In this document: positions 1-64,000 of the stretch, one piece after another
How the letters are laid out: each line of letters opens with the position of its first letter
How positions within the stretch are numbered: the first letter of the stretch is position 1
DNA from: Zhongshania aliphaticivorans
Lineage (GTDB): Bacteria > Pseudomonadota > Gammaproteobacteria > Pseudomonadales > Spongiibacteraceae
DNA length: 64,000 nt
Direction of reading: 5' to 3'
Assembly: GCF_902705855.1 (NCBI RefSeq)
Contig: NZ_CACSIJ010000017.1
Span: 1-64,000, forward strand
Notes under the pieces: generated by a model
Told to the model about the DNA's origin: nothing
What the model saw: only the letters and a program-made list of their open reading frames with translations
Databases searched by the model: none
Translations under genes and position numbers: made by a program

Positions 1-7
1 GTCCCAT
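1..7 (-). CDS. Possible start of a third mobile-trio gene (partial)
   Basis: Only an ATG (minus strand, bases 7-5) and one further codon lie in the window. A GGAG ribosome binding motif sits about 8 bases upstream of the ATG, and the position follows the stop of the 132-residue gene by some 55 bases. The short frame that directly follows that stop closes after five codons, so this ATG is the better candidate for the next gene. If the recombinase module is a Gamma-Mobile-Trio, this would be the start of gmtZ; that is inference from order alone. Confidence 0.3.
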
Positions 8-61
8 GATGACACTCCAATAATTGACGGCTATTGTCTCTTATTAAAGCGTCCGGTTCAT

Positions 62-460
62 TCAACCAGAACACCGATCCCAATACGCGAGAATTGCGTC
101 AGATGAAATTTGATCTCCATTGATGAAAATAATCCCATCTACTTCCATTTTAATAAGTGCGGAAAAAATGTTTTTTTTGTATATGAGAAAGGTTTCAGGC
201 ACTACTTTCATGGCAATTGCAGTCAAAATTGACTTTAGCTTTGATCGCAAATCATGAGAGACGAACGGGATTTCATCGAAGTTGATCTGAAACTCTTCCC
301 ATTGCCTTCTTCTAGAGGTAGGCGCGGATTTAAGTCGGTTAGATTTTTCTCGTTCATACCGAACTACCCAGATATCGGCCCCATTCTGCTCGTCTTTGTA
401 AACTTGTGTCTGATAGTCTGAGTGACCATTAAAAATATGCTTCATACTTGAATCCGTCAT
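62..460 (-). CDS. Small protein coupled to a tyrosine recombinase (possible GmtX)
   Basis: This 132-residue protein is not recognised with certainty. It is rich in charged residues in the first half (a basic KSAPTSRRR patch near residues 44-52), followed by a likely helical, hydrophobic second half. It has no signal peptide and no catalytic motif that I can name. Its ATG overlaps the stop of the upstream tyrosine recombinase by 4 bp (an ATGA overlap), so translation is probably coupled and the two proteins probably act together in element mobility. The order recombinase of about 460 residues, then a protein of about 130 residues, then another gene, agrees with the Gamma-Mobile-Trio layout, in which this would be GmtX. 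An accessory subunit of another multi-gene recombinase module is the alternative. A real gene is likely from the overlap; the family name is tentative. Confidence 0.6.
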   Translation of the reverse strand: MTDSSMKHIFNGHSDYQTQVYKDEQNGADIWVVRYEREKSNRLKSAPTSRRRQWEEFQINFDEIPFVSHDLRSKLKSILTAIAMKVVPETFLIYKKNIFSALIKMEVDGIIFINGDQISSDAILAYWDRCSG

Positions 461-1842
461 GTTAAATCAGGCCTGTGAGCAAAAAAGGCATCAATTTTTT
501 TGGCGAAATTGGCGTTCATTCCATCCTGTCTCCACTCGGTAAAGAGGCTGCCGTAGTGCTCTGGCATATCACTTGTAAGCGACCAGCCACCAAAAGATCG
601 CAAGTTAGAAAGAACCATTTGTAGGTCAAATTTTTCTCCTTTACTTTCAGCGTATTCGAAAGCCTCAAATAGGTATAAAGTTGCTCTCGAGTGGCGGAAC
701 GTATAAGGAATGAAGTCATGTGTTGCCCCAACTGCTGTTAGCTCTGAAGATGACCTGTCAAGTAAGACGAGAAAGTGTTCTTTTATGCTAGAAAACAGTG
801 TTGAGGGGTAATCTCTAGATCCGAGGGGGGCACCGCTTTCTTTTACAAACAGGAATCCTTTTGAGAGATTGCATCCACTCTTTGAAATAGCGGCCGCGAT
901 GGCTATCCGATAGAACCCGTTAAGATACTGCTCTCTCAGGTCGAAAAGTGCTTTTGGAACTGGTACGACTCGATTGTGGCGCCCGACAGATTTGTTTCTG
1001 GCGCGCTTACCTGGAGCTACTTCTTCACGGCTAAATTGCTTGTTATCACGGCTATCTTTGAATTCGACATAATAGTGTTCGCCGTCGCTTCGAAAATCCC
1101 TCAATCTCAAATTCATAACTTCTGATGGCCGACCGCCTGTCATTGCCAAACACAAAAGGTAGAGGCGATCTCTTTGTGCAGATGTTGAAGGTCTATTAGA
1201 TTTTGTTTTGAATAAGTCAGCAGGGTCACGCTGGATCAGTTCTTTGACAACTGCCATAAACTGATCAGGTGGCAATGCTTTGACTTGATACTTCGTTTGT
1301 ATGTTTCTTGCGGGAGGTATTGTGTTGCTTAGGCTTTTTTGGAAGCTAGCAAGCTGGTTATCGTAACTCTGGATCACTTTTAATGGAATTTCACGTCGAA
1401 CTTTGGATGCCAAAAAGTCTAGGTAGCATGAAATCTGTCGCCAGGATGCATATTGTTCAGCCCTGGATCGTTGCATGAGTTGCTCGCTACCTTTTTGCAG
1501 TACTACTTTACTGAATTTCTTGTGCCGCGTAGTGCCTAAAAATAACCTTCCCTGAATGTAAGCCTTTCGAGACTCGGAGCTGAATGATAAGTAATTCTTC
1601 AAGTCGATGAGTTCGCTTGGGTCTAAAGGCGGTAATGCAGCCCTGAGCCTATGAAATACCGAGATTTTTTTGCAGTCCAAAAATCTCTCGAAGGCTAGAA
1701 TTTCCCGCATTGCTTTGAGCTGGGTGTTGTAAGCATGTCTCGTAAGCACCTCCAGCAGATAGAGGTTCGGGTAGGCGTGAGGAAGTCCTGCCACATTAAC
1801 CGCGAAAGGAGCGGAGCTTCTAGTGTTGATTACATAATCCAT
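457..1842 (-). CDS. Tyrosine recombinase / integrase (possible GmtY)
   Basis: A site-specific tyrosine recombinase of 461 residues. The box I arginine lies in TGGRPSEVMNLRLRDF (R238), a basic segment around residues 278-292 could supply the beta-hairpin lysine, box II reads PYTFRHSRAT (R383, H384), and the probable nucleophile is Y430 in PEHYG, with W420 in the place of the usual His/Trp. The first histidine of the HxxRH box is a tyrosine here (Y380), a departure from most integrases. The first 190 residues would form the core-binding region. It is the first gene of a minus-strand unit and overlaps the next gene by 4 bp. The length and the partner gene fit GmtY of Gamma-Mobile-Trio elements, although a Tn554- or RIT-like recombinase is possible. 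An integrase at this spot suggests that the boundary of an island lies between it and the gene at 1971. Confidence 0.85.
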   Translation of the reverse strand: MDYVINTRSSAPFAVNVAGLPHAYPNLYLLEVLTRHAYNTQLKAMREILAFERFLDCKKISVFHRLRAALPPLDPSELIDLKNYLSFSSESRKAYIQGRLFLGTTRHKKFSKVVLQKGSEQLMQRSRAEQYASWRQISCYLDFLASKVRREIPLKVIQSYDNQLASFQKSLSNTIPPARNIQTKYQVKALPPDQFMAVVKELIQRDPADLFKTKSNRPSTSAQRDRLYLLCLAMTGGRPSEVMNLRLRDFRSDGEHYYVEFKDSRDNKQFSREEVAPGKRARNKSVGRHNRVVPVPKALFDLREQYLNGFYRIAIAAAISKSGCNLSKGFLFVKESGAPLGSRDYPSTLFSSIKEHFLVLLDRSSSELTAVGATHDFIPYTFRHSRATLYLFEAFEYAESKGEKFDLQMVLSNLRSFGGWSLTSDMPEHYGSLFTEWRQDGMNANFAKKIDAFFAHRPDLT

Positions 1843-1843
1843 A

Positions 1844-1909
1844 CTTTACACAATATTGCTTTCCGACATGTTCATTTTTAAGGTACTATTCATAAAATGC
1901 AGTGTAAAG
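1844..1909. repeat. Inverted 8-bp arms in front of the recombinase gene
   Basis: CTTTACAC (1844-1851) and its exact reverse complement GTGTAAAG (1902-1909) lie 50 bp apart, just upstream of the recombinase start. This is the only clear symmetry in the gap between the recombinase and the gene at 1971. It could be part of an attachment site, recombinase binding arms or an operator. The second end of the element is outside the window, so no direct-repeat boundary can be tested. Confidence 0.3.
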
Positions 1910-1970
1910 AAAAGTTTTCATATTCCAAATCCTTAGGAGTAATATTATGTGAGGTAATGGGAGGGGTAAA

Positions 1971-2189
1971 GTGGTCTTATCTTTACAGTTAAAGAATGAT
2001 CAGGCAGATAACGTGTTAAATTTCTTCCGGCAGGATCATGGTTACAAAGACGGAAGTTATATAAAAATATGGCAGGGCGAGGAGGATAATGTGCATTTAG
2101 TCGATATTTTGGCTAAAGCAGATGCTCAATCTAGTCAATTTGCCGACGAGGTGTACCAAGGTTTAGCTGCGCGCTATCCCAAGGCTTAG
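1971..2189 (+). CDS. Small hypothetical protein, 72 residues
   Basis: I do not recognise this protein. It begins with GTG, preceded by a strong GGGAGGGG ribosome binding motif about 4 bases upstream, which supports this start. It is acidic, soluble and without cysteines, membrane segments or a signal peptide, and it has a helix-friendly second half (residues 45-68). Its stop is 10 bp before the ATG of the nuclease-like gene at 2200, so the two are probably one transcript and may function together. It lies directly outside the recombinase gene, at what may be the host side of an island boundary. A function cannot be given. Confidence 0.7.
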   Translation: MVLSLQLKNDQADNVLNFFRQDHGYKDGSYIKIWQGEEDNVHLVDILAKADAQSSQFADEVYQGLAARYPKA

Positions 2190-2199
2190 GTGCTAGGGA

Positions 2200-3057
2200 A
2201 TGTCCTCCGACAAAATATCTACGTCTGCGTTAGCTAAACAGGGTGAAATTCCTGTTCAGCAGCTTTTCTCAGTTCTCAAGGATTACGGCTGGATACGCAA
2301 AGTTGATGATGGCTGGGCGCTGACTACCAAGGGGGAGTTTGAGGGGGGCAGCTACCTGAGTAGTAAACGATACGGGCGCTATATTGTCTGGCCGCAGGAC
2401 TTACTTGAGCATCAACTTTTTAAGGCGATGGAAAGCAATAAGCTGCTGTCTGCTACAGCGCTTGGACGCCCTGAAGGTTTTAGTGGTCGTGAATTAAATC
2501 GACTATTTGTCGAGCTGGGCTGGTTAAAGCCCAGTCCTCGAGGTTGGGAGCTGACCGCAACAGGCAGTGCGCTTGGCGGTCAGGTATTTGAAAATCAACA
2601 AAGCAGTTTAAGCTATGTGCTATGGCCTGAGGATATCCGCGAGCGAGAAGCATTTATCCGCCTAATTCAGGAGTGCAAAATTGAGCCACAGGCCACCGGT
2701 GATTTATTTGGGGATAAGTCTTCCTGCTGGACGGCCATAGATGGCGTGGCCTGTAAGTCTCGGGAGCACTGTTGTATCGCGCAGTGGCTCTATTTAGCAG
2801 GGGTCCGTTATAGCATTTATCGACCTTTACCCGTCGACGAATTACAAGTCAGTGACTTTTATTTGCCGGATAGTGCAGTGTGTCTTGAATTTTGGGCTGC
2901 CACTGAGCATTCAGATGCAATATCAGCGCGGATGCGTCGCGCTGAAATCTGTAAGGAATTGAATTTGTCGGTACTGGATATTCATCCGGATGATATGCCG
3001 AGCTTAGATGATTATCTAAGTCGGCATTTACAGCAACTTGGCGTGGTGTTTTATTAA
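2200..3057 (+). CDS. Two KilA-C-like repeats fused to a PD-(D/E)xK nuclease-like domain
   Basis: This 285-residue protein has two similar units: residues 37-66 (DDGWALTTKG...GRYIVWPQDL) and 113-146 (PRGWELTATG...SYVLWPEDI). Both have the winged, tryptophan-rich look of the phage antirepressor C-terminal (KilA-C) family. The last 110 residues look like a PD-(D/E)xK nuclease: E189 in a helix before a YRPLP strand, then D219 in SDFYLP and E230 in CLEFW, the ExW variant, followed by basic residues 244-252. I infer a DNA-binding protein that may cut DNA; neither activity is proven. Four cysteines at 176-192 (C176, C185, C191, C192) might bind metal. It is the second gene of a pair with the 72-residue gene upstream. 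Housekeeping, defence or element-linked roles are all possible. Confidence 0.7.
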   Translation: MSSDKISTSALAKQGEIPVQQLFSVLKDYGWIRKVDDGWALTTKGEFEGGSYLSSKRYGRYIVWPQDLLEHQLFKAMESNKLLSATALGRPEGFSGRELNRLFVELGWLKPSPRGWELTATGSALGGQVFENQQSSLSYVLWPEDIREREAFIRLIQECKIEPQATGDLFGDKSSCWTAIDGVACKSREHCCIAQWLYLAGVRYSIYRPLPVDELQVSDFYLPDSAVCLEFWAATEHSDAISARMRRAEICKELNLSVLDIHPDDMPSLDDYLSRHLQQLGVVFY

Positions 3058-3079
3058 CTCCTTTTTGATGCCAAGGCGT

Positions 3080-3367
3080 TTAACGTCCAAACTCAATTTT
3101 TATTGCCTCGGCTAAGGCGAGGTCTTTTGCAGTGAGGCCACCGGCATCATGAGTGGTTAAGGCAATAGTGACGGTTTTGTATACATTGCTCCACTCGGGG
3201 TGGTGATCAATTTTCTCAGCGCGAATTGCTACTCTCGTCATAAACGCGAAGGCGCTAATAAAATCGTCAAACTCAAATACACGGTATAGTTTGCCGTCTT
3301 TTAATTCCCAGTCTGGTAGATCATTAAGTGCATTGCTAATTTCTAAATCGGTTAGCTTCACTGTCAT
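3080..3367 (-). CDS. phhB: 4a-hydroxytetrahydrobiopterin dehydratase
   Basis: Pterin-4a-carbinolamine dehydratase removes water from 4a-hydroxytetrahydropterin, regenerating the pterin cofactor used by aromatic amino acid hydroxylases. The family signature is clear in the second half: [13 protein letters not shown] followed by [14 protein letters not shown], holding the two active-site histidines and the later THxxGG histidine. I use the ATG at 3367, giving 95 residues: it overlaps the trmA stop as ATGA and has an AAGGGG ribosome binding motif at the right distance, whereas the longer frame to 3400 adds 11 residues unlike the family. No phenylalanine hydroxylase gene is nearby, so the substrate source is unknown; many bacteria carry this gene without phhA, possibly linked to molybdopterin or folate repair. 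Confidence 0.92.
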
Positions 3368-4464
3368 GGCTGGCCCCTTCTTTTTAAAAATACTCCGCAT
3401 TCCATATGGTGAGTGTACGGGAACTGGTCGAACAGGGCGAAGGCATCTGCGGTATGAGTTTTGGTTAATATTTGCAAATCGCGATGTAGCGTTTCTGGGT
3501 TGCAGGATATATAGACAATATGTTCAAACGTTGAGATGAGCTCTCGAGTATTGTTGTCTAGGCCTGCACGCGGTGGATCGACCAGCACAGTATTTATATT
3601 GTAACTGTCTAAATCAATGTGCTCCAAGCGGCGGAAACTACGCTCTTTGTTAAGTGCTGAGGTAAGCTCTTCGCTAGACATGCGCAATACGTCGATATTG
3701 TTTACGTTGTTTAATGCAAAATTTTCGTGCGCGGCTTTAACGGAGGTCTTTGATATTTCTGTTGCGAGCACTTTTCTAAATTGCTTAGACAGCGGGATGG
3801 TAAAATTTCCGTTACCGCAATAAAGCTCTAATAAATCGCTGTTTGGGTTTTCTTTAACTTGGCTTTTAGCCCAGCTAATCATTGTTGCGTTTAGCACTCC
3901 GTTGGGCTGAGTAAAGCCACCTTCATATTGGTTGTAAATATAAAGCTCGCCGTCTACCGGTAATTTTTCGACGACATAATCGCGGTCTAATACTAATTTT
4001 TGCTTTTTGCTGCGACCAATAATTTGAATGTTAAGCTCACTCGCCAAAGTCCTTGCTAAAGCTTCCCACTCTTCATCTAGGCGTCGGTGATAAATCAGGC
4101 TAACCAGCATATCGCCACTTAAGGTGCTGAGGAACTCTACTTGGAATAGGCGTTTGCTCAATATTGTTTGGCAAATAATTTTATTTAATAGTACCGGCAT
4201 CAAGTCATCTATGGATTTCGATGCGGTTGGAAATTTGTCGATCCGGACTGGGGTTTTCGGTTCAGCGGGGTCGAACATTGCGTAGTAGGCGTCGCCATTG
4301 TCATGCCATAAACGAAACTCTGCCCGTAGTCGGTAGTGCGCGGGATGAGATGGAAAAACAGTAGGTGCTGGCAGTGCTAAGTCCGTAAAAATCGACCCGA
4401 CCTTCTGCGCTTTGTCTTGCAAAATCGCGGGGTAATTGTCGATGTCGATAGGGTTAATACTCAT
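3364..4464 (-). CDS. trmA: tRNA (uracil-5-)-methyltransferase
   Basis: TrmA methylates U54 of the T-loop of tRNAs to ribothymidine, using S-adenosylmethionine, in the cytoplasm. At 366 residues it matches the E. coli enzyme. The Rossmann region [15 protein letters not shown] (about residue 210) binds the methyl donor. VDPPRAGLD and [13 protein letters not shown] near the C-terminus carry the catalytic cysteine signature of the RNA m5U methyltransferase family. The short form and its N-terminus separate it from RlmC and RlmD, which have an Fe-S cysteine cluster. Its stop overlaps the phhB start, so the two genes are coupled. The start at 4464 has no equally good alternative. Confidence 0.95.
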
Positions 4465-4488
4465 AGTGTGTCCGTGGTGTGGCGCTTT

Positions 4489-5481
4489 TCAGCGTGGTGA
4501 GAGGCGCGCGCGATTTCGGCTCTGCCAGATGTTAGCTGCCTGGTCTAGGCATTGCTGCTGATCTAGTTCGGGCGAGCGTAGCTGTATGACAATGGCGATA
4601 GTGCCAAGAATAGCCAAGCGGCCATATTCGTCGACGGCGTCGTCCCGCCAAGCCTTAATAAGATCGTCGATATTGAGTGTTTCTTGCTTTTCTTGGCGGC
4701 CATCGACTAGTTTTGGCCATTCAGATTCCGACAACTCTTTGTTGTGAACCATCTTAACTTTGCATACGGCTTCTGGTTTGCGCTCCGCTTCACCGGCTTC
4801 GCCTTTAAAGACCGCTGCATGTGCTTGGCCCAGCAGCGCCGCAGCCCGTTGATGATTTTCAGCATAGGCGGGATGAAAAATACTCTGTAGGGAGTAGGGC
4901 GCCGATAACGGATTTAATAAGCGAGATAAGGTGTGAACAGGTGAGCGGAGACCAAAATGACTACGCAAATCTATCATTCGCTGTAGCACGGGTGAAAAAT
5001 TGGCTAAGGGCAGATAGGCAAAATTTGATTGATCAAGTTTGTCGCTAAGCTCCTGCCAGTTTGATGCTGGTGCCTCACCTAGTGTCGCAAGCACATGCTC
5101 ACTGTAAATACGATCTTGGGTATGGCCTGCGGCACCGTGCATGAAGACGCGCAAACCGCTATCGGCAAGAGCCAGCGCTGCGAGTAAGTACCACGGCAAT
5201 TGTCGGCGTTTGCCTGCGTAGCTTGCCCAATCTATATCTACCGCTATTGTGGGCGCTGAAATATCATCTCTCGCCGCTTTTACAAATCCAGCAAGCTCTT
5301 CGTGGCTTTCTTCTTTTACGCGGAGCAGCATAAGAAATGCGCCGAGCTGAACGTCTTCGACTTCACCGCGTAAAATCATGCCCATAGCTTGCTGAGCTTC
5401 GATTTCGCTCAGAGATCGCGAACCGGTTTTTCCTTTACCTAGAATCCGCACATACTGCGCGAAGGGGTGTTCTACCGACAT
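4489..5481 (-). CDS. ybiB: YbiB / TrpD2-like nucleic acid-binding protein
   Basis: A 330-residue member of the glycosyltransferase family 3 fold, related to anthranilate phosphoribosyltransferase but of the YbiB (TrpD2) branch. In that branch the PRPP-binding and catalytic features are changed and the protein binds nucleic acids; in E. coli it is under LexA control. The N-terminal helical domain (GKGKTGSRSLSEIEA through VKEESHEELAGFVKAAR) and the following alpha/beta domain are recognisable. The glycine-rich PRPP loop of true TrpD (GTGGD) is missing, which argues against a tryptophan biosynthesis role. It follows tusE by 17 bp in the minus-strand direction and probably shares its transcript, as in pseudomonads. 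Its relation to tRNA thiolation is unknown. Confidence 0.85.
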   Translation of the reverse strand: MSVEHPFAQYVRILGKGKTGSRSLSEIEAQQAMGMILRGEVEDVQLGAFLMLLRVKEESHEELAGFVKAARDDISAPTIAVDIDWASYAGKRRQLPWYLLAALALADSGLRVFMHGAAGHTQDRIYSEHVLATLGEAPASNWQELSDKLDQSNFAYLPLANFSPVLQRMIDLRSHFGLRSPVHTLSRLLNPLSAPYSLQSIFHPAYAENHQRAAALLGQAHAAVFKGEAGEAERKPEAVCKVKMVHNKELSESEWPKLVDGRQEKQETLNIDDLIKAWRDDAVDEYGRLAILGTIAIVIQLRSPELDQQQCLDQAANIWQSRNRARLSPR

Positions 5482-5498
5482 GATGTACTCATTGAGGT

Positions 5499-5834
5499 TT
5501 AGAGGCAGTTATCGGGCCGAGGTAGGCCCGCAATTTTGCTGAGACTTTTTGCGGGACTGTCAGGAAAGCACGTTAAAAAGTAGAGACTATTTCCTTTCTC
5601 AGAACCCAGCTCAAGTTTCGCGTATTTTATCAGCGGGCGCATAGCGGGTGATAGGCCAAACTCTTGATAAAAACGCTGTACCAGCAGAATAAGCTCCCAG
5701 TGTTCGTCCGTGAGAGTTATCCCACATTCGCTTGCTAGGGCTTTGGCGACATCGGGGGACCAGTCGCCTAAATTTTTTAAAAAACCGTCGGGGTCGGTGG
5801 CAATGTTCTGGCCGAGTACGGTGAGGTCTGCCAT
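5499..5834 (-). CDS. tusE: Sulfur relay protein TusE (DsrC family)
   Basis: TusE takes persulfide sulfur from the TusBCD complex and hands it to MnmA for 2-thiolation of the wobble uridine in tRNAs for Glu, Gln and Lys. The 111-residue length and the C-terminal arm GLPRPDNCL, with the penultimate cysteine C110, are diagnostic of the DsrC/TusE family. The other arm cysteine of dissimilatory DsrC, about 10 residues before the last, is not present, which supports the tRNA role. It is the last of four adjacent tus genes, one base from tusB, with ybiB downstream. The partner gene mnmA is at 57890-58993 in this window. Confidence 0.95.
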   Translation of the reverse strand: MADLTVLGQNIATDPDGFLKNLGDWSPDVAKALASECGITLTDEHWELILLVQRFYQEFGLSPAMRPLIKYAKLELGSEKGNSLYFLTCFPDSPAKSLSKIAGLPRPDNCL

Positions 5835-5835
5835 T

Positions 5836-6099
5836 TTACCAGCTTAGACACTGTGCGTGGGCAGCACATAGGTCAACGAATTGGGTAAAGCATATTTCTT
5901 TTATACTGTTTGGCGCGCTAATACCTCTGCGCTTGAGATCGTCAGTTAAGGCGTAGACGGTAATATTTTCACTTAATATCTGCGGGATGGATGCTGATAG
6001 CACAACGGCGTCTTCAATTAATATTATTGAATCAGTGTCAGAAATACTGCTTTGACATCGGCTCAGGCTAGCTGTGCTATTAAGAATATGTAGGTGCAT
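5836..6099 (-). CDS. tusB: Sulfur relay protein TusB (DsrH family)
   Basis: TusB is the smallest subunit (87 residues here, 95 in E. coli) of the TusBCD heterohexamer that moves sulfur from TusA to TusE. The protein begins MHLHILNSTASLSRC, and the ...DSIILIEDAVV strand is typical of the family. Its ATG overlaps the tusC stop by one base and its stop lies one base before the tusE ATG, so all four proteins are made from one transcript with translational coupling. Sequence conservation in this family is low; the assignment rests equally on position between tusC and tusE. Confidence 0.9.
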   Translation of the reverse strand: MHLHILNSTASLSRCQSSISDTDSIILIEDAVVLSASIPQILSENITVYALTDDLKRRGISAPNSIKEICFTQFVDLCAAHAQCLSW

Positions 6100-6452
6100 T
6101 AGAAGCTTTGTACCCGATCTGCGGCGGCTATTAATTGCTGTAGCGCTGGGCGTGAAATAGCTCTCGCGTGCACTAATAAATTACTTTCGCTAATGGCGCG
6201 ACTTTGTCGGTCATCATCTAAGTAATATATATTCTCAATGTCGTATAAGGGCAGCGCGTTTATTACGCCGATGTGTGGTTTAGTCTCAACACTTTGAGCG
6301 TCCGTGGCATTGAGGAGTTGATATATGGCGTCTTCTAGAAACACGATGCTTACTTTTTGATCAAACGCTGCTGTCGCCAAAGCCATATCTAGAGCTTCAC
6401 GTGCAAGACTATGCCCATAGGCTTGTCGGCTAAATAAATAGAGGAAATGCAT
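6099..6452 (-). CDS. tusC: Sulfur relay protein TusC (DsrF family)
   Basis: TusC is the middle subunit of the TusBCD sulfur transfer complex. The 117-residue length and the opening MHFLYLFSRQAYGHSLAREA with a following LATAAFDQKVSIVFLEDAIYQL segment match the DsrE/DsrF-like fold, where a Rossmann-like sheet packs against its partners. It contains no obvious sulfur-carrying cysteine, as expected, since TusD holds the active one. It is directly adjacent to tusD, with no gap between the tusD stop and the tusC ATG, and overlaps tusB by one base. Confidence 0.92.
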   Translation of the reverse strand: MHFLYLFSRQAYGHSLAREALDMALATAAFDQKVSIVFLEDAIYQLLNATDAQSVETKPHIGVINALPLYDIENIYYLDDDRQSRAISESNLLVHARAISRPALQQLIAAADRVQSF

Positions 6453-6851
6453 CTAGCTTCCAAACCGAATGACGCGATCAGCATTGATACAGGCATCTAC
6501 CCACTGACCTAGTCCGCCGATATTGAAACCTTCCGCCATATTATGGCCAGTTACGTCATAGCGCTGCGCTTCTTTTTGATCGATAACACCGCGACGCAAT
6601 GCGCTAGAAACACAGATGACTAAATCGAGATCGTGTTCTTTCTGAAGAGCTTGCCATTGCTTTGGAATGGCTTGTTCGTCTTGTGGTGGGGTAATAAAGC
6701 TATTTGCGCAATGCACCCCGTCGTTAAAGAAGAAAATTCGGTAAATGCTGTGCTGACGTTCAATAATTGCTTTGCAAAACTGCAGGGCGGTTTTGCTGGA
6801 TTGATCTGAATAGGGTTGGCCCGTTACCAGAATAGCAAAACAGAGGCTCAT
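6453..6851 (-). CDS. tusD: Sulfur relay protein TusD (DsrE family)
   Basis: TusD carries the catalytic cysteine of the TusBCD complex and receives persulfide sulfur from TusA. The 132-residue protein shows the DsrE-type opening MSLCFAILVTGQPYSDQSS, the FFFNDGVHCAN strand-loop, and VICVSSALRRGVI, in which the cysteine corresponds to the active Cys78 of the E. coli protein. It is first in tusDCBE and probably opens the transcript; its ATG is 45 bp from the Bax inhibitor gene stop, so read-through from that gene is also possible. There are no dsrAB or other dissimilatory sulfur genes nearby, so the role is tRNA thiolation. Confidence 0.95.
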   Translation of the reverse strand: MSLCFAILVTGQPYSDQSSKTALQFCKAIIERQHSIYRIFFFNDGVHCANSFITPPQDEQAIPKQWQALQKEHDLDLVICVSSALRRGVIDQKEAQRYDVTGHNMAEGFNIGGLGQWVDACINADRVIRFGS

Positions 6852-6896
6852 AAGAGCCCCTGTTCTACGGTGTTCAAATAGATGTTAAGCGTGTGG

Positions 6897-7568
6897 CTAG
6901 TCGTCACCACTGAAAACACCTAATAAATGCAGCAGATGAACAAATAAATTGTAAATATCAAGGTATAGCGAGACGGTGGCGCGAATGTAGTTGGTTTCGC
7001 CGCCGTGAATAATACGGCTGGTATCAAATAAGATCAGCCCAGACATAATAAATACTGCAGCAGCAGAGATAGCCAAAGACGCTGCAGGTACTTGGAAGAA
7101 CAGATTAGCGATACCAGCAACAACCATTACTAGCAGGCCGATCATCAAAAAGCCGCCAAGGAACGAAAAGTCTTTGCGGGTAGTAAGTACATAGGCAGAT
7201 AGGCCAAAGAATACTAAGGCGGTGCCACCTAGTGCTTGCATAACCAGCTCGCCACCATTCGGTAGGGCAAGGTACATTTTAAGCATTGGCCCCAAGGCCG
7301 CGCCTAATAGGCCGGTGAAAACGAAAATGGCAACGATGCCTTTGCTTGAGTCAGCCGTTTTATTAACGACAAACAACATTACAAAGCCGAGGAGTGAAAG
7401 AACAAGTCCCGTGCCATGACCAATATTCATTGCCATAGCTAAGCCAGCACACATTGCGCTAGTTACTAGGGTCATGCCTAGTAGCATATAGGTGTTGCGA
7501 AGAACTTTACTAGTTTCCAGTGCGGCTAAGGGCTGCGTATGCGCCTGAAAGACCGATTTGTCTTGCAT
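6897..7568 (-). CDS. Bax inhibitor-1 / YccA family membrane protein
   Basis: This 223-residue inner-membrane protein has about seven hydrophobic helices (first near residues 26-46, last near 190-215) and the BI-1 family motif SGLILFDTSRIIHGGETNYI near residue 175, with the C-terminal LDIYNLFVHLLHLLG. In E. coli, YccA interacts with the protease FtsH and YbhL is a related protein; an acidic-residue calcium leak has been described for the fold. It stands in front of tusDCBE, as in pseudomonads, and is preceded by tRNA-Ser. The exact function in this organism is unknown. Confidence 0.92.
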   Translation of the reverse strand: MQDKSVFQAHTQPLAALETSKVLRNTYMLLGMTLVTSAMCAGLAMAMNIGHGTGLVLSLLGFVMLFVVNKTADSSKGIVAIFVFTGLLGAALGPMLKMYLALPNGGELVMQALGGTALVFFGLSAYVLTTRKDFSFLGGFLMIGLLVMVVAGIANLFFQVPAASLAISAAAVFIMSGLILFDTSRIIHGGETNYIRATVSLYLDIYNLFVHLLHLLGVFSGDD

Positions 7569-7676
7569 GTCTTACTCCGTTAATTACTAAACAAAGATAG
7601 TGTAAACAGAGCTTATCATACTGGGTGTGGAGTAACTTGGGAAGGAAGTTTGGAAGCTGATAGGTTTTGGATAAAG

Positions 7677-7766
7677 TGGCGGAGGGGCAGGGATTTGAAC
7701 CCTGGGTTGGGATAAACCAACGCCGGTTTTCAAGACCGGTGCAATCGACCACTCTGCCACCCCTCC
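7677..7766 (-). tRNA. tRNA-Ser (anticodon UGA)
   Basis: On the minus strand the cloverleaf begins GGAGGGG at 7766 and closes with CCCCUCC, discriminator G and an encoded CCA (7679-7677). The anticodon arm reads CCGGU-CUUGAAA-ACCGG, giving anticodon UGA, which reads UCA and UCG codons. The variable arm is long (GCGUUGGUUUAUCCCAACC), as expected for a class II serine tRNA. The T-loop UUCAAAU is normal. The gene stands alone, upstream of the Bax inhibitor gene. Confidence 0.97.
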
Positions 7767-7779
7767 GCAGCAGTTGCGA

Positions 7780-7807
7780 ATTATACATAGCTTGTTTAGC
7801 GAAACAA
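7780..7807 (-). promoter_or_regulatory. Promoter of tRNA-Ser
   Basis: On the minus strand, TATAAT (7785-7780) follows TTGTTT (7807-7802) with a 16-bp spacer, ending 13 bp before the tRNA 5' end. The -35 element matches only three of six bases but the -10 is perfect. The -35 also lies in a small inverted repeat (CTTGTTT/AAACAAG). Confidence 0.6.
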
Positions 7808-7870
7808 GCAGTATTATAAAAAAGACTTATAAATCAGTTTGATGACGTGCTGATTGGATGAAATTTAGGC

Positions 7871-7899
7871 AAAAAAAGCCCAGCGTATAAGCTGGGCTT
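7871..7899 (-). terminator. Terminator after rne
   Basis: On the minus strand a perfect 9-bp stem (AAGCCCAGC / GCTGGGCTT, loop of 6) is followed by seven T, 26 bases after the rne stop codon. A strong rho-independent terminator. Confidence 0.9.
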
Positions 7900-7924
7900 G
7901 GGGTTATATAAGAAGAGTGGGGTA

Positions 7925-10684
7925 TTAGTTACGCGGATCGTTTGCTGCCCTAGGCATTTTCGGGCGGTTCGGATTAGGCATAGCTACGATATTTGCGTCT
8001 AATGCGGGTGGCCTTGGGCTCGCAGTGCCGATCTGCAAGTTCTGAATCGGTTTTGGTGCGATCCGGGGGTCATTTGTCGCACGCCCGAGTGGTTTTGTAT
8101 TTTTGACAGCGATTGTGCTGGGCTCATTTGTTTTCGCAGTGGGTTTCTCTGCGATAGGTTTTGCTGGGCTTGGCTTATCGTCACTCTCGACTTTTACTGG
8201 TTCTGGGCTTGATTCAGCTTTTGCCTCAGTCGTATTTGCGACTGCTGGCGGCTCTTCTGATTGAGGTTGCACGGGGGCTGGTGCTGAAGTGGGTACTGGA
8301 GCTTCACTGCTAAGGGCTTGCTCGCTTGCTGCAGCTTCCGGCTTAGTGGTTTCTTTAGCAGCTGTGTTGAGGTCATTATCTTTAACTGCTTTCGGGGTGA
8401 TGCTTTTGGTGGTGTGCTCGGCCTGCACGTTTAATTCGGTCGCCGGTAGCTTGGAGCTATCGTTTACTTGGTTAATTGGTGTACCGGCGACAACATCCGC
8501 TTTTTCCTGTGCCTTGTTGTCGAAGTCGATAGCTTGCTCTATTTTGTTGTTTATCGGCTCGCTGGAAAGCTGTGCTTCTCCATTAGTAGAGTTTGCGGGC
8601 TCTGCAGCGACGTTTTCCTCTACAGTGGGGGCCGGGGTACGTTTGCGCTCTTGCGAGTTGCGTGGTTTGCGATTACCTGGGCGACGCTTGGGCCTGTTGT
8701 TGCTCTCATTGCTGGTATTCTGCTCTGTGCTTGCGGCAGTGATATCGACAACGGCGTCATCTTGCTTTGCCTCGTTATCGACTTTGTTGCTGCGATTATC
8801 CGTGACTCGTTTGTCGTCACGAGGTGCGCGTTGATCTGGGTTGCGACGGTTGCGTCCGCCTCGGTTGTTGTTGCGGTTTCCCGGACGATTATTGTTGCGC
8901 GGATTGTTGTTGCGTGGGCGTGGTGCGGGTGTTGGTTCGGGCTCTGGTTCCGGCTCAGCCGATTTAAACAGACTGCTAAGCGCTTTGCCTAGCTTGCTGA
9001 AAAAGCCTTCGCCATTGTCAGCGGAGCTGGATTTTACCTTGGTATTCTCGCTACTGGTTTCCGCGGCGACTGGGGTGGGTTTCTTGGGCGCTAGTGTTCG
9101 CACAACGGCCGCAGGTACTGGCGTGCTTGTTGTGACTTCGTCTAAAGCTTCAGCTTGTGCTTCAAGATCAGCAACTATTTTGTAGCTGATTTCTTTTTCG
9201 TCACCAATGTCGCTATCCCGCAGGCGCATAACTTCAAAGTGTGGCGTGTCTAGCGCAGGTGTTGGAATGACGACGACACGTACGCCGCTGCGCTGCTCCA
9301 CATCGTAAATAGCGGTACGCTTTTCGTTTAATAAGTAAGATGCGACATTTACTGGTACTACAACGCGAATTTCAGCGCTTTTCTCTTTGTTGGCTTCTTC
9401 TTCAACAAGGCGAAGTATGGATAGCGCGAGTGAGTTCGTGTCACGAATGGTGCCTTGGCCACTGCAGCGTGGGCAGACTTTTGCGCTGGTTTCACCAAGT
9501 GACGGACGCAAGCGCTGGCGTGACATTTCCAGCAGGCCGAAGCGTGAGATACGGCCGATTTGAATGCGGGCGCGATCAGGCTCCATGGCGTCGCGGACAC
9601 GATTTTCCACTTCGCGTTGATTTTTCGCTGCTAGCATGTCGATAAAATCGACAACAATCAGGCCGCCAATATCACGTAATCTTAGCTGGCGGGCGATTTC
9701 ATCGGCAGCTTCAAGGTTGGTTTGTAGGGCCGTTTCTTCGATATCACCGCCTTTTGTTGCCCGGGCAGAGTTAATATCGATAGATACCAGTGCTTCAGTG
9801 GGGTCGATAACAATCGAGCCGCCTGAGGGTAATTGTACTTCACGCTGAAAGGCGGATTCGATTTGGCTTTCAATCTGGTAGCGATTGAATAGCGGGACTT
9901 GATCTTTATACAGGCGAATTTTGTTTTTGAAGTGCGGCATTACCTGTTCAACGAAATGCATAGCTTCGTTGTATGATTCTTCGGCATCAATCAGAACCTG
10001 GTCGATATCGTCGCGTAAATAGTCGCGAATGGCGCGAATAATAACATTGCTTTCCTGCAGAATCAGGATGGGCGCCTTGCGTTCTTCTGAGGCTTGCTTG
10101 ATGGCTGACCAGAGGTGGAGAAGGTAATCTAAATCCCATTGCAGTTCTTCGGAGCTGCGGCCCACACCTGCGGTGCGCACAATAACGCCCATCGAGTCTG
10201 GAATGTTGATTGAGCTAAGGGCATCTCGTAACTCGCTGCGCTCGTCACCTTCGATTCGGCGCGAAATACCGCCAGCGCGTGGGTTGTTTGGCATTAATAC
10301 CATGTACCGACCAGCGAGGCTGATAAAGGTAGTTAATGCTGCGCCTTTATTGCCGCGCTCTTCTTTTTCGACCTGAACAATAACTTGAGTGCCTTCTTTG
10401 ACAAGATCTTTAATCTTGGCGCGGCCACTGACATCGGAAGGGTTGCGGTAGAAGTATTCTTTAGATATTTCTTTGAGGGGGAGGAAGCCGTGACGCTCAG
10501 CGCCAAAATCAACAAACGCAGCTTCTAAGCTAGGTTCTACACGGGTAATGGTGCCTTTGTAGACATTGGCTTTCTTCTGTACGCGAGTACGGTTTTCTAT
10601 ATCCAGATCAAATAAGCGCTGGCCGTCTACGAGGGCAACGCGCAACTCTTCTGGTTGAGTTGCGTTAATAAGCATTCTTTTCAT
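7925..10684 (-). CDS. rne: Ribonuclease E
   Basis: The essential endonuclease and scaffold of the RNA degradosome, which processes tRNA and rRNA and begins mRNA decay at the inner face of the membrane. The N-terminus ([28 protein letters not shown]) is nearly that of E. coli; the S1 domain covers about residues 35-125. The catalytic DNase I-like region holds [13 protein letters not shown] and VVDFIDM, with the two metal-binding aspartates. The zinc-link is CPRCSGQG (around residue 405). The C-terminal half (from about 530) is disordered, with an Arg/Asn-rich RNA-binding stretch ([20 protein letters not shown]) and Pro/Ala/Glu-rich repeats; the last residues (PRAANDPRN) could be a PNPase-binding tail. 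It has 919 residues, somewhat shorter than E. coli's 1061. The leader is long (see 10692-11217). Confidence 0.98.
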
Positions 10685-10691
10685 GAGCTAA

Positions 10692-10712
10692 AAATCCCAA
10701 AAGCCGGGATTT
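10692..10712 (-). promoter_or_regulatory. Hairpin covering the likely rne ribosome binding site
   Basis: In the rne mRNA, AAATCCC (10712-10706) pairs perfectly with GGGATTT (10698-10692) around a 7-base loop. The GGGA in the 3' arm is the only Shine-Dalgarno-like motif before the ATG at 10684, so the hairpin should hide it. RNase E is known in E. coli to control its own mRNA through structured 5' leader hairpins; a comparable role here is inference. Confidence 0.5.
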
Positions 10713-11217
10713 GTTGCGCCACTCGTGCGATCGAGCATCTTTAAGCGTTCTGATATACGCTGCATTACCTTGTGGGTCCGCAGTAGTTTATGCTGCGCTG
10801 CACGGGTACATCAGTGTGGCCTGTAACCTGGCCTTTATATTCCAGTTCGCTGGGGTGTGTGTTTTTACAGTCCCGCGCTGGGCGTCTTTCATCTATTACT
10901 GTTGGGCGCTTATTTGCTGCGCCAGTATTGGTAACGTTCTTTACGTCGCTTTCTCAGAGTTCTTTCACAGCCGTGGTGTAAACAAATATCGGCAGTACTA
11001 TTAATTAATGTACCGACACTGCGTTAGAATGCCGCCGGTACACTGCTATTCACTGATGGAAATAAGGCTGTGCGTCATAATCGCAGTCTTTGCCTTAGTA
11101 GATGGCCGGCGGTCTTCCCTCACGTCACAGCCATGCTGTGGCGGGAACCGGACCCGGTAACTACCGGGCGACTATATCAGTATTCAATAACTAACTCAAT
11201 GAGTTACGGGAGTGTAT
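10713..11217. other. Divergent rne/rluC intergenic region
   Basis: About 500 bases without a supported gene. It must hold the rne leader and promoter (minus) and the rluC promoter (plus). A TAGAAT (11025-11030) could be a -10 for rluC but has a poor -35. In the rluC leader I see two hairpins: CCCGGTA/TACCGGG (11153-11168) and TAACTCA/TGAGTTA (11192-11206), the latter touching the GGGAG ribosome binding site. A 97-codon open frame at 10711-11004 has no ribosome binding site and no recognisable protein family. Confidence 0.5.
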
Positions 11218-12171
11218 GTGAGTTCAGAAACTGTCATCAATCCAGTAGTGCGCTTGGTGACTGTCGAAGCTGATTACGCAGGGCAGCGTATCGACAATTT
11301 CTTAATGCGAGAATTAAAAGGTGTGCCTAAGTCGCGGATTTATAACCTTTTACGTCGCGGCGAAGTGAGGCTTAATAAGTCTAGGGTTAAGCCTGATCAA
11401 AAATTGGCCTTCGGGGATGTGGTGCGTGTTCCGCCGGTAAGAGTGGCGGTCAGGGAGGGCGTGGTGGTTCCTGGTGGCTTAGATAGTAATCTACGCTCAG
11501 CGATTTTGTATGAGGATGAAGGTTTAATTGTTATTAACAAGCCTTCAGGCTTGGCGGTGCATGGTGGTAGCGGGATTTCGCTTGGTTTAATTGAGGCCTT
11601 GCGGCAAATGTATCCTGAGCAGCGAAGTTTGGAGCTGGTTCACAGGCTAGACCGCGATACTTCGGGTTGCGTTATGGTGGCAAAGAAGCGCGGCGTGTTA
11701 AAGCAGTTGCATGAATTGTTAAAAGCCCGCAAAGGCGTCGATAAGCGGTATTTGGCCTTGGTAGTGGGTAGGTGGCCGGTTCGCAAGCAGCAGGTTAATG
11801 CGCCATTACAAAAAAATGTGCTCAATTCTGGCGAGCGAATGGTGAGAGTTGAGCTTGAGGGTAAAAAATCACTGACGGAATTTACCGTAGTGAAGCGTAT
11901 TGCTGGCGCGAGTTTGATCGAGGCGCGGCCGGTAACGGGGCGCACGCACCAGATACGTGTTCATTGCCAATACGCAGGCTACCCTATATTGGGTGATGAT
12001 AAATATGGTGATGATGAGGCTAATATCAATTTTAAACGGTTAGGTCTTAAGCGCCTTTTTCTTCACGCTCACTCTTTGGCGTTTACCTTGGATGGGCGGC
12101 ATATTAATGTGAAGGCGCCTCTGCCTGATGAGTTAGAAAAAGTCTTAGAGCTTGGTGGTAGTGAATTGTAA
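11218..12171 (+). CDS. rluC: 23S rRNA pseudouridine synthase RluC
   Basis: Makes pseudouridines at 955, 2504 and 2580 (E. coli numbering) of 23S rRNA. An N-terminal S4 RNA-binding domain (QRIDNFLMRELKGVPKSRIYNLLRRGEVRLN in shortened terms, about residues 18-60) is followed by the RluA-type catalytic domain with LVHRLDRDTSGCVMVAK; the Asp of RLDRDTSG is the nucleophile. I use the GTG at 11218 (317 residues), five bases after GGGAG; the GTG at 11212 would overlap that ribosome binding site. The gene runs divergently from rne, as in E. coli and Pseudomonas, and its TAA overlaps the next ATG by one base. Confidence 0.95.
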   Translation: MSSETVINPVVRLVTVEADYAGQRIDNFLMRELKGVPKSRIYNLLRRGEVRLNKSRVKPDQKLAFGDVVRVPPVRVAVREGVVVPGGLDSNLRSAILYEDEGLIVINKPSGLAVHGGSGISLGLIEALRQMYPEQRSLELVHRLDRDTSGCVMVAKKRGVLKQLHELLKARKGVDKRYLALVVGRWPVRKQQVNAPLQKNVLNSGERMVRVELEGKKSLTEFTVVKRIAGASLIEARPVTGRTHQIRVHCQYAGYPILGDDKYGDDEANINFKRLGLKRLFLHAHSLAFTLDGRHINVKAPLPDELEKVLELGGSEL

Positions 12172-12827
12172 TGCTTATAATTTTTGATTGGGACGGTACC
12201 ATTTTAGATTCGAGCGACAAGATCGTTTTTTGCATGCAACAAGGCGCACGGGATTTTGGTGTAGCGGTTCGTGATGCCGAAGAAATACGCAACATTATTG
12301 GTTTAGAGTTGAGCTTGGCGATTGCATTTTTATATCCCGAGTTAAATAGGTTGGCGGTTGAAGAAATGCGAGCCTGCTACGTTCGCTGCTTTATCGAGGC
12401 GGACCGCCAACCTTGCCAGTTGTTCCCGGGCGTAGAGGCAACGTTGCAGGCATTAAAGATGGCGGGGCATGATTTATGTGTGGCGACCGGTAAAAGTCGG
12501 CGGGGTTTGGATCGTGTATTTGCAGGTTTAGAGATCAGCAAGCTGTTTAGTGGTAGTCGCTGCGCTGATGAAACCGCATCAAAACCCGATCCTTTGATGC
12601 TGCACCAATTGTGCGCGGAGCGCTCTGTTGATCCTGGTAAGGCAGTGATGGTGGGGGATACCGAGTACGATTTGGAGATGGCGAGCCGGATTGCTATGCC
12701 GCGTGTTGGTGTGTCGTATGGCGCCCACAGTGTTGAGCGCTTAATGCGGTGGGAGCCGCTGTCCGTGCTTGATGAGTTCTCGATGCTGCTGCCGGAAATC
12801 GAAAGGCATCAGCGTTCTTTGTTGTAA
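12171..12827 (+). CDS. HAD family hydrolase, phosphoglycolate phosphatase-like
   Basis: A 218-residue haloacid dehalogenase-type phosphatase. Motif I is IIFDWDGTILDSS (nucleophile Asp7 region), motif II falls in LCVATGKSRRG (T/S), and motifs III-IV are SKPDPLMLHQL and VMVGDTEYDLEMA. The helical cap is inserted after motif I, as in Gph-like enzymes. The substrate cannot be read from the sequence; phosphoglycolate, pyrophosphate or nucleotide monophosphates are all possible. It is translationally coupled to rluC by a one-base overlap, an arrangement shared with Pseudomonas, so it may dispose of a metabolite from RNA repair or decay, although that is speculation. Confidence 0.9.
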   Translation: MLIIFDWDGTILDSSDKIVFCMQQGARDFGVAVRDAEEIRNIIGLELSLAIAFLYPELNRLAVEEMRACYVRCFIEADRQPCQLFPGVEATLQALKMAGHDLCVATGKSRRGLDRVFAGLEISKLFSGSRCADETASKPDPLMLHQLCAERSVDPGKAVMVGDTEYDLEMASRIAMPRVGVSYGAHSVERLMRWEPLSVLDEFSMLLPEIERHQRSLL

Positions 12828-12835
12828 GGTGGGGG

Positions 12836-13435
12836 CTAAATTATTACTAGACCCTCGTTTCTAAGAAATTCGCAGAGTTTAATTAGCGGTAGGCCAATCA
12901 GAGAATTGGGGTCGTCGCTGTGAATGTGCTTAAACAGGCTGATGCCTAATCCCTCCATCTTGAAGCTGCCGGCGCAATCAAATGCTGGCTCTTTCTTTAT
13001 ATAGTTGTCGATTTCGTTGCCACTCAGATCGCGAAAGTGCACAAGTACGCGCGCGGTGTGGTGTTGTAAATGGTTAGTGGCGGAGTTTAATACGCAGAGC
13101 CCTGTGTGAAAGATAATTTCTCGGCCTGAGCATAAGCTTAGTTGCTGCTTTGCGGTTTCTGCATTACCAGGCTTGCCGAGTATGACGCCGCCTGCGTCGC
13201 AAACTTGGTCTCCGGCGATAATAATGGCATTGCTATGGGGCTTGGCGATTCTCTGCGCCTTTTCTATGCTTAGTCGCGTCGCGAGAGCATGGGCGCTTTC
13301 CTGTGTGCAGGGGGTTTCATTGATGTCGGGCGAAATACATAGTGGATGTAAGCCGATTTGGTTTAGTAGTTTTAGTCGATATTTTGAGCTAGAGGCTAAA
13401 ATTAAGGGCGGGTGGGGTTGCGTGTTGGCTTGCAT
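12836..13435 (-). CDS. Maf-like nucleotide pyrophosphatase YceF
   Basis: A Maf/HAM1-type house-cleaning enzyme. The 199-residue protein begins its core with LILASSSKYRLKLLNQIGL, the Maf signature with the phosphate-binding Ser-Arg loop. It continues with IIIAGDQVCD (catalytic Asp) and ends with GLGISLFKHIHSDDPNSLIGLPL, typical of the family. Position between rluC and yceD matches E. coli yceF, whose product hydrolyses 7-methyl-GTP to the monophosphate. The variant motifs that separate YceF from YhdE (dTTP/UTP pyrophosphatase) cannot be fully settled by eye, so the substrate is inferred from context. It converges with the HAD gene (8-bp gap) and is divergent from yceD. Confidence 0.88.
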   Translation of the reverse strand: MQANTQPHPPLILASSSKYRLKLLNQIGLHPLCISPDINETPCTQESAHALATRLSIEKAQRIAKPHSNAIIIAGDQVCDAGGVILGKPGNAETAKQQLSLCSGREIIFHTGLCVLNSATNHLQHHTARVLVHFRDLSGNEIDNYIKKEPAFDCAGSFKMEGLGISLFKHIHSDDPNSLIGLPLIKLCEFLRNEGLVII

Positions 13436-13569
13436 GGATTGCTATGTCCTATTTTGAGGCTTGGGGCTTAACGCGTTTAACGGCGGCTGGCGTGGGCGAA
13501 ATTCTGGCGGAGAACACAAGGTGTTGTGCTTTCTACCCCTAAGCCCCCAATAATACGGGTGTTTTTGCT

Positions 13570-13598
13570 TTGACAATAGGCTGTGAAGTCCCTATGAT
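13570..13598 (+). promoter_or_regulatory. Promoter of yceD-rpmF-plsX
   Basis: TTGACA (13570-13575, perfect) and TATGAT (13593-13598, five of six) are separated by 17 bp. The expected transcription start is near 13605, only about three bases before the yceD ATG, so the mRNA would be nearly leaderless. There is no Shine-Dalgarno motif before the ATG, in agreement. Confidence 0.8.
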
Positions 13599-13607
13599 TG
13601 CGCGCCT

Positions 13608-14129
13608 ATGCAAAGACAGCCCCTGCCCAAGTTTGTTGATGCTCGTAAATTTGTTGTTTCAGGTATGGAAATTCATGCTTATCGACAAGTTGAGGGCCTC
13701 GATCTTTTCGTTGCCGGTCTCGCTAATAGCAGCGGTTCGGTAGACGTTGATTTGCGTTTTTTTCGAGACGAGCAGGGGTTTAAGTGCATACAGGGTAGCG
13801 CGGTTGCGCAGGTTGAGGTTATTTGTCAGCGCTGTCTAAACCCGATGCCTATATGCATTGAAGCTGAATTTAATTTAGCTATCGTGTGGACGGATGAGCA
13901 GGCCAGGGCGCTTCCAAAATCATTGGATCCTTTGATTTTGGAAGAAGAAAGTCTAGTGCTCGCTGATTTGCTGCAAGAAGAGTTAATCATAAATACTCCC
14001 TTTGTTAGTTTTCATGACGAAGAGTGTCGCGAATTTATACCTGAGCCAGAACCGGTTGAGGTCGTTTGTGACGTAGAGGAAGGTGATAAGCCGTTTGCTA
14101 TGTTGGGGCAATTAAAGCCCCGCGATTAA
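13608..14129 (+). CDS. yceD: 23S rRNA accumulation protein YceD (DUF177)
   Basis: YceD is needed for normal accumulation of 23S rRNA in plants and bacteria, and its gene is nearly always next to rpmF. The 173-residue length equals that of E. coli YceD. The start MQRQPLPKFVDARKF aligns in position with the E. coli N-terminus, supporting the ATG at 13608. The conserved CQRCLNPM pair of cysteines (about residue 75) and the C-terminal ...PFAMLGQLK are visible. It lies 26 bp before rpmF, in the same transcript. The likely promoter puts the RNA start almost at the initiation codon, so initiation may not use a Shine-Dalgarno sequence. Confidence 0.93.
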   Translation: MQRQPLPKFVDARKFVVSGMEIHAYRQVEGLDLFVAGLANSSGSVDVDLRFFRDEQGFKCIQGSAVAQVEVICQRCLNPMPICIEAEFNLAIVWTDEQARALPKSLDPLILEEESLVLADLLQEELIINTPFVSFHDEECREFIPEPEPVEVVCDVEEGDKPFAMLGQLKPRD

Positions 14130-14155
14130 TCTTTAGTACGAGGAATTTTTAGGCC

Positions 14156-14335
14156 ATGGCTGTTCAAAAAAGTAAAGTGACCCGTTCACGTCGCGGTCAG
14201 CGTCGTTCACATGATGCACTGACTGGTGCAACTCTGTCTGTTGATCAAACTAGTGGTGAAAAGCATCTTCGTCACAATGTGACTGCGGATGGTTTTTTCC
14301 GCGGCCGCAAAGTTGTCGCTGGTAAAGACGACTAA
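14156..14335 (+). CDS. rpmF: 50S ribosomal protein L32
   Basis: L32, a small protein of the large ribosomal subunit near the peptidyl transferase centre. The translated 59 residues begin [20 protein letters not shown] and end [13 protein letters not shown]; the N-terminal AVQ(K/Q)xKxTxSRRGxRR signature is unmistakable. The zinc cysteines found in some L32 forms are missing, making this the zinc-independent type common in gammaproteobacteria. A GAGGAA ribosome binding motif lies upstream. It lies between yceD and plsX in the conserved order and was found by reading the sequence directly. Confidence 0.97.
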
Positions 14336-14343
14336 ATATTTGC

Positions 14344-15357
14344 GTGGCATCGCAGCTGCGATTAGCCGTTGATGCAATGAGCGGAGACCATGGTCTCCGC
14401 TCATCTATTTCTGCCTCGCTCAATGCGCTGAATCAAAATTCAGCTCTTCATATATCATTGGTTGGTGACGAAGCCGCCATTCGATCTGCGCTCGCTAGTA
14501 AAAACTACGACACGTCTAGAGTTTTAATTTGTCATAGCCCTGATGTTGTGACGATGGACGATTTGCCGTCTAAAGCCCTGAGATACAAAAAAAAATCCTC
14601 TATGTATCGAGCCCTTGAGCTGCTTCGTGATGGTGATGTGGCCGGCGTAATTAGTGCAGGTAACACCGGTGCACTGGTTGCGATGGGTTGCATAATATTG
14701 GATCGCTTGCCAGGGGTTCGCCGTCCGGCCATTTGTGCACCGGTTCCCGCTGAAAATGGCTATACACTTATGCTTGATTTGGGCGCGAATATTGATTGTG
14801 ATGCAGAGCAGTTGTATCAGTTCGCTGTCATGGGTTCGGCGCTATCTAGTGTGTTGGACGGGCGCGATTCGCCGCGTTTGGCATTATTAAATGTTGGGGC
14901 TGAGTTAATCAAGGGTACGTCTGTTGTGAAAGAGGCTGCCGAGTTGATATCTGCTGATAGCAGTCTTAACTATATTGGCTTTGCCGAGGGCAATGATATT
15001 TTTTCGGAAGAAATAGATGTCATGGTTTGCGATGGCTTCACTGGTAACGTTGCTCTGAAAGTCTGTGAGGGTACGGCCAACTTTATACGTGGCCAATTAA
15101 AAGCGACATTTATGCAAAGCCTTTACGGCAAGCTGGCTGCGCTGCTAGTCAAGCCGGTATTAAACGCATTTCAAAAAGATATAAACCCCGAACGCTATAA
15201 CGGTGCGGCCTTATTAGGTTTAAATGGGGTGGTAATAAAAAGTCATGGTGGTTCTAGCGAAGAAAGTTTTGAGGCGGCAATTCATCAGGCGGCAAGAGCG
15301 GTACACCGTGATTTGACGCAAGCAATAGCTAGCCGCTTATGCAGAACAGAATCATAA
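14344..15357 (+). CDS. plsX: Phosphate acyltransferase PlsX
   Basis: PlsX makes acyl-phosphate from acyl-ACP, the first step toward membrane phospholipid in the PlsX-PlsY route, and acts at the membrane surface. The 337-residue protein opens with LRLAVDAMSGDHG, the family's DAMGGDxxP motif, and contains VISAGNTGALVAMG and VMVCDGFTGNVALK, both typical. It starts with GTG 8 bp after the rpmF stop and has no clear Shine-Dalgarno motif, so it may depend on coupled translation. A perfect 28-bp palindrome covers codons 12-21. Unlike in E. coli, fabH does not follow; fabD comes next, as in Pseudomonas. Confidence 0.96.
   Translation: MASQLRLAVDAMSGDHGLRSSISASLNALNQNSALHISLVGDEAAIRSALASKNYDTSRVLICHSPDVVTMDDLPSKALRYKKKSSMYRALELLRDGDVAGVISAGNTGALVAMGCIILDRLPGVRRPAICAPVPAENGYTLMLDLGANIDCDAEQLYQFAVMGSALSSVLDGRDSPRLALLNVGAELIKGTSVVKEAAELISADSSLNYIGFAEGNDIFSEEIDVMVCDGFTGNVALKVCEGTANFIRGQLKATFMQSLYGKLAALLVKPVLNAFQKDINPERYNGAALLGLNGVVIKSHGGSSEESFEAAIHQAARAVHRDLTQAIASRLCRTES
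14377..14404. repeat. Perfect 28-bp palindrome inside the start of plsX
   Basis: The half-site ATGAGCGGAGACCA (14377-14390) is followed directly by its exact reverse complement to 14404. In RNA it can fold into a stem of up to 12 bp with a four-base loop, 34-61 bases into the plsX frame. It lies over the codons for the conserved SGDHG motif, which limits synonymous choice but does not by itself demand full symmetry. Confidence 0.95.
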
Positions 15358-15384
15358 TAATTCGACGTTAATAAGGAATAGATA

Positions 15385-16326
15385 ATGGATACTCAGCAAC
15401 TTGCACTGGTTTTCCCCGGTCAGGGTTCTCAGAAAGTCGGTATGCTGGCCGAGCTAGGCGAGTCATTTAGTATTATTAAAAACACATTTGCCGAGGCGTC
15501 AGACGCGCTTGGCTACGATATGTGGGATTTGATTCAGAACGGTGAACAAGCGCAGCTTAATCTAACTGAAACCACTCAGCCGGTATTGCTAACGGCGAGT
15601 GTGGCGGTGTGGCGCTTGTGGTGCGAGCAAGGTGGTTTGCGTCCCTCTTTATTGGCGGGGCATAGTCTTGGTGAGTTTTCTGCACTGGTATGTGCTGGTG
15701 CTTTAAATTTTGCTGATGCAGTACGCTTGGTGCGTGCGCGTGGCCAGTATATGCAAACTGCGGTGCCGGTAGGTGAGGGGGCGATGGCCGCGGTGCTGGG
15801 TCTAGATGACGCGCAAATAATACAGATTTGCGCAGAGGCGTCTAGCGGCGGTGTGGTAGAAGCAGTGAATTTTAACTCGCCGGGACAAGTAGTTATTGCG
15901 GGGCAGGTTGCCGCCGTCGACAAGGCAATTGAGCTGCTTAAGGCCGCTGGCGCGAAGCGCGCAATGCCGCTACCCGTTAGCGCACCATTCCATACCTCAT
16001 TGATGCGCCCCGCTGGTGAAAAATTAGCACTGGCCCTTACAGATATTGCGGTTCAGCAGCCTAATATTCCCGTTGTACATAACGTGCACGGCAAAACAGA
16101 GTCCGATCCAGCGGAAATTAAAGCCCTGTTGGTGGAGCAAATTTACAGTGCGGTTAAGTGGGTTGATTGCGTAGAAACAATGGTTGCTGCCGGTATTACC
16201 CACACAATCGAATGTGGCCCAGGTAAAGTGCTTAGCGGCTTAAATAAGCGCATTAATAAATCGTTGAATTGCAGCAATATCGATTCGCCTGAAAGCCTAG
16301 CGGCGTCACTGGAATCTATCGCGTAA
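15385..16326 (+). CDS. fabD: Malonyl-CoA:ACP transacylase
   Basis: FabD moves malonyl groups from CoA to acyl carrier protein, supplying the two-carbon unit of fatty acid synthesis. The 313-residue length is standard. The N-terminal LVFPGQGSQKVGM loop, the GHSLGEFSAL nucleophile elbow (Ser near residue 92), and APFHTSLMRPA with the catalytic His are all present, as is the C-terminal ECGPGKVLSGL. A clear AAGGAA ribosome binding site precedes the ATG. It lies 27 bp after plsX and 36 bp before fabG, within one fab transcript. Confidence 0.97.
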   Translation: MDTQQLALVFPGQGSQKVGMLAELGESFSIIKNTFAEASDALGYDMWDLIQNGEQAQLNLTETTQPVLLTASVAVWRLWCEQGGLRPSLLAGHSLGEFSALVCAGALNFADAVRLVRARGQYMQTAVPVGEGAMAAVLGLDDAQIIQICAEASSGGVVEAVNFNSPGQVVIAGQVAAVDKAIELLKAAGAKRAMPLPVSAPFHTSLMRPAGEKLALALTDIAVQQPNIPVVHNVHGKTESDPAEIKALLVEQIYSAVKWVDCVETMVAAGITHTIECGPGKVLSGLNKRINKSLNCSNIDSPESLAASLESIA

Positions 16327-16362
16327 TTTGCGACGAGAGAAAATATTATTAAGGAGTTTGGT

Positions 16363-17100
16363 ATGACTGCAAAAATTGCATTAGTAACTGGCGCTAGCCG
16401 TGGAATAGGGCAGGCCATCGCGATTGCTGTTGGAAAGCTGGGTTATACGGTGGTCGGTACGGCGACCTCGCAAGGCGGTGCCGATGCGATTACCGCGCAT
16501 TTTAAAGAATCTGGCATTGAAGGTATGGGTATGATGCTCAATGTCGCTGATTCTGAGTCGGTCAATAGTGTTGTTAAAGCAATTGGTGAGCAGTACGGTG
16601 CGCCATCGGTATTAATTAATAACGCCGGTATTACCAAAGATAACATCATGCTCCGTATGAAGGACGACGAGTGGTTTGATGTTATCGACACCAATTTGAA
16701 CTCGCTTTATCGATTAAGTAAGGCGTGTTTGCGCGGTATGACCAAAGCGCGCTGGGGTCGGATTGTGAATATCAGCTCTGTCGTTGGCGCAATGGGCAAC
16801 GCTGGGCAAGCTAATTACGCGGCTGCAAAAGCGGGTATGGATGGATTTACTCGTGCTTTGGCGCGTGAAATTGGTTCTCGTGGTGTTACCGTTAATGGTG
16901 TTGCCCCAGGTTTTATCGATACCGATATGACTAAGAAGTTGGGTGATGATCAGCGCGATGCGCTGAAAAATCAGATCCCGCTGCAGCGTCTTGGTAGCCC
17001 AGAAGAAATCGCCGGTGTTGTTGCCTTTTTGGTTAGCGACGCTGCAGCCTACGTTACGGGTGAAACTATCCACGTAAATGGCGGCATGTATATGGCGTAA
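16363..17100 (+). CDS. fabG: 3-oxoacyl-ACP reductase
   Basis: FabG is the NADPH-dependent reductase of the 3-ketoacyl-ACP in each round of fatty acid elongation. It is a short-chain dehydrogenase of 245 residues with the cofactor loop TGASRGIG, the NNAGIT motif, the catalytic Ser in NISSVVGAMGNAGQ and the YAAAK Tyr-Lys pair, and ends in the usual GETIHVNGGMYM. The AAGGAG ribosome binding site is strong. The 212 bp between fabG and acpP hold a possible separate acpP promoter. Confidence 0.97.
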   Translation: MTAKIALVTGASRGIGQAIAIAVGKLGYTVVGTATSQGGADAITAHFKESGIEGMGMMLNVADSESVNSVVKAIGEQYGAPSVLINNAGITKDNIMLRMKDDEWFDVIDTNLNSLYRLSKACLRGMTKARWGRIVNISSVVGAMGNAGQANYAAAKAGMDGFTRALAREIGSRGVTVNGVAPGFIDTDMTKKLGDDQRDALKNQIPLQRLGSPEEIAGVVAFLVSDAAAYVTGETIHVNGGMYMA

Positions 17101-17156
17101 ACATATGTTTGGGAAGGAATTTTTCTTCCTGAATGTGAATTTTTCATATTTTGCTA

Positions 17157-17185
17157 TGCACAATCGGCATCAGTCGCGGTAGAAT
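17157..17185 (+). promoter_or_regulatory. Possible acpP promoter
   Basis: TAGAAT (17180-17185, five of six bases) lies 17 bp after TGCACA (17157-17162, four of six). A separate promoter for acpP is common because the carrier protein is needed in large amounts. The leader would be about 120 bases. Confidence 0.45.
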
Positions 17186-17312
17186 GAGCGCCCAAGTGCT
17201 GGCAGTATGAAACACGATTTCGGCGGCTGCGCTTTTTGCATAGGGTTTTGTCACTCAGCAAAATGTATAGCAGGCCCAAAATTTTAATTTTAATTAGGAG
17301 TCACCAACGACC

Positions 17313-17549
17313 ATGAGTAGCATTGAAGAGCGCGTCAAGAAGATTGTTGCAGAGCAACTAGGTGTTAAAGAAGAAGATGTGTCAGAGTCTGCATCATTCG
17401 TAGAAGACCTGGGCGCGGATTCTCTGGATACTGTTGAGCTGGTAATGGCTCTGGAAGAGGAATTCGAAACTGAGATTCCTGATGAAGAAGCAGAGAAAAT
17501 TACGACTGTGCGTTTAGCTATTGATTACATCAAAGAAAACCTACAGTAA
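17313..17549 (+). CDS. acpP: Acyl carrier protein
   Basis: The small acidic carrier of growing acyl chains. The 78-residue protein includes the [16 protein letters not shown] helix with the serine (residue 38 counting Met) that receives 4'-phosphopantetheine. The opening [18 protein letters not shown] and the acidic C-terminus are typical. The AGGAG ribosome binding site is good. The gene is flanked by its own likely promoter and by a hairpin terminator, so it can be expressed above the level of the rest of the operon. Confidence 0.98.
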
Positions 17550-17575
17550 GCAGTAATATAACGGCCTAGCCGTTT

Positions 17576-17613
17576 AAAAAGCCGTTTCTATGTAATGTAG
17601 GGCGGCTTTTTTT
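17576..17613 (+). terminator. Terminator or attenuator after acpP
   Basis: AAAAAGCCG (17576-17584) pairs with CGGCTTTTT (17603-17611), followed by more T. It lies 27 bases after the acpP stop and 72 bases before fabF. It may end part of the acpP transcripts and lower fabF expression. Confidence 0.7.
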
Positions 17614-17684
17614 ATGCCTGAACGTGCAACATCCGTATAGTAAATCTTGCGTATAATGCATGTGATACGACTAGGGAGGGGGTT

Positions 17685-18929
17685 ATGGCTAAAAGAAGAG
17701 TTGTCGTCACTGGCATGGGTATGATTAGCCCGCTAGGAAATTCAGTGGCAGAGACATGGCGAAATATTTTGGCAGCTAAGAGCGGGATCGCAATGATAGA
17801 CCGCTTTGATGTGTCTGAGTTTGCCACCCGTATCGGTGGCGCAATTAAGAACTTCGATATCGCTGAGTATATGTCTGCGAAAGAGGCGAAGCGTTTTGAT
17901 CCATTCATACATTATGGCGTTGCGGCGGCAGAACAAGCCTTAACGGATTCTGGTATTGAGGTAACCGAGGCGAATGCGCATCGAATTGGCACCGCTATTG
18001 GTTCGGGTATTGGCGGCATTGGCTTAATTGAAAATAGTCGCGCTATTATCGATAAAAGTGGTCCTCGTAAGTTGTCTCCCTTCACTGTGCCTGGCGCCAT
18101 TATCAATATGGTGGCTGGTATTCTAGCCATTAAGCATAATTTACAAGGTCCTAGTATTGCGATAGCCACTGCGTGCACCACCGGCACCCATAATATTGGT
18201 ATGGCGGCGCGTATGATCGCCTATGGTGACGCAGACGCGATGTTGGCTGGCGGAGCTGAAATGGCGACAACGCCAGTTGGGCTTGGTGGTTTTGCGGCAG
18301 CGCGGGCAATGTCTACGCGCAATGATGACCCAGCGTCAGCAAGTCGCCCTTGGGACAAGCACCGTGACGGTTTTGTATTGGGTGATGGTGCTGGGATGCT
18401 GGTCTTGGAAGAATATGAGTTTGCCAAGCGCCGTGGCGCACATATTCACGCAGAATTATTGGGTTTTGGGATGAGTTGCGACGCCTTTCATATGACCTCG
18501 CCACCAGAAGACGGTCGCGGCGCACGTGCTGCGATGGACAATGCATTACATGATGCATCAGTAAATGCCGAGCAGTTGGATTACATTAATGCTCACGGCA
18601 CCTCGACCATGGCGGGTGATTTGGCGGAAAGTAAGGCTATTGAGCAATTGTTGGGTTCAGCAGCTGCCAAGGTGGCGGTAAGCTCAACGAAGTCGATGAT
18701 TGGTCATTTGCTCGGTGCAGCTGGGGCCGTTGAGGCGATATTTTCTATATTGGCTCTAAAGGACCAAGTGGCACCGCCAACGATTAATTTGGGCGAGCCT
18801 GACGACGGCTGTAACTTGAATTACGTTCCCAATGCCGCCCAGCAACGTAAAATCGCTTATGTTCTGTCTAATTCTTTTGGCTTTGGCGGCACTAATGGCA
18901 GTTTGTTGTTTGGTCAATTACAAAACTAA
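17685..18929 (+). CDS. fabF: 3-oxoacyl-ACP synthase II
   Basis: FabF is the condensing enzyme that extends acyl-ACP by two carbons. The 414-residue protein holds the Cys-His-His triad: [11 protein letters not shown] (nucleophile Cys), [11 protein letters not shown] (His) and [13 protein letters not shown] (His, with the preceding Lys in TKSMIGH), plus the glycine-rich [13 protein letters not shown] end. The start has a GGGAGG ribosome binding motif. Its stop overlaps the pabC start by one base. As fabH is absent from this cluster, initiation of synthesis must use an enzyme encoded elsewhere. Confidence 0.97.
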
Positions 18930-19756
18930 TGGCAGGGGCGCTGGGCTTAACGCTGATTAACGGTCAGTTTCAAGAGCACATCTCAGCAGATAACCGTGGT
19001 TTAGCTTACGGTGACGGCCTGTTTGAGACGATACTTGTCCGAGACTCTCGGCCGTTGTGGCTGGAAGATCATTTGCGCCGGCTGGTTGAGGCTGCAAAGC
19101 AGTTAACTATTCCCTGCGACCTCGCAAAATTAAAGCAGGATTGCGCCTTATTATTGACGCGTATTGACCACCCATTCGCAGTTTTAAAAATCGTGCTTAC
19201 ACGTGGCTATGTTTCGCGTGGCTATACGCCCCATCATGCGCCATCAGAACGAATTGTGAGTGTGTCTATTTACACGCAAAATCGTATGGCGTGGGAGCAG
19301 GGAGTCAACTTGGCGCTATGTCAGATCCAGCTTTCAGAGCAGCGTCACTTGGCGGGGTTAAAGCACTTAAATCGCTTAGAGCAAGTGCTGGCCGCTGAAG
19401 AATTGGCGCGACGTGGCTACCAAGAAGGTCTGATGATGCAGCGGGGCTTGATTATAGAAGGCAGTCGCAGCAATGTATTTTGTGTTGTTGATGGCGTGTT
19501 GTTAACTCCGTCCTTGAGTCAGTGCGGTGTACGCGGCATTATGCGGCAGCATATTATAAAACACGCAACCAAGCTGGGAATCGACACTAGTGTTAGAGAT
19601 ATTGGCGTATCTTTACTGCAGCGCGCTGATGAGGTCTTTATCTGCAATAGCGTTTTTGGACTTTGGCCAGTGAAAAAAATAGAGTGTATGCATAAATCCA
19701 TAGGCCCAATAAGCCGACTATTGCAGCGGGAATTCGATACTTATTTCTATGTTTAA
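18929..19756 (+). CDS. pabC: Aminodeoxychorismate lyase
   Basis: PabC converts 4-amino-4-deoxychorismate to p-aminobenzoate and pyruvate for folate synthesis. The 275-residue protein is a fold-type IV PLP enzyme: DNRGLAYGDGLFETI near the N-terminus, LKHLNRLEQVLAAEE with the PLP-binding lysine (about residue 146), and EGSRSNVFCVV. These also fit branched-chain or D-amino acid transaminases, but position between fabF and mltG is that of pabC. It overlaps fabF by one base and mltG by eight, showing tight coupling. Confidence 0.93.
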   Translation: MAGALGLTLINGQFQEHISADNRGLAYGDGLFETILVRDSRPLWLEDHLRRLVEAAKQLTIPCDLAKLKQDCALLLTRIDHPFAVLKIVLTRGYVSRGYTPHHAPSERIVSVSIYTQNRMAWEQGVNLALCQIQLSEQRHLAGLKHLNRLEQVLAAEELARRGYQEGLMMQRGLIIEGSRSNVFCVVDGVLLTPSLSQCGVRGIMRQHIIKHATKLGIDTSVRDIGVSLLQRADEVFICNSVFGLWPVKKIECMHKSIGPISRLLQREFDTYFYV

Positions 19757-20804
19757 ACTATTTAGGGTTGCCGTGGCGGTCATTTTTCCGCTGATTCTTA
19801 CGCTACTTGCCGCAGTTTGGTATCTCAATGCTAATCTAGACAAAGAGTTGCCGCTAGTCGAGCCAAGCGAGGTGTTTGTTCTCGCGCCTGGTACCGGGTT
19901 TTCGGCGATGGTTAACCAGCTTCATAAGCGTGATTGGATAAGTAATCCACAAGTCCTGAAACTCTATGGGCGCTTAAACCCTGCGATTGCAGAAATTAAG
20001 GCCGGTGAATACCGCTTTGAACAAGGTATTAGCTTGGCAGAAAGCTTGGCGATGATGAGAGCGGGAGATGTTGTTCGCCATCAGCTGACCTTGTTGGAAG
20101 GCTGGACGGTTGCTCAGGTGTTCATTCATTTAACTAATCAGAATCTATTAAAACAACAAGAGCTGATAAATGATGAAAGCATTTGGGCGCTCCTTGGTGT
20201 TGAGGAGCCCTTGTCTCCAAAACCCGAAGGTTTGTTCTTTCCTGACACCTACGACTACCACCTCGGCGATGAGCCTAGCGCGATTTTGCTAAGGGCTTAT
20301 AAGCGCATGCAGCGGGTGCTAAATGATGAATGGCAGGCTCGTGATGCTGATCTTCCCTATAGCAGCGCCTATGAAGCGCTAATCATGGCGTCGATTATTG
20401 AAAAGGAAACCGGTGTGCCAGAAGAGCGCGCTGAGATCGCCGGTGTCTTTGTACGCAGATTAAGGCTAGGGATGCGTTTGCAAACAGACCCCACCGTTAT
20501 TTACGGCTTGGGCGCCACGTTTGACGGGAATTTGCGCGGCTCACATTTACGTGATGAAAGTAATATTTACAATACTTATCGCCAAGTCGGATTGCCACCT
20601 ACGCCTATTGCGTTAGCGGGGCGAGAGGCTATTCATGCGGCCTTACACCCAGCTGATGGCGATGCAATTTTCTTTGTAGCAAAGGGCGACGGTACGCACT
20701 CTTTTTCGGCAACATTGAAAGAGCATGAGGCGGCGGTGAGGCGTTACCAGCTGAGTCAGCGCAAGGCTAATTATCGTTCCGCACCACCTGCCCCGGAGAA
20801 GTAA
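19749..20804 (+). CDS. mltG: Endolytic murein transglycosylase MltG
   Basis: MltG cuts nascent glycan strands in the periplasm and so sets peptidoglycan chain length. The 351-residue protein has one N-terminal membrane segment (about residues 6-26, VAVAVIFPLILTLLAAVWYL), then the YceG-like domain: FPDTYDYHLG, ASIIEKETGVPEERA, with the catalytic Glu, and LQTDPTVIYGLG. It overlaps pabC by 8 bp and its stop directly abuts the tmk ATG, the same order as in E. coli. Confidence 0.96.
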   Translation: MFKLFRVAVAVIFPLILTLLAAVWYLNANLDKELPLVEPSEVFVLAPGTGFSAMVNQLHKRDWISNPQVLKLYGRLNPAIAEIKAGEYRFEQGISLAESLAMMRAGDVVRHQLTLLEGWTVAQVFIHLTNQNLLKQQELINDESIWALLGVEEPLSPKPEGLFFPDTYDYHLGDEPSAILLRAYKRMQRVLNDEWQARDADLPYSSAYEALIMASIIEKETGVPEERAEIAGVFVRRLRLGMRLQTDPTVIYGLGATFDGNLRGSHLRDESNIYNTYRQVGLPPTPIALAGREAIHAALHPADGDAIFFVAKGDGTHSFSATLKEHEAAVRRYQLSQRKANYRSAPPAPEK

Positions 20805-21461
20805 ATGAGCGAGCAAGTGAGAGGACGTTTTATCACGGTTGAAGGCACCGAAGGCGTTGGTAAGTCTACCAATATTGCTTTTATTCAAAAGCTATTGGAC
20901 GACGCTAATATTCCGCATATTGTTAGTAGAGAACCCGGTGGTACGCCGTTGGCGGAAGAAATTCGCAATGTATTGGTGGTGCCTCGTGAGGAGTCAATGT
21001 GCGAGCTCACTGAGTTACTATTGGTGTTTGCTGCACGCGCGCAACATTTGAAAAGTCTGATCGAGCCGGCTCTAGCGAAGGGCGTATGGGTGTTGTGCGA
21101 TCGATTTACCGACGCCACATTTGCCTACCAAGGCGGCGGTCGCGGCTTGTCGGAGACGGTTATCGAGCAGCTACAAGATTTAGTTCAAGGTAGTTTGCGG
21201 CCAGATTGCACGCTCTTGTTAGATGCGCCTGTTGCTGTCGGCATGGCAAGAGCCGGAGCTCGAGGCGAGCTAGATCGTTTTGAGCAGGAAAAACAGGTGT
21301 TTTTCGATAAGGTTCGCAGCGCCTATCTGCAGCGCGTTGCAAAGGAGCCAACGCGGTTTGCTGTTGTTGATGCCAGTGCCGGGCTGGATATTGTACAGCG
21401 TGAAATCGCTCTGGCTTTAAAACCGCAAATAGAACGGTACACCGGCGGTCATCATGGCTGA
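20805..21461 (+). CDS. tmk: Thymidylate kinase
   Basis: Tmk phosphorylates dTMP to dTDP. The 218-residue protein has the P-loop EGTEGVGKST, the DR(F/Y) motif in CDRFTDATFAYQGGGRG, and a LID region around LLDAPVAVGMARAGARGE. The ATG directly follows the mltG stop with no spacer and the gene overlaps holB by 8 bp, so these proteins are translated in a coupled series. The order mltG-tmk-holB is conserved in gammaproteobacteria. Confidence 0.97.
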   Translation: MSEQVRGRFITVEGTEGVGKSTNIAFIQKLLDDANIPHIVSREPGGTPLAEEIRNVLVVPREESMCELTELLLVFAARAQHLKSLIEPALAKGVWVLCDRFTDATFAYQGGGRGLSETVIEQLQDLVQGSLRPDCTLLLDAPVAVGMARAGARGELDRFEQEKQVFFDKVRSAYLQRVAKEPTRFAVVDASAGLDIVQREIALALKPQIERYTGGHHG

Positions 21462-22443
21462 ACCGCTGGTAGCCTATTCTTGGCAAATGAATCAATGGCA
21501 GGATTTACAGCGTTTAATTGAATCTGGCCGCTTGCCCCACGCGCTATTGTTGGCGGGGCCTGACTCAATTGGCAAGCTGCGATTTGCAAAGGCGTTGGCG
21601 GGTTTTTTACTATGTGAGTCGCCCAGTAAATTAGCGGCCTGTGGTCAGTGTCGCAGTTGCCACTTCCAAATAGATGCCAATCATCCAGATTACCGTGAAA
21701 TTTGTCCAGACGAAGGCAAACGCCAAATAGGCATCGATCAAGTGCGGAGCTTGCAGAATTTCTCTGCTCAGCACGCCCATCGTGACGCCGGCAAGAAAGT
21801 CGTCGTTATTCATCCTGCAGAGGCGATGAATGTGTTTACCGCTAATGCCTTGCTTAAGACTTTAGAAGAGCCTAGCGCTGGAACGCTGTTAATACTGGTA
21901 AGTCATAGTAGCAGCCAGCTTTTGCCGACAATTCGCTCACGCTGTGTTCAGCTGCGTTTTGGTATACCCAACGCGGGACTGGCTGAATCTTGGTTGCGTG
22001 ATTATGTTGGTGATCAGGTTCTGGCCAGCAAGTTATTAATGGAGACCGGTGGTCGCCCTTTGGCTGCTCGGCAAACCTTTGAAAATGACGGTTTAGCACT
22101 TAGGGGCAGTTATGATGCTGGCTTACTAGGAATGTATGAAGGGCGTAAAACCGCACTGCAACTCGCTGATGAGCTACTTGATCAGGATATTGTGCAGTTA
22201 TTTGATTGGTGGTGCGCTCGCTTAATGGAGTTGTCGCGGTATCAACTTGCTTCGCAGCCATTGCAAGCAGACGCATGGCTTTGTTTTAAATCTCTACCAA
22301 GCGTACAAGTAATGCATACGCTCCAGCGGGGTTTAGAGTTGCGCTCTAGCTTTGGTCGCGGAGTGGCTTTGAATAAGCGCCTAATTCTAGAAACGCTCTT
22401 TCTAGAATGGATGGCCTTATGCCAAAGTCGTGCGGCATCGTAA
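21454..22443 (+). CDS. holB: DNA polymerase III subunit delta'
   Basis: Delta' is the fixed subunit of the clamp loader that places the sliding clamp on DNA. The 329-residue protein has the degenerate P-loop of the family (LLAGPDSIGKLRFAKALAG) and zinc-binding cysteines (CESPSKLAACGQCRSCHF). NALLKTLEEPSAGTLLILVSH and the SRCVQL sensor complete the AAA+ core. It overlaps the tmk 3' end by 8 bp and is followed by a pilZ gene, as in Pseudomonas. Confidence 0.95.
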   Translation: MAEPLVAYSWQMNQWQDLQRLIESGRLPHALLLAGPDSIGKLRFAKALAGFLLCESPSKLAACGQCRSCHFQIDANHPDYREICPDEGKRQIGIDQVRSLQNFSAQHAHRDAGKKVVVIHPAEAMNVFTANALLKTLEEPSAGTLLILVSHSSSQLLPTIRSRCVQLRFGIPNAGLAESWLRDYVGDQVLASKLLMETGGRPLAARQTFENDGLALRGSYDAGLLGMYEGRKTALQLADELLDQDIVQLFDWWCARLMELSRYQLASQPLQADAWLCFKSLPSVQVMHTLQRGLELRSSFGRGVALNKRLILETLFLEWMALCQSRAAS

Positions 22444-22496
22444 GCATATTGGTATAGTGTCAGCAGAACGGCAATGGGCTTAATGAGGTTAGATGT

Positions 22497-22847
22497 ATGA
22501 GCGGCGCGCAAGGTGCACGTAACGGTATTTTATCTCTCACCATAAGAGACAAGGCTGTTCTCTATGCTGCGTATATGCCATTTATTCGTGACGGCGGTTT
22601 ATTTGTACCGACCACGAAGCCATATCGAGTAGGTGATGAGGTGTTTATGCTACTTACCTTGATGGATGAGCCAGAAAAGCTGCCCATCGCCGGTAAAGTT
22701 GTATGGATTACACCGCGCGGAGCTCAAAGTAATCGCGCAGCGGGAATTGGCGTGCAATTCGTAGGTGGCGACGGCGTCGCGCATAAAAAGATTGAATCCT
22801 ACCTTGCCGGCATACTTGAGTCAGATAAACCCACGCACACAATGTAA
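22497..22847 (+). CDS. pilZ: PilZ domain protein
   Basis: A 116-residue single-domain PilZ protein, placed right after holB, the location of the type IV pilus assembly gene pilZ of Pseudomonas. The domain includes IRDGGLFVPTTKPYRVGDEVFMLLTL and the GKVVWITPRGAQSNRAAGIGVQF end. It lacks the N-terminal RxxxR and a full DxSxxG cyclic di-GMP signature (here DGGLF), like the founding PilZ, which does not bind cyclic di-GMP but works through PilB and FimX. It is therefore probably a pilus-biogenesis adaptor rather than a second-messenger receptor. Confidence 0.92.
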   Translation: MSGAQGARNGILSLTIRDKAVLYAAYMPFIRDGGLFVPTTKPYRVGDEVFMLLTLMDEPEKLPIAGKVVWITPRGAQSNRAAGIGVQFVGGDGVAHKKIESYLAGILESDKPTHTM

Positions 22848-22892
22848 ATTCGTCGCTGACCGGTTCCGGTCAACAATTCAATTGGATATTTC

Positions 22893-23669
22893 ATGCTTGT
22901 AGACAGTCATTGTCATCTCGACCGTATTGATTTGAAACCCTATGGCGGTGATCTTAACTTAGCCGTTCAGGCCGCAACTGAGCGCGGTGTTTCTAAAATG
23001 CTGTGCATTGGGATTGATTTAAATAATGCGCCGACAGTGGTTGGGATTGCTGAGCGTTTCCCACATATTTATGCTTCGGTTGGAGTGCACCCCCTCGATA
23101 TTAGTGATGAGGTTTGTTCGGTACAAACCCTGAGCGAGCTGGCAGATCACCCAAAAGTCGTAGCCATCGGTGAGACAGGTCTGGATTATTATTACAGCAG
23201 TGATCGTAAAGAAGACCAGCAGCGCAGCTTTGCCCAGCATCTTCAGGTTTCTGCTGCCTGCGGAAAACCCACTATCGTCCATACCCGCGAAGCGCGTGAA
23301 GATACCTTGGCTATTATTGCCGAGCACGGATCACCTCAGGTTGGCGGAGTTTTACACTGCTTTACTGAATCATGGGAAATGGCCGAAGCAGCAATGGCGA
23401 TGGGTTATTACATTTCCTTTTCCGGCATTATCACATTTAAAAACGCTGACGAACTCCGTGAGGTCGTACGGCGTGTTCCTATAGAACGCTTACTGGTTGA
23501 AACAGATTCGCCTTATCTTGCTCCGGTGCCATATCGCGGTAAGAAAAACGAGCCAAAATACGTGGTAGAAGTTGCCGAATGCGTGGCTGAGCTAAAGGGC
23601 TTGTCTTACCAGGATGTATTACGTCATACCACTCAAAATTTTGAACGGCTATTCCCCCTAGCAAAATAA
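22893..23669 (+). CDS. TatD family metal-dependent hydrolase
   Basis: A 258-residue TatD/YcfH-type amidohydrolase with metal ligands in MLVDSHCHLDRI (His-x-His), GETGLDYYY (Glu), VHTREAREDT, LHCFTES and the late VETDSPYLAP (Asp). TatD proteins are 3'-5' exonucleases or DNases in repair and quality control; YcfH, at the same chromosomal position in E. coli after holB, has a less certain substrate. The gene is probably part of the same transcript as pilZ (45-bp gap). Confidence 0.94.
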   Translation: MLVDSHCHLDRIDLKPYGGDLNLAVQAATERGVSKMLCIGIDLNNAPTVVGIAERFPHIYASVGVHPLDISDEVCSVQTLSELADHPKVVAIGETGLDYYYSSDRKEDQQRSFAQHLQVSAACGKPTIVHTREAREDTLAIIAEHGSPQVGGVLHCFTESWEMAEAAMAMGYYISFSGIITFKNADELREVVRRVPIERLLVETDSPYLAPVPYRGKKNEPKYVVEVAECVAELKGLSYQDVLRHTTQNFERLFPLAK

Positions 23670-23716
23670 GCTCACGCTTTAAATTAGCGGTCAGCCCAGA
23701 TTTAGGAGAAAGTGCA

Positions 23717-24835
23717 TTGAGCACAGAAAATTTATTGATCACTCCCTTGAATGCGCTTCATCGCGAGTTATCTGCCAAGATGGTGCCGTTTGCAGGTTAT
23801 GACATGCCAGTGCAATACCCCTTGGGTGTGCTTAAAGAACACCTGCATGTGCGCAACGCAGCGGGCCTGTTTGACGTGTCGCATATGGGGCAAATTCGGG
23901 TGAGCGGCCCAGATGTGGCAGCTGAACTCGAAAAACTAATGCCTCAAGACGTTATTGGTTTGCCACTTAACCGCCAACGCTACGGTCTGCTGACGAATGA
24001 GCAGGGCGGTATTCTGGATGATTTGATGTTTGCTAATTGTGGCGACTACTTTTTGCTGATAGTAAACGCCGCCTGTAAAACGCAGGACTTTGCGTGGCTG
24101 CGGGAGCATCTTCCAGCCGAAATCGAAATGGAAATGCTGGAAGATCAAGGTTTGCTGGCCCTGCAGGGACCACTGGCGAGACAAGTTCTATCACGTTTGG
24201 CGCCGGCAACGGCAAATATGGTCTTTATGGATACCGCAGATTGCAATATCGGCGATATCCCTTGTTGGTTGAGTTGCTCTGGCTACACCGGCGAAGACGG
24301 TTATGAAATTTCTGTAGCTCCTGAGCATGCCGACACATTGGCGCGGGTGCTTCTCGCGCAGCCGGAAGTCGAATTCATTGGGCTGGGTGCTAGAGATTCG
24401 CTGCGCTTAGAGGCGGGCTTATGCCTTTACGGCCATGATATGGACGACACCATAAGTCCGGTTGGCGCCAATTTACTGTGGTCTATTTCAAAAGTGAGGC
24501 GCCCAGATGGCGTCCGCAGTGGCGGCTACCCCGGTGCGACAGTCATTGCCACACAGCTAGCTGACGGCAGCGCTGAAAAGCGCGTGCTAATTGATGTTGA
24601 GGGTAAGGCGCCTGTGCGTGAAGGCGCGGAGATTGTTACCGCAAATGGCGAGGTGGTCGGGCGGGTGACGAGCGGCGGTTTTGGTCCCAGCGTTGCGCGG
24701 CCAGTTGCTATGGCTTATGTATCTACTGCAGCGCTCAAGGCTGCTGATCCTTTGTTTGCCAGCGTGCGGGGCAAGCAATTGCCAGTAGCGTTAAGGCAGT
24801 CATCATTTGTAGAGCAGCGTTATTATCGCGGCTAA
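23717..24835 (+). CDS. gcvT: Aminomethyltransferase (glycine cleavage T protein)
   Basis: GcvT takes the aminomethyl group from the H protein and passes its one-carbon unit to tetrahydrofolate, releasing ammonia. The 372-residue protein starts with TTG, supported by a TAGGAGA ribosome binding site. It has [21 protein letters not shown], the usual T-protein opening, FDVSHMGQI, the folate-binding [28 protein letters not shown], and a C-terminal barrel with [16 protein letters not shown]. No gcvH or gcvP is next to it, which is unusual; the partners must be elsewhere. A dimethylglycine-type demethylase is a weaker alternative. Confidence 0.9.
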
Positions 24836-24859
24836 GCTAACTTAAATAAGAGAGGCGCT

Positions 24860-25927
24860 GTGAGTAAACCTTTTACGACATCAATCATTGAAGGTTTTTA
24901 TGGTCGGCAGTGGACGTGGGCGCAGCGGTTTGCATTGCCTGAGCTACTCAAAAAATGGCAGTACAGCAGTTACGTCTATGCGCCAAAAGGTGATGCTAGC
25001 TTAAGAAATAAATGGTCGCAGCCCTTTGCTGATGATCATCGAGCTAATTTGGCGCGGCTTGGCGAGGAGTGTCACGCTTCCGGCATAAGCTGGGGCTTGG
25101 GTTTATCGCCGGTCGGCCTGCAGGCTAGTTATGGCGCAGTAGAAAAGAGTATTTTAAAAAGTAAAATAAAAGAAATTCAATTGCTTAGGCCTGATATCTT
25201 ATGGGTTTTGTTCGATGACTTGCCTGCAGGGAATGCTCAGTTAGCACATAATCAAGCTGCGGTAGTAAACGATATTCAGAAGCAGCTTCCCGATGTTCAG
25301 CTTGCGATGTGTCCTAGTTATTACAGTTTTGATCCCATCTTAGAAGAGCTATTTGGGACCTGTCCTGCAGATTATTTCCGCGATTTAAATACCGGCCTTG
25401 ATCAAGGCATTGATCTTTTGTGGACCGGCAATCGGGTTGTCAGCGACGGCTACACCGCCGAGGATTGCCGGCGCGCAACTGAATTACTGGGGAGAAAACC
25501 ACTGATTTGGGATAATTACCCAGTAAATGACGGACGAAAAATCAGTCGGTTTTTGCATCTGTCCCCGTTCACCGGCCGATCACCAGAAATGGCCAAGTGG
25601 TGTAGTGGCCACGCCGTCAATCCTATGAATCAATTTCATTTGTCGATGTTAGTCTTGCCAACGCTGGCAGACGTCTATACTTGCAAAGCCAGTTACGATC
25701 CGGCAACGGCATTTGCTGCGGCGATAGCTGAGTTACCGGACCAATTGGCGCATTTAATTGCACGAGATGCAGCCATGTTTCAGCAGTCCGGTTTAGATGG
25801 TATGGATGATGAGCAGAAGGCGAGCCTTGCAAAAGTCTACGGCAAAATTGCGCATCCGCTGGCTACTGAAGTTTGCGATTGGCTGAACGAGGGCTATCGT
25901 TTTGATCCCGCGTGTTTGACTGATTAA
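24860..25927 (+). CDS. GH84-type beta-N-acetylhexosaminidase
   Basis: A 355-residue protein made only of the glycoside hydrolase family 84 catalytic barrel (bacterial NagJ/OGA-like; 'beta-N-acetylglucosaminidase/hyaluronidase' domain). The opening IIEGFYGRQWTW is the family's substrate-binding motif, YAPKGDASLR follows, and the catalytic Asp pair is D119-D120 in VLFDDLPAG. Later, WTGNRVVSDG and WDNYPVNDG complete the pocket. The expected reaction is removal of N-acetylglucosamine by substrate-assisted catalysis. There is no signal peptide, so it would act in the cytoplasm, unlike most secreted relatives. The GTG start has an AGAGG ribosome binding motif. It sits alone between gcvT and fadB; substrate and purpose are unknown. 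Confidence 0.88.
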   Translation: MSKPFTTSIIEGFYGRQWTWAQRFALPELLKKWQYSSYVYAPKGDASLRNKWSQPFADDHRANLARLGEECHASGISWGLGLSPVGLQASYGAVEKSILKSKIKEIQLLRPDILWVLFDDLPAGNAQLAHNQAAVVNDIQKQLPDVQLAMCPSYYSFDPILEELFGTCPADYFRDLNTGLDQGIDLLWTGNRVVSDGYTAEDCRRATELLGRKPLIWDNYPVNDGRKISRFLHLSPFTGRSPEMAKWCSGHAVNPMNQFHLSMLVLPTLADVYTCKASYDPATAFAAAIAELPDQLAHLIARDAAMFQQSGLDGMDDEQKASLAKVYGKIAHPLATEVCDWLNEGYRFDPACLTD

Positions 25928-25978
25928 ATTGCGGTGGTGCTTGCCAATATTTTTGGAATACGGTAGTTTTAGCACCCA

Positions 25979-25997
25979 ATGTTTACATGGTAAACAT
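25979..25997. promoter_or_regulatory. Palindromic operator candidate before fadB
   Basis: ATGTTTAC and GTAAACAT form perfect 8-bp arms around a 3-bp centre, 47 bp before the fadB ATG. A weak promoter (TTGCCA at 25941-25946, TAGTTT at 25964-25969, 17-bp spacer) would start RNA at about 25976, so a protein bound here would block transcription. The site differs from the E. coli FadR box; a TetR-type acyl-CoA sensor is a reasonable guess. Confidence 0.55.
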
Positions 25998-26044
25998 AAA
26001 AGTATGGCAAATGCCGCCGCCACAACTCAATCTGAGGAACAAAA

Positions 26045-28192
26045 ATGATTTATCAAGGCAAGGCGTTAACTGCAAAGTACCTGGAAGAAGGCATTGCGGA
26101 ACTCTGTTTCGACCTAGAAGGCGACTCAGTCAATAAATTTAATCGTCTAACTCTTGAAGAGCTAGGCGAGGCGACAGCGGCTTTGGCCTCTGAAGCAAGT
26201 CTGAAGGGTGTGCTCGTAACAAGCGGGAAGTCAGTATTTATCGTCGGCGCTGATATCACCGAGTTTACGGAACTCTTTAAGCTACCAGATGCTGATTTGC
26301 GTGAGTGGACGTCTAAAGCGAACGATATCTTCAATGCGTTTGAAGACCTGCCAGTGCCCACCGTTGTTGCGATAAATGGTGTTGCTCTTGGTGGCGGTTT
26401 TGAGATGTGTCTGGCTTGTGACTTCCGTGTAATGTCATCTGCGGCGATAGTGGGTTTGCCAGAAGTGAAGTTGGGTATTAACCCAGGCTTTGGCGGCACA
26501 GTAAGATTGCCACGTGTTATCGGCTGCGATAATGCGATGTTGTGGGTTGCGACCGGTAATCAGCAAAAGCCAGATGCCGCGCTTAAAGATGGCGGTGTGG
26601 ATGCGGTAGTCGCACCAGATGCACTTCGCGACGCATCACTAGACTTGCTTAAAAACACCATTGCTGGCGAGTTTGATTATCAAGCGCGCCGCACTGAAAA
26701 AACTTCGCCTGTTAAATTAAATGATATCGAACGCATGATGTCATTCACCACCGGTAAGGCAATGGTTGCGCAGCAAGCCGGGCGTCACATGCCTGCGCCG
26801 TTGACGGCAGCTAAATCAATGGAGCGCAATGCCGGTTTAAGCCGAGCTGAGGCCATTGAGGTTGAAATTGACCATTTTATTAAATTGGTGCGTACCCCGC
26901 AGTCTGCGGCATTGGTTGGTTTGTTCCTAAGCGAACAGGCGGTGAGTAAAGCAGCCCGCGGCTTTGCAAAAACAGGTGGCGATATTAAGCAAGCTGCTGT
27001 TTTGGGTGCCGGTATTATGGGCGGTGGTATTGCTTACCAGTCGGCTTATAAGGGCACGCCAATTCTCATGAAAGACATTGCCGAGGCTGGTCTTGCTCTT
27101 GGCATGAAGGAGGCGGGTAAATTGCTTGCTAAGCGCGTGTCGCGTGGGCGCATGACCGCCGACAAAATGTCTGCCGTATTAAATAGCATTCGCCCATCGT
27201 TGAATTATGACGGTTTTGATAAAGCCGATGTCATTGTTGAGGCTGTGGTTGAAAATGCCAAGGTTAAGCAGGCTGTGCTGTCTGAAACCGAGAAACACAT
27301 CCGTAACGACGCAGTACTGGCATCAAATACATCGACTATTTCAATTACTCACCTCGCAGAAGCGCTAGAAAGGCCAGAGAATTTCTGTGGCATGCACTTT
27401 TTTAATCCCGTGCATGCAATGCCTTTGGTAGAGGTCATTCGCGGCGAAAAGACCAGCGATGACACCGTTGCCAAGGTTGTGAAGTACGCCCTACAGATGG
27501 GTAAAACACCGATTGTGGTTAATGACTGCCCTGGCTTCTATGTTAACCGCGTACTGTTCCCGTATTTTGCTGGTTTTGACATGCTGATACGCGACGGTGG
27601 CGACTTCCGTAAGATCGACAAGGTGATGGAAGGCTTTGGTATGCCAATGGGGCCGGCTTATCTAATGGACGTGGTCGGCATCGATACTGGTTACCATGCA
27701 GCAGAAGTCATGGCGGAAGGTTTCCCGGATCGGATGCGTCACGGCTTCACCGGCATTTCTCAGCTGATGTTTGAAGCGAAGCGCTTTGGCCAGAAAAACG
27801 GCATCGGTTTTTACCGCTACGAAGAGGATGCCAAAGGTAAGCCTAAGAAGTGTGAAGATGAGACTGCGCTAGCAATGGCAGAGTCCGCTAAACAAGCGTC
27901 GGTAGAGTTGTCAGACGACGATATCGTCGCACGCATGATGATTCCTATGTGTATCGAAACCGTCCGTTGCATCGATGAAAACATAGTCCGTGACCCCGCT
28001 GATGCGGACATGGGTTTAATTATGGGTATCGGCTTCCCGGTATTCCGTGGCGGCGCTCTGCGTTACATCGATCAAATGGGCGTGAAAGCCTTTTGTGAAA
28101 TGGCAGATCGCTATGCGGATCTTGGTCCGCTCTATCAGCCAACTGAAAGCCTTCGCCAAATGGCGGCCAACGGCGAATCATTTTTTAAATAA
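26045..28192 (+). CDS. fadB: Fatty acid oxidation complex, alpha subunit
   Basis: FadB carries enoyl-CoA hydratase and 3-hydroxyacyl-CoA dehydrogenase (with epimerase/isomerase) activities of beta-oxidation. The 715-residue protein has the crotonase half first: [27 protein letters not shown] and [20 protein letters not shown], with the catalytic glutamates. The NAD-binding half follows with [42 protein letters not shown] and [16 protein letters not shown]. The length equals that of E. coli and Pseudomonas FadB. It is 18 bp before fadA, the usual operon, and has a palindromic operator candidate in its leader. Confidence 0.97.
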
Positions 28193-29386
<1,194 letters not shown>

Positions 29387-29513
29387 TCCTGTTTCAAGGG
29401 TCGTTATTGTTTGAATTCTGAGCAATAGCGGCCTTTGATGATAAATGTTTGCAGGTCTGCTTGATCACGCTCATGGCCTGTGGCACAATCTCGTTCCTCG
29501 CGGAGCCAAGGCT

Positions 29514-29542
29514 TTGCGATATCATTTGTAAACCGTGATAAT
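29514..29542 (+). promoter_or_regulatory. Promoter of tRNA-Leu
   Basis: TTGCGA (29514-29519, four of six) and GATAAT (29537-29542, five of six) with a 17-bp spacer; the expected RNA start is about 23 bases before the mature tRNA. Confidence 0.65.
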
Positions 29543-29571
29543 TCAATACCTTAAGGCGGTTTTACAAGTAT

Positions 29572-29656
29572 GCGGATGTGGTGAAATTGGTATACACGCC
29601 AGATTTAGGTTCTGGTGCCGCAAGGCGTGAGAGTTCGAGTCTCTCCATCCGCACCA
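29572..29656 (+). tRNA. tRNA-Leu (anticodon UAG)
   Basis: The gene starts GCGGAUG and closes with CAUCCGC, then A and an encoded CCA. The anticodon arm CCAGA-UUUAGGU-UCUGG gives anticodon UAG, reading CUN leucine codons (mainly CUA/CUG). The long variable arm (UGCCGCAAGGCGU region) marks a class II tRNA, and the T-arm holds GUUCGAGUC. It lies alone between fadA and tig. Confidence 0.97.
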
Positions 29657-29673
29657 TTTCATAGAATTCTTTT

Positions 29674-29705
29674 AAATGGCCGCTTTGAAATCATAGTGGC
29701 CATTT
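29674..29705 (+). terminator. Hairpin after tRNA-Leu, before tig
   Basis: AAATGGCC (29674-29681) pairs with GGCCATTT (29698-29705); three further inner pairs (including one G-U) extend the stem to 11. Only a short T-rich tail follows. It probably ends the tRNA transcript, but may also lie in the tig leader. Confidence 0.5.
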
Positions 29706-29736
29706 GTGTTTAACAGCCCTGTTTTGAGGACCCCCC

Positions 29737-31065
29737 ATGCAAGTCTCAGTTGAAACGACTTCTGGCCTAGAACGTCGCCTGATAGTAGGCGTTCCTGCTG
29801 CGCGCATAGATAGTGCAGTTGATTCACGCCTGCAAAATGCTGCTCGCACTGTCAAATTAGACGGTTTCCGTCCTGGCAAAGTACCAATGCGTGTTGTTCG
29901 TCAGCGTTTCGGCGAGTCCGTACGCATGGAAGTGCTTGGCGAAGTCATGAACGAAAGTTTTTACGAGGCCATTCAGCAGCAAGGTTTAAAGCCCGCTGGT
30001 CGTCCAAATATTGAGCCAAAAAGCTTAGAAGCTGGTAAAGATGTAGAGTTTGTTGCGACTTTTGAGGTGTTTCCAGAAGTTGAAGCAAAAGACTACAGCT
30101 CTATCGAAGTTAAAAAGCCAGTAACAGAAATTACTGCTGCTGATATCGATAAAATGATCGAAAATCTTCGTCAGCAACGTGCCGAATGGCAGGTGGTTGA
30201 ACGTGCCGCCGCAGACGGTGATAAAGCGAATATCGATTATCTCGGTACTAAAGACGGTGTTGCATTTGACGGTGGCAAGGCTGAAGGTAGCGATTTAGAG
30301 CTTGGTTCTGGTCGGATGATACCTGGTTTTGAAGATGGCGTGATCGGCATGACTGCCGGCGAAGAAAAAGTTGTTGCGTTGTCTTTTCCTGATGATTACC
30401 ACAGCGAAGACCTTAAAGGCGCCGCTGTTGAGTTCAAGATTACCTTAAACAGCGTTAGTGAGAAAAAACTTCCAGAGATGGATGACACACTGTTTGAAGC
30501 CTTTGGTGTTAAAGAAGGTGGCGAAGACGCTTTTCGCGCTGAAGTAGAAAAAAATATGGCGCGGGAGTTGAAAAACGCGACTAAGTCCCGCATTAAGAAT
30601 CAAGTGATGGAAGGTGTTCTTGCTATCCACGCTGACCTACAAGTACCAAAAGCCTTGGTTTCTCAAGAAATTGATGCTTTACGCAACCAGCAAATGCAGC
30701 AATTTGGCGCAATGGCAGAAAAACTGAATGCCGCTGACATTCTGCCTGATGAGCTGTTTCGTGAGAATGCGGAGCGTCGCGTTAAGCTGGGCCTAGTGCT
30801 AAATGAGTTAATTAGCGTTGAAGGTATTAAAGCTGATGAAGGCAAGGTGCGCGCTGCCTTGGAAGAAATGGCTGCCAGTTATGAAGATAAAGAAGAAATC
30901 ATTAATTGGTATATGAGCAATCCACAACAGCTTCAACAAATCGAAGGTATGGTTATTGAAGAAGAAGTGGTTGAAAAATTGCTTGAAAAATCGAAGCTTA
31001 GCGAAGAAACTTTAAGCTACGAAGAAGTTATGTCGCCACCAGCGAAAGAGGCAGAAGAATCCTAA
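29737..31065 (+). CDS. tig: Trigger factor
   Basis: A ribosome-bound chaperone with peptidyl-prolyl isomerase activity that receives nascent chains at the exit tunnel. The 442-residue protein has the ribosome-binding domain with FRPGKVPMRVVRQRFG (the GFRxGK signature, about residue 44), an FKBP-like domain (about 160-245: GDKANIDYLGTKDGVAFDGG), and a helical C-terminal arm region rich in Glu and Lys. It stands first in the tig-clpP-clpX-lon-hupB-ppiD order. A terminator directly follows, so clpP probably has its own promoter. Confidence 0.97.
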   Translation: MQVSVETTSGLERRLIVGVPAARIDSAVDSRLQNAARTVKLDGFRPGKVPMRVVRQRFGESVRMEVLGEVMNESFYEAIQQQGLKPAGRPNIEPKSLEAGKDVEFVATFEVFPEVEAKDYSSIEVKKPVTEITAADIDKMIENLRQQRAEWQVVERAAADGDKANIDYLGTKDGVAFDGGKAEGSDLELGSGRMIPGFEDGVIGMTAGEEKVVALSFPDDYHSEDLKGAAVEFKITLNSVSEKKLPEMDDTLFEAFGVKEGGEDAFRAEVEKNMARELKNATKSRIKNQVMEGVLAIHADLQVPKALVSQEIDALRNQQMQQFGAMAEKLNAADILPDELFRENAERRVKLGLVLNELISVEGIKADEGKVRAALEEMAASYEDKEEIINWYMSNPQQLQQIEGMVIEEEVVEKLLEKSKLSEETLSYEEVMSPPAKEAEES

Positions 31066-31094
31066 TCTGAAAAGGATACTCTGGTTTTTTCCGG

Positions 31095-31133
31095 TCAAGC
31101 GACTGAACGAAAGTTCCGTCGCTTGATTTTTTT
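31095..31133 (+). terminator. Terminator after tig
   Basis: TCAAGCGAC (31095-31103) and GTCGCTTGA (31118-31126) form a perfect 9-bp stem followed by seven T. Strong rho-independent terminator. Confidence 0.9.
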
Positions 31134-31183
31134 CCGCTGGCCGTAAATTTAGAATGTTAATTACGTACGGAAGAGTATTCAAT

Positions 31184-31813
31184 ATGTCGCGCAATTCGAT
31201 TGATGGTTTTAACAATAATACTGTAACCAATCTGGGCTTGGTGCCTATGGTTGTAGAGCAAACGGCCCGTGGTGAGCGTTCCTACGATATTTATTCTCGT
31301 TTGCTAAAAGAGCGCGTTATTTTTTGCGTGGGTCAAGTTGAAGATCATATGGCCAATCTCATTGTGGCCCAGTTACTTTTCCTTGAATCAGAAAACCCTG
31401 ATAAAGATATCCACCTCTACATTAACTCCCCTGGTGGATCGGTGACGGCGGGCTTGTCAATTTACGATACTATGAAGTTTATCAAGCCTGATGTGAGCAC
31501 TATGTGTATCGGTCAAGCGGCTAGTATGGGCGCGTTTTTGCTAAGTGGCGGCGCTAAGGGTAAGCGTTTTATCGTGCCTAATGCGCGCACCATGATTCAT
31601 CAGCCTAGCGGCGGTGCTCAGGGGCAGGCAACGGATATCGATATTCAGGCCCGCGAAATCTTGATTATCCGCGAAAAGCTTAATCATTTAATGGCTGAGC
31701 ACACTGGGCAAACATACGAGACTATTGCGCGGGATACCGAACGCGATAACTTCATGAATGCGCAGCAATCCTGCGATTACGGTCTAGTCGATGAGGTTTT
31801 AACTTCTCGCTGA
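31184..31813 (+). CDS. clpP: ATP-dependent Clp protease, proteolytic subunit
   Basis: ClpP forms the two-ring serine protease chamber that works with ClpX and ClpA. I start at the ATG at 31184 (209 residues), 9 bases after GGAAGAG; the longer frame from 31154 adds ten residues unlike the family. The mature N-terminus would begin near [19 protein letters not shown]. The catalytic serine is in [12 protein letters not shown] and the histidine in [17 protein letters not shown]; the aspartate follows near the C-terminus. The partners ClpX (next gene) and ClpA-ClpS (62037 onward) are in this window. Confidence 0.97.
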
Positions 31814-31941
31814 TAGGGCATTTAGCGGTGTTGTTCGCATTTGATTGCGGATGATGCAAACTTGCAAAAGTGGGTAAAAGGCGTCATCTTTAGCCCAAGG
31901 TGCTTCGAACACCCTGCAAAATCAGAACAAGGTAGGTATGA

Positions 31942-33222
31942 ATGAGTAGTAAAGACGGCACAGATGATAACGGCAAGCTGCTGTACTGTTCCTTCTGTGG
32001 TAAAAGTCAGCACGAAGTCCGCAAATTAATTGCTGGGCCGTCTGTCTTTATCTGTGATGAGTGTGTCGATCTTTGTAATGACATCATTCGCGAAGAAGTT
32101 CAGGAAGCTGCCAGCGAAGCGGGGCGCGATAAGCTGCCGACGCCGCAGGAAATTAATAACACGCTAGATCAGTATGTCATTGGGCAAAGGCGAGCGAAGC
32201 GAGTTTTGGCTGTCGCGGTGTATAACCATTACAAGCGTTTGCGTTATGGCGATAAGCACAAAGATGAAGTCGAGCTGGGCAAGAGTAATATTTTGCTGGT
32301 TGGGCCAACGGGTAGCGGTAAAACACTGCTAGCTGAAACTTTGGCGCGTCTGCTTGATGTACCATTTACGATTGCAGATGCAACGACGCTAACTGAAGCG
32401 GGCTATGTAGGTGAGGATGTTGAAAATATCATCCAAAAACTACTGCAAAAATGCGATTACGATGTAGAAAAAGCCCAGATGGGTATTGTCTATATCGATG
32501 AAATCGACAAAATTTCGCGTAAATCAGACAATCCATCGATTACTCGTGACGTATCGGGTGAGGGTGTTCAGCAGGCGCTTCTTAAGCTGATAGAGGGTAC
32601 TGTAGCTTCTGTTCCTCCTCAGGGCGGGCGCAAGCATCCGCAGCAGGAGTTTTTGCAGGTAGATACCTCAAATATACTGTTTATCTGTGGCGGTGCGTTT
32701 GCCGGGCTGGATCGCGTTATTCGCGATCGTTCTGAAAAAGGCGGTATCGGCTTTGGCGCTGAGGTGAAAAGTAAAAACGAGGCGCGCAACGTGGGCGAGA
32801 TTCTTGCTGATGTTGAGCCGGATGATTTGGTGCGCTACGGCCTGATTCCTGAGTTTGTCGGCCGCTTACCTGTTATCGCGACCTTGGAAGAGCTGGATGT
32901 AGATGCCTTGGTCAGTATTTTGACTGAGCCTAAAAATGCCTTAACCAAGCAATACGCCAAGCTATTCGATATGGAAGGTGTAGAAGTAGACTTCCGTGAA
33001 GACGGCTTGCGTTCAGTGGCTGAAAAAGCCATGACTCGCAAGACGGGGGCTCGTGGTCTGCGCTCAATTCTTGAGTCTGTACTACTCGATACTATGTACG
33101 ATCTGCCCTCTATGGATAACGTCAGTAAGGTCGTTATCGATGATTCGGTCATTAAAGGCGACTCAACGCCGATACTGGTTTATCACAATAGTGAGCAGCG
33201 CAAAGCCGCTCCTAAAGAATAA
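31942..33222 (+). CDS. clpX: Clp protease ATP-binding subunit ClpX
   Basis: ClpX unfolds tagged proteins and feeds them to ClpP. The 426-residue protein has the N-terminal zinc-binding domain (CSFCGK...CDECVDLC), the Walker A GPTGSGKT, Walker [10 protein letters not shown], the pore GYVGEDVE loop near the Walker region and the [13 protein letters not shown] sensor II segment. The ribosome binding site AAGGTAGG is clear. A 128-bp gap from clpP leaves room for a separate promoter, none of which is obvious. It ends with a strong terminator. Confidence 0.98.
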
Positions 33223-33236
33223 GCCCCCGCTAGTCA

Positions 33237-33276
33237 AAACGCCGCAAAAGTCTTTTTTTGCGGCGTTTTTCTTTTT
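33237..33276 (+). terminator. Terminator after clpX
   Basis: AAAACGCCGCAAAA pairs with TTTTGCGGCGTTTT around a short loop and is followed by more T. Strong terminator that separates clpX from lon. Confidence 0.92.
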
Positions 33277-33299
33277 TGTCAGTTTCTTTACAGTCAAGT

Positions 33300-33328
33300 C
33301 TTGTTTTTAACACCGCAAATCCCCATCT
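33300..33328 (+). promoter_or_regulatory. Sigma-32-like heat shock promoter of lon
   Basis: CTTGTTT (33300-33306) and CCCCATCT (33321-33328) with a 14-bp spacer resemble the RpoH consensus CTTGAAA / CCCCATnT; the -10 matches exactly. RNA would start about 70 bases before the lon ATG. lon is a classical heat shock gene, which supports the call. Confidence 0.75.
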
Positions 33329-33404
33329 TAGAACTATGCTGTCTATAACACAGACAAATATCCGCTGTGGGCGGATTGAACCGAATTAACTAAGAGGAAA
33401 CGTA

Positions 33405-35831
33405 ATGGCTGATACAAACGAGTTACTGGAATTGCCACTGCTTCCTTTGCGCGATGTGGTCGTTTATCCCCATATGGTTATCCCGCTATTCGTGGGGCGG
33501 GATAAATCAATTAGAGCGCTTGAACTGGCCATGGCTAGTAATAAAGAAATCGTGCTAGCTGCTCAGCGCAATCCTGATTTAGACGAGCCGGGCACCGATG
33601 ATCTTTACGATATAGGGACTGTCGCCAATATTCTCCAGTTACTGAAGCTTCCAGATGGCACCGTCAAAGTGTTGGTGGAAGGGAGTTATCGTGCGCAACT
33701 TAATGCTGTAACTGCGGAAGAAGATTACTTTAGTGCTGAAATAACCGCTTTGGAGGGGGAGCGTATCGCCGCAGAGGAATCTGAAGTGATGCTACGCTCT
33801 GCTATTTCGCAATTTGAAAAATACATCAATTTAAGTAAAAAAATTCCCGCTGAAGTTCTGACTTCCTTGTCTGGCATTGATGACCCTGGCCGTTTGGGTG
33901 ACACCATTGCGGCACATATGACAATGGAGCTGGAGCAAAAGCAAGCTGTGCTTGAAATGGTAAGTGAGCGTGAGCGCCTTGAGCATTTGATGGGTTTGAT
34001 GGAATCAGAAATCGACCTTTTTCAAGTAGAGAAACGCATTCGTGGTCGCGTTAAAAAGCAGATGGAGAAAAGCCAGCGCGAATACTATTTAAATGAGCAA
34101 ATGAAAGCGATTCAACGTGAGCTTGGTGAGTCTGAAGAAGGCGTTAATGAGCTTGAAGAACTGGAAAATCGCGTTCAAAAGGCCGGAATGAGCAAAGAGG
34201 CGCTAGAAAAGGCCAAGGCTGAGTTGGCAAAATTGAAAATGATGTCACCGATGTCTGCTGAGGCATCCGTTGTTCGTGGTTATATTGATTGGCTAGTGAA
34301 TATCCCCTGGCAAAAACGGTCGCGAGTGAAGCATGACTTACAGCGTGCGCAAGAAATTTTGGATGAAGATCACTACGGTTTAGAGGAAGTTAAAGACCGT
34401 ATACTAGAATACCTTGCAGTACAGAAGCGTGTTAAGAAAGTTAAAGGCCCCGTGCTTTGCCTCGTCGGGCCACCGGGTGTGGGTAAAACCTCGCTAGGTG
34501 AATCTATAGCTCGAGCGACCAATCGTAAGTTTGTTCGTATGGCCTTAGGTGGCGTTCGGGATGAGGCAGAAATTCGCGGGCATCGCAGAACCTATATCGG
34601 CTCGATGCCTGGTAAAGTGATTCAGAAAATGTCTAAAACGGCAGTGCGCAATCCTTTATTTTTGTTGGATGAGATCGACAAAATGGGTATGGATCATCGA
34701 GGTGATCCGGCATCGGCACTGTTAGAGGTATTAGATCCAGAGCAAAATCACGCCTTTAACGATCACTATCTTGAGGTTGATTACGACCTGTCAGATATTA
34801 TGTTTATCTGTACGTCTAATTCTTTGAATATTCCGCCAGCATTAATGGATCGAATGGAAGTTATTCGTATACCTGGTTATACGGAAGACGAAAAAATCAA
34901 TATTGCTCGCCGCTACCTCATCCCTAAACAGCTGAAAAACAATGGCTTAAAAGTCACTGAGGCTGAAATTGATGACGAGGCCTTACAAGATATCGTGCGC
35001 TATTACACTCGTGAAGCTGGTGTGCGTGGCTTGGAGCGCCAAGTTGCTAAAGTTTGTCGCAAGGTCGTTAAAAGTGTGGCTTTGCATGGCGACAGCGGCA
35101 TTATTTCCGTCACTAGTGCGAATTTAGAAGATTACCTTGGCGTGCGCCGCTATACCTTTGGTAAAGCTGAGGAAGAAAATAAGGTCGGTCAAGTTACCGG
35201 TTTGGCCTGGACGCAGGTTGGCGGTGAGTTACTTACAATCGAGGCGGTTTCGGTGGTTGGTAAAGGTCGGCATATTAAAACTGGCTCGCTTGGCGATGTT
35301 ATGCAGGAATCTATTCAGGCGGCTACTACTGTAGTGCGAAGTCGTTCTAAGCGTTTAGGTATTCCCGCCCGCTATCACGACCGACACGACATCCACATCC
35401 ACATGCCAGAGGGGGCAACGCCGAAAGACGGGCCATCTGCAGGCATTGGTATGTGCACCGCATTGGTTTCGGTCATAACGGGGATACCGGTGCGTTCTGA
35501 CGTCGCCATGACGGGGGAGATTACACTCCGTGGCCAGGTTTTGGCGATTGGTGGCTTAAAAGAAAAACTGCTTGCAGCTCACCGTGGCGGTATAAAAACC
35601 GTTATAATCCCCATGGAAAATGAAAGGGATCTAAAAGAAATTCCGGAAAACATAAAAGCGGATTTAGAAATTCGTCCGGTCAAGTGGATTGACGAGGTTC
35701 TAGATATAGCGCTCGAAAGTCTTCCTGAAGAAATTTCTGAAGAAGCTTACCTTGCGGGTATTGACGACAGCCATAAAAACGTGGATGCGAATGGTGATAT
35801 TCTCGGTGGGTCGCGTGCAAACGCACACTAG
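33405..35831 (+). CDS. lon: ATP-dependent protease Lon
   Basis: Lon degrades misfolded and regulatory proteins in the cytoplasm. The 808-residue protein has the N-terminal LON substrate-binding domain (LPLLPLRDVVVYPHMVIPLFVGR), a coiled-coil region (about 180-270), the AAA+ domain with GPPGVGKTSLGESIA and FLLDEIDKM, and the protease domain with the Ser-Lys dyad (PKDGPSAGIGM and the later GGLKEKLLAAHRGG). The length is standard. It has an apparent heat shock promoter and an AGAGGAAA ribosome binding site. hupB follows under its own promoter. Confidence 0.98.
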   Translation: MADTNELLELPLLPLRDVVVYPHMVIPLFVGRDKSIRALELAMASNKEIVLAAQRNPDLDEPGTDDLYDIGTVANILQLLKLPDGTVKVLVEGSYRAQLNAVTAEEDYFSAEITALEGERIAAEESEVMLRSAISQFEKYINLSKKIPAEVLTSLSGIDDPGRLGDTIAAHMTMELEQKQAVLEMVSERERLEHLMGLMESEIDLFQVEKRIRGRVKKQMEKSQREYYLNEQMKAIQRELGESEEGVNELEELENRVQKAGMSKEALEKAKAELAKLKMMSPMSAEASVVRGYIDWLVNIPWQKRSRVKHDLQRAQEILDEDHYGLEEVKDRILEYLAVQKRVKKVKGPVLCLVGPPGVGKTSLGESIARATNRKFVRMALGGVRDEAEIRGHRRTYIGSMPGKVIQKMSKTAVRNPLFLLDEIDKMGMDHRGDPASALLEVLDPEQNHAFNDHYLEVDYDLSDIMFICTSNSLNIPPALMDRMEVIRIPGYTEDEKINIARRYLIPKQLKNNGLKVTEAEIDDEALQDIVRYYTREAGVRGLERQVAKVCRKVVKSVALHGDSGIISVTSANLEDYLGVRRYTFGKAEEENKVGQVTGLAWTQVGGELLTIEAVSVVGKGRHIKTGSLGDVMQESIQAATTVVRSRSKRLGIPARYHDRHDIHIHMPEGATPKDGPSAGIGMCTALVSVITGIPVRSDVAMTGEITLRGQVLAIGGLKEKLLAAHRGGIKTVIIPMENERDLKEIPENIKADLEIRPVKWIDEVLDIALESLPEEISEEAYLAGIDDSHKNVDANGDILGGSRANAH

Positions 35832-35844
35832 ACGCAGAGATATC

Positions 35845-35873
35845 TTGACCATATAGGGCGCAGTTGGTATAAA
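35845..35873 (+). promoter_or_regulatory. Promoter of hupB
   Basis: TTGACC (35845-35850) and TATAAA (35868-35873), each five of six consensus bases, are exactly 17 bp apart. RNA would begin near 35880, leaving a leader of about 100 bases that includes a 7-bp hairpin TACGCAT/ATGCGTA (35885-35915). Confidence 0.8.
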
Positions 35874-35981
35874 TCCCACTCTTTACGCATACGGCTTTTC
35901 GAGCTGATGCGTATGTTTGTGACGGTCACCAGTCAGTTAATGTAAAAATATTTTTTATAACAATTTGAAGGGGAAGAATAA

Positions 35982-36254
35982 GTGAATAAATCTGAGCTAA
36001 TCGACGCTATTGCAGAATCTGCAGATTTGTCTAAAGCAGCGGCAGGACGTGCACTAGATGCGGCCGTAGAAGCAATTACTAATGCACTGAAGTCAGACGA
36101 TTCAGTATCTTTGGTAGGCTTTGGTACTTTCAGTGTTAAAGACCGCGCAGCTCGCACTGGTCGCAACCCGCAAACCGGCGCGCCCATTGAAATTTCAGCA
36201 GCTAAAATTCCAAGCTTTAAAGCTGGTAAAGCGCTGAAGGATGCCTGTAACTAA
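35982..36254 (+). CDS. hupB: DNA-binding protein HU-beta
   Basis: HU is a small histone-like protein that bends DNA and organises the nucleoid. The 90-residue protein starts with GTG after GAAGGGGAAG and reads [27 protein letters not shown]. The dimerisation segment and the DNA-binding arm, [24 protein letters not shown], are standard. Position between lon and ppiD is that of hupB in E. coli and Pseudomonas. Its own strong promoter and a terminator make it a one-gene unit. Confidence 0.98.
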
Positions 36255-36314
36255 GGTATAGACCGCCATTCCCGTTTTAACGGGGGGCCGTAGGGGTAAA
36301 ACCTCTTACAGAAG

Positions 36315-36341
36315 GCGCATCGAGAGGTGCGCTTTTTTTTT
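36315..36341 (+). terminator. Terminator after hupB
   Basis: GCGCATC (36315-36321) pairs with GGTGCGC (36326-36332, one G-U pair) across a GAGA loop, followed by nine T. A second hairpin, CCCGTT/AACGGG (36271-36284), lies just upstream. Confidence 0.88.
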
Positions 36342-36365
36342 GATTCAGAATCAGGTTTAGCATCA

Positions 36366-38243
36366 ATGCTGCAAAATATTCGCAATAATATCCAAGGAAC
36401 AGCGGCCAAAGTTATCATCGCGATAATTGTAGTGCCGTTTGCTCTATTCGGGATCGATAGTTTATTTACTAGCTCAGGGCCAGCTGCGGCGGCGGTCGTG
36501 AACGGTGAGAAGATTTCAGAGGCGGAGTTACAGCAGGCGATTACGCTGCAAAAACGCCGTCTATTAAGCATGATGGGCGATCAAATAGATCCCGCGATGC
36601 TAGATGACGCGATTCTGCGTAAGCCAGCACTTAATACCTTGATCAAGCAGCAATTGTTATTGCAGGCAGCGAAAGACGAAGGGATTGAGGTATCAGTACC
36701 GCAGTTGAACGCGACTATAGCGGCTATGCCTCAGTTTCAAGAGGATGGCCGATTCTCTCAGGAGCGCTATCAGCAAGTTCTACGTTTGCAGGGTTATAGC
36801 AGCAGCTTTTTTAAACAACTGCTTAAATCAGATTTAACCATCCAACAATTATCTACCGCAGTCGCTGGCTCGGCATTTGTCAGTGGGGCAGAGCTGTCTC
36901 GTAGTGTTGGCCTACTGTATGAATCGCGCGATTATCATTACATAAATATTCCGCTTGCTAACTACAGCAAAAATGTCAGTGTTAGCGAGAAAGAAATTGC
37001 CGACTATTACGCCGATAATGCTGAATCATTTTTAACTGATGAGCAGGTTCGCTTTTCATATATTGAGTTAACAGAAGAGCAATTTTTCGAACCCGTTTCA
37101 GAGGATCAGGTGCTTGCAGAATATCAGCGTATGGTTGATACCAATAATGCGCAGATTGAGCGTGAGGCCGCGCATATTCTGCTAGATATCACTGATGACA
37201 GAAGCAGGGAGCAAGCGCTAGAGCAGCTAGAAAAAATACGTGCGGATATAGCTGCGGGCTCTGATTTTGCTGATGAAGCAACGCAGTTCTCTGTAGATGC
37301 TGGCTCTGCTGCAAACGGCGGATCATTAGGGTTTACAAGCGGTGACAGCTTTCCTGCTGAATTTGAAGAAGCGCTGTCTGGTTTAAATGTTGGAGACGTG
37401 TCGTCAGTCGTTGAAACAGAAGCCGGTTTACACTTAATCAAGTTGCTTAGTATTCGTAAACCAGAGTTACCCAGTCTCGATGAGGCTCGCTTACAAATTA
37501 CCGAACAGCTGCGTGCACAAAAAGCACAACCTCGCTTGGTTGGTGCTGTCGATACGCTAAAAGATCTCGTGTTCAATGCAGAAAGTCTTGCAATGCCAGC
37601 AGAAGAGATGACACTTGAGGTAAAGCAGGGGAATTGGCTTAGCAAAACCTCAGAAGAGGGTTTATTTTCTTACCCAGCCGTTAAAGAGGCTGCATTTAAT
37701 GCCGAGTTACGTAGTCAAGGTTTGAATAGCGACGTCATCGAGCTTGAATCGGATCGTTACGTTGTTATTCATATTGAAGAGCACAAAGCTCCCCAAGTTC
37801 AAGGGTTGGAAAATGTGCGGAATGATATTCAATTAATCTTGTCAGAGAATAAGGCGGAATCTGCTGCTTTATCCAAGGCTGAAGAACTGCAACTTGCGCT
37901 CATGTCTGGCGAACGCGTTGAAGATGCGGCGAAAAAGCAGGAGTTAAAGTGGAATGCCATCGTAGACGGCAAACGGAGCGATATTGGCGTTGAAGCCGCA
38001 ATACGGAATCAGGCATTTGCCATGCCTCGACCGGCCTCTAGCGCATCAGTGAGTACGCTTCGTAAAAACAATGGCGATCGCGTCGTGGTGCAGTTATTTG
38101 ATGTTCGCTACGGTAATCTCGCAGCTTTGAAAGCAGATCTTGTGCAAGAAGCCGAAAAGAGTGCTTATAGAAATAAATCATCCCAGGAATTTTCTGCTTA
38201 CTTTAATAGTTTGTGGGAAAGCGCTGAGATTAAAATTAATTGA
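36366..38243 (+). CDS. ppiD: Periplasmic folding chaperone PpiD
   Basis: PpiD is anchored in the inner membrane and helps proteins that leave the Sec translocon. I start at the ATG at 36366 (625 residues); the GTG at 36327 lies in the hupB terminator. MLQNIRNNIQGTAAKVIIA leads to one membrane helix (about residues 14-36). The SurA-N-like chaperone region follows, then a PpiC/parvulin domain (about 220-320: EREAAHILLDI, ATQFSVDAGSAANGGSLG, VETEAGLHLIKL) and a C-terminal domain. It is last in the tig-clpPX-lon-hupB-ppiD cluster. Confidence 0.94.
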   Translation: MLQNIRNNIQGTAAKVIIAIIVVPFALFGIDSLFTSSGPAAAAVVNGEKISEAELQQAITLQKRRLLSMMGDQIDPAMLDDAILRKPALNTLIKQQLLLQAAKDEGIEVSVPQLNATIAAMPQFQEDGRFSQERYQQVLRLQGYSSSFFKQLLKSDLTIQQLSTAVAGSAFVSGAELSRSVGLLYESRDYHYINIPLANYSKNVSVSEKEIADYYADNAESFLTDEQVRFSYIELTEEQFFEPVSEDQVLAEYQRMVDTNNAQIEREAAHILLDITDDRSREQALEQLEKIRADIAAGSDFADEATQFSVDAGSAANGGSLGFTSGDSFPAEFEEALSGLNVGDVSSVVETEAGLHLIKLLSIRKPELPSLDEARLQITEQLRAQKAQPRLVGAVDTLKDLVFNAESLAMPAEEMTLEVKQGNWLSKTSEEGLFSYPAVKEAAFNAELRSQGLNSDVIELESDRYVVIHIEEHKAPQVQGLENVRNDIQLILSENKAESAALSKAEELQLALMSGERVEDAAKKQELKWNAIVDGKRSDIGVEAAIRNQAFAMPRPASSASVSTLRKNNGDRVVVQLFDVRYGNLAALKADLVQEAEKSAYRNKSSQEFSAYFNSLWESAEIKIN

Positions 38244-38306
38244 TATTATGCACTTACTCCTCGGTACTTTGGGGCCGAGGAGTGAATGCTTGGATAAATA
38301 AAAATA

Positions 38307-39116
38307 ATGATTTCTGCTGTAGAAAAAAGACAGTCGGTAGCGGGCCACGTTGATGTTTGGTATTGCTTTACCGACGATCACCGTCTGAATAGCCGACTCG
38401 ATCAATACGAAACCATGTTGTCATCTGCTGAATTGCAGCAGTATCAACAACTGATGCATGGTAGCAATGGTAGAGATTACCTTATCAGCAGGGCGTTGTT
38501 ACGCACAGTACTGTCGGAATATTGTGGTTTTTCTCCTGAAAAAATCAGTTTTTGCGTCAATGCATATGGCAAGCCTGAACTTATCAATGATGAGGGGCAA
38601 GGCCAAATTCAATTTAATACCGCCCATACCAGCGGCCTTACCGTGTGCGTTGTTACCCGCGACAATGATGTTGGCGTGGACGTTGAAAGCCGAGCTGAAA
38701 ACCGCGGTGTTTTAAATATGGCAGATGATTATTTCTCTGCGCTTGAGCTGCAAGCTCTGAATGCACGGGCAGATGATCAGCAGCTAGATTATTTTTATCG
38801 ATACTGGACCTTGAAAGAAGCTTATATCAAGGCGCGGGGAGAGGGGCTTTCCATCCCCCTACACGATTTTTCTGTGGTATTGGATGACGAGGGCGTCTTT
38901 AGCGGGTTTGTTGGCCCAGAGGCCGATCGTTGGGATTTCAGTATTTTGTGTAAAAATCCTAATTACACCGCTGCATTAGCAATGGGCGGCAAAATAAATA
39001 GCATAGCGTATTTTCACAGTGTCCCGCTTGGGCAGGAAGTTGAGTTGAGTGCTGAAGACGCATTTAATCATTTCCCTAATAATGTCAGCGGACAACGTAA
39101 CCGAATGATTGGATGA
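38307..39116 (+). CDS. 4'-phosphopantetheinyl transferase, Sfp/HetI type
   Basis: This enzyme moves the phosphopantetheine arm of CoA onto carrier proteins. The 269-residue protein has the magnesium-binding motif VGVDVESR (near residue 120) and the second motif YRYWTLKEAYIKARGEGL (about 167-184), which define the two-domain Sfp family, unlike the short AcpS. It could activate AcpP or the carrier domains of a polyketide, polyunsaturated fatty acid or peptide synthase; no such synthase is in the window. The last 50 residues are variable. It is followed by a phosphoglycerate dehydrogenase after 19 bp. Confidence 0.9.
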   Translation: MISAVEKRQSVAGHVDVWYCFTDDHRLNSRLDQYETMLSSAELQQYQQLMHGSNGRDYLISRALLRTVLSEYCGFSPEKISFCVNAYGKPELINDEGQGQIQFNTAHTSGLTVCVVTRDNDVGVDVESRAENRGVLNMADDYFSALELQALNARADDQQLDYFYRYWTLKEAYIKARGEGLSIPLHDFSVVLDDEGVFSGFVGPEADRWDFSILCKNPNYTAALAMGGKINSIAYFHSVPLGQEVELSAEDAFNHFPNNVSGQRNRMIG

Positions 39117-39135
39117 AAAATTCGAGGATTAATTT

Positions 39136-40308
39136 GTGTATAAAGTATTAACCTTAAATCAAATCTCTACAAAAGGTTTAGAGCGTTTACCGCGTGAAAG
39201 CTACGAAATTGCGAGTGAATTTACCTCGCCAGATGCTATCTTGCTGCGCAGCCACAAACTACAAGCTGACGATATTGCAGCGTCAGTAAAGGCGATTGGT
39301 CGCGCTGGCGCGGGAACCAATAATATTCCAGTTAGTGCCTGTACCGAGCGCGGCATTCCTGTTTTTAATAGTCCTGGTGCAAACGCAAACGCGGTAAAAG
39401 AGTTGGTGATTGCTGGTCTTGCACTTGGATCGCGGGGCATCTTACCCGGTATTGCGTATGTTAACTCGCTAGGACATATGAACGATCCCAGCGAAATGGC
39501 AAAATTGCTTGAGAAAGAAAAGAAGCGTTTTAAAGGAAATGAATTAGCGGGAAGAACCTTAGGCGTTGTCGGCTTGGGTGCAATCGGTTCGATGATCGCT
39601 AACGCCGCTCTTAATTTGGGCATGGAGGTCGTAGGCTATGATCCCGCGCTTTCTGTTGACGCAGCGTGGCGTTTACCAAGTTCTGTTAAAAAGATGGAAA
39701 ATATCAATAGTCTTTTTGCAAAAGCTGATTACATCACCTTACATCTACCGGTTTTAGACTCTACCCGTGGCATGGTTAACGCCGACTTGTTATCTGGCTG
39801 TAAACCGGGTTGTTGCTTATTGAATTTTGCTCGCGAAGAAATTGTGAATGTTGATGCGGTTATCGCTGCACTTGATAAAGGACAGCTTCGGCAATTTATT
39901 ACTGATTTCCCAGTGCCATCGTTGATTGGTCGTAGCGACGTAGTACTGATGCCGCATATTGGCGCAAGCACGGATGAAGCAGAAGATAATTGCGCAGTTA
40001 TGGCTGCTGAGCAGATTGATGACTTTTTGAGAAACGGCAATATTAATAATTCCGTTAATTTCCCTAATCTTCAACTCGAGCGAAGCGGGCATTGTCGTTT
40101 AGCCATCGCTAATCACAATGTACCTAAGATCCTTGGTAGCATTTTAGGTATTTTGGCTGAGGCCAATATTAATATTCTCGATATGTTAAACAAAAGCCGT
40201 AATGAAATTGCATATAACCTGATTGATTTGGGCGGCGACGTCAGTTCGGACTTATTGGATTCGCTGGCTGCACTCGAAGGTGTAATCAACGTGAGAGTGA
40301 TTCATTAG
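39136..40308 (+). CDS. serA: Phosphoglycerate dehydrogenase
   Basis: The first enzyme of serine synthesis, oxidising 3-phosphoglycerate with NAD. The 390-residue protein has the substrate domain (KVLTLNQISTKGLERLP), the Rossmann motif LGVVGLGAIGSMIANAA, an INFAREEIV-type Arg-Glu region (LLNFAREEIV), a catalytic His in LMPHIGASTDEAE, and a C-terminal ACT domain (LAIANHNVPKILGSILGIL) for regulation by serine. It starts with GTG after a GAGG motif. The length falls in the short SerA type. The pairing with the upstream transferase may be accidental. Confidence 0.93.
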   Translation: MYKVLTLNQISTKGLERLPRESYEIASEFTSPDAILLRSHKLQADDIAASVKAIGRAGAGTNNIPVSACTERGIPVFNSPGANANAVKELVIAGLALGSRGILPGIAYVNSLGHMNDPSEMAKLLEKEKKRFKGNELAGRTLGVVGLGAIGSMIANAALNLGMEVVGYDPALSVDAAWRLPSSVKKMENINSLFAKADYITLHLPVLDSTRGMVNADLLSGCKPGCCLLNFAREEIVNVDAVIAALDKGQLRQFITDFPVPSLIGRSDVVLMPHIGASTDEAEDNCAVMAAEQIDDFLRNGNINNSVNFPNLQLERSGHCRLAIANHNVPKILGSILGILAEANINILDMLNKSRNEIAYNLIDLGGDVSSDLLDSLAALEGVINVRVIH

Positions 40309-40348
40309 GTTTTTTACACAAGCTCTTCAATACGCTGGGAGGTAATTA

Positions 40349-40888
40349 ATGGCGACATTAACAGATATTGAAGGCTTGCTCGTAAATCAGCGCGGCTCGC
40401 CACCCATTGAAAACTGGCACCCCGATCTTAGTGGCGATATAGATATCGTCATTACCAGTGATGGTCGCTGGATTCATGAAGGCGGCGAAATAAAGCGCCA
40501 TAAACTGGTTAAATTATTCGCTTCGATACTCCGTCGTGAAGACGATGGCGAATATTATTTAGTGACACCGGTCGAGAAATGGCGTGTTACTGTCGAAGAT
40601 TTACCTCTTCAGATTGTCGATTTTGAACTAAGTAACGTCGGCACAACGCAGCGAATTGCTGTTAAAACCAATGTCGATACTTGGCTAGAGCTTGGTAAAG
40701 ATCATCCTCTTCAGGTTGAAACTGACAATCTTAGCCAAGAACCTAAGCCATCGGTATTGCTTAAGCATGGCTTAGAGGCGCGGGTTAATCGAGCGAGTTT
40801 TTATAAGTTGGTGGAATTGGCTGAGTGCCATGGCAATCAGATGATATTGCATGCCGGCGGTGAGGAATTTGTGCTTGGTGCGATATAA
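40349..40888 (+). CDS. DUF1285 family protein
   Basis: A 179-residue protein of the DUF1285 family, widespread in proteobacteria and of unknown biochemical function. The family's features are the PPIENWHPDLSGDIDIVI opening, DGRWIHEGGEIKRHKLVKLFASILRRE, and the VTPVEKWRVTVEDLPL segment. It is a soluble all-beta-rich protein with no signal peptide. The GGGAGG ribosome binding site is good. It lies 40 bp after serA and shares a two-way terminator with the convergent lpxD. Solved structures of the family suggest two small domains, but I know of no assigned role. Confidence 0.88.
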   Translation: MATLTDIEGLLVNQRGSPPIENWHPDLSGDIDIVITSDGRWIHEGGEIKRHKLVKLFASILRREDDGEYYLVTPVEKWRVTVEDLPLQIVDFELSNVGTTQRIAVKTNVDTWLELGKDHPLQVETDNLSQEPKPSVLLKHGLEARVNRASFYKLVELAECHGNQMILHAGGEEFVLGAI

Positions 40889-40895
40889 TCATCAC

Positions 40896-40939
40896 TCAAA
40901 TAAAAAGGGCAGCTATTATCAGCAGCCCTTTTTATTTGA
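40896..40939. terminator. Two-way terminator between the DUF1285 gene and lpxD
   Basis: A perfect 15-bp inverted repeat (TCAAATAAAAAGGGC / GCCCTTTTTATTTGA, 14-bp loop) that gives a T-rich tail on both strands. It ends the DUF1285 transcript on the plus strand and the lpxD transcript on the minus strand. Confidence 0.92.
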
Positions 40940-40941
40940 GG

Positions 40942-41994
40942 TTATTTTTCTTCCGTATTAGACGGCAATAAGGTTTTTAATTGTTTTTCTAGTTGTTTAA
41001 TTCGGCTTGCCATGTCGTCTAGCTGTGTGTATCTCACCGAGTTTCTGCGCCATTTTTTTACATCTTGCATAGGCGGTGTAGAGGCAAATACACCGGCCTC
41101 GGTGTTGCCTTTGGTGACGATGGTGCCGCCGTGGAAGTGGCTATTATCAGCAATGCTAATATGACCATTTATGGCCACGGCGCCTGCAACGGTGCAGTTT
41201 TCACCGATGTTTGCACTGCCAGCTATACCCACACAACCTGCAATAGCAGAGCGTTTACCAATTTTGACGTTGTGGGCAATATGAACAAGATTGTCGATGA
41301 TCACGCCGTCGTGGATAACGGTATTGCCTAGGGCGCCACGGTCTATCGAACAGTTAGAGCCGATTTCTACATTATCGCCAACTACCACGGCACCTAATTG
41401 ATGAATTTTCTTCCAGCCGTCGCGGCTAGGTGCGAAGCCAAAGCCGTCAGAGCCAATTACGGTGCCGCTGTGAATAACGCAGTTTTTGCCAAGGCTAACA
41501 CCGTGGTAAATCACTACATTGGGGTGGACTAGGGTGTTGTCGTCAACACTGGCCCGATCTCCGACAGAAACACCTGAATAAAGTCGCGCACCACTACCAA
41601 TACGAGCGTGTTCGCCGATGACGCAATTGGCACCAATGGCCGCATTGGGGGCTACGTTTGCGCTTGCCGCTACAACGGCCGACGGATGTATACCGACAGT
41701 TAGTTCTGATAGCGATTCAAATAACGCTGATACTTTTGCGTAAGCCAAATAGGTATTGGCGACGATAAGTTTATTACCGGCGTATTTGTCAGCGAAGTCG
41801 GCGTTTAGGATGACCGCACCGGTCGTAGACTGGGGTAAATATTGTAAATAGGACTCTTGGTTAATGAACGACAGCTCAGATGCTGAGGCGCACTGTAGAT
41901 CGGCAATACCTGAAATTCGATGATCGGCATTACCAACTAATTCTGCGTCGAGATATTCCGCCAGCTCCGACAAACTTCTTTCGGTGTTACCCAT
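40942..41994 (-). CDS. lpxD: UDP-3-O-acylglucosamine N-acyltransferase
   Basis: LpxD adds the N-linked 3-hydroxyacyl chain to the lipid A precursor, using acyl-ACP. The 350-residue protein has the N-terminal uridine-binding domain (LSELAEYLDAELVGNADHRISGIADL), then a left-handed beta-helix of hexapeptide repeats (about 100-310) with the catalytic His in VHIAHNVKIG, and a C-terminal helix. It is not beside bamA, skp, fabZ or lpxA, where lpxD is normally found, so it may be a second copy. A GGAGAAAG ribosome binding site supports the ATG. Confidence 0.94.
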   Translation of the reverse strand: MGNTERSLSELAEYLDAELVGNADHRISGIADLQCASASELSFINQESYLQYLPQSTTGAVILNADFADKYAGNKLIVANTYLAYAKVSALFESLSELTVGIHPSAVVAASANVAPNAAIGANCVIGEHARIGSGARLYSGVSVGDRASVDDNTLVHPNVVIYHGVSLGKNCVIHSGTVIGSDGFGFAPSRDGWKKIHQLGAVVVGDNVEIGSNCSIDRGALGNTVIHDGVIIDNLVHIAHNVKIGKRSAIAGCVGIAGSANIGENCTVAGAVAINGHISIADNSHFHGGTIVTKGNTEAGVFASTPPMQDVKKWRRNSVRYTQLDDMASRIKQLEKQLKTLLPSNTEEK

Positions 41995-42233
41995 AGGGCT
42001 TTCTCCGTTGCTACCCTGCTAGGGCGTAAATGAATTTCATGCCGAATACGGAATATAAAACTGCATGTTGAGTAGGTTTCTGCTTAGTTGGGTAAATACG
42101 CTGTTCGCTATATTGAAAATCTTCGCGGTATTGTACTCATCAATAGTTAGCTGCACTGTGTTAATTTACTGAAAATATCTATTTGCCGCCAATATAGCGT
42201 TTTGCCGGCACGGTAAGAGTAAGCAAACGCATT

Positions 42234-43139
42234 TTAATGCTTATTTCCATTTTTTGCGCTAACGACGCTGACGATAATTGCTCCGGCAAGGACGCCAATG
42301 AGGCCGTTAAACAGTGTTTGGGCTAGGGTATCCGCTAAGGCATTATTGAACATGTGTAGGTGAGAGAGGGCGAAAGCGATTTCTATGTAGTGATCTGCGC
42401 CGTGGGTTAAAATACCACCGCCGACTAAAAACATCGCTAAAGTCCCTACGATGGTAAGCGTTTTCATTAGTGCAGGTGCTAGCCAAAGTAAGAAGCTGCC
42501 AATGGTATGTATTGCCGAGGTGCTAGACTTATGCAAATAGAGCCCTAGATCATCGATCTTCACAATTAATGCCACCAAACCATACACCGCGAAGGTAATT
42601 CCCACGGCGACAATCGACAGTACCAAAGCCTGTTTGGCAAATGGAGCTGCTTGCATAGTGCTTAGCGCAATAACGATAATCTCTAGACTTAAAATAAAAT
42701 CAGTGCGAATTGCGCCCTTAACTCGTTCTGCTTCTAAGGCCATTAAATCTGCTTCGTTATCTGCAATAAGCGCCTTTGCCTGTGAGTGATCTTTATTGTT
42801 GCGATGGGTAAGGCTATGCCAGACTTTTTCTGCGCCTTCAAAGCATAAATATAACCCCCCGACTATTAGCACCGGCGTAATTAGCCATGGCATGAATAGG
42901 CTGGCTAACAATACAATAGGCACAATAATAACTTTATTGATTAAAGAGCCTTTAGTTACTTCCCAAACAACGGGTAACTCGCGCTCAGCACGGATATTCC
43001 CAACTTGCTCTGCGTTTACAGCCAAATCGTCGCCGAGCACCCCTGCGGTTTTCTTTACCGCGAGCTTGGACATGACAGAAATGTCGTCTAATAAGGTGGC
43101 AATATCGTCAAAGAGGGCTAAAAGAGAACCTGCGGCCAT
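42234..43139 (-). CDS. yedI: YedI / DUF808 family inner-membrane protein
   Basis: A 301-residue membrane protein of the DUF808 family (E. coli YedI), function unknown. The opening LLALFDDIATLLDDISVMSKLAVKKTAGVLGDDLAVNA is the family signature; the hydrophobic segments that follow (for example near residues 70-100, 150-200 and 205-290) suggest about seven membrane helices. The start has an AAAGGTAT ribosome binding motif. It lies alone between lpxD and the TonB-dependent receptor, both on the same strand but with gaps of about 240-250 bp. Confidence 0.9.
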   Translation of the reverse strand: MAAGSLLALFDDIATLLDDISVMSKLAVKKTAGVLGDDLAVNAEQVGNIRAERELPVVWEVTKGSLINKVIIVPIVLLASLFMPWLITPVLIVGGLYLCFEGAEKVWHSLTHRNNKDHSQAKALIADNEADLMALEAERVKGAIRTDFILSLEIIVIALSTMQAAPFAKQALVLSIVAVGITFAVYGLVALIVKIDDLGLYLHKSSTSAIHTIGSFLLWLAPALMKTLTIVGTLAMFLVGGGILTHGADHYIEIAFALSHLHMFNNALADTLAQTLFNGLIGVLAGAIIVSVVSAKNGNKH

Positions 43140-43333
43140 TGAGAATATACCTTTGAAAGAGTGTCGTTATATCAATATTCGTAAAGCATACTACATCAGG
43201 CGACGTATCATCACTTGAAGCAATATAGATAGCTAGATTTGCCAGCTAGCATCGTTATAGATTTAACGGGGGCGTGAAGGGTAAAGTAATTAGCTCGGTG
43301 TCGGTGTTAAGAGCTTTAATGCTACTTAAAGCT

Positions 43334-43369
43334 AAAAAGGCCGATTTTGAGCGTCCAAACTCAAAATCG
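43334..43369 (-). terminator. Terminator of the alkB-receptor operon
   Basis: On the minus strand CGATTTTGAG and CTCAAAATCG form a perfect 10-bp stem with an 8-base loop, followed by GCC and five T, 23 bases after the receptor stop codon. Confidence 0.9.
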
Positions 43370-43392
43370 ACAAGCAGATATTATTCGTTGTG

Positions 43393-45945
43393 TTACCAGC
43401 GATATGAGGCTTGTAGCGCAAAGGTTCGAGGAGGGTTGGTGAAGCCGTGATGCGTGGTGGTACCTGCAATAACTTTTTTAGCTACAGGGGTATCGACGGC
43501 ATATAAAATAATGAGTTCGTCGCTAAGATTTTTTCCAAGTAGTGCGAGTTCCCACTCGCCGTCATTAGATGATAATGAAATACGGCCGTTGAATTGAATA
43601 AATGCATCTTGCTTTACGCGATCATCTAAGTTTGGCGAGGGATGGTATTCGTCGCTAAAAATAGCATCTAGGTTGGCGCGTAAAATTAATGTATTACCAA
43701 TTTCGCGCTCATAACCGAGTAATATATTGCCAGAATAGTCAGCTGCGTACTGGTTGGTTTTGCCGCTGTAGTCACAGTTTATGCCGTTAGGGTTATCTGG
43801 CAATTGGTCTTGAATACAGGTGCCAAATTTATGATCCTGAAATTCAAAATCTAAAAACGCTAAGCCGGCACCTAAGATAACATGTTCGCTTAAGGCTACA
43901 CGTCCATCAAACTCTATACCTTGGGTTACTGCACCTGCCGCATTGCCTACGTTGAAGCCCAATGTGCCATCAAACACACTCACCTGGAGATTATCGAACT
44001 GGGTATAGAATAGAGCAGAGTTTAATTCAGCGACGCCATCGAATAGTGTTGTTTTTAACCCTAGCTCATAGGAGGTGGCACGCTCTTCTTCAAATTCGAA
44101 ACTCCCAATTAACACTCGCGGGTTGGCAGATGTTGCCGTGGGGTTTGTGGGAGTGGGGGCTGCACTTGGCGAGGCATTGGAGCGTGCATCGTAACCGCCA
44201 GACTTAAAGCCACGTCGTGCGGAGAAATACGCCATTGCCTCATCGCTCACATCCCATTGTAAGTTTAATAGTGGTGCAAATTGCGATTCGGTACGTTTGC
44301 CTGCCAAGTCGTGTCGTTCCGCTGCAAACGTTACCGCTGCAGCGGTATCGGTTTCACCAATAGGCAAGATTGATCCATCGGGTAGGCCGAATTCTAGTTT
44401 GCGACTACCACTCTTCTTTTCGTAGGTGTACCTGCCGCCAAGTGTTAGGCGCAGAGTGTCGGTCATTATCCAAGTGCCTTGTATAAACGCAGAAGCAATA
44501 ATGGAGTCGCTTTTAAAATCCCGTGGCGATCGAATATCTATAAGTGAATTCCCAGCATCACCAATACCTAGTAGTTCAAAACCAGTGCTACCGTTTGCAC
44601 CGGGATCAATATCCCCACGAGCACCTCCTTCTAGTATGTCGGCGGCGTTGATTAGCTGCGGTATAAGGGTAGATGGCAAAACAATAGAGTCAAAAAAGTA
44701 GAGCTCATTGTATTGAAAATAAGCCCCTGCGATTAAGTCAAAGTTTTCACCAGGCGCAGATACCCAACGAAATTCTTGACTATATTGTTCGTACTCTTCT
44801 TCAAAGACCACTTGGAATAATGGTGCGCCGGTAAAGTCACAGTCACATTCTTCGTCATATTGATATGCCATGTAACCGGTAATCGATGTGAATGTATTAC
44901 CATTGGAATACCAATTCATATTGACGGTAATATTTTGAGTGTCGTTATTACTGAAGTCGCCATTAGAAGAGCGCTTACGATCTGCTTTGCTATCCAGTAC
45001 CGAGTCGTCGGCCTGCATATTAAGAATAGAACCGTTTGGTTGCAGCTGAATTAGATTTCGAATACCTGCGGGTAAAGAGCCTAACAATCCGCCAACGGCG
45101 CCCAGATCTGGAAAGACGGTGTCGTTTAATATTTCACCGTAGGTTCGACCCGTGAACAAAAAAATGTCGGAATCGGAGGCGTAGTCGGTCAAAATTTCAG
45201 ACTGTCTACCAACTACATCAAAGCTACCCATTTCAAGTTTTAACTTTGCATCGAAATCACTGCCTGCATCCCAGGAAAATTTTAATCGGTAGGTCGCTTC
45301 ATTCCGCTCTGCCTCGTCACGGTTTAAGACTTGGTTTTTAACAAAGCCGTCGGTATGCCTTTGACGCATGGCAAAGCGTGCGGTGAGTTCGTCGTTTATT
45401 GGGCCAGAGGCCACGAAATCGATTACTTGCTCGTTTAGATCGGGTTCGTATGTACCTTGTACAAAGAATTCTGCTTCATTGCTTGGCGATGCGGTCCCGA
45501 TATTTATTGCACCGGCAATACTGTTTTTACCAAGCAAAATATTTTGCGGGCCGCGTAGTATTTCAACGCGCTCAAGATCCAAGAAAGGTGCGCGGGCGAG
45601 CTGGGCGCGACCATAGTAAATACCGTCTACGTACATACCAACAGATTGCTCAAACCCTTGGTTTTCACCCGAGCCAATCCCCCGTATATAGATATCAGTG
45701 CCGATACTTGATTCTGTCATTGTAAAATTAGGGACGTAAGCTTGTAGATCCTCAATTTTAGAGAGACCAGCCTCCATCATCTTTTCGCCGCTAATAGCAC
45801 TAACCGACACCGGCACATCTTGGAGGCTCTGCGCCCTTATTTGAGCGGTAACAATCACCTCCTCAAGCTGGGGTGCGGCATTGACCAGCGCACTTTGCAT
45901 TGCAGTGATAGAAATTGTGCTTAGCAATGTAATTTTTTTTATCAT
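43393..45945 (-). CDS. TonB-dependent outer-membrane receptor
   Basis: A gated outer-membrane channel powered by TonB. I start at the ATG at 45945 (850 residues), which has an AGAGGTAA ribosome binding site; the longer frame adds eight residues. A signal peptide (MIKKITLLSTISITAMQSALVNA) is followed by a TonB-box-like LEEVIVTA and the plug domain (VPVSVSAISGEKM, GIGSGENQGFEQSVGMYVDG, RGPQNILLGKNSIAGAIN). The barrel follows, ending in an aromatic residue (QASYRW). It follows alkB by 63 bp and is probably in its operon, so I infer that it imports an alkane, a related hydrophobic compound or an inducer. Its closest type is the broad iron/sterol/hydrocarbon receptor group; ligand unproven. Confidence 0.93.
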   Translation of the reverse strand: MIKKITLLSTISITAMQSALVNAAPQLEEVIVTAQIRAQSLQDVPVSVSAISGEKMMEAGLSKIEDLQAYVPNFTMTESSIGTDIYIRGIGSGENQGFEQSVGMYVDGIYYGRAQLARAPFLDLERVEILRGPQNILLGKNSIAGAINIGTASPSNEAEFFVQGTYEPDLNEQVIDFVASGPINDELTARFAMRQRHTDGFVKNQVLNRDEAERNEATYRLKFSWDAGSDFDAKLKLEMGSFDVVGRQSEILTDYASDSDIFLFTGRTYGEILNDTVFPDLGAVGGLLGSLPAGIRNLIQLQPNGSILNMQADDSVLDSKADRKRSSNGDFSNNDTQNITVNMNWYSNGNTFTSITGYMAYQYDEECDCDFTGAPLFQVVFEEEYEQYSQEFRWVSAPGENFDLIAGAYFQYNELYFFDSIVLPSTLIPQLINAADILEGGARGDIDPGANGSTGFELLGIGDAGNSLIDIRSPRDFKSDSIIASAFIQGTWIMTDTLRLTLGGRYTYEKKSGSRKLEFGLPDGSILPIGETDTAAAVTFAAERHDLAGKRTESQFAPLLNLQWDVSDEAMAYFSARRGFKSGGYDARSNASPSAAPTPTNPTATSANPRVLIGSFEFEEERATSYELGLKTTLFDGVAELNSALFYTQFDNLQVSVFDGTLGFNVGNAAGAVTQGIEFDGRVALSEHVILGAGLAFLDFEFQDHKFGTCIQDQLPDNPNGINCDYSGKTNQYAADYSGNILLGYEREIGNTLILRANLDAIFSDEYHPSPNLDDRVKQDAFIQFNGRISLSSNDGEWELALLGKNLSDELIILYAVDTPVAKKVIAGTTTHHGFTNPPRTFALQASYRW

Positions 45946-46008
45946 TATGTTACCTCTACGGTAAGGCATGACGCGCTTACCTCGATCTCGTTATTGGATT
46001 GTTTACAC

Positions 46009-47175
46009 CTAAGTACTGAGGCCTTGATTAAAGCTGTTGAAATAGGGTTTTAAAGTTTTAACCTTACGAGGGTGAATATTTGCTTTATTAAAGTCTCCAC
46101 AATGATGCTCCACAACAAGCGGGTCCATGACCTTAAACCAAAGTGGCGGGAAGTACGCTAACATCATCATCGAGGCGTAACCCGAAGGTAATTGTGGGCT
46201 GTCCTCGAAATGCCGTAGCGCTTGAAAGGCACGATTTGGGTGTGCATGATGATCTGAGTGGCGCTGCAATTGATACAGAACTAGGTTAGTTACGATGTGA
46301 TTACTATTCCACGAATGCTTAGGTAAGCATCGTTCGTAGCGCCCGTGGGCATCTTTCTGTCGTAACAAGCCGTAATGCTCAACATAGTTAATTACCTCAA
46401 GTAACGATGCGCCGAGTACCGCTTGTATTAGGAGGAAGGCTAGTGCTGACCAACCCAGTATAATTGTGCATGCGCTATACATAGCGACCGTCATAGCCCA
46501 GGCTTGTAGAACGTCATTTCGCCACGTCCAAAATTCCATACCTTTACGGTAAAGTCGTTGGCGCTCAATCTCGCAGGCGGATTTAATACTTCCCACTACT
46601 GTGCGAGGCAGGAATTGCCAAAAATTCTCTCCCATTTTTGAGCTTGCGGGATCTTCCGGTGTCGCGACTCTGCGGTGGTGTCCAAAGTTATGCTCCACGT
46701 AGAAATGCCCATAGGCGACGGGTGCAAGTGCTATTTTTGCCAAGAATTGGCTTAAGGCGTCGCGTTTATGGCCAAGTTCATGCCCAGTATTAATGCCGAT
46801 TCCGTTTACGTAAGCGCAGCTGAATAGGCCGGCGATAATTCCTAGTGGGCCAAGCTCAGTGCAGGCAAACCATAAGGTAATTAACGTGCCTGCATACTGA
46901 AGTGGAATGTAGGCGTAGACGATATAGCGGTAATAATTGTCGTTTTCTAATTGTTTAACAGCAGATTCTGGTGGGTTAGAGCGATCTGTTCCGATTAAAA
47001 AATCTAAGGCAGGGATGATTGCATACACGATGACGGGTGTTAGCCACCAACCCCAAATTTGTCCGGTCTGCATATAAATTATGGCGCCGAAGATTGGGAA
47101 TAGAGGCACTAAAAGCCCCAGTGACCATAAATAGCGTTTCGGATCGTGCCATTGTAGTTCAGCGCTAGTATCCAC
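46009..47175 (-). CDS. alkB: Alkane 1-monooxygenase (AlkB)
   Basis: A membrane di-iron hydroxylase that oxidises the terminal carbon of alkanes with O2 and rubredoxin. The 388-residue protein has the eight-histidine signature: HELGHK (132-137), EHNFGHHRR (161-169) and LQRHSDHHAHPNR (303-315), plus NYVEHYGL (263-270), which is the motif special to AlkB rather than to desaturases. About six membrane helices are visible. It starts with GTG after AAGGGG. No rubredoxin domain or gene is adjacent. The promoter at 47215-47243 is overlaid by two operator-like repeats, and a TetR-type regulator is divergent. The receptor gene downstream is likely cotranscribed. Confidence 0.95.
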   Translation of the reverse strand: MDTSAELQWHDPKRYLWSLGLLVPLFPIFGAIIYMQTGQIWGWWLTPVIVYAIIPALDFLIGTDRSNPPESAVKQLENDNYYRYIVYAYIPLQYAGTLITLWFACTELGPLGIIAGLFSCAYVNGIGINTGHELGHKRDALSQFLAKIALAPVAYGHFYVEHNFGHHRRVATPEDPASSKMGENFWQFLPRTVVGSIKSACEIERQRLYRKGMEFWTWRNDVLQAWAMTVAMYSACTIILGWSALAFLLIQAVLGASLLEVINYVEHYGLLRQKDAHGRYERCLPKHSWNSNHIVTNLVLYQLQRHSDHHAHPNRAFQALRHFEDSPQLPSGYASMMMLAYFPPLWFKVMDPLVVEHHCGDFNKANIHPRKVKTLKPYFNSFNQGLST

Positions 47176-47195
47176 TTTTTAACCCCTTTATTATG

Positions 47196-47247
47196 TTTAC
47201 AAGTGTTAAGTTGTAATTTATGGCATAACTTTACGGGTGTCAAGTTG
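47196..47247. promoter_or_regulatory. Paired operator-like repeats over the alkB promoter
   Basis: TTTACAAGTGTTAAGTTG (47196-47213) and TTTACGGGTGTCAAGTTG (47230-47247) are direct repeats, 34 bp apart. Each holds an imperfect palindrome of the form TTnACAnnTGTnAA (the second with one mismatch). One covers the alkB -35 box and the other the expected RNA start, as expected for a repressor. The form resembles FabR/DesT-type sites, in agreement with the divergent regulator. Confidence 0.65.
47215..47243 (-). promoter_or_regulatory. Promoter of alkB
   Basis: On the minus strand a perfect TTGACA (47243-47238) and TAAATT (47220-47215, four of six) have a 17-bp spacer. RNA would start near 47208, about 33 bases before the alkB GTG. 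Confidence 0.75.
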
Positions 47248-47286
47248 GGGTTTGTGTTATTTTCTGCGCTCAGAAATATTATTGAT

Positions 47287-47315
47287 TTGCCGTAAATTCG
47301 GCGCATCGTCATACT
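47287..47315 (+). promoter_or_regulatory. Possible promoter of the TetR-type gene
   Basis: TTGCCG (47287-47292) and CATACT (47310-47315), each four of six consensus bases, with a 17-bp spacer; RNA would start about 30 bases before the gene. Confidence 0.45.
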
Positions 47316-47351
47316 ATTCAACGCAAATGCTGTATTGATATTGAGGAAGGT

Positions 47352-47954
47352 ATGAGTTCGAGTAAGACCAAGCAGAGTCGAAAGGGTAATCGCGAAAAGT
47401 TAATGAATGCGGCTCTAGAGTTATTATTAGAGGATCAGAGTGGCTTGTCTGGTATCAGCCTGCGTCGTATTACTAAAGCTTGTGACTTGAGTCCACCAGC
47501 GTTTTACAGCCATTTTTCATCAATGGAAGAATTGGGTTTAGCGCTTGTTAACGAGGTTGGTAGTACGCTTAGAAGTATCTTAAAGGGTGTGAGAGATGCT
47601 GATACAGAGGCATTAGTTATTGCTGCGTCTGTTGATGCCGCATTTGGGTATATTCGCGGCAATGAGTCTTTGTTTATATTAATTGCACGAGAAAGAGCAG
47701 GGAGTTCTGCTCTAATTCGCGGTGCAATTCGAAATGAAGTTCGCCAGATAGTTGAAGAGATGGCTAGTGACTTTCACTCGAGGGGACTCTTCGCTCAATT
47801 TAGTTTGCCAGAAAAGCAGGCGGCAGTAGCTGCGATAGTGTCTTTAGGTTTAGGCTTAATTCCAGATCTATTAGACTTGTCCCGAGAATCCGCTGCTGAG
47901 GGCGACGCGCTTTTGTCGCAATTTGAATCTCAAGTGCAGTTTATTTTGTCTTAA
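47352..47954 (+). CDS. TetR family regulator, FabR/DesT-like
   Basis: A 200-residue transcription regulator. The TetR helix-turn-helix lies in about residues 18-60 (LMNAALELLLEDQSGLSGIS, then ITKACDLSPPAFYSHFSSM). The recognition helix and following SMEELGLALVNEVG closely recall FabR and DesT, which sense acyl-CoA and control unsaturated fatty acid genes. The C-terminal domain (about 70-195) would bind the ligand. It is divergent from alkB, and two palindrome-like repeats cover the alkB promoter, so I infer that it represses alkB and the receptor until an alkane-derived or fatty acyl ligand is bound. An AGGAAGG ribosome binding site precedes the ATG. Confidence 0.9.
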   Translation: MSSSKTKQSRKGNREKLMNAALELLLEDQSGLSGISLRRITKACDLSPPAFYSHFSSMEELGLALVNEVGSTLRSILKGVRDADTEALVIAASVDAAFGYIRGNESLFILIARERAGSSALIRGAIRNEVRQIVEEMASDFHSRGLFAQFSLPEKQAAVAAIVSLGLGLIPDLLDLSRESAAEGDALLSQFESQVQFILS

Positions 47955-47993
47955 TGGGCGAATAGTTGGTGTTTGAAACCCTATAAGCTCTGA

Positions 47994-48737
47994 TTAGATT
48001 TTTACACAAACGAAAAGCGCATTCCCTGATTCGCCATTCCAAAGTAGTAATTTTTCGTAATCGTGCTCAAAAATATGAACGTCGAAGTAGGGCGAGAGAA
48101 GATCTTGAAGTTGAGCAAAACTTATCGCGACCATTGTATGTTCATCCTGCCATACCTGCTGGGTAGCTTGCGTGGTTTTATGAATACTGAGTTTTAGCGA
48201 TTGCTGTTCGCCTTCGCCGCAGTAATACCATCTAGAGCTAAATATGAATTGGCTGCCGTCTTGTTCAGCGCTGTGACGCGTAAATGAGTTATTGTCAATT
48301 TTATTTTTATCAACAGCGTTAAAGCAAAGCATACCATCCGGTTTTAGTGCTTTGTATGCACTGAGAATACAGCTTTTTAGATTGTCTATGCTGCCGCTGT
48401 AATGAATGGAATATAGAAAGCAGCTAATGACATCGACGGGGCCAGAAACTGTGAAGTCGCACATGTTTTGGCGACTGAGCTGGGCTTCTGGGCAGCGTCG
48501 TCTCGCGATATCTAGCATTTCTTGGTTTAAATCAAGCCCTTGGCAGTGATAGCCAAGATCAATGAAATGCCTAATATGAGGCCCAGTACCGCAGCCCAAA
48601 TCTAAAAGGTTTTTCCCTTTGTTTCCAAAAATGTGTTGCAGCCTGTGGGCGGTATTGCTTTGTGCAAGGTAGTCGATATCTGCACACATTAGGTCGTAAT
48701 ACGCCGAAAGGTCGGAGTAGAGAATAGTGTCAGTCAT
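47994..48737 (-). CDS. Class I SAM-dependent methyltransferase
   Basis: A 247-residue methyltransferase with the Rossmann motif I LLDLGCGTGPHIRHFIDLGY (about residues 40-59), motif II GLDLNQEMLDIAR and a motif III/IV region (DVISCFLYSIHY). The opening YSDLSAYYDLMCADIDYLAQ and the SRWYYCGEGEQQSLKLSIHKTTQ region are typical of a small-molecule methyltransferase group also seen near sugar or glycine modification genes. The substrate cannot be told. It lies downstream of the beta-propeller gene but that gene ends with a terminator, so it may be transcribed alone. It converges with the TetR gene at a 39-bp gap. Confidence 0.85.
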   Translation of the reverse strand: MTDTILYSDLSAYYDLMCADIDYLAQSNTAHRLQHIFGNKGKNLLDLGCGTGPHIRHFIDLGYHCQGLDLNQEMLDIARRRCPEAQLSRQNMCDFTVSGPVDVISCFLYSIHYSGSIDNLKSCILSAYKALKPDGMLCFNAVDKNKIDNNSFTRHSAEQDGSQFIFSSRWYYCGEGEQQSLKLSIHKTTQATQQVWQDEHTMVAISFAQLQDLLSPYFDVHIFEHDYEKLLLWNGESGNALFVCVKI

Positions 48738-48800
48738 GAGTATTTGCGCGGCGGTGTAGATGGGGCCGCGCAGTATAGCAATTGCGCTAATGAAGGGAAG

Positions 48801-48838
48801 AAAAAATGGGCCGCCTTATTGGGTGCTTACTGCGGCCC
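48801..48838 (-). terminator. Terminator overlapping the end of the beta-propeller gene
   Basis: On the minus strand GGGCCGC (48838-48832) and GCGGCCC (48814-48808) form a perfect 7-bp stem followed by A and six T. The upstream arm lies in the last sense codons, so the stop codon is in the loop. Confidence 0.8.
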
Positions 48839-50857
48839 TGTTTGTTGGCTGGGGGCAGTCCATAAGGCTGACCAAATATAATCTCCAGATAAAAAGTAAA
48901 CGGCGTCGTCGTGAATAACTGAACGATGCTGTCCACCGTACCAATTTTCATTGGGAGCAGGGCTGGCGATAATATCGCCGATCAAGTCGAGGCTGGCGGC
49001 GGCAGCGTTTTCTTTGCCGTTAATTTCCATGAGATATAAGCGGTTCTCGTTTACGTAGCCGTTTTCTTCGCTGTTGTACGAGGACTGAACAGGCACGGTA
49101 AGACGGTCGCTGCCATCGGTTTGTTGAATATAGGTAAACGCGTGGCGGTTGTACTGAGCCTCTGAGTAATTCCAGCCATCTTCCTTGCCTAATAACAGGG
49201 TAGCGAGTTCGCTTGGATTACTAATATCAGTCACGTTGAATAGGCTGAGTTTTACTAAACCTTGATTCTGGGCAGATTGACCAACGCCGAGTAAAAGATT
49301 GTTATTTACTGGGTGTAAGAAATCTGAAAAGCCGGGAATTTCTAGCTCGCCTGCGATATATGGATCCGCTGGGTTAGTGAGGTCGAGTACGTATAAAGGG
49401 TCAATCTGCTCAAAGCTCACAAGATAGAGGCGGTCGTCTAAAAACCTCACGCCATATAGATCTTCATTTGGTTTGCCGATTTCAGCAGGTCTATTGTTAT
49501 TGGGTAAAACAGATATTTGTTCTAGGCGTAAATCGTTCGACGCTTCTTGTAAGATCGTTAATTGGTGGTCGCGAATATCGCTGCTGTCGCCTGTGTAGAG
49601 GGTGGTGACCACGCGTAACATATCGTCTTTTTCGGACAATCTAAAGTCGACTTGACCGCGATTCCATAAATACCCCATTAAATCTGCGGAGCCGCGATAG
49701 GCAGGTTTGCCGCTTCCCAGTGCAAATTTATGGATACGGGTTTGGCCCGCGCTATTTCCATACCTAGCCTGACTTAGATAAAGAGCTTCGGCAGACATAT
49801 AAACGCCGCTGGCGTCTTCGTTGTAACAGGTAGTTTGGGCGTTACTGGGGTTGCTTAATGGGACCGCAGTAATGCTAGTAATAACGGGGTATACATATTC
49901 GTCGCTGGGGTCGTCGCGGGTAATTAAACAGTCTTTTGCCGCAAATAGTGGCCGAGTCTGCTCGTTGACGGTGATATTGGGAATAATGTCTGCTGGCGTA
50001 GTATTGGCTAAGGTCTCTTTGTTTGCGTCAGCTTCTTGTTTATTTGCTGGATAGTAATAAATATTATCCCAGTGGGGGGTGTGACGGCTGATAAGATATA
50101 GCGTGTCGCCAATGCGGCGACTATCTACAAAGCCCCCTTCAATCCTCAGGTCCCAAGTTTTTTCGATATTGTCTATATTTGCCGTGTCGTAAATTTTGAC
50201 GGCAAGCGCCTGCTGTCCCCAGGGGGCGATTTGTTGCCAAACATCACCGTAGGTACCGTAATATTGGCTGGTAGCGATACTGATTAGGCTGTCGTTTTGG
50301 ATGAATAAGCCCTGTACATACTCACCATCTTCCAGTGGTATTGTCGCTACCTGTTGCGCTGTTGCGGCGTCCGGATTGGTACTTAAAATCCGAATGCTAC
50401 CGGGGTTCTGTGGGTTTTGTGGCGGCACTAGGGCATCACTGGCAAAAGCCGCATCGGTGACAAAACAACAGCTGTGCTGGATGGTCGGTACGATATATAG
50501 ATAGTCGCCGTCGTATTTGAGTACATCAAATTCGTCAACATCAGCTTCTAATGTGTAAGTGCTTGAATATCCGCCGGAGGATGCGTCATCAGCGGTGGCA
50601 CCCCCTGCGGGTTGCAGCATAGGCAGTCCTTGTTCATAGCGATTTGTTTGGGTGTATGCGGCTTTAAAGCGCGTGACGAATTCCTCTTCGCTATTTACCG
50701 CACGCAATAAGCTGTTTGATTGATCGCCGTTATTATCAGGAGGGGTGCTAGAGCCACCACCAGAACCTCCTCCACAGGACGCGATGCTTATGGAAAGTAT
50801 TGCTAGGTATAGGTATGCCGCTTTGCTTCTAAGGTGTGTGATGGCATTGTTATTCAT
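48827..50857 (-). CDS. Beta-propeller lipoprotein (secreted C-terminal beta-propeller family)
   Basis: A 676-residue exported protein of the 'C-terminal beta-propeller domain' family (Pfam Beta_propel, found in archaea and bacteria). A lipoprotein signal ends in the lipobox SIASC (Cys28), followed by a flexible Gly/Ser stretch (GGGSGGGSS). Beyond about residue 100 come repeated blades, such as DEFDVLKYDGDYLYIVP, DSLISIATSQYYG, DTLYLISRHTPHWDN and LPNNNRPAEIGKPNEDLYGVRF. It would be anchored in the outer membrane or the periplasm. The family has no firm function; metal or protein binding has been proposed. It stands alone and is divergent from the Rieske gene. Confidence 0.88.
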   Translation of the reverse strand: MNNNAITHLRSKAAYLYLAILSISIASCGGGSGGGSSTPPDNNGDQSNSLLRAVNSEEEFVTRFKAAYTQTNRYEQGLPMLQPAGGATADDASSGGYSSTYTLEADVDEFDVLKYDGDYLYIVPTIQHSCCFVTDAAFASDALVPPQNPQNPGSIRILSTNPDAATAQQVATIPLEDGEYVQGLFIQNDSLISIATSQYYGTYGDVWQQIAPWGQQALAVKIYDTANIDNIEKTWDLRIEGGFVDSRRIGDTLYLISRHTPHWDNIYYYPANKQEADANKETLANTTPADIIPNITVNEQTRPLFAAKDCLITRDDPSDEYVYPVITSITAVPLSNPSNAQTTCYNEDASGVYMSAEALYLSQARYGNSAGQTRIHKFALGSGKPAYRGSADLMGYLWNRGQVDFRLSEKDDMLRVVTTLYTGDSSDIRDHQLTILQEASNDLRLEQISVLPNNNRPAEIGKPNEDLYGVRFLDDRLYLVSFEQIDPLYVLDLTNPADPYIAGELEIPGFSDFLHPVNNNLLLGVGQSAQNQGLVKLSLFNVTDISNPSELATLLLGKEDGWNYSEAQYNRHAFTYIQQTDGSDRLTVPVQSSYNSEENGYVNENRLYLMEINGKENAAAASLDLIGDIIASPAPNENWYGGQHRSVIHDDAVYFLSGDYIWSALWTAPSQQTGPQ

Positions 50858-51053
50858 GGTGATACCCTATGCATTCTATGGTGTATGGATTGTGTGCTGC
50901 TGGTGTGCCTACCATCAGTTTAGCGCTCCTGTCGCCCATGTAAATTGGTAGAAGCACTTAATTTGTTGGAAATGAGAGGGAGTACACTGAAATACGTAAC
51001 CTTGTTTCAGCGTATACGTTAAGCTTTGAAAACACTTACGACACTCGAAAACT

Positions 51054-51371
51054 ATGCGTTACTACAGCTTAGAAAAATACATCAATTTATTTGATGGTTA
51101 CCGAAAGGTTTTTAAAATCGATAGCCATAATTTAATGCTGTTGCAAACAGACGGCGCCCGCTATTTGATTGAGAGCAGTTGTCCGCACCGAGAGTATCCC
51201 TTGAGCAGCTCGGATGTTGAGGGTTTAGAATTGGTTTGCCCCCAACATGGCTACCGCTTTGATATACAGAGCGGTGCTCTAAAACACTATAGCGAAGAGT
51301 TATGTCGCAATTTGCGGTGTTATGAGCTGGTTGATCGAGATACTGAGGTGGGGGTTATGCTTGAGTATTAA
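51054..51371 (+). CDS. Single-domain Rieske [2Fe-2S] protein
   Basis: A 105-residue protein with the Rieske cluster motifs SCPHREYPL (C43, H45) and VCPQHGYRFD (C62, H65), spaced 16 residues between the two motifs, as in dioxygenase-type ferredoxins rather than bc1 complexes. No disulphide cysteine pair of the bc1 type is seen. It probably carries electrons to an oxygenase, or is the small nitrite reductase NirD-like type; no oxygenase or nirB gene is adjacent. The gene is divergent from the beta-propeller gene and shares a two-way terminator with the EF-G gene downstream. Confidence 0.88.
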   Translation: MRYYSLEKYINLFDGYRKVFKIDSHNLMLLQTDGARYLIESSCPHREYPLSSSDVEGLELVCPQHGYRFDIQSGALKHYSEELCRNLRCYELVDRDTEVGVMLEY

Positions 51372-51391
51372 ACTGTAAAACCGATACAAAC

Positions 51392-51429
51392 AAAAAAGCC
51401 CTGACAAGGTTTGTTGTCAGGGCTTTTTT
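51392..51429. terminator. Two-way terminator between the Rieske gene and the EF-G gene
   Basis: AAAAAAGCCCTGACAA (51392-51407) and its exact complement (51414-51429) form a perfect 16-bp stem with a 6-base loop and T-runs on both strands. Confidence 0.95.
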
Positions 51430-51447
51430 AGGGCTTAGCTAAGTGTA

Positions 51448-53538
51448 TTACTTAGCGGCAGCCGCTTTCTTTTCTTTCTCTTTGGCAATAACTGCTTCAG
51501 CTACGTTAGCAGGACAAGCTGCGTAGTGAGAGAATTCCATTGAGAACTGACCGCGACCAGAAGTCATGGTGCGCAGAGTGCTGATGTAACCAAACATTTC
51601 TGACAGCGGTACGTCTGACTTGATACGCACGCCAGTAGTGTTTGGCTCTTGACCAGAAATCATGCCGCGACGACGGTTCAAGTCACCAATAACATCACCG
51701 ACGTGATCTTCTGGGCTGTACACGTCAACTTTCATGATTGGCTCAAGCATTTGTGGGCCAGCTTTAGGCATAGATTGACGGAAAGCGCCTTTTGCAGCGA
51801 TTTCGAAGGCAACTGCCGAAGAGTCAACAGCGTGGAAGCCACCATCAACCAAGGTTACTTCAACATCCAGCACAGGGAAGCCAGCTAAAGGACCAACGCC
51901 CATCATTGAGCGGAAGCCTTTTTCGATGGCTGGGAAGAATTCCTTAGGAACGTTACCACCAACAACTTTCGAGGTAAAAGTGAAACCGGTGTTCGGCTCG
52001 CCCGGTTTGATAAAGTAGTCGATCTTACCAAACTGACCAGAACCACCAGATTGCTTCTTGTGGGTATAGCTGTCTTCGATTTCCTGAGAAATTGTCTCGC
52101 GGTAAGCAACCTGTGGTTGACCTACAACAAGATCAACGCCATATGTGCGTCGAAGGATGTCTACTTTAATATCAAGGTGCAATTCACCCATTCCCTTAAG
52201 GATGGTTTCGCCTGAGTCGATATCGGTTTCAACACGGAACGTTGGATCTTCTGCAACCATTTTACCGATCGCGATACCCATTTTCTCAGTAGAGCCTTTG
52301 TCTTTTGGCGTAACAGAGATAGAGATAACTGGTTCTGGGAAAACCATAGCTTCAAGTGTACATGGGTGCTTAGGATCACAAAGGGTGTGACCGGTTTGCA
52401 CGTTTTTCATGCCCACGATGGCAATGATGTCACCGGCTTGCGCAAAGCTTAATTCGTTACGCTCATCAGCTTGCATCTCAACCATACGGCCAACACGCTC
52501 AGACTTACCGGTGAATGAGTTAAGAATGGTGTCGCCTTTGTTCAATTTACCTGAGTAAATACGAACGAAGGTTAGGGCGCCGAAACGGTCGTCCATGATT
52601 TTGAATGCTAGAGCGCGGAAAGGCTCGTCAGCAGATACGATTGCGTATTTGCCGTTGGCATTACCTTCTTCGTCTGTTAACGGCTGTGGGTTAACTTCTG
52701 TAGGGGATGGTAAATAGTCAACAACAGCATCAAGTAGCAGCTGCATACCTTTGTTTTTAAAGGCAGAACCACAATATGTTGGGAAGAACGCTAGCTCCAA
52801 GGTACCTTTACGAATGCAGCGCTTGATATCGTCATCAGAAGGTTGCTCACCTTCCATGTACGCCATCATGACGTCATCATCCATTTCAACCGCGTTTTCA
52901 ACTAATTGTTCACGGTACATTTCAACGTCATCAACCATGTCGGCCGGAACGTCTTCGATGGTGTAGTTTTCTGGTTGCCCAGTTTCATCCCAAATGTAAG
53001 CTTTACGGCTTAACAGGTCGACAACACCTTTGAATGTGTCTTCACGACCAATTGGCAGGGTCATGATTAATGGGGTGGCACCTAGAACTTTTTTAACTTG
53101 ATCGGTTACACGGATGAAATCGGCGCCGATACGGTCAAGTTTATTTACGAATATAAGGCGCGATACTTTTGAGTCGTTCGCGTAACGCCAGTTGGTTTCT
53201 GATTGTGGCTCAACGCCGCCAGAACCACAGAAAACACCAACACCGCCATCAAGAACTTTCAGCGAGCGATATACTTCTACTGTGAAGTCAACGTGGCCCG
53301 GGGTGTCGATAACGTTGAAACGATGCCCTTTCCAGAAGCAGCTAACAGCTGCTGATTGGATGGTTATACCGCGCTCAGCTTCTTGTTCCATGAAGTCAGT
53401 CGTTGATTCACCTTCGTGAACCTCACCCAGCTTATGAATTTTACCGGTCAGCTTAAGGATACGCTCGGTAGTCGTGGTTTTACCGGCATCAACGTGGGCG
53501 AAAATACCAATATTTCTGTAAAGGGATAGATCAGTCAT
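51448..53538 (-). CDS. fusA: Elongation factor G (stand-alone copy)
   Basis: EF-G is the GTPase that moves tRNA and mRNA through the ribosome and, with RRF, recycles it. I start at the ATG at 53538 (696 residues), after AGAGAG; the longer frame adds 27 residues unlike the family. The G motifs [21 protein letters not shown] and [10 protein letters not shown] are intact, as are the effector loop (RGITIQSAA) and domains II-V (ending with [17 protein letters not shown]). It is away from rpsL-rpsG-tufA, so it is probably a second paralogue; the N-terminus ([16 protein letters not shown]) also differs from the usual one. A specialised role in recycling or stress is possible. Confidence 0.93.
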
Positions 53539-53779
53539 AGCGCTCTCTAGATAAGCTGGGTTGAAAATTAGGCGGGTAATGTACAGCAAATTAGCAAATT
53601 TTGCTCGCAGAAAAATCAATAAGAGGGGCTTTCAGCAAGTTTTTTTGCGTAAAAATGCCTCTACAGCGCAAAAAGTTACAATTCTGCCTCTTTTCGCAAT
53701 GATTAGATCCTGAATATGCAACGTTTTCAGCAGCTTGGCTTTGCGGACGTCGTCTGTATTTAAACGCCGTCAGCAGCAT

Positions 53780-54665
53780 TTAATAGAGCTTGCGTAAGTA
53801 GCGTGGCCGTTCGGCACGTTCCCACATTCGATCGAAGCGTTCTTGGTAGTCATTTACCTGGGGTGGTAGATGATAACTGCCCCAATTGGCTTGATGCTTT
53901 CCATCGGTATAGACAAAGATGCCGCTGCGGTCGACAAGCATAAAAAATTCGTCTACTTCTGCCCGATAATCAGCTGAAAGTAAGCGCAGGGACATCGCGG
54001 AGGGTAATCGTTGACTCAGCTCAATTATCGGGTTGCGGTTTTCTCTCAAGGATGTTTCGTCAGAGATCAATAAGCGTATTTTGTTTTGACGATGGCCTCG
54101 GGCAAGTCCTGACAAGGCGTGAGCCATCGCGTCGCTGGCATAAAGATCAGGTTCGAGCGCGTGGCTAAATATACTGATTGTTCGGCGTGCTTGGCTGCAC
54201 ATATCTAAAATCGTTGCAGCGTTGTCGTTGGGTTTGAATTTTTGGCTGTCTTGCCCAAGCCTGCGCTGCTCACGCAAGAGTAGTCGCATGGATTGGTGGG
54301 GAATGCCGGCGTCCATAAACATGTCGCCGTAGGGCATAAACCCCGCTGCGGCGTAAAAACCGATAGCGTGGTCTTGAGCGCCGAGGGTAAGTTCACGCCA
54401 GTCTTGATTCTTGGCATATTCCATAGCAGCTTGTAACAGTGCTTTGCCGATACCGCGCTTGCGAAAGTCTTTACGTACCGCCATACGGCCAATACTGCCG
54501 TTATTTAGCATTCTTACTGTGCCGACTGCTTCATCGTTTAGCAATGCGAGCCAGTGATGGCAGTAGGGATCGTGCTCGTCCAGCTCTAGCTCGATCGGGA
54601 CAGCTTGTTCGTCTACGAACACCTCGTGACGTATGCCAGTGAGTATCGCCTTGTCGGTTTGCCAG

Positions 54666-54685
<20 letters not shown>
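53780..54685 (-). CDS. GNAT acetyltransferase with a C-terminal DUF7931-like domain
   Basis: The N-terminal half (about residues 1-140) of this 301-residue protein is a GNAT domain with the acetyl-CoA loop RKDFRKRGIGKALL and AGFMPYG; the opening IRHEVFVDEQAVPIELELDEHD resembles ElaA-like and YjcF-like acetyltransferases. The C-terminal half (about 150-300) looks like a degenerate phospholipase D fold without the HxK motif (DUF7931-like), with IRLLISDETS and WERAERPRYLRKLY. The substrate is unknown. Its start overlaps the end of roxA by 20 bp, so it is translated with purB-roxA. The pairing with the ribosomal oxygenase might hint at a ribosome-related substrate, but that is only a guess. Confidence 0.85.
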
Positions 54686-58993
<4,308 letters not shown>

Positions 58994-59042
58994 TCATCTA
59001 ATCCGTTAAGCTATTTTACAGTGTTGGTGAGCAAGTCTTGCG

Positions 59043-59480
59043 CTAATAAATCATGGATAGCGGGTAGCGCTGCCCTTTTAAGTACCGCTCTAAGCATTCT
59101 AAAACTAATGGGCTGCGGAGCTGGTCACGGCGCTCACGCAGTTCATCGGGTGTCAGCCAAATGGCTTGCTCAATATCGCTGTCTAGCTTTTGCTCTGGGC
59201 AAAACGCGATAGGGCGCGCAAAAAAGCTTGTTCGGTGGTAGGTCACGCCGTTGGCGGGCGCGGTATATAAGCCGACGCCGACGACGCCTAATATCTCTAC
59301 TCGCCACTGGGTTTCTTCTAAGGTTTCCCGATATGCAGCCTCTATTAAACTTTCGCCTTCCTCAAGATGGCCTGCAGGTTGGTTTAGCACTCTGCGCCCG
59401 TGTTTGATTTCCTCGACGAATAAAAACTTACCGTCGTTTTCAACCAAGGTTGCGACCGTTACGTGGGGCTGCCAATCCAT
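59043..59480 (-). CDS. nudJ: Nudix hydrolase NudJ
   Basis: NudJ (YmfB) is a Nudix pyrophosphatase that in E. coli removes phosphate from HMP-pyrophosphate and nucleoside di- and triphosphates. I start at the ATG at 59480 (145 residues), giving MDWQPHVTVATLVENDGKFL, like the E. coli protein; the longer frame to 59522 adds 14 residues. The Nudix box is GHLEEGESLIEAAYRETLEE, with Gln where the last Gly is usual. It lies between rluE and mnmA, exactly as in E. coli. Confidence 0.93.
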   Translation of the reverse strand: MDWQPHVTVATLVENDGKFLFVEEIKHGRRVLNQPAGHLEEGESLIEAAYRETLEETQWRVEILGVVGVGLYTAPANGVTYHRTSFFARPIAFCPEQKLDSDIEQAIWLTPDELRERRDQLRSPLVLECLERYLKGQRYPLSMIY

Positions 59481-59526
59481 ACAATATTCCGCTGAACAAA
59501 GCGCTAATTGTAACAGGGGCAATGTG

Positions 59527-60165
59527 TTAAGGACTATGTTTGCGGCGTGGCCGGGTTCGGGTTTTATTTCGGCTCACGTGTGGCTTGCCACTTTTGCTAG
59601 GTTTGTAGCGGACAAGCTCTGGACCTAAAGTGAGCGAGGTGTATTCGCCTGGTGCTAGGTTTTCAATACTCCAGTCGCCAATGCTGGCGCGAATAAGCCG
59701 CAGAGTAGGGAAGCCAACCGCGGCGGTCATGCGTCGAACTTGGCGATTGCGGCCTTCAGTAATCGTTAAGCTCAGCCAACTAGTGGGAATGTTTGCGCGA
59801 AAACGAACTGGCGGTGTGCGAGGCCAAAGTATTTCCGGCTCGTCGATTTTATTTGCCACAGCGGGTAGCGTTGGGCCGTCATTAAGTTGCACGCCGGTTT
59901 GCAGGGCTGCCACCGCGCTACCAGTGATGTCACCGTCAACCTGTACCCAATATGTTTTGGCCAGCTTGTGGCGAGGATGACTAATTTGATGTTGTAGTTC
60001 GCCATCACCCGTCAATATCATCAAGCCTTCCGAGTCATAATCTAGTCTACCGGCTGGATATATCGCTGGGATCCTGATGTAATCAGACAGGTTGGCTCGC
60101 CCGTCTGAGTCGGTAAATTGACTCATGACTTGGAAGGGCTTATTGAATAAAAAAAGTTCACTCAC
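59527..60165 (-). CDS. rluE: 23S rRNA pseudouridine synthase RluE
   Basis: RluE makes pseudouridine 2457 in 23S rRNA. It belongs to the RsuA family without an S4 domain, which explains the 212-residue length and the immediate catalytic fold (FLFNKPFQVMSQF). YPAGRLDYDSEGLMILT has the catalytic Asp, and TEGRNRQVRRMTAAVGFPT is the other family motif. The C-terminus is basic (KPSKSGKPHVSRNKTRTRPRRK), likely an RNA-binding tail. It is divergent from icd, the same order as in E. coli. Confidence 0.94.
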   Translation of the reverse strand: MSELFLFNKPFQVMSQFTDSDGRANLSDYIRIPAIYPAGRLDYDSEGLMILTGDGELQHQISHPRHKLAKTYWVQVDGDITGSAVAALQTGVQLNDGPTLPAVANKIDEPEILWPRTPPVRFRANIPTSWLSLTITEGRNRQVRRMTAAVGFPTLRLIRASIGDWSIENLAPGEYTSLTLGPELVRYKPSKSGKPHVSRNKTRTRPRRKHSP

Positions 60166-60209
60166 GCTAAAATAGGCTCATTCATAGAAGAAATCTGGGT
60201 ATAAAGTGT

Positions 60210-60215
60210 TATAAT
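60210..60215 (+). promoter_or_regulatory. -10 box of the icd promoter
   Basis: A perfect TATAAT followed by G lies about 100 bp before the icd start. No good -35 is seen at 16-18 bp, so the promoter may need an activator. An earlier TATAAA (60199-60204) is close by. Confidence 0.5.
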
Positions 60216-60315
60216 GTCGCGCTTTTTGCAGAAGCTGCATTGTAGCAAATTGCTTTGTTTTCGTTTGTGACCGAGCACGAGCACAGATACTAACTGATAA
60301 ACCATGGAGTCAAAA

Positions 60316-61572
60316 ATGGGATACCAACATATCAAGGTACCTACTGCGGGCGAGAAAATCACCGTTAATGCGGATCTTTCCCTCAATGTACCCGATCGGC
60401 CAATTATTCCTTTTATCGAAGGTGATGGCATCGGGGTCGACATTACTCCGGTGATGATCAACGTAGTTGATGCAGCCGTTGAAAAAGCCTACTCAGGCAC
60501 TAAGAAAATCAGCTGGATGGAAATTTACACCGGCGAAAAAGCAGCAGAGTTATATGACGGAGACTGGTTCCCCGCTGAGACTCTAGATGCAATTAAAGAC
60601 TACGTAGTCGGCATTAAAGGCCCACTAACTACACCAGTTGGTGGCGGCTTCCGTTCTTTGAACGTGGCACTGCGTCAAGAGTTGGACCTGTATGTTTGTC
60701 AGCGTCCGGTACGTTGGTTTGAAGGCGTGCCTTCTCCGGTAAAAGAGCCGGGCAAAACCAATATGGTTATTTTCCGCGAGAACTCCGAAGACATCTACGC
60801 CGGTATCGAGTGGAAAGCAGGTACACCAGAAGCCAATAAAGTGATCGAATTCTTCCAAGAAGAAATGGGCGTGACTAAAATCCGTTTCCCACAGGATTGC
60901 GGCATTGGTGTTAAGCCAGTATCTAAAGAAGGTACTGTGCGTTTGGTTCGTAAGGCCATTCAGTACACTATCGATCAAGATTTGCCGTCACTGACCATCG
61001 TGCACAAAGGCAATATCATGAAGTTTACCGAAGGTGCTTTCAAAAACTGGGCTTACGAGCTGGCGATGGAAGAGTTTGGTGGCGAGCTGATCGATGGCGG
61101 CCCATGGGTTAGCATTAAAAACCCAAACAACGGCAAAGAGATCGTTATTAAAGACGTGATTGCTGATGCCATGCTTCAACAAGTTCTATTGCGCCCAGAC
61201 GAGTACAGCGTTATCGCCACGCTTAACTTGAACGGTGATTACCTGTCTGATGCACTGGCTGCACAGGTTGGTGGTATTGGTATCGCGCCGGGTGCAAACC
61301 TAAGCGATAACATTGCACTGTTTGAGGCGACTCACGGCACTGCACCTAAGTACACAGGCCAAGACAAAGTAAATCCAGGTTCTTTGATTTTGTCTGCGGA
61401 AATGATGCTGCGTCACATGGGTTGGAACGAAGCTGCAGACCTGATTATTGATGGTATGAACGGCGCGATCCAGGCTAAGACGGTAACCTACGATTTTGAG
61501 CGTTTGATGGAAGGTGCTACCTTACTGAAATGTTCAGAATTTGGTGATGCAATCGTTAAGCATATGGCGTAA
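60316..61572 (+). CDS. icd: Isocitrate dehydrogenase, NADP-dependent
   Basis: Icd oxidises isocitrate to 2-oxoglutarate in the TCA cycle. I use the ATG at 60316 (418 residues), which has GGAG 6 bases before it and gives [10 protein letters not shown], as in relatives; the ATG at 60304 contains the ribosome binding site. The protein is the E. coli-type homodimer: [13 protein letters not shown], the substrate serine in [20 protein letters not shown] and [13 protein letters not shown], and the NADP site with Lys/Tyr in [17 protein letters not shown], whose KY marks NADP use. A hairpin follows the stop. Confidence 0.97.
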
Positions 61573-61580
61573 AGCTGCTT

Positions 61581-61604
61581 CACCACCGGCGTATGCCGGT
61601 GGTG
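61581..61604 (+). terminator. Hairpin after icd
   Basis: CACCACCGGC and GCCGGTGGTG form a perfect 10-bp stem with a 4-base loop, 8 bases after the icd stop. The tail ATATTTTCTG is only partly T-rich, so termination may be incomplete. Confidence 0.75.
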
Positions 61605-61636
61605 ATATTTTCTGTTTAGAAAAACCTCTTTTTTTA

Positions 61637-61849
61637 TTATTCGTCGTCGGATGCTTGAATATCTGTGGCATGTAGTCCTTTTGGGCCTGGCTCGGCGCTA
61701 AATTTCACACTTTGTCCCGCCTTTAATGTTTTGTAGCCCTCCATCGTAATGGCGGAATAGTGCGCAAAAATCTCATCTTCACTATTCTCTGAAACGATGA
61801 AACCGTAGCCTTTGGCGTTATTGAACCACTTTACAACACCCTGCTGCAT
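61637..61849 (-). CDS. cspD: Cold shock domain protein, CspD type
   Basis: A 70-residue single cold-shock domain that binds single-stranded nucleic acid. The RNP1 motif is NAKGYGFI and RNP2 is EIFAHYSAI. The sequence MQQGVVKWFNNAKGYGFIV and the position next to clpS-clpA fit CspD, which in E. coli is made in stationary phase, inhibits DNA replication and is degraded by Lon. It is transcribed away from clpS. Its leader holds a possible TATAAC -10 but no clear -35. Confidence 0.93.
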   Translation of the reverse strand: MQQGVVKWFNNAKGYGFIVSENSEDEIFAHYSAITMEGYKTLKAGQSVKFSAEPGPKGLHATDIQASDDE

Positions 61850-62036
61850 AGCTTTATATCCTTAATTGTCGTTATAGTTATTGTCATATTTACGCAAACT
61901 ACCTTGTATTTTGCGACATAGCCCCCATTTTTAAAACAGTCCGGCCTCGTCGTCAAGTTAAGAAGATGTAAGTGGTGAAGTTGGTGAATTTCCCTATTGC
62001 GCGGGGTTAAAGTGGTGATAAGCTCAGGTAAAGCCA

Positions 62037-62390
62037 GTGAAAATGCACATTAATATACAGAATTCAGGTGATAAGTCAGATGAAGATCACGGTAACGGCT
62101 TAGCAATACAAGAGTCGAAACCGGAACTAAAGAAACCTCGTATGTATGCGGTGGTACTGTTAAATGATGATTACACTCCGATGGAGTTTGTTGTCGAAGT
62201 ATTAGAGGATTTCTTTTATTTGGATCGGCAGCGCGCCACTCAAGTAATGCTTGCAGTGCACACCAAGGGTAAAGGGGTGTGCGGTGTGTTTACCAAAGAT
62301 ATCGCTGAAACCAAGGCGGCGCAGGTAAACCAATACGCAAGAGATAATGGGCACCCGCTACTTGCTGAGATAGAAGAAAGCGATGCTTGA
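62037..62390 (+). CDS. clpS: ClpA adaptor protein ClpS
   Basis: ClpS binds N-end rule substrates and delivers them to ClpA-ClpP. The 117-residue protein has a flexible N-terminal tail and the conserved core [20 protein letters not shown], with the DD and M residues of the N-degron pocket, and [21 protein letters not shown] keep the GTG at 62037, 6 bases after AGGT; the ATG at 62043 is possible and would remove two residues. It is 31 bp before clpA, the normal pair. Confidence 0.95.
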
Positions 62391-62421
62391 AGTTTGCAAT
62401 GTCAAAGGGCGGAAGTAGTCT

Positions 62422-64000
62422 ATGTTGAGCAAAGATCTCGAAACAACATTGAGCCAGGCATTTAAATCGGCTCGTAGTCGCCGGCATGAGTTTATGACCG
62501 TCGAACACCTATTGCTGGCTTTAGCGGATAATGAAGCCGCAGTAAAAGTTCTGCTCGCATGTGGCGCAGATTTAACTCAGCTTAAAGGCGAGTTGAAGGA
62601 ATTTGTTGAGGCGACCACGCCTCGAATCCCCGAAGATGACGCAGAGCGAGACACCCAGCCAACATTGGGTTTTCAGCGCGTGCTGCAGCGCGCAGTGTTT
62701 CATGTGCAGTCTTCAGGTAAACAAGAAGTCACCGGCGCAAATGTGCTGGTAGCTATTTTTAGTGAGCAAGAAAGCCAAGCGGTTTACTTCTTGAAATCAC
62801 AAAATGTAAACCGCCTCGATGTGGTTAATTATATTACCCACGGTATTTCTAAGGTGTCTGGCCCAGAAGGGCTTGAGCATGATCAGCAGCATGACCAAGA
62901 CGTTGAAAATGCCGATCCAGAACAGCGTCCGCTAGAAAATTTTGCGACTAACTTAAATGAAGAGGCGAAAGCTGGCCGTATCGACCCCTTAATTGGCCGC
63001 GCTGAAGAAGTCGAGCGCGTTGCGCAAATACTTACTCGTCGCCGCAAAAATAATCCGCTATTGGTGGGGGAGTCTGGGGTAGGTAAAACCGCCATCGCCG
63101 AGGGCTTGGCCAAACGCATTGTTGACGGTGACGTGCCAGATGTCCTTATCGGCAGTGTGGTTTACTCCCTCGATATGGGGGCTCTGCTCGCGGGCACCAA
63201 ATACCGCGGCGATTTTGAAAAACGCTTAAAAGGCCTGCTTGCGGACCTCAAAAAGCGTGAAGGCGCCATTCTGTTTATCGATGAGATTCACACCATTATC
63301 GGTGCTGGGGCGGCTTCCGGTGGGGTGATGGACGCCTCTAATCTGTTAAAACCACTATTAAGCTCTGGGCAAATGCGCTGCATTGGCTCAACCACTTTCC
63401 AAGAGTACCGAGGTATTTTCGACAAGGATCGCGCTCTTAGCCGGCGCTTCCAAAAAGTGGATGTTAATGAGCCTTCTGTCGATGACACTTTCTTGATTTT
63501 GAAAGGTCTGCGTTCGCGTTTCGAAACCCATCACGACCTTAAATACAGCGACGGCGCTTTACGCTCAGCGGCGGAATTGTCAGCTCGTTATATTAATGAC
63601 CGCTTTTTGCCTGACAAAGCTATCGACGTGATCGATGAAGCCGGCGCTTATCAGCGACTGCAAAAGCCTGAAGATCGCGTAGAAAAAATTGATGTCGCTG
63701 AAATCGAAGCGATTGTTGCCAAAATTGCGCGCATTCCGCCTAAGAGCGTGTCTTCCGACGATAGGGCTTCACTTGCGAAGCTCGAAGACAATCTCAAAAT
63801 GGTGGTATTCGGTCAGGATCAAGCGGTGGCGGAGCTTAGCGCCTCTATCAAACTGGCCCGCGCTGGTTTGAAATCCGTTGAAAAGCCAATTGGTAGCTTT
63901 TTGCTGGCGGGCCCAACAGGCGTGGGTAAAACTGAGATATGTCGTCAGCTTGCCAAATTGCTTGGCTTGGAGTTGATTCGTTTTGATATGTCTGAGTATA
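62422..64000 (+). CDS. clpA: Clp protease ATP-binding subunit ClpA (partial, runs off the window)
   Basis: ClpA is the Hsp100 unfoldase that feeds ClpP. About 526 residues are in the window. The N-domain opens [30 protein letters not shown], as in other ClpA proteins. The first AAA+ module has [15 protein letters not shown] (Walker A), [14 protein letters not shown] (Walker B) and [11 protein letters not shown] (Arg finger region). The second begins with [19 protein letters not shown], and the sequence ends inside it at FDMSEY. It follows clpS by 31 bp with a GCGGAAG ribosome binding motif. There is no sign of a break; only the C-terminus is missing. Confidence 0.97.

Follow-up and report, generated by a model that had tools for sequence, protein, structure and literature searches.

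With good confidence, the left end (positions 1-2015) of the 64,000-nucleotide stretch of DNA analysed here (the window; C17:1-64000, with base 1 at the contig end) is one end of a GInt-like genomic island, which has split the chromosomal dUTPase gene and most likely substitutes for it with a dUTPase of its own. GInts (the Tn6571 family; Bardaji et al. 2017, PMC5385486) carry an operon of the order A-B-C-D at one end. They are tripartite, the gin operon being followed by cargo and by a short, AT-rich other end (PMC5385486). Our reading is drawn from one island in one draft assembly and from distant homology. The window contains the following features.

1-73, minus strand: IS3-family end, made up of the inverted repeat at its terminus and the beginning of the transposase; the identical 73 bp stand at the end of contig C16, and the inverted repeat matches the end of contig C5.
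74-76, minus strand: CGG, the 3-bp target-site duplication of the IS3-family insertion, found also directly after the IS end on C5.
62-460, minus strand: 132-residue reading frame with the N-terminal fragment (129 residues) of gene B, a GinB-like tyrosine recombinase, continuing in frame across the target-site duplication.
457-1842, minus strand: gene A, an intact GinA-like tyrosine recombinase of 461 residues (PHROG integrase, E = 7.5e-11; 100 bits against a profile of the A genes of six other operons).
1843-2009, no strand: island terminus nearest the recombinases, AT-rich (GC 0.325) and carrying TGTAAA/TTTACA motifs that are clustered at the far terminus too.
2010-2015, no strand: AACGTG, the 6-bp common att core; the same 6 bp stand at the far junction (C1:64103-64108).
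2010-2189, plus strand: C-terminal remnant of the host dUTPase, from about residue 140 onward (PF08761; tblastn-type search with the protein of an intact relative).
2200-3057, plus strand: core flanking gene of PADLOC family PDC-S69 (334 bits), present in 18 of 18 genus genomes.
3080-3400, minus strand: core flanking reading frame, which we take from its sequence to be pterin-dehydratase-like.
3364-4464, minus strand: core flanking methyltransferase reading frame of 366 residues, present in 18 of 18 genus genomes and, as we read its sequence, presumably TrmA-like.

This edge had been described in an earlier note as a unit of three genes. Both reading frames named there are present with their 4-bp overlap, and GGAG does precede an ATG at positions 7 to 5 of the minus strand; the single three-gene unit did not hold up. 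What was taken for the start of a third gene falls within the IS3-family end at 1-73. The 132-residue frame, read as a complete gene and as GmtX, turned out to be an IS-truncated fragment of a tyrosine recombinase that continues in frame on C5. Its last three residues and stop codon come from the IS, because the IS3-family element inserted in gene B. A GmtZ-like gene had been expected farther to the left, where the operon instead continues as recombinase B, recombinase C and the small coiled-coil protein D. The annotation is corrected accordingly: contig-edge "genes" that resemble a known trio belong to a recombinase operon broken by IS elements.

The operon could be followed across two contig breaks. 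At its start, C5 (4163 bp) encodes the C-terminal part of a transposase of the IS3 family (NF033516, 83 bits). Its other end is of the IS66 type; the IS66 family is our own assignment from reading the sequence of this second element. The IS3 ends on C17 and C5 are inverted repeats with CGG flanking both. Likewise, the IS66-type ends on C5 and C1 form inverted repeats, flanked on both contigs by the target duplication GAAATAAA. The two insertions, each with its own target duplication, thus explain both contig breaks, and the matching ends and duplications give the order rc(C1) - IS66 - C5 - IS3 - C17. The full contig path would run rc(C1:64108..1) - IS66 - C5 - IS3 - C17:1-2015, a tight inference from target duplications and from reading frames carried across the unassembled IS interiors. 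Further IS copies lie on C16 and C18 (C1:1-73 is identical to C18:172-244), in flanks that differ from those on C17, C5 and C1. A direct adjacency of C1 and C17 was considered and discarded: their ends do not overlap, and C5 and two IS copies lie between them. Four contigs, C7-C10 (1085-2313 bp), consist entirely of N, and some of them may represent interiors of IS3 and IS66 copies. The expectation that cargo lies to the left of the window was borne out, as the island continues on C5 and C1 with the following features.

C5:259-1446: remainder of gene B (395 residues; Phage_integrase, E = 4.9e-8; NF041502, E = 1.4e-20; GinB-type profile, 94 bits).
C5:1439-3784: gene C, a tyrosine recombinase of about 781 residues from its ATG (profile, 123 bits).
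C5 and C1: gene D, a small coiled-coil protein of about 148 residues, with 63 residues on C5 and 88 on C1; the two parts share the IS66 target duplication.
C1:443-1075: island dimeric dUTPase of 210 residues, complete and divergent, about 450 bp from the contig end that adjoins gene D.
C1:1382-24013: defence-like cluster that mixes DruE-like, DpdE-like and DrmMI/type IIG-like components with an LmuB-like ATPase, PDC-M65A/B, UvrD-like, HNH and WYL proteins, and is not attributed to a single named system.
C1:24500-59050: metal-resistance region for copper/silver and other metals, with three CusA/CzcA pumps, a CopA multicopper oxidase and a CopR-type heavy-metal two-component regulator.
C1, after the metal genes: far-end cargo consisting of a KfrA-like reading frame, a second tyrosine recombinase and a helicase.
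C1:64103-64561, minus strand: N-terminal part of the host dUTPase, from the same split gene.

From the module end, the cargo on C1 is ordered dUTPase, HNH, UvrD-like, PDC-M65A/B, LmuB-like ATPase, DrmMI/type IIG-like methyltransferase, DpdE-like helicase, DruE-like helicase and WYL protein. Part of the island cargo is therefore defence-like, as the earlier note had predicted. The assembled sequence of the island amounts to at least 70 kb, of which the C1 part is 64 kb. The second tyrosine recombinase (C1:60452-61399) stands near the far island end, with the helicase and the reading frame that we presume, from its sequence, to be KfrA-like nearby; it possibly belongs to a nested element. The PDC-S69 gene at 2200-3057 was rejected as island cargo. 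Its label as a candidate defence gene is itself doubtful here, because the gene is core in all 18 genus genomes.

The interrupted host gene encodes a dimeric dUTPase (PF08761), which in relatives lies just upstream of the gene at 2200. In a tblastn-type search, residues 137-197 of the enzyme, its C-terminal third, were located at window positions 2001-2183 and residues 1-145 at C1:64091-64525. All 17 other genus genomes have an uninterrupted copy of the gene, whereas the copy here is split; this comparison with empty sites supports the view that the window begins with a mobile island at its recombinase end, the island junctions lying at the dUTPase gene. On both sides, the flanking DNA runs colinear with the empty site in one relative (G017), with an identity of 82% on C1 beyond the junction. 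Together, the split halves, the colinear flanks and the AACGTG at both breaks indicate that the element entered the dUTPase gene midway through its coding sequence. The host enzyme was thereby deprived of its C-terminal substrate-binding motif.

The core is perfect at both junctions, and the extended similarity around it is weak. It sits at the break within codons of the YVGKNVLNFFRQ motif, which is conserved in the genus. Since the same 6 bp occur at both junctions, the direction of the footprint cannot be read from them. The far terminus has a GC content of 0.445 versus 0.325 at the near terminus. The terminal inverted repeats are weak, with 213 of 5000 shuffled sequences giving repeats as good.

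No other intact dUTPase gene besides the island copy was found in this genome by the tblastn-type search and the PF00692 search. The trimeric dUTPase model PF00692 gave one borderline match here; this candidate proved to be a dCTP deaminase (TIGR02274, 162 bits). Among the other genus genomes, 16 of the 17 showed borderline single matches and the last showed none. With no trimeric dUTPase in the genus, the split gene was the one dUTPase recognised there, which leaves the island copy as the sole intact one found at present. Since dUTP is the product of dCTP deaminase, a dUTPase should be needed for dTMP supply.

The island and host enzymes share about 32% identity. The island enzyme exceeds the PF08761 cut-off clearly (88.7 bits versus 22.9), matches dimeric dUTPases of the PDB with E = 2e-23, and retains the metal-binding ExxE...ExxD and the FRQxxGYKDGxYxKxW motif when aligned with host enzymes. 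The AACGTG core is absent from its gene. The closest phage match is 38.7% identical, and a phage origin is possible; in the genome-contig collection, the search for close relatives yielded only a 40% partial match. None of the four plasmid dUTPase loci examined (4/4) had a recombinase module nearby. As the only intact dUTPase gene found, the island copy most likely makes up for the lost activity, an effect that would also tie the host to the island.

The recombinases of the module are diverged. Gene A matches Pfam Phage_integrase with E = 3e-4, below the cut-off. It is absent from all other genus genomes and finds distant matches only elsewhere; the genome-contig and viral-contig collections hold no close relatives of it. 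The full length of gene B is about 524 residues (129 + 395), of which the 129 residues in the window make up the N-terminal quarter. This fragment has no detectable homologue, and the 132-residue frame has no close relatives among plasmids; the part on C5 is recognised also by the integrase_1 model. For gene C, the viral-contig collection contains no close relatives, and its profile finds one copy in this genome and hits in only three other genomes among 369 of the class. Residues R223, K264, H491, R494 and Y527 of gene C are invariant in an alignment of six C proteins, its own included.

Operons of four genes in this order, with comparable sizes, were found on Enterobacter and Salmonella IncHI2A plasmids, in Pseudomonas-like genomes and in another gammaproteobacterium, G307; the Enterobacter plasmid operon encodes proteins of 442, 512, 822 and 139 residues. 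A profile was built per gene from six other operons, with the proteins of this island left out. Each of the latter was recognised by the right profile: A with 100 bits, the second part of B with 94, C with 123, and the two parts of D with 16 and 5.5 bits. The identity of the module proteins to those of the compared operons is about 20-26%. In G307, the operon (L110:3637-9531) lies directly behind an SSB-like gene, and the ssb site is the hallmark GInt location (PMC5385486).

The profiles and the anatomy thus give the GInt arrangement of three tyrosine recombinases and a small gene in the order A-B-C-D, now interrupted by IS3 in B and by IS66 in D. The further likenesses are the position of the operon at one end, site specificity and a large cargo in which copper resistance and restriction-type genes occur; short imperfect repeats with a 6-nt exchange region may be another. 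Published GInts are flanked by imperfect direct repeats of 10-17 nt with a staggered cut of about 6 nt, and the size of their cargo ranges from 2.5 kb to at least 70 kb (PMC5385486). Their published targets are the end of ssb, the start of an ABC transporter gene and the end of a ribonucleotide reductase gene (PMC5385486), whereas the target here is the middle of the dUTPase gene, and the island carries a second version of the gene that it disrupts. The module also departs from the family in its IS-broken genes B and D and in its low sequence identity. In addition, GinC has been described as lacking the first catalytic arginine or the RHRY set of catalytic residues, while gene C and its homologues keep an apparent R-K-H-R-Y set. 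This retention may mark a sub-clade or may reflect a difference from the published alignment. The loss is a trait described for GinC and no requirement of the family; because gene C differs from this description, we call the element GInt-like.

The edge of a Gamma-Mobile-Trio island (GmtY-GmtX-GmtZ), as proposed in the earlier note, is hardly credible. A tyrosine recombinase of about GmtY length (the model has 441 positions) does stand at an island edge with defence-like cargo, and weak matches of distant GInt-type A proteins to GmtY (33-36 bits) indicate that the two families are distantly related. According to papers that cite Mahata et al. 2024, the trio islands likewise are recombinase-marked, carry defence cargo and occur in gammaproteobacteria. 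However, a whole-genome search with the GmtY model NF040693 (cut-off 340 bits) at E ≤ 0.001 came back empty, and genes A-D match no NCBIfam Gmt model at E ≤ 1, GmtY being the only Gmt model confirmed in the library. The profile search with the 461-residue protein, which the earlier note had called for, also returned no Gmt model among its matches at E ≤ 1. NF040694, tried as a further Gmt model, is ribK and uninformative. The putative X and Z are here a truncated recombinase and an IS end, in an operon of four genes. An assembly artefact or a chromosomal rearrangement that parted the dUTPase halves is very improbable as well. The two halves do stand on separate contigs, with a break in the assembly at each IS copy; yet the 6-bp core is identical at the two junctions, beyond which lies DNA that relatives lack, with the recombinase module at one junction, while the flanks are colinear with the empty site and target duplications link C17, C5 and C1.

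Strand-biased circularizing integrative elements (SEs) have the gene order recombinase (intA), non-catalytic Tfp (tfp), large recombinase (intB) and Srap (srap) (PMC10214605). They are common in Pseudomonadales and have a four-gene operon and a 6-bp spacer (PMC10214605); the operon lies at one end and includes two or more tyrosine recombinases, terminal repeats are present, and the large gene C keeps R-K-H-R-Y like IntB. We still consider an SE rather than a GInt relative improbable, as Tfp has no catalytic motif, whereas gene B is a recognisable recombinase by its Phage_integrase and integrase_1 matches. Moreover, all four genes match operons of which one lies behind an ssb gene as GInts do, and the island is far larger than the SE median of 15.7 kb. 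Tn554 (tnpA-tnpB-tnpC) combines two tyrosine recombinases with a small TnpC and leaves a 6-bp footprint (PMC10214605); the element described here has three recombinases and different hosts, which by description sets it apart. Finally, the island may be GInt-like and split the dUTPase gene while its own dUTPase is incidental cargo, for example phage-derived or part of the defence-like cluster. In favour of this, phages and plasmids often carry dUTPases, the phage match has the identity given above, and only one example is known. The reading is nevertheless unlikely, since the island gene is the only intact dUTPase gene found, adjoins the recombination module and encodes the same enzyme type as the disrupted gene.

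For the GInt-like island with a substituting dUTPase, we infer the following course. From what is known of the family, tyrosine recombinases would swap strands between the 6-bp core of the island and the AACGTG core of the dUTPase gene, within KNVLNFFRQ. Integration disrupted the dimeric dUTPase gene of the chromosome, as the split halves show, and the dUTPase brought along by the island would keep the cell alive. Later insertions of IS3 and IS66 broke genes B and D, as seen in the sequence. All four gin genes are required for movement and circle excision of GInts (PMC5385486); with B and D broken, the island is predicted to be fixed and circle excision to fail. The element has thus probably lost its capacity for autonomous movement.

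We suggest only tentatively a wider reading, that the island targets a presumably essential gene of nucleotide metabolism in mid-coding sequence, carries a divergent replacement devoid of the att core, and so makes the host dependent on it, a maintenance by gene substitution in a GInt-like sub-clade with three apparently catalytic recombinases. The element family is already known. A dUTPase-targeted GInt and replacement cargo of this kind are absent from the papers searched, a set outside of which many subscription papers lie. Most described GInts sit at gene ends, such as those of ssb and a ribonucleotide reductase gene, where the product is not destroyed. If the wider reading is true, an insertion through what looks like the only dUTPase gene, paired with a divergent intact dUTPase on the island, would offer a clear-cut and testable example of how a mobile element can take over a housekeeping role and in this way ensure that it is maintained.
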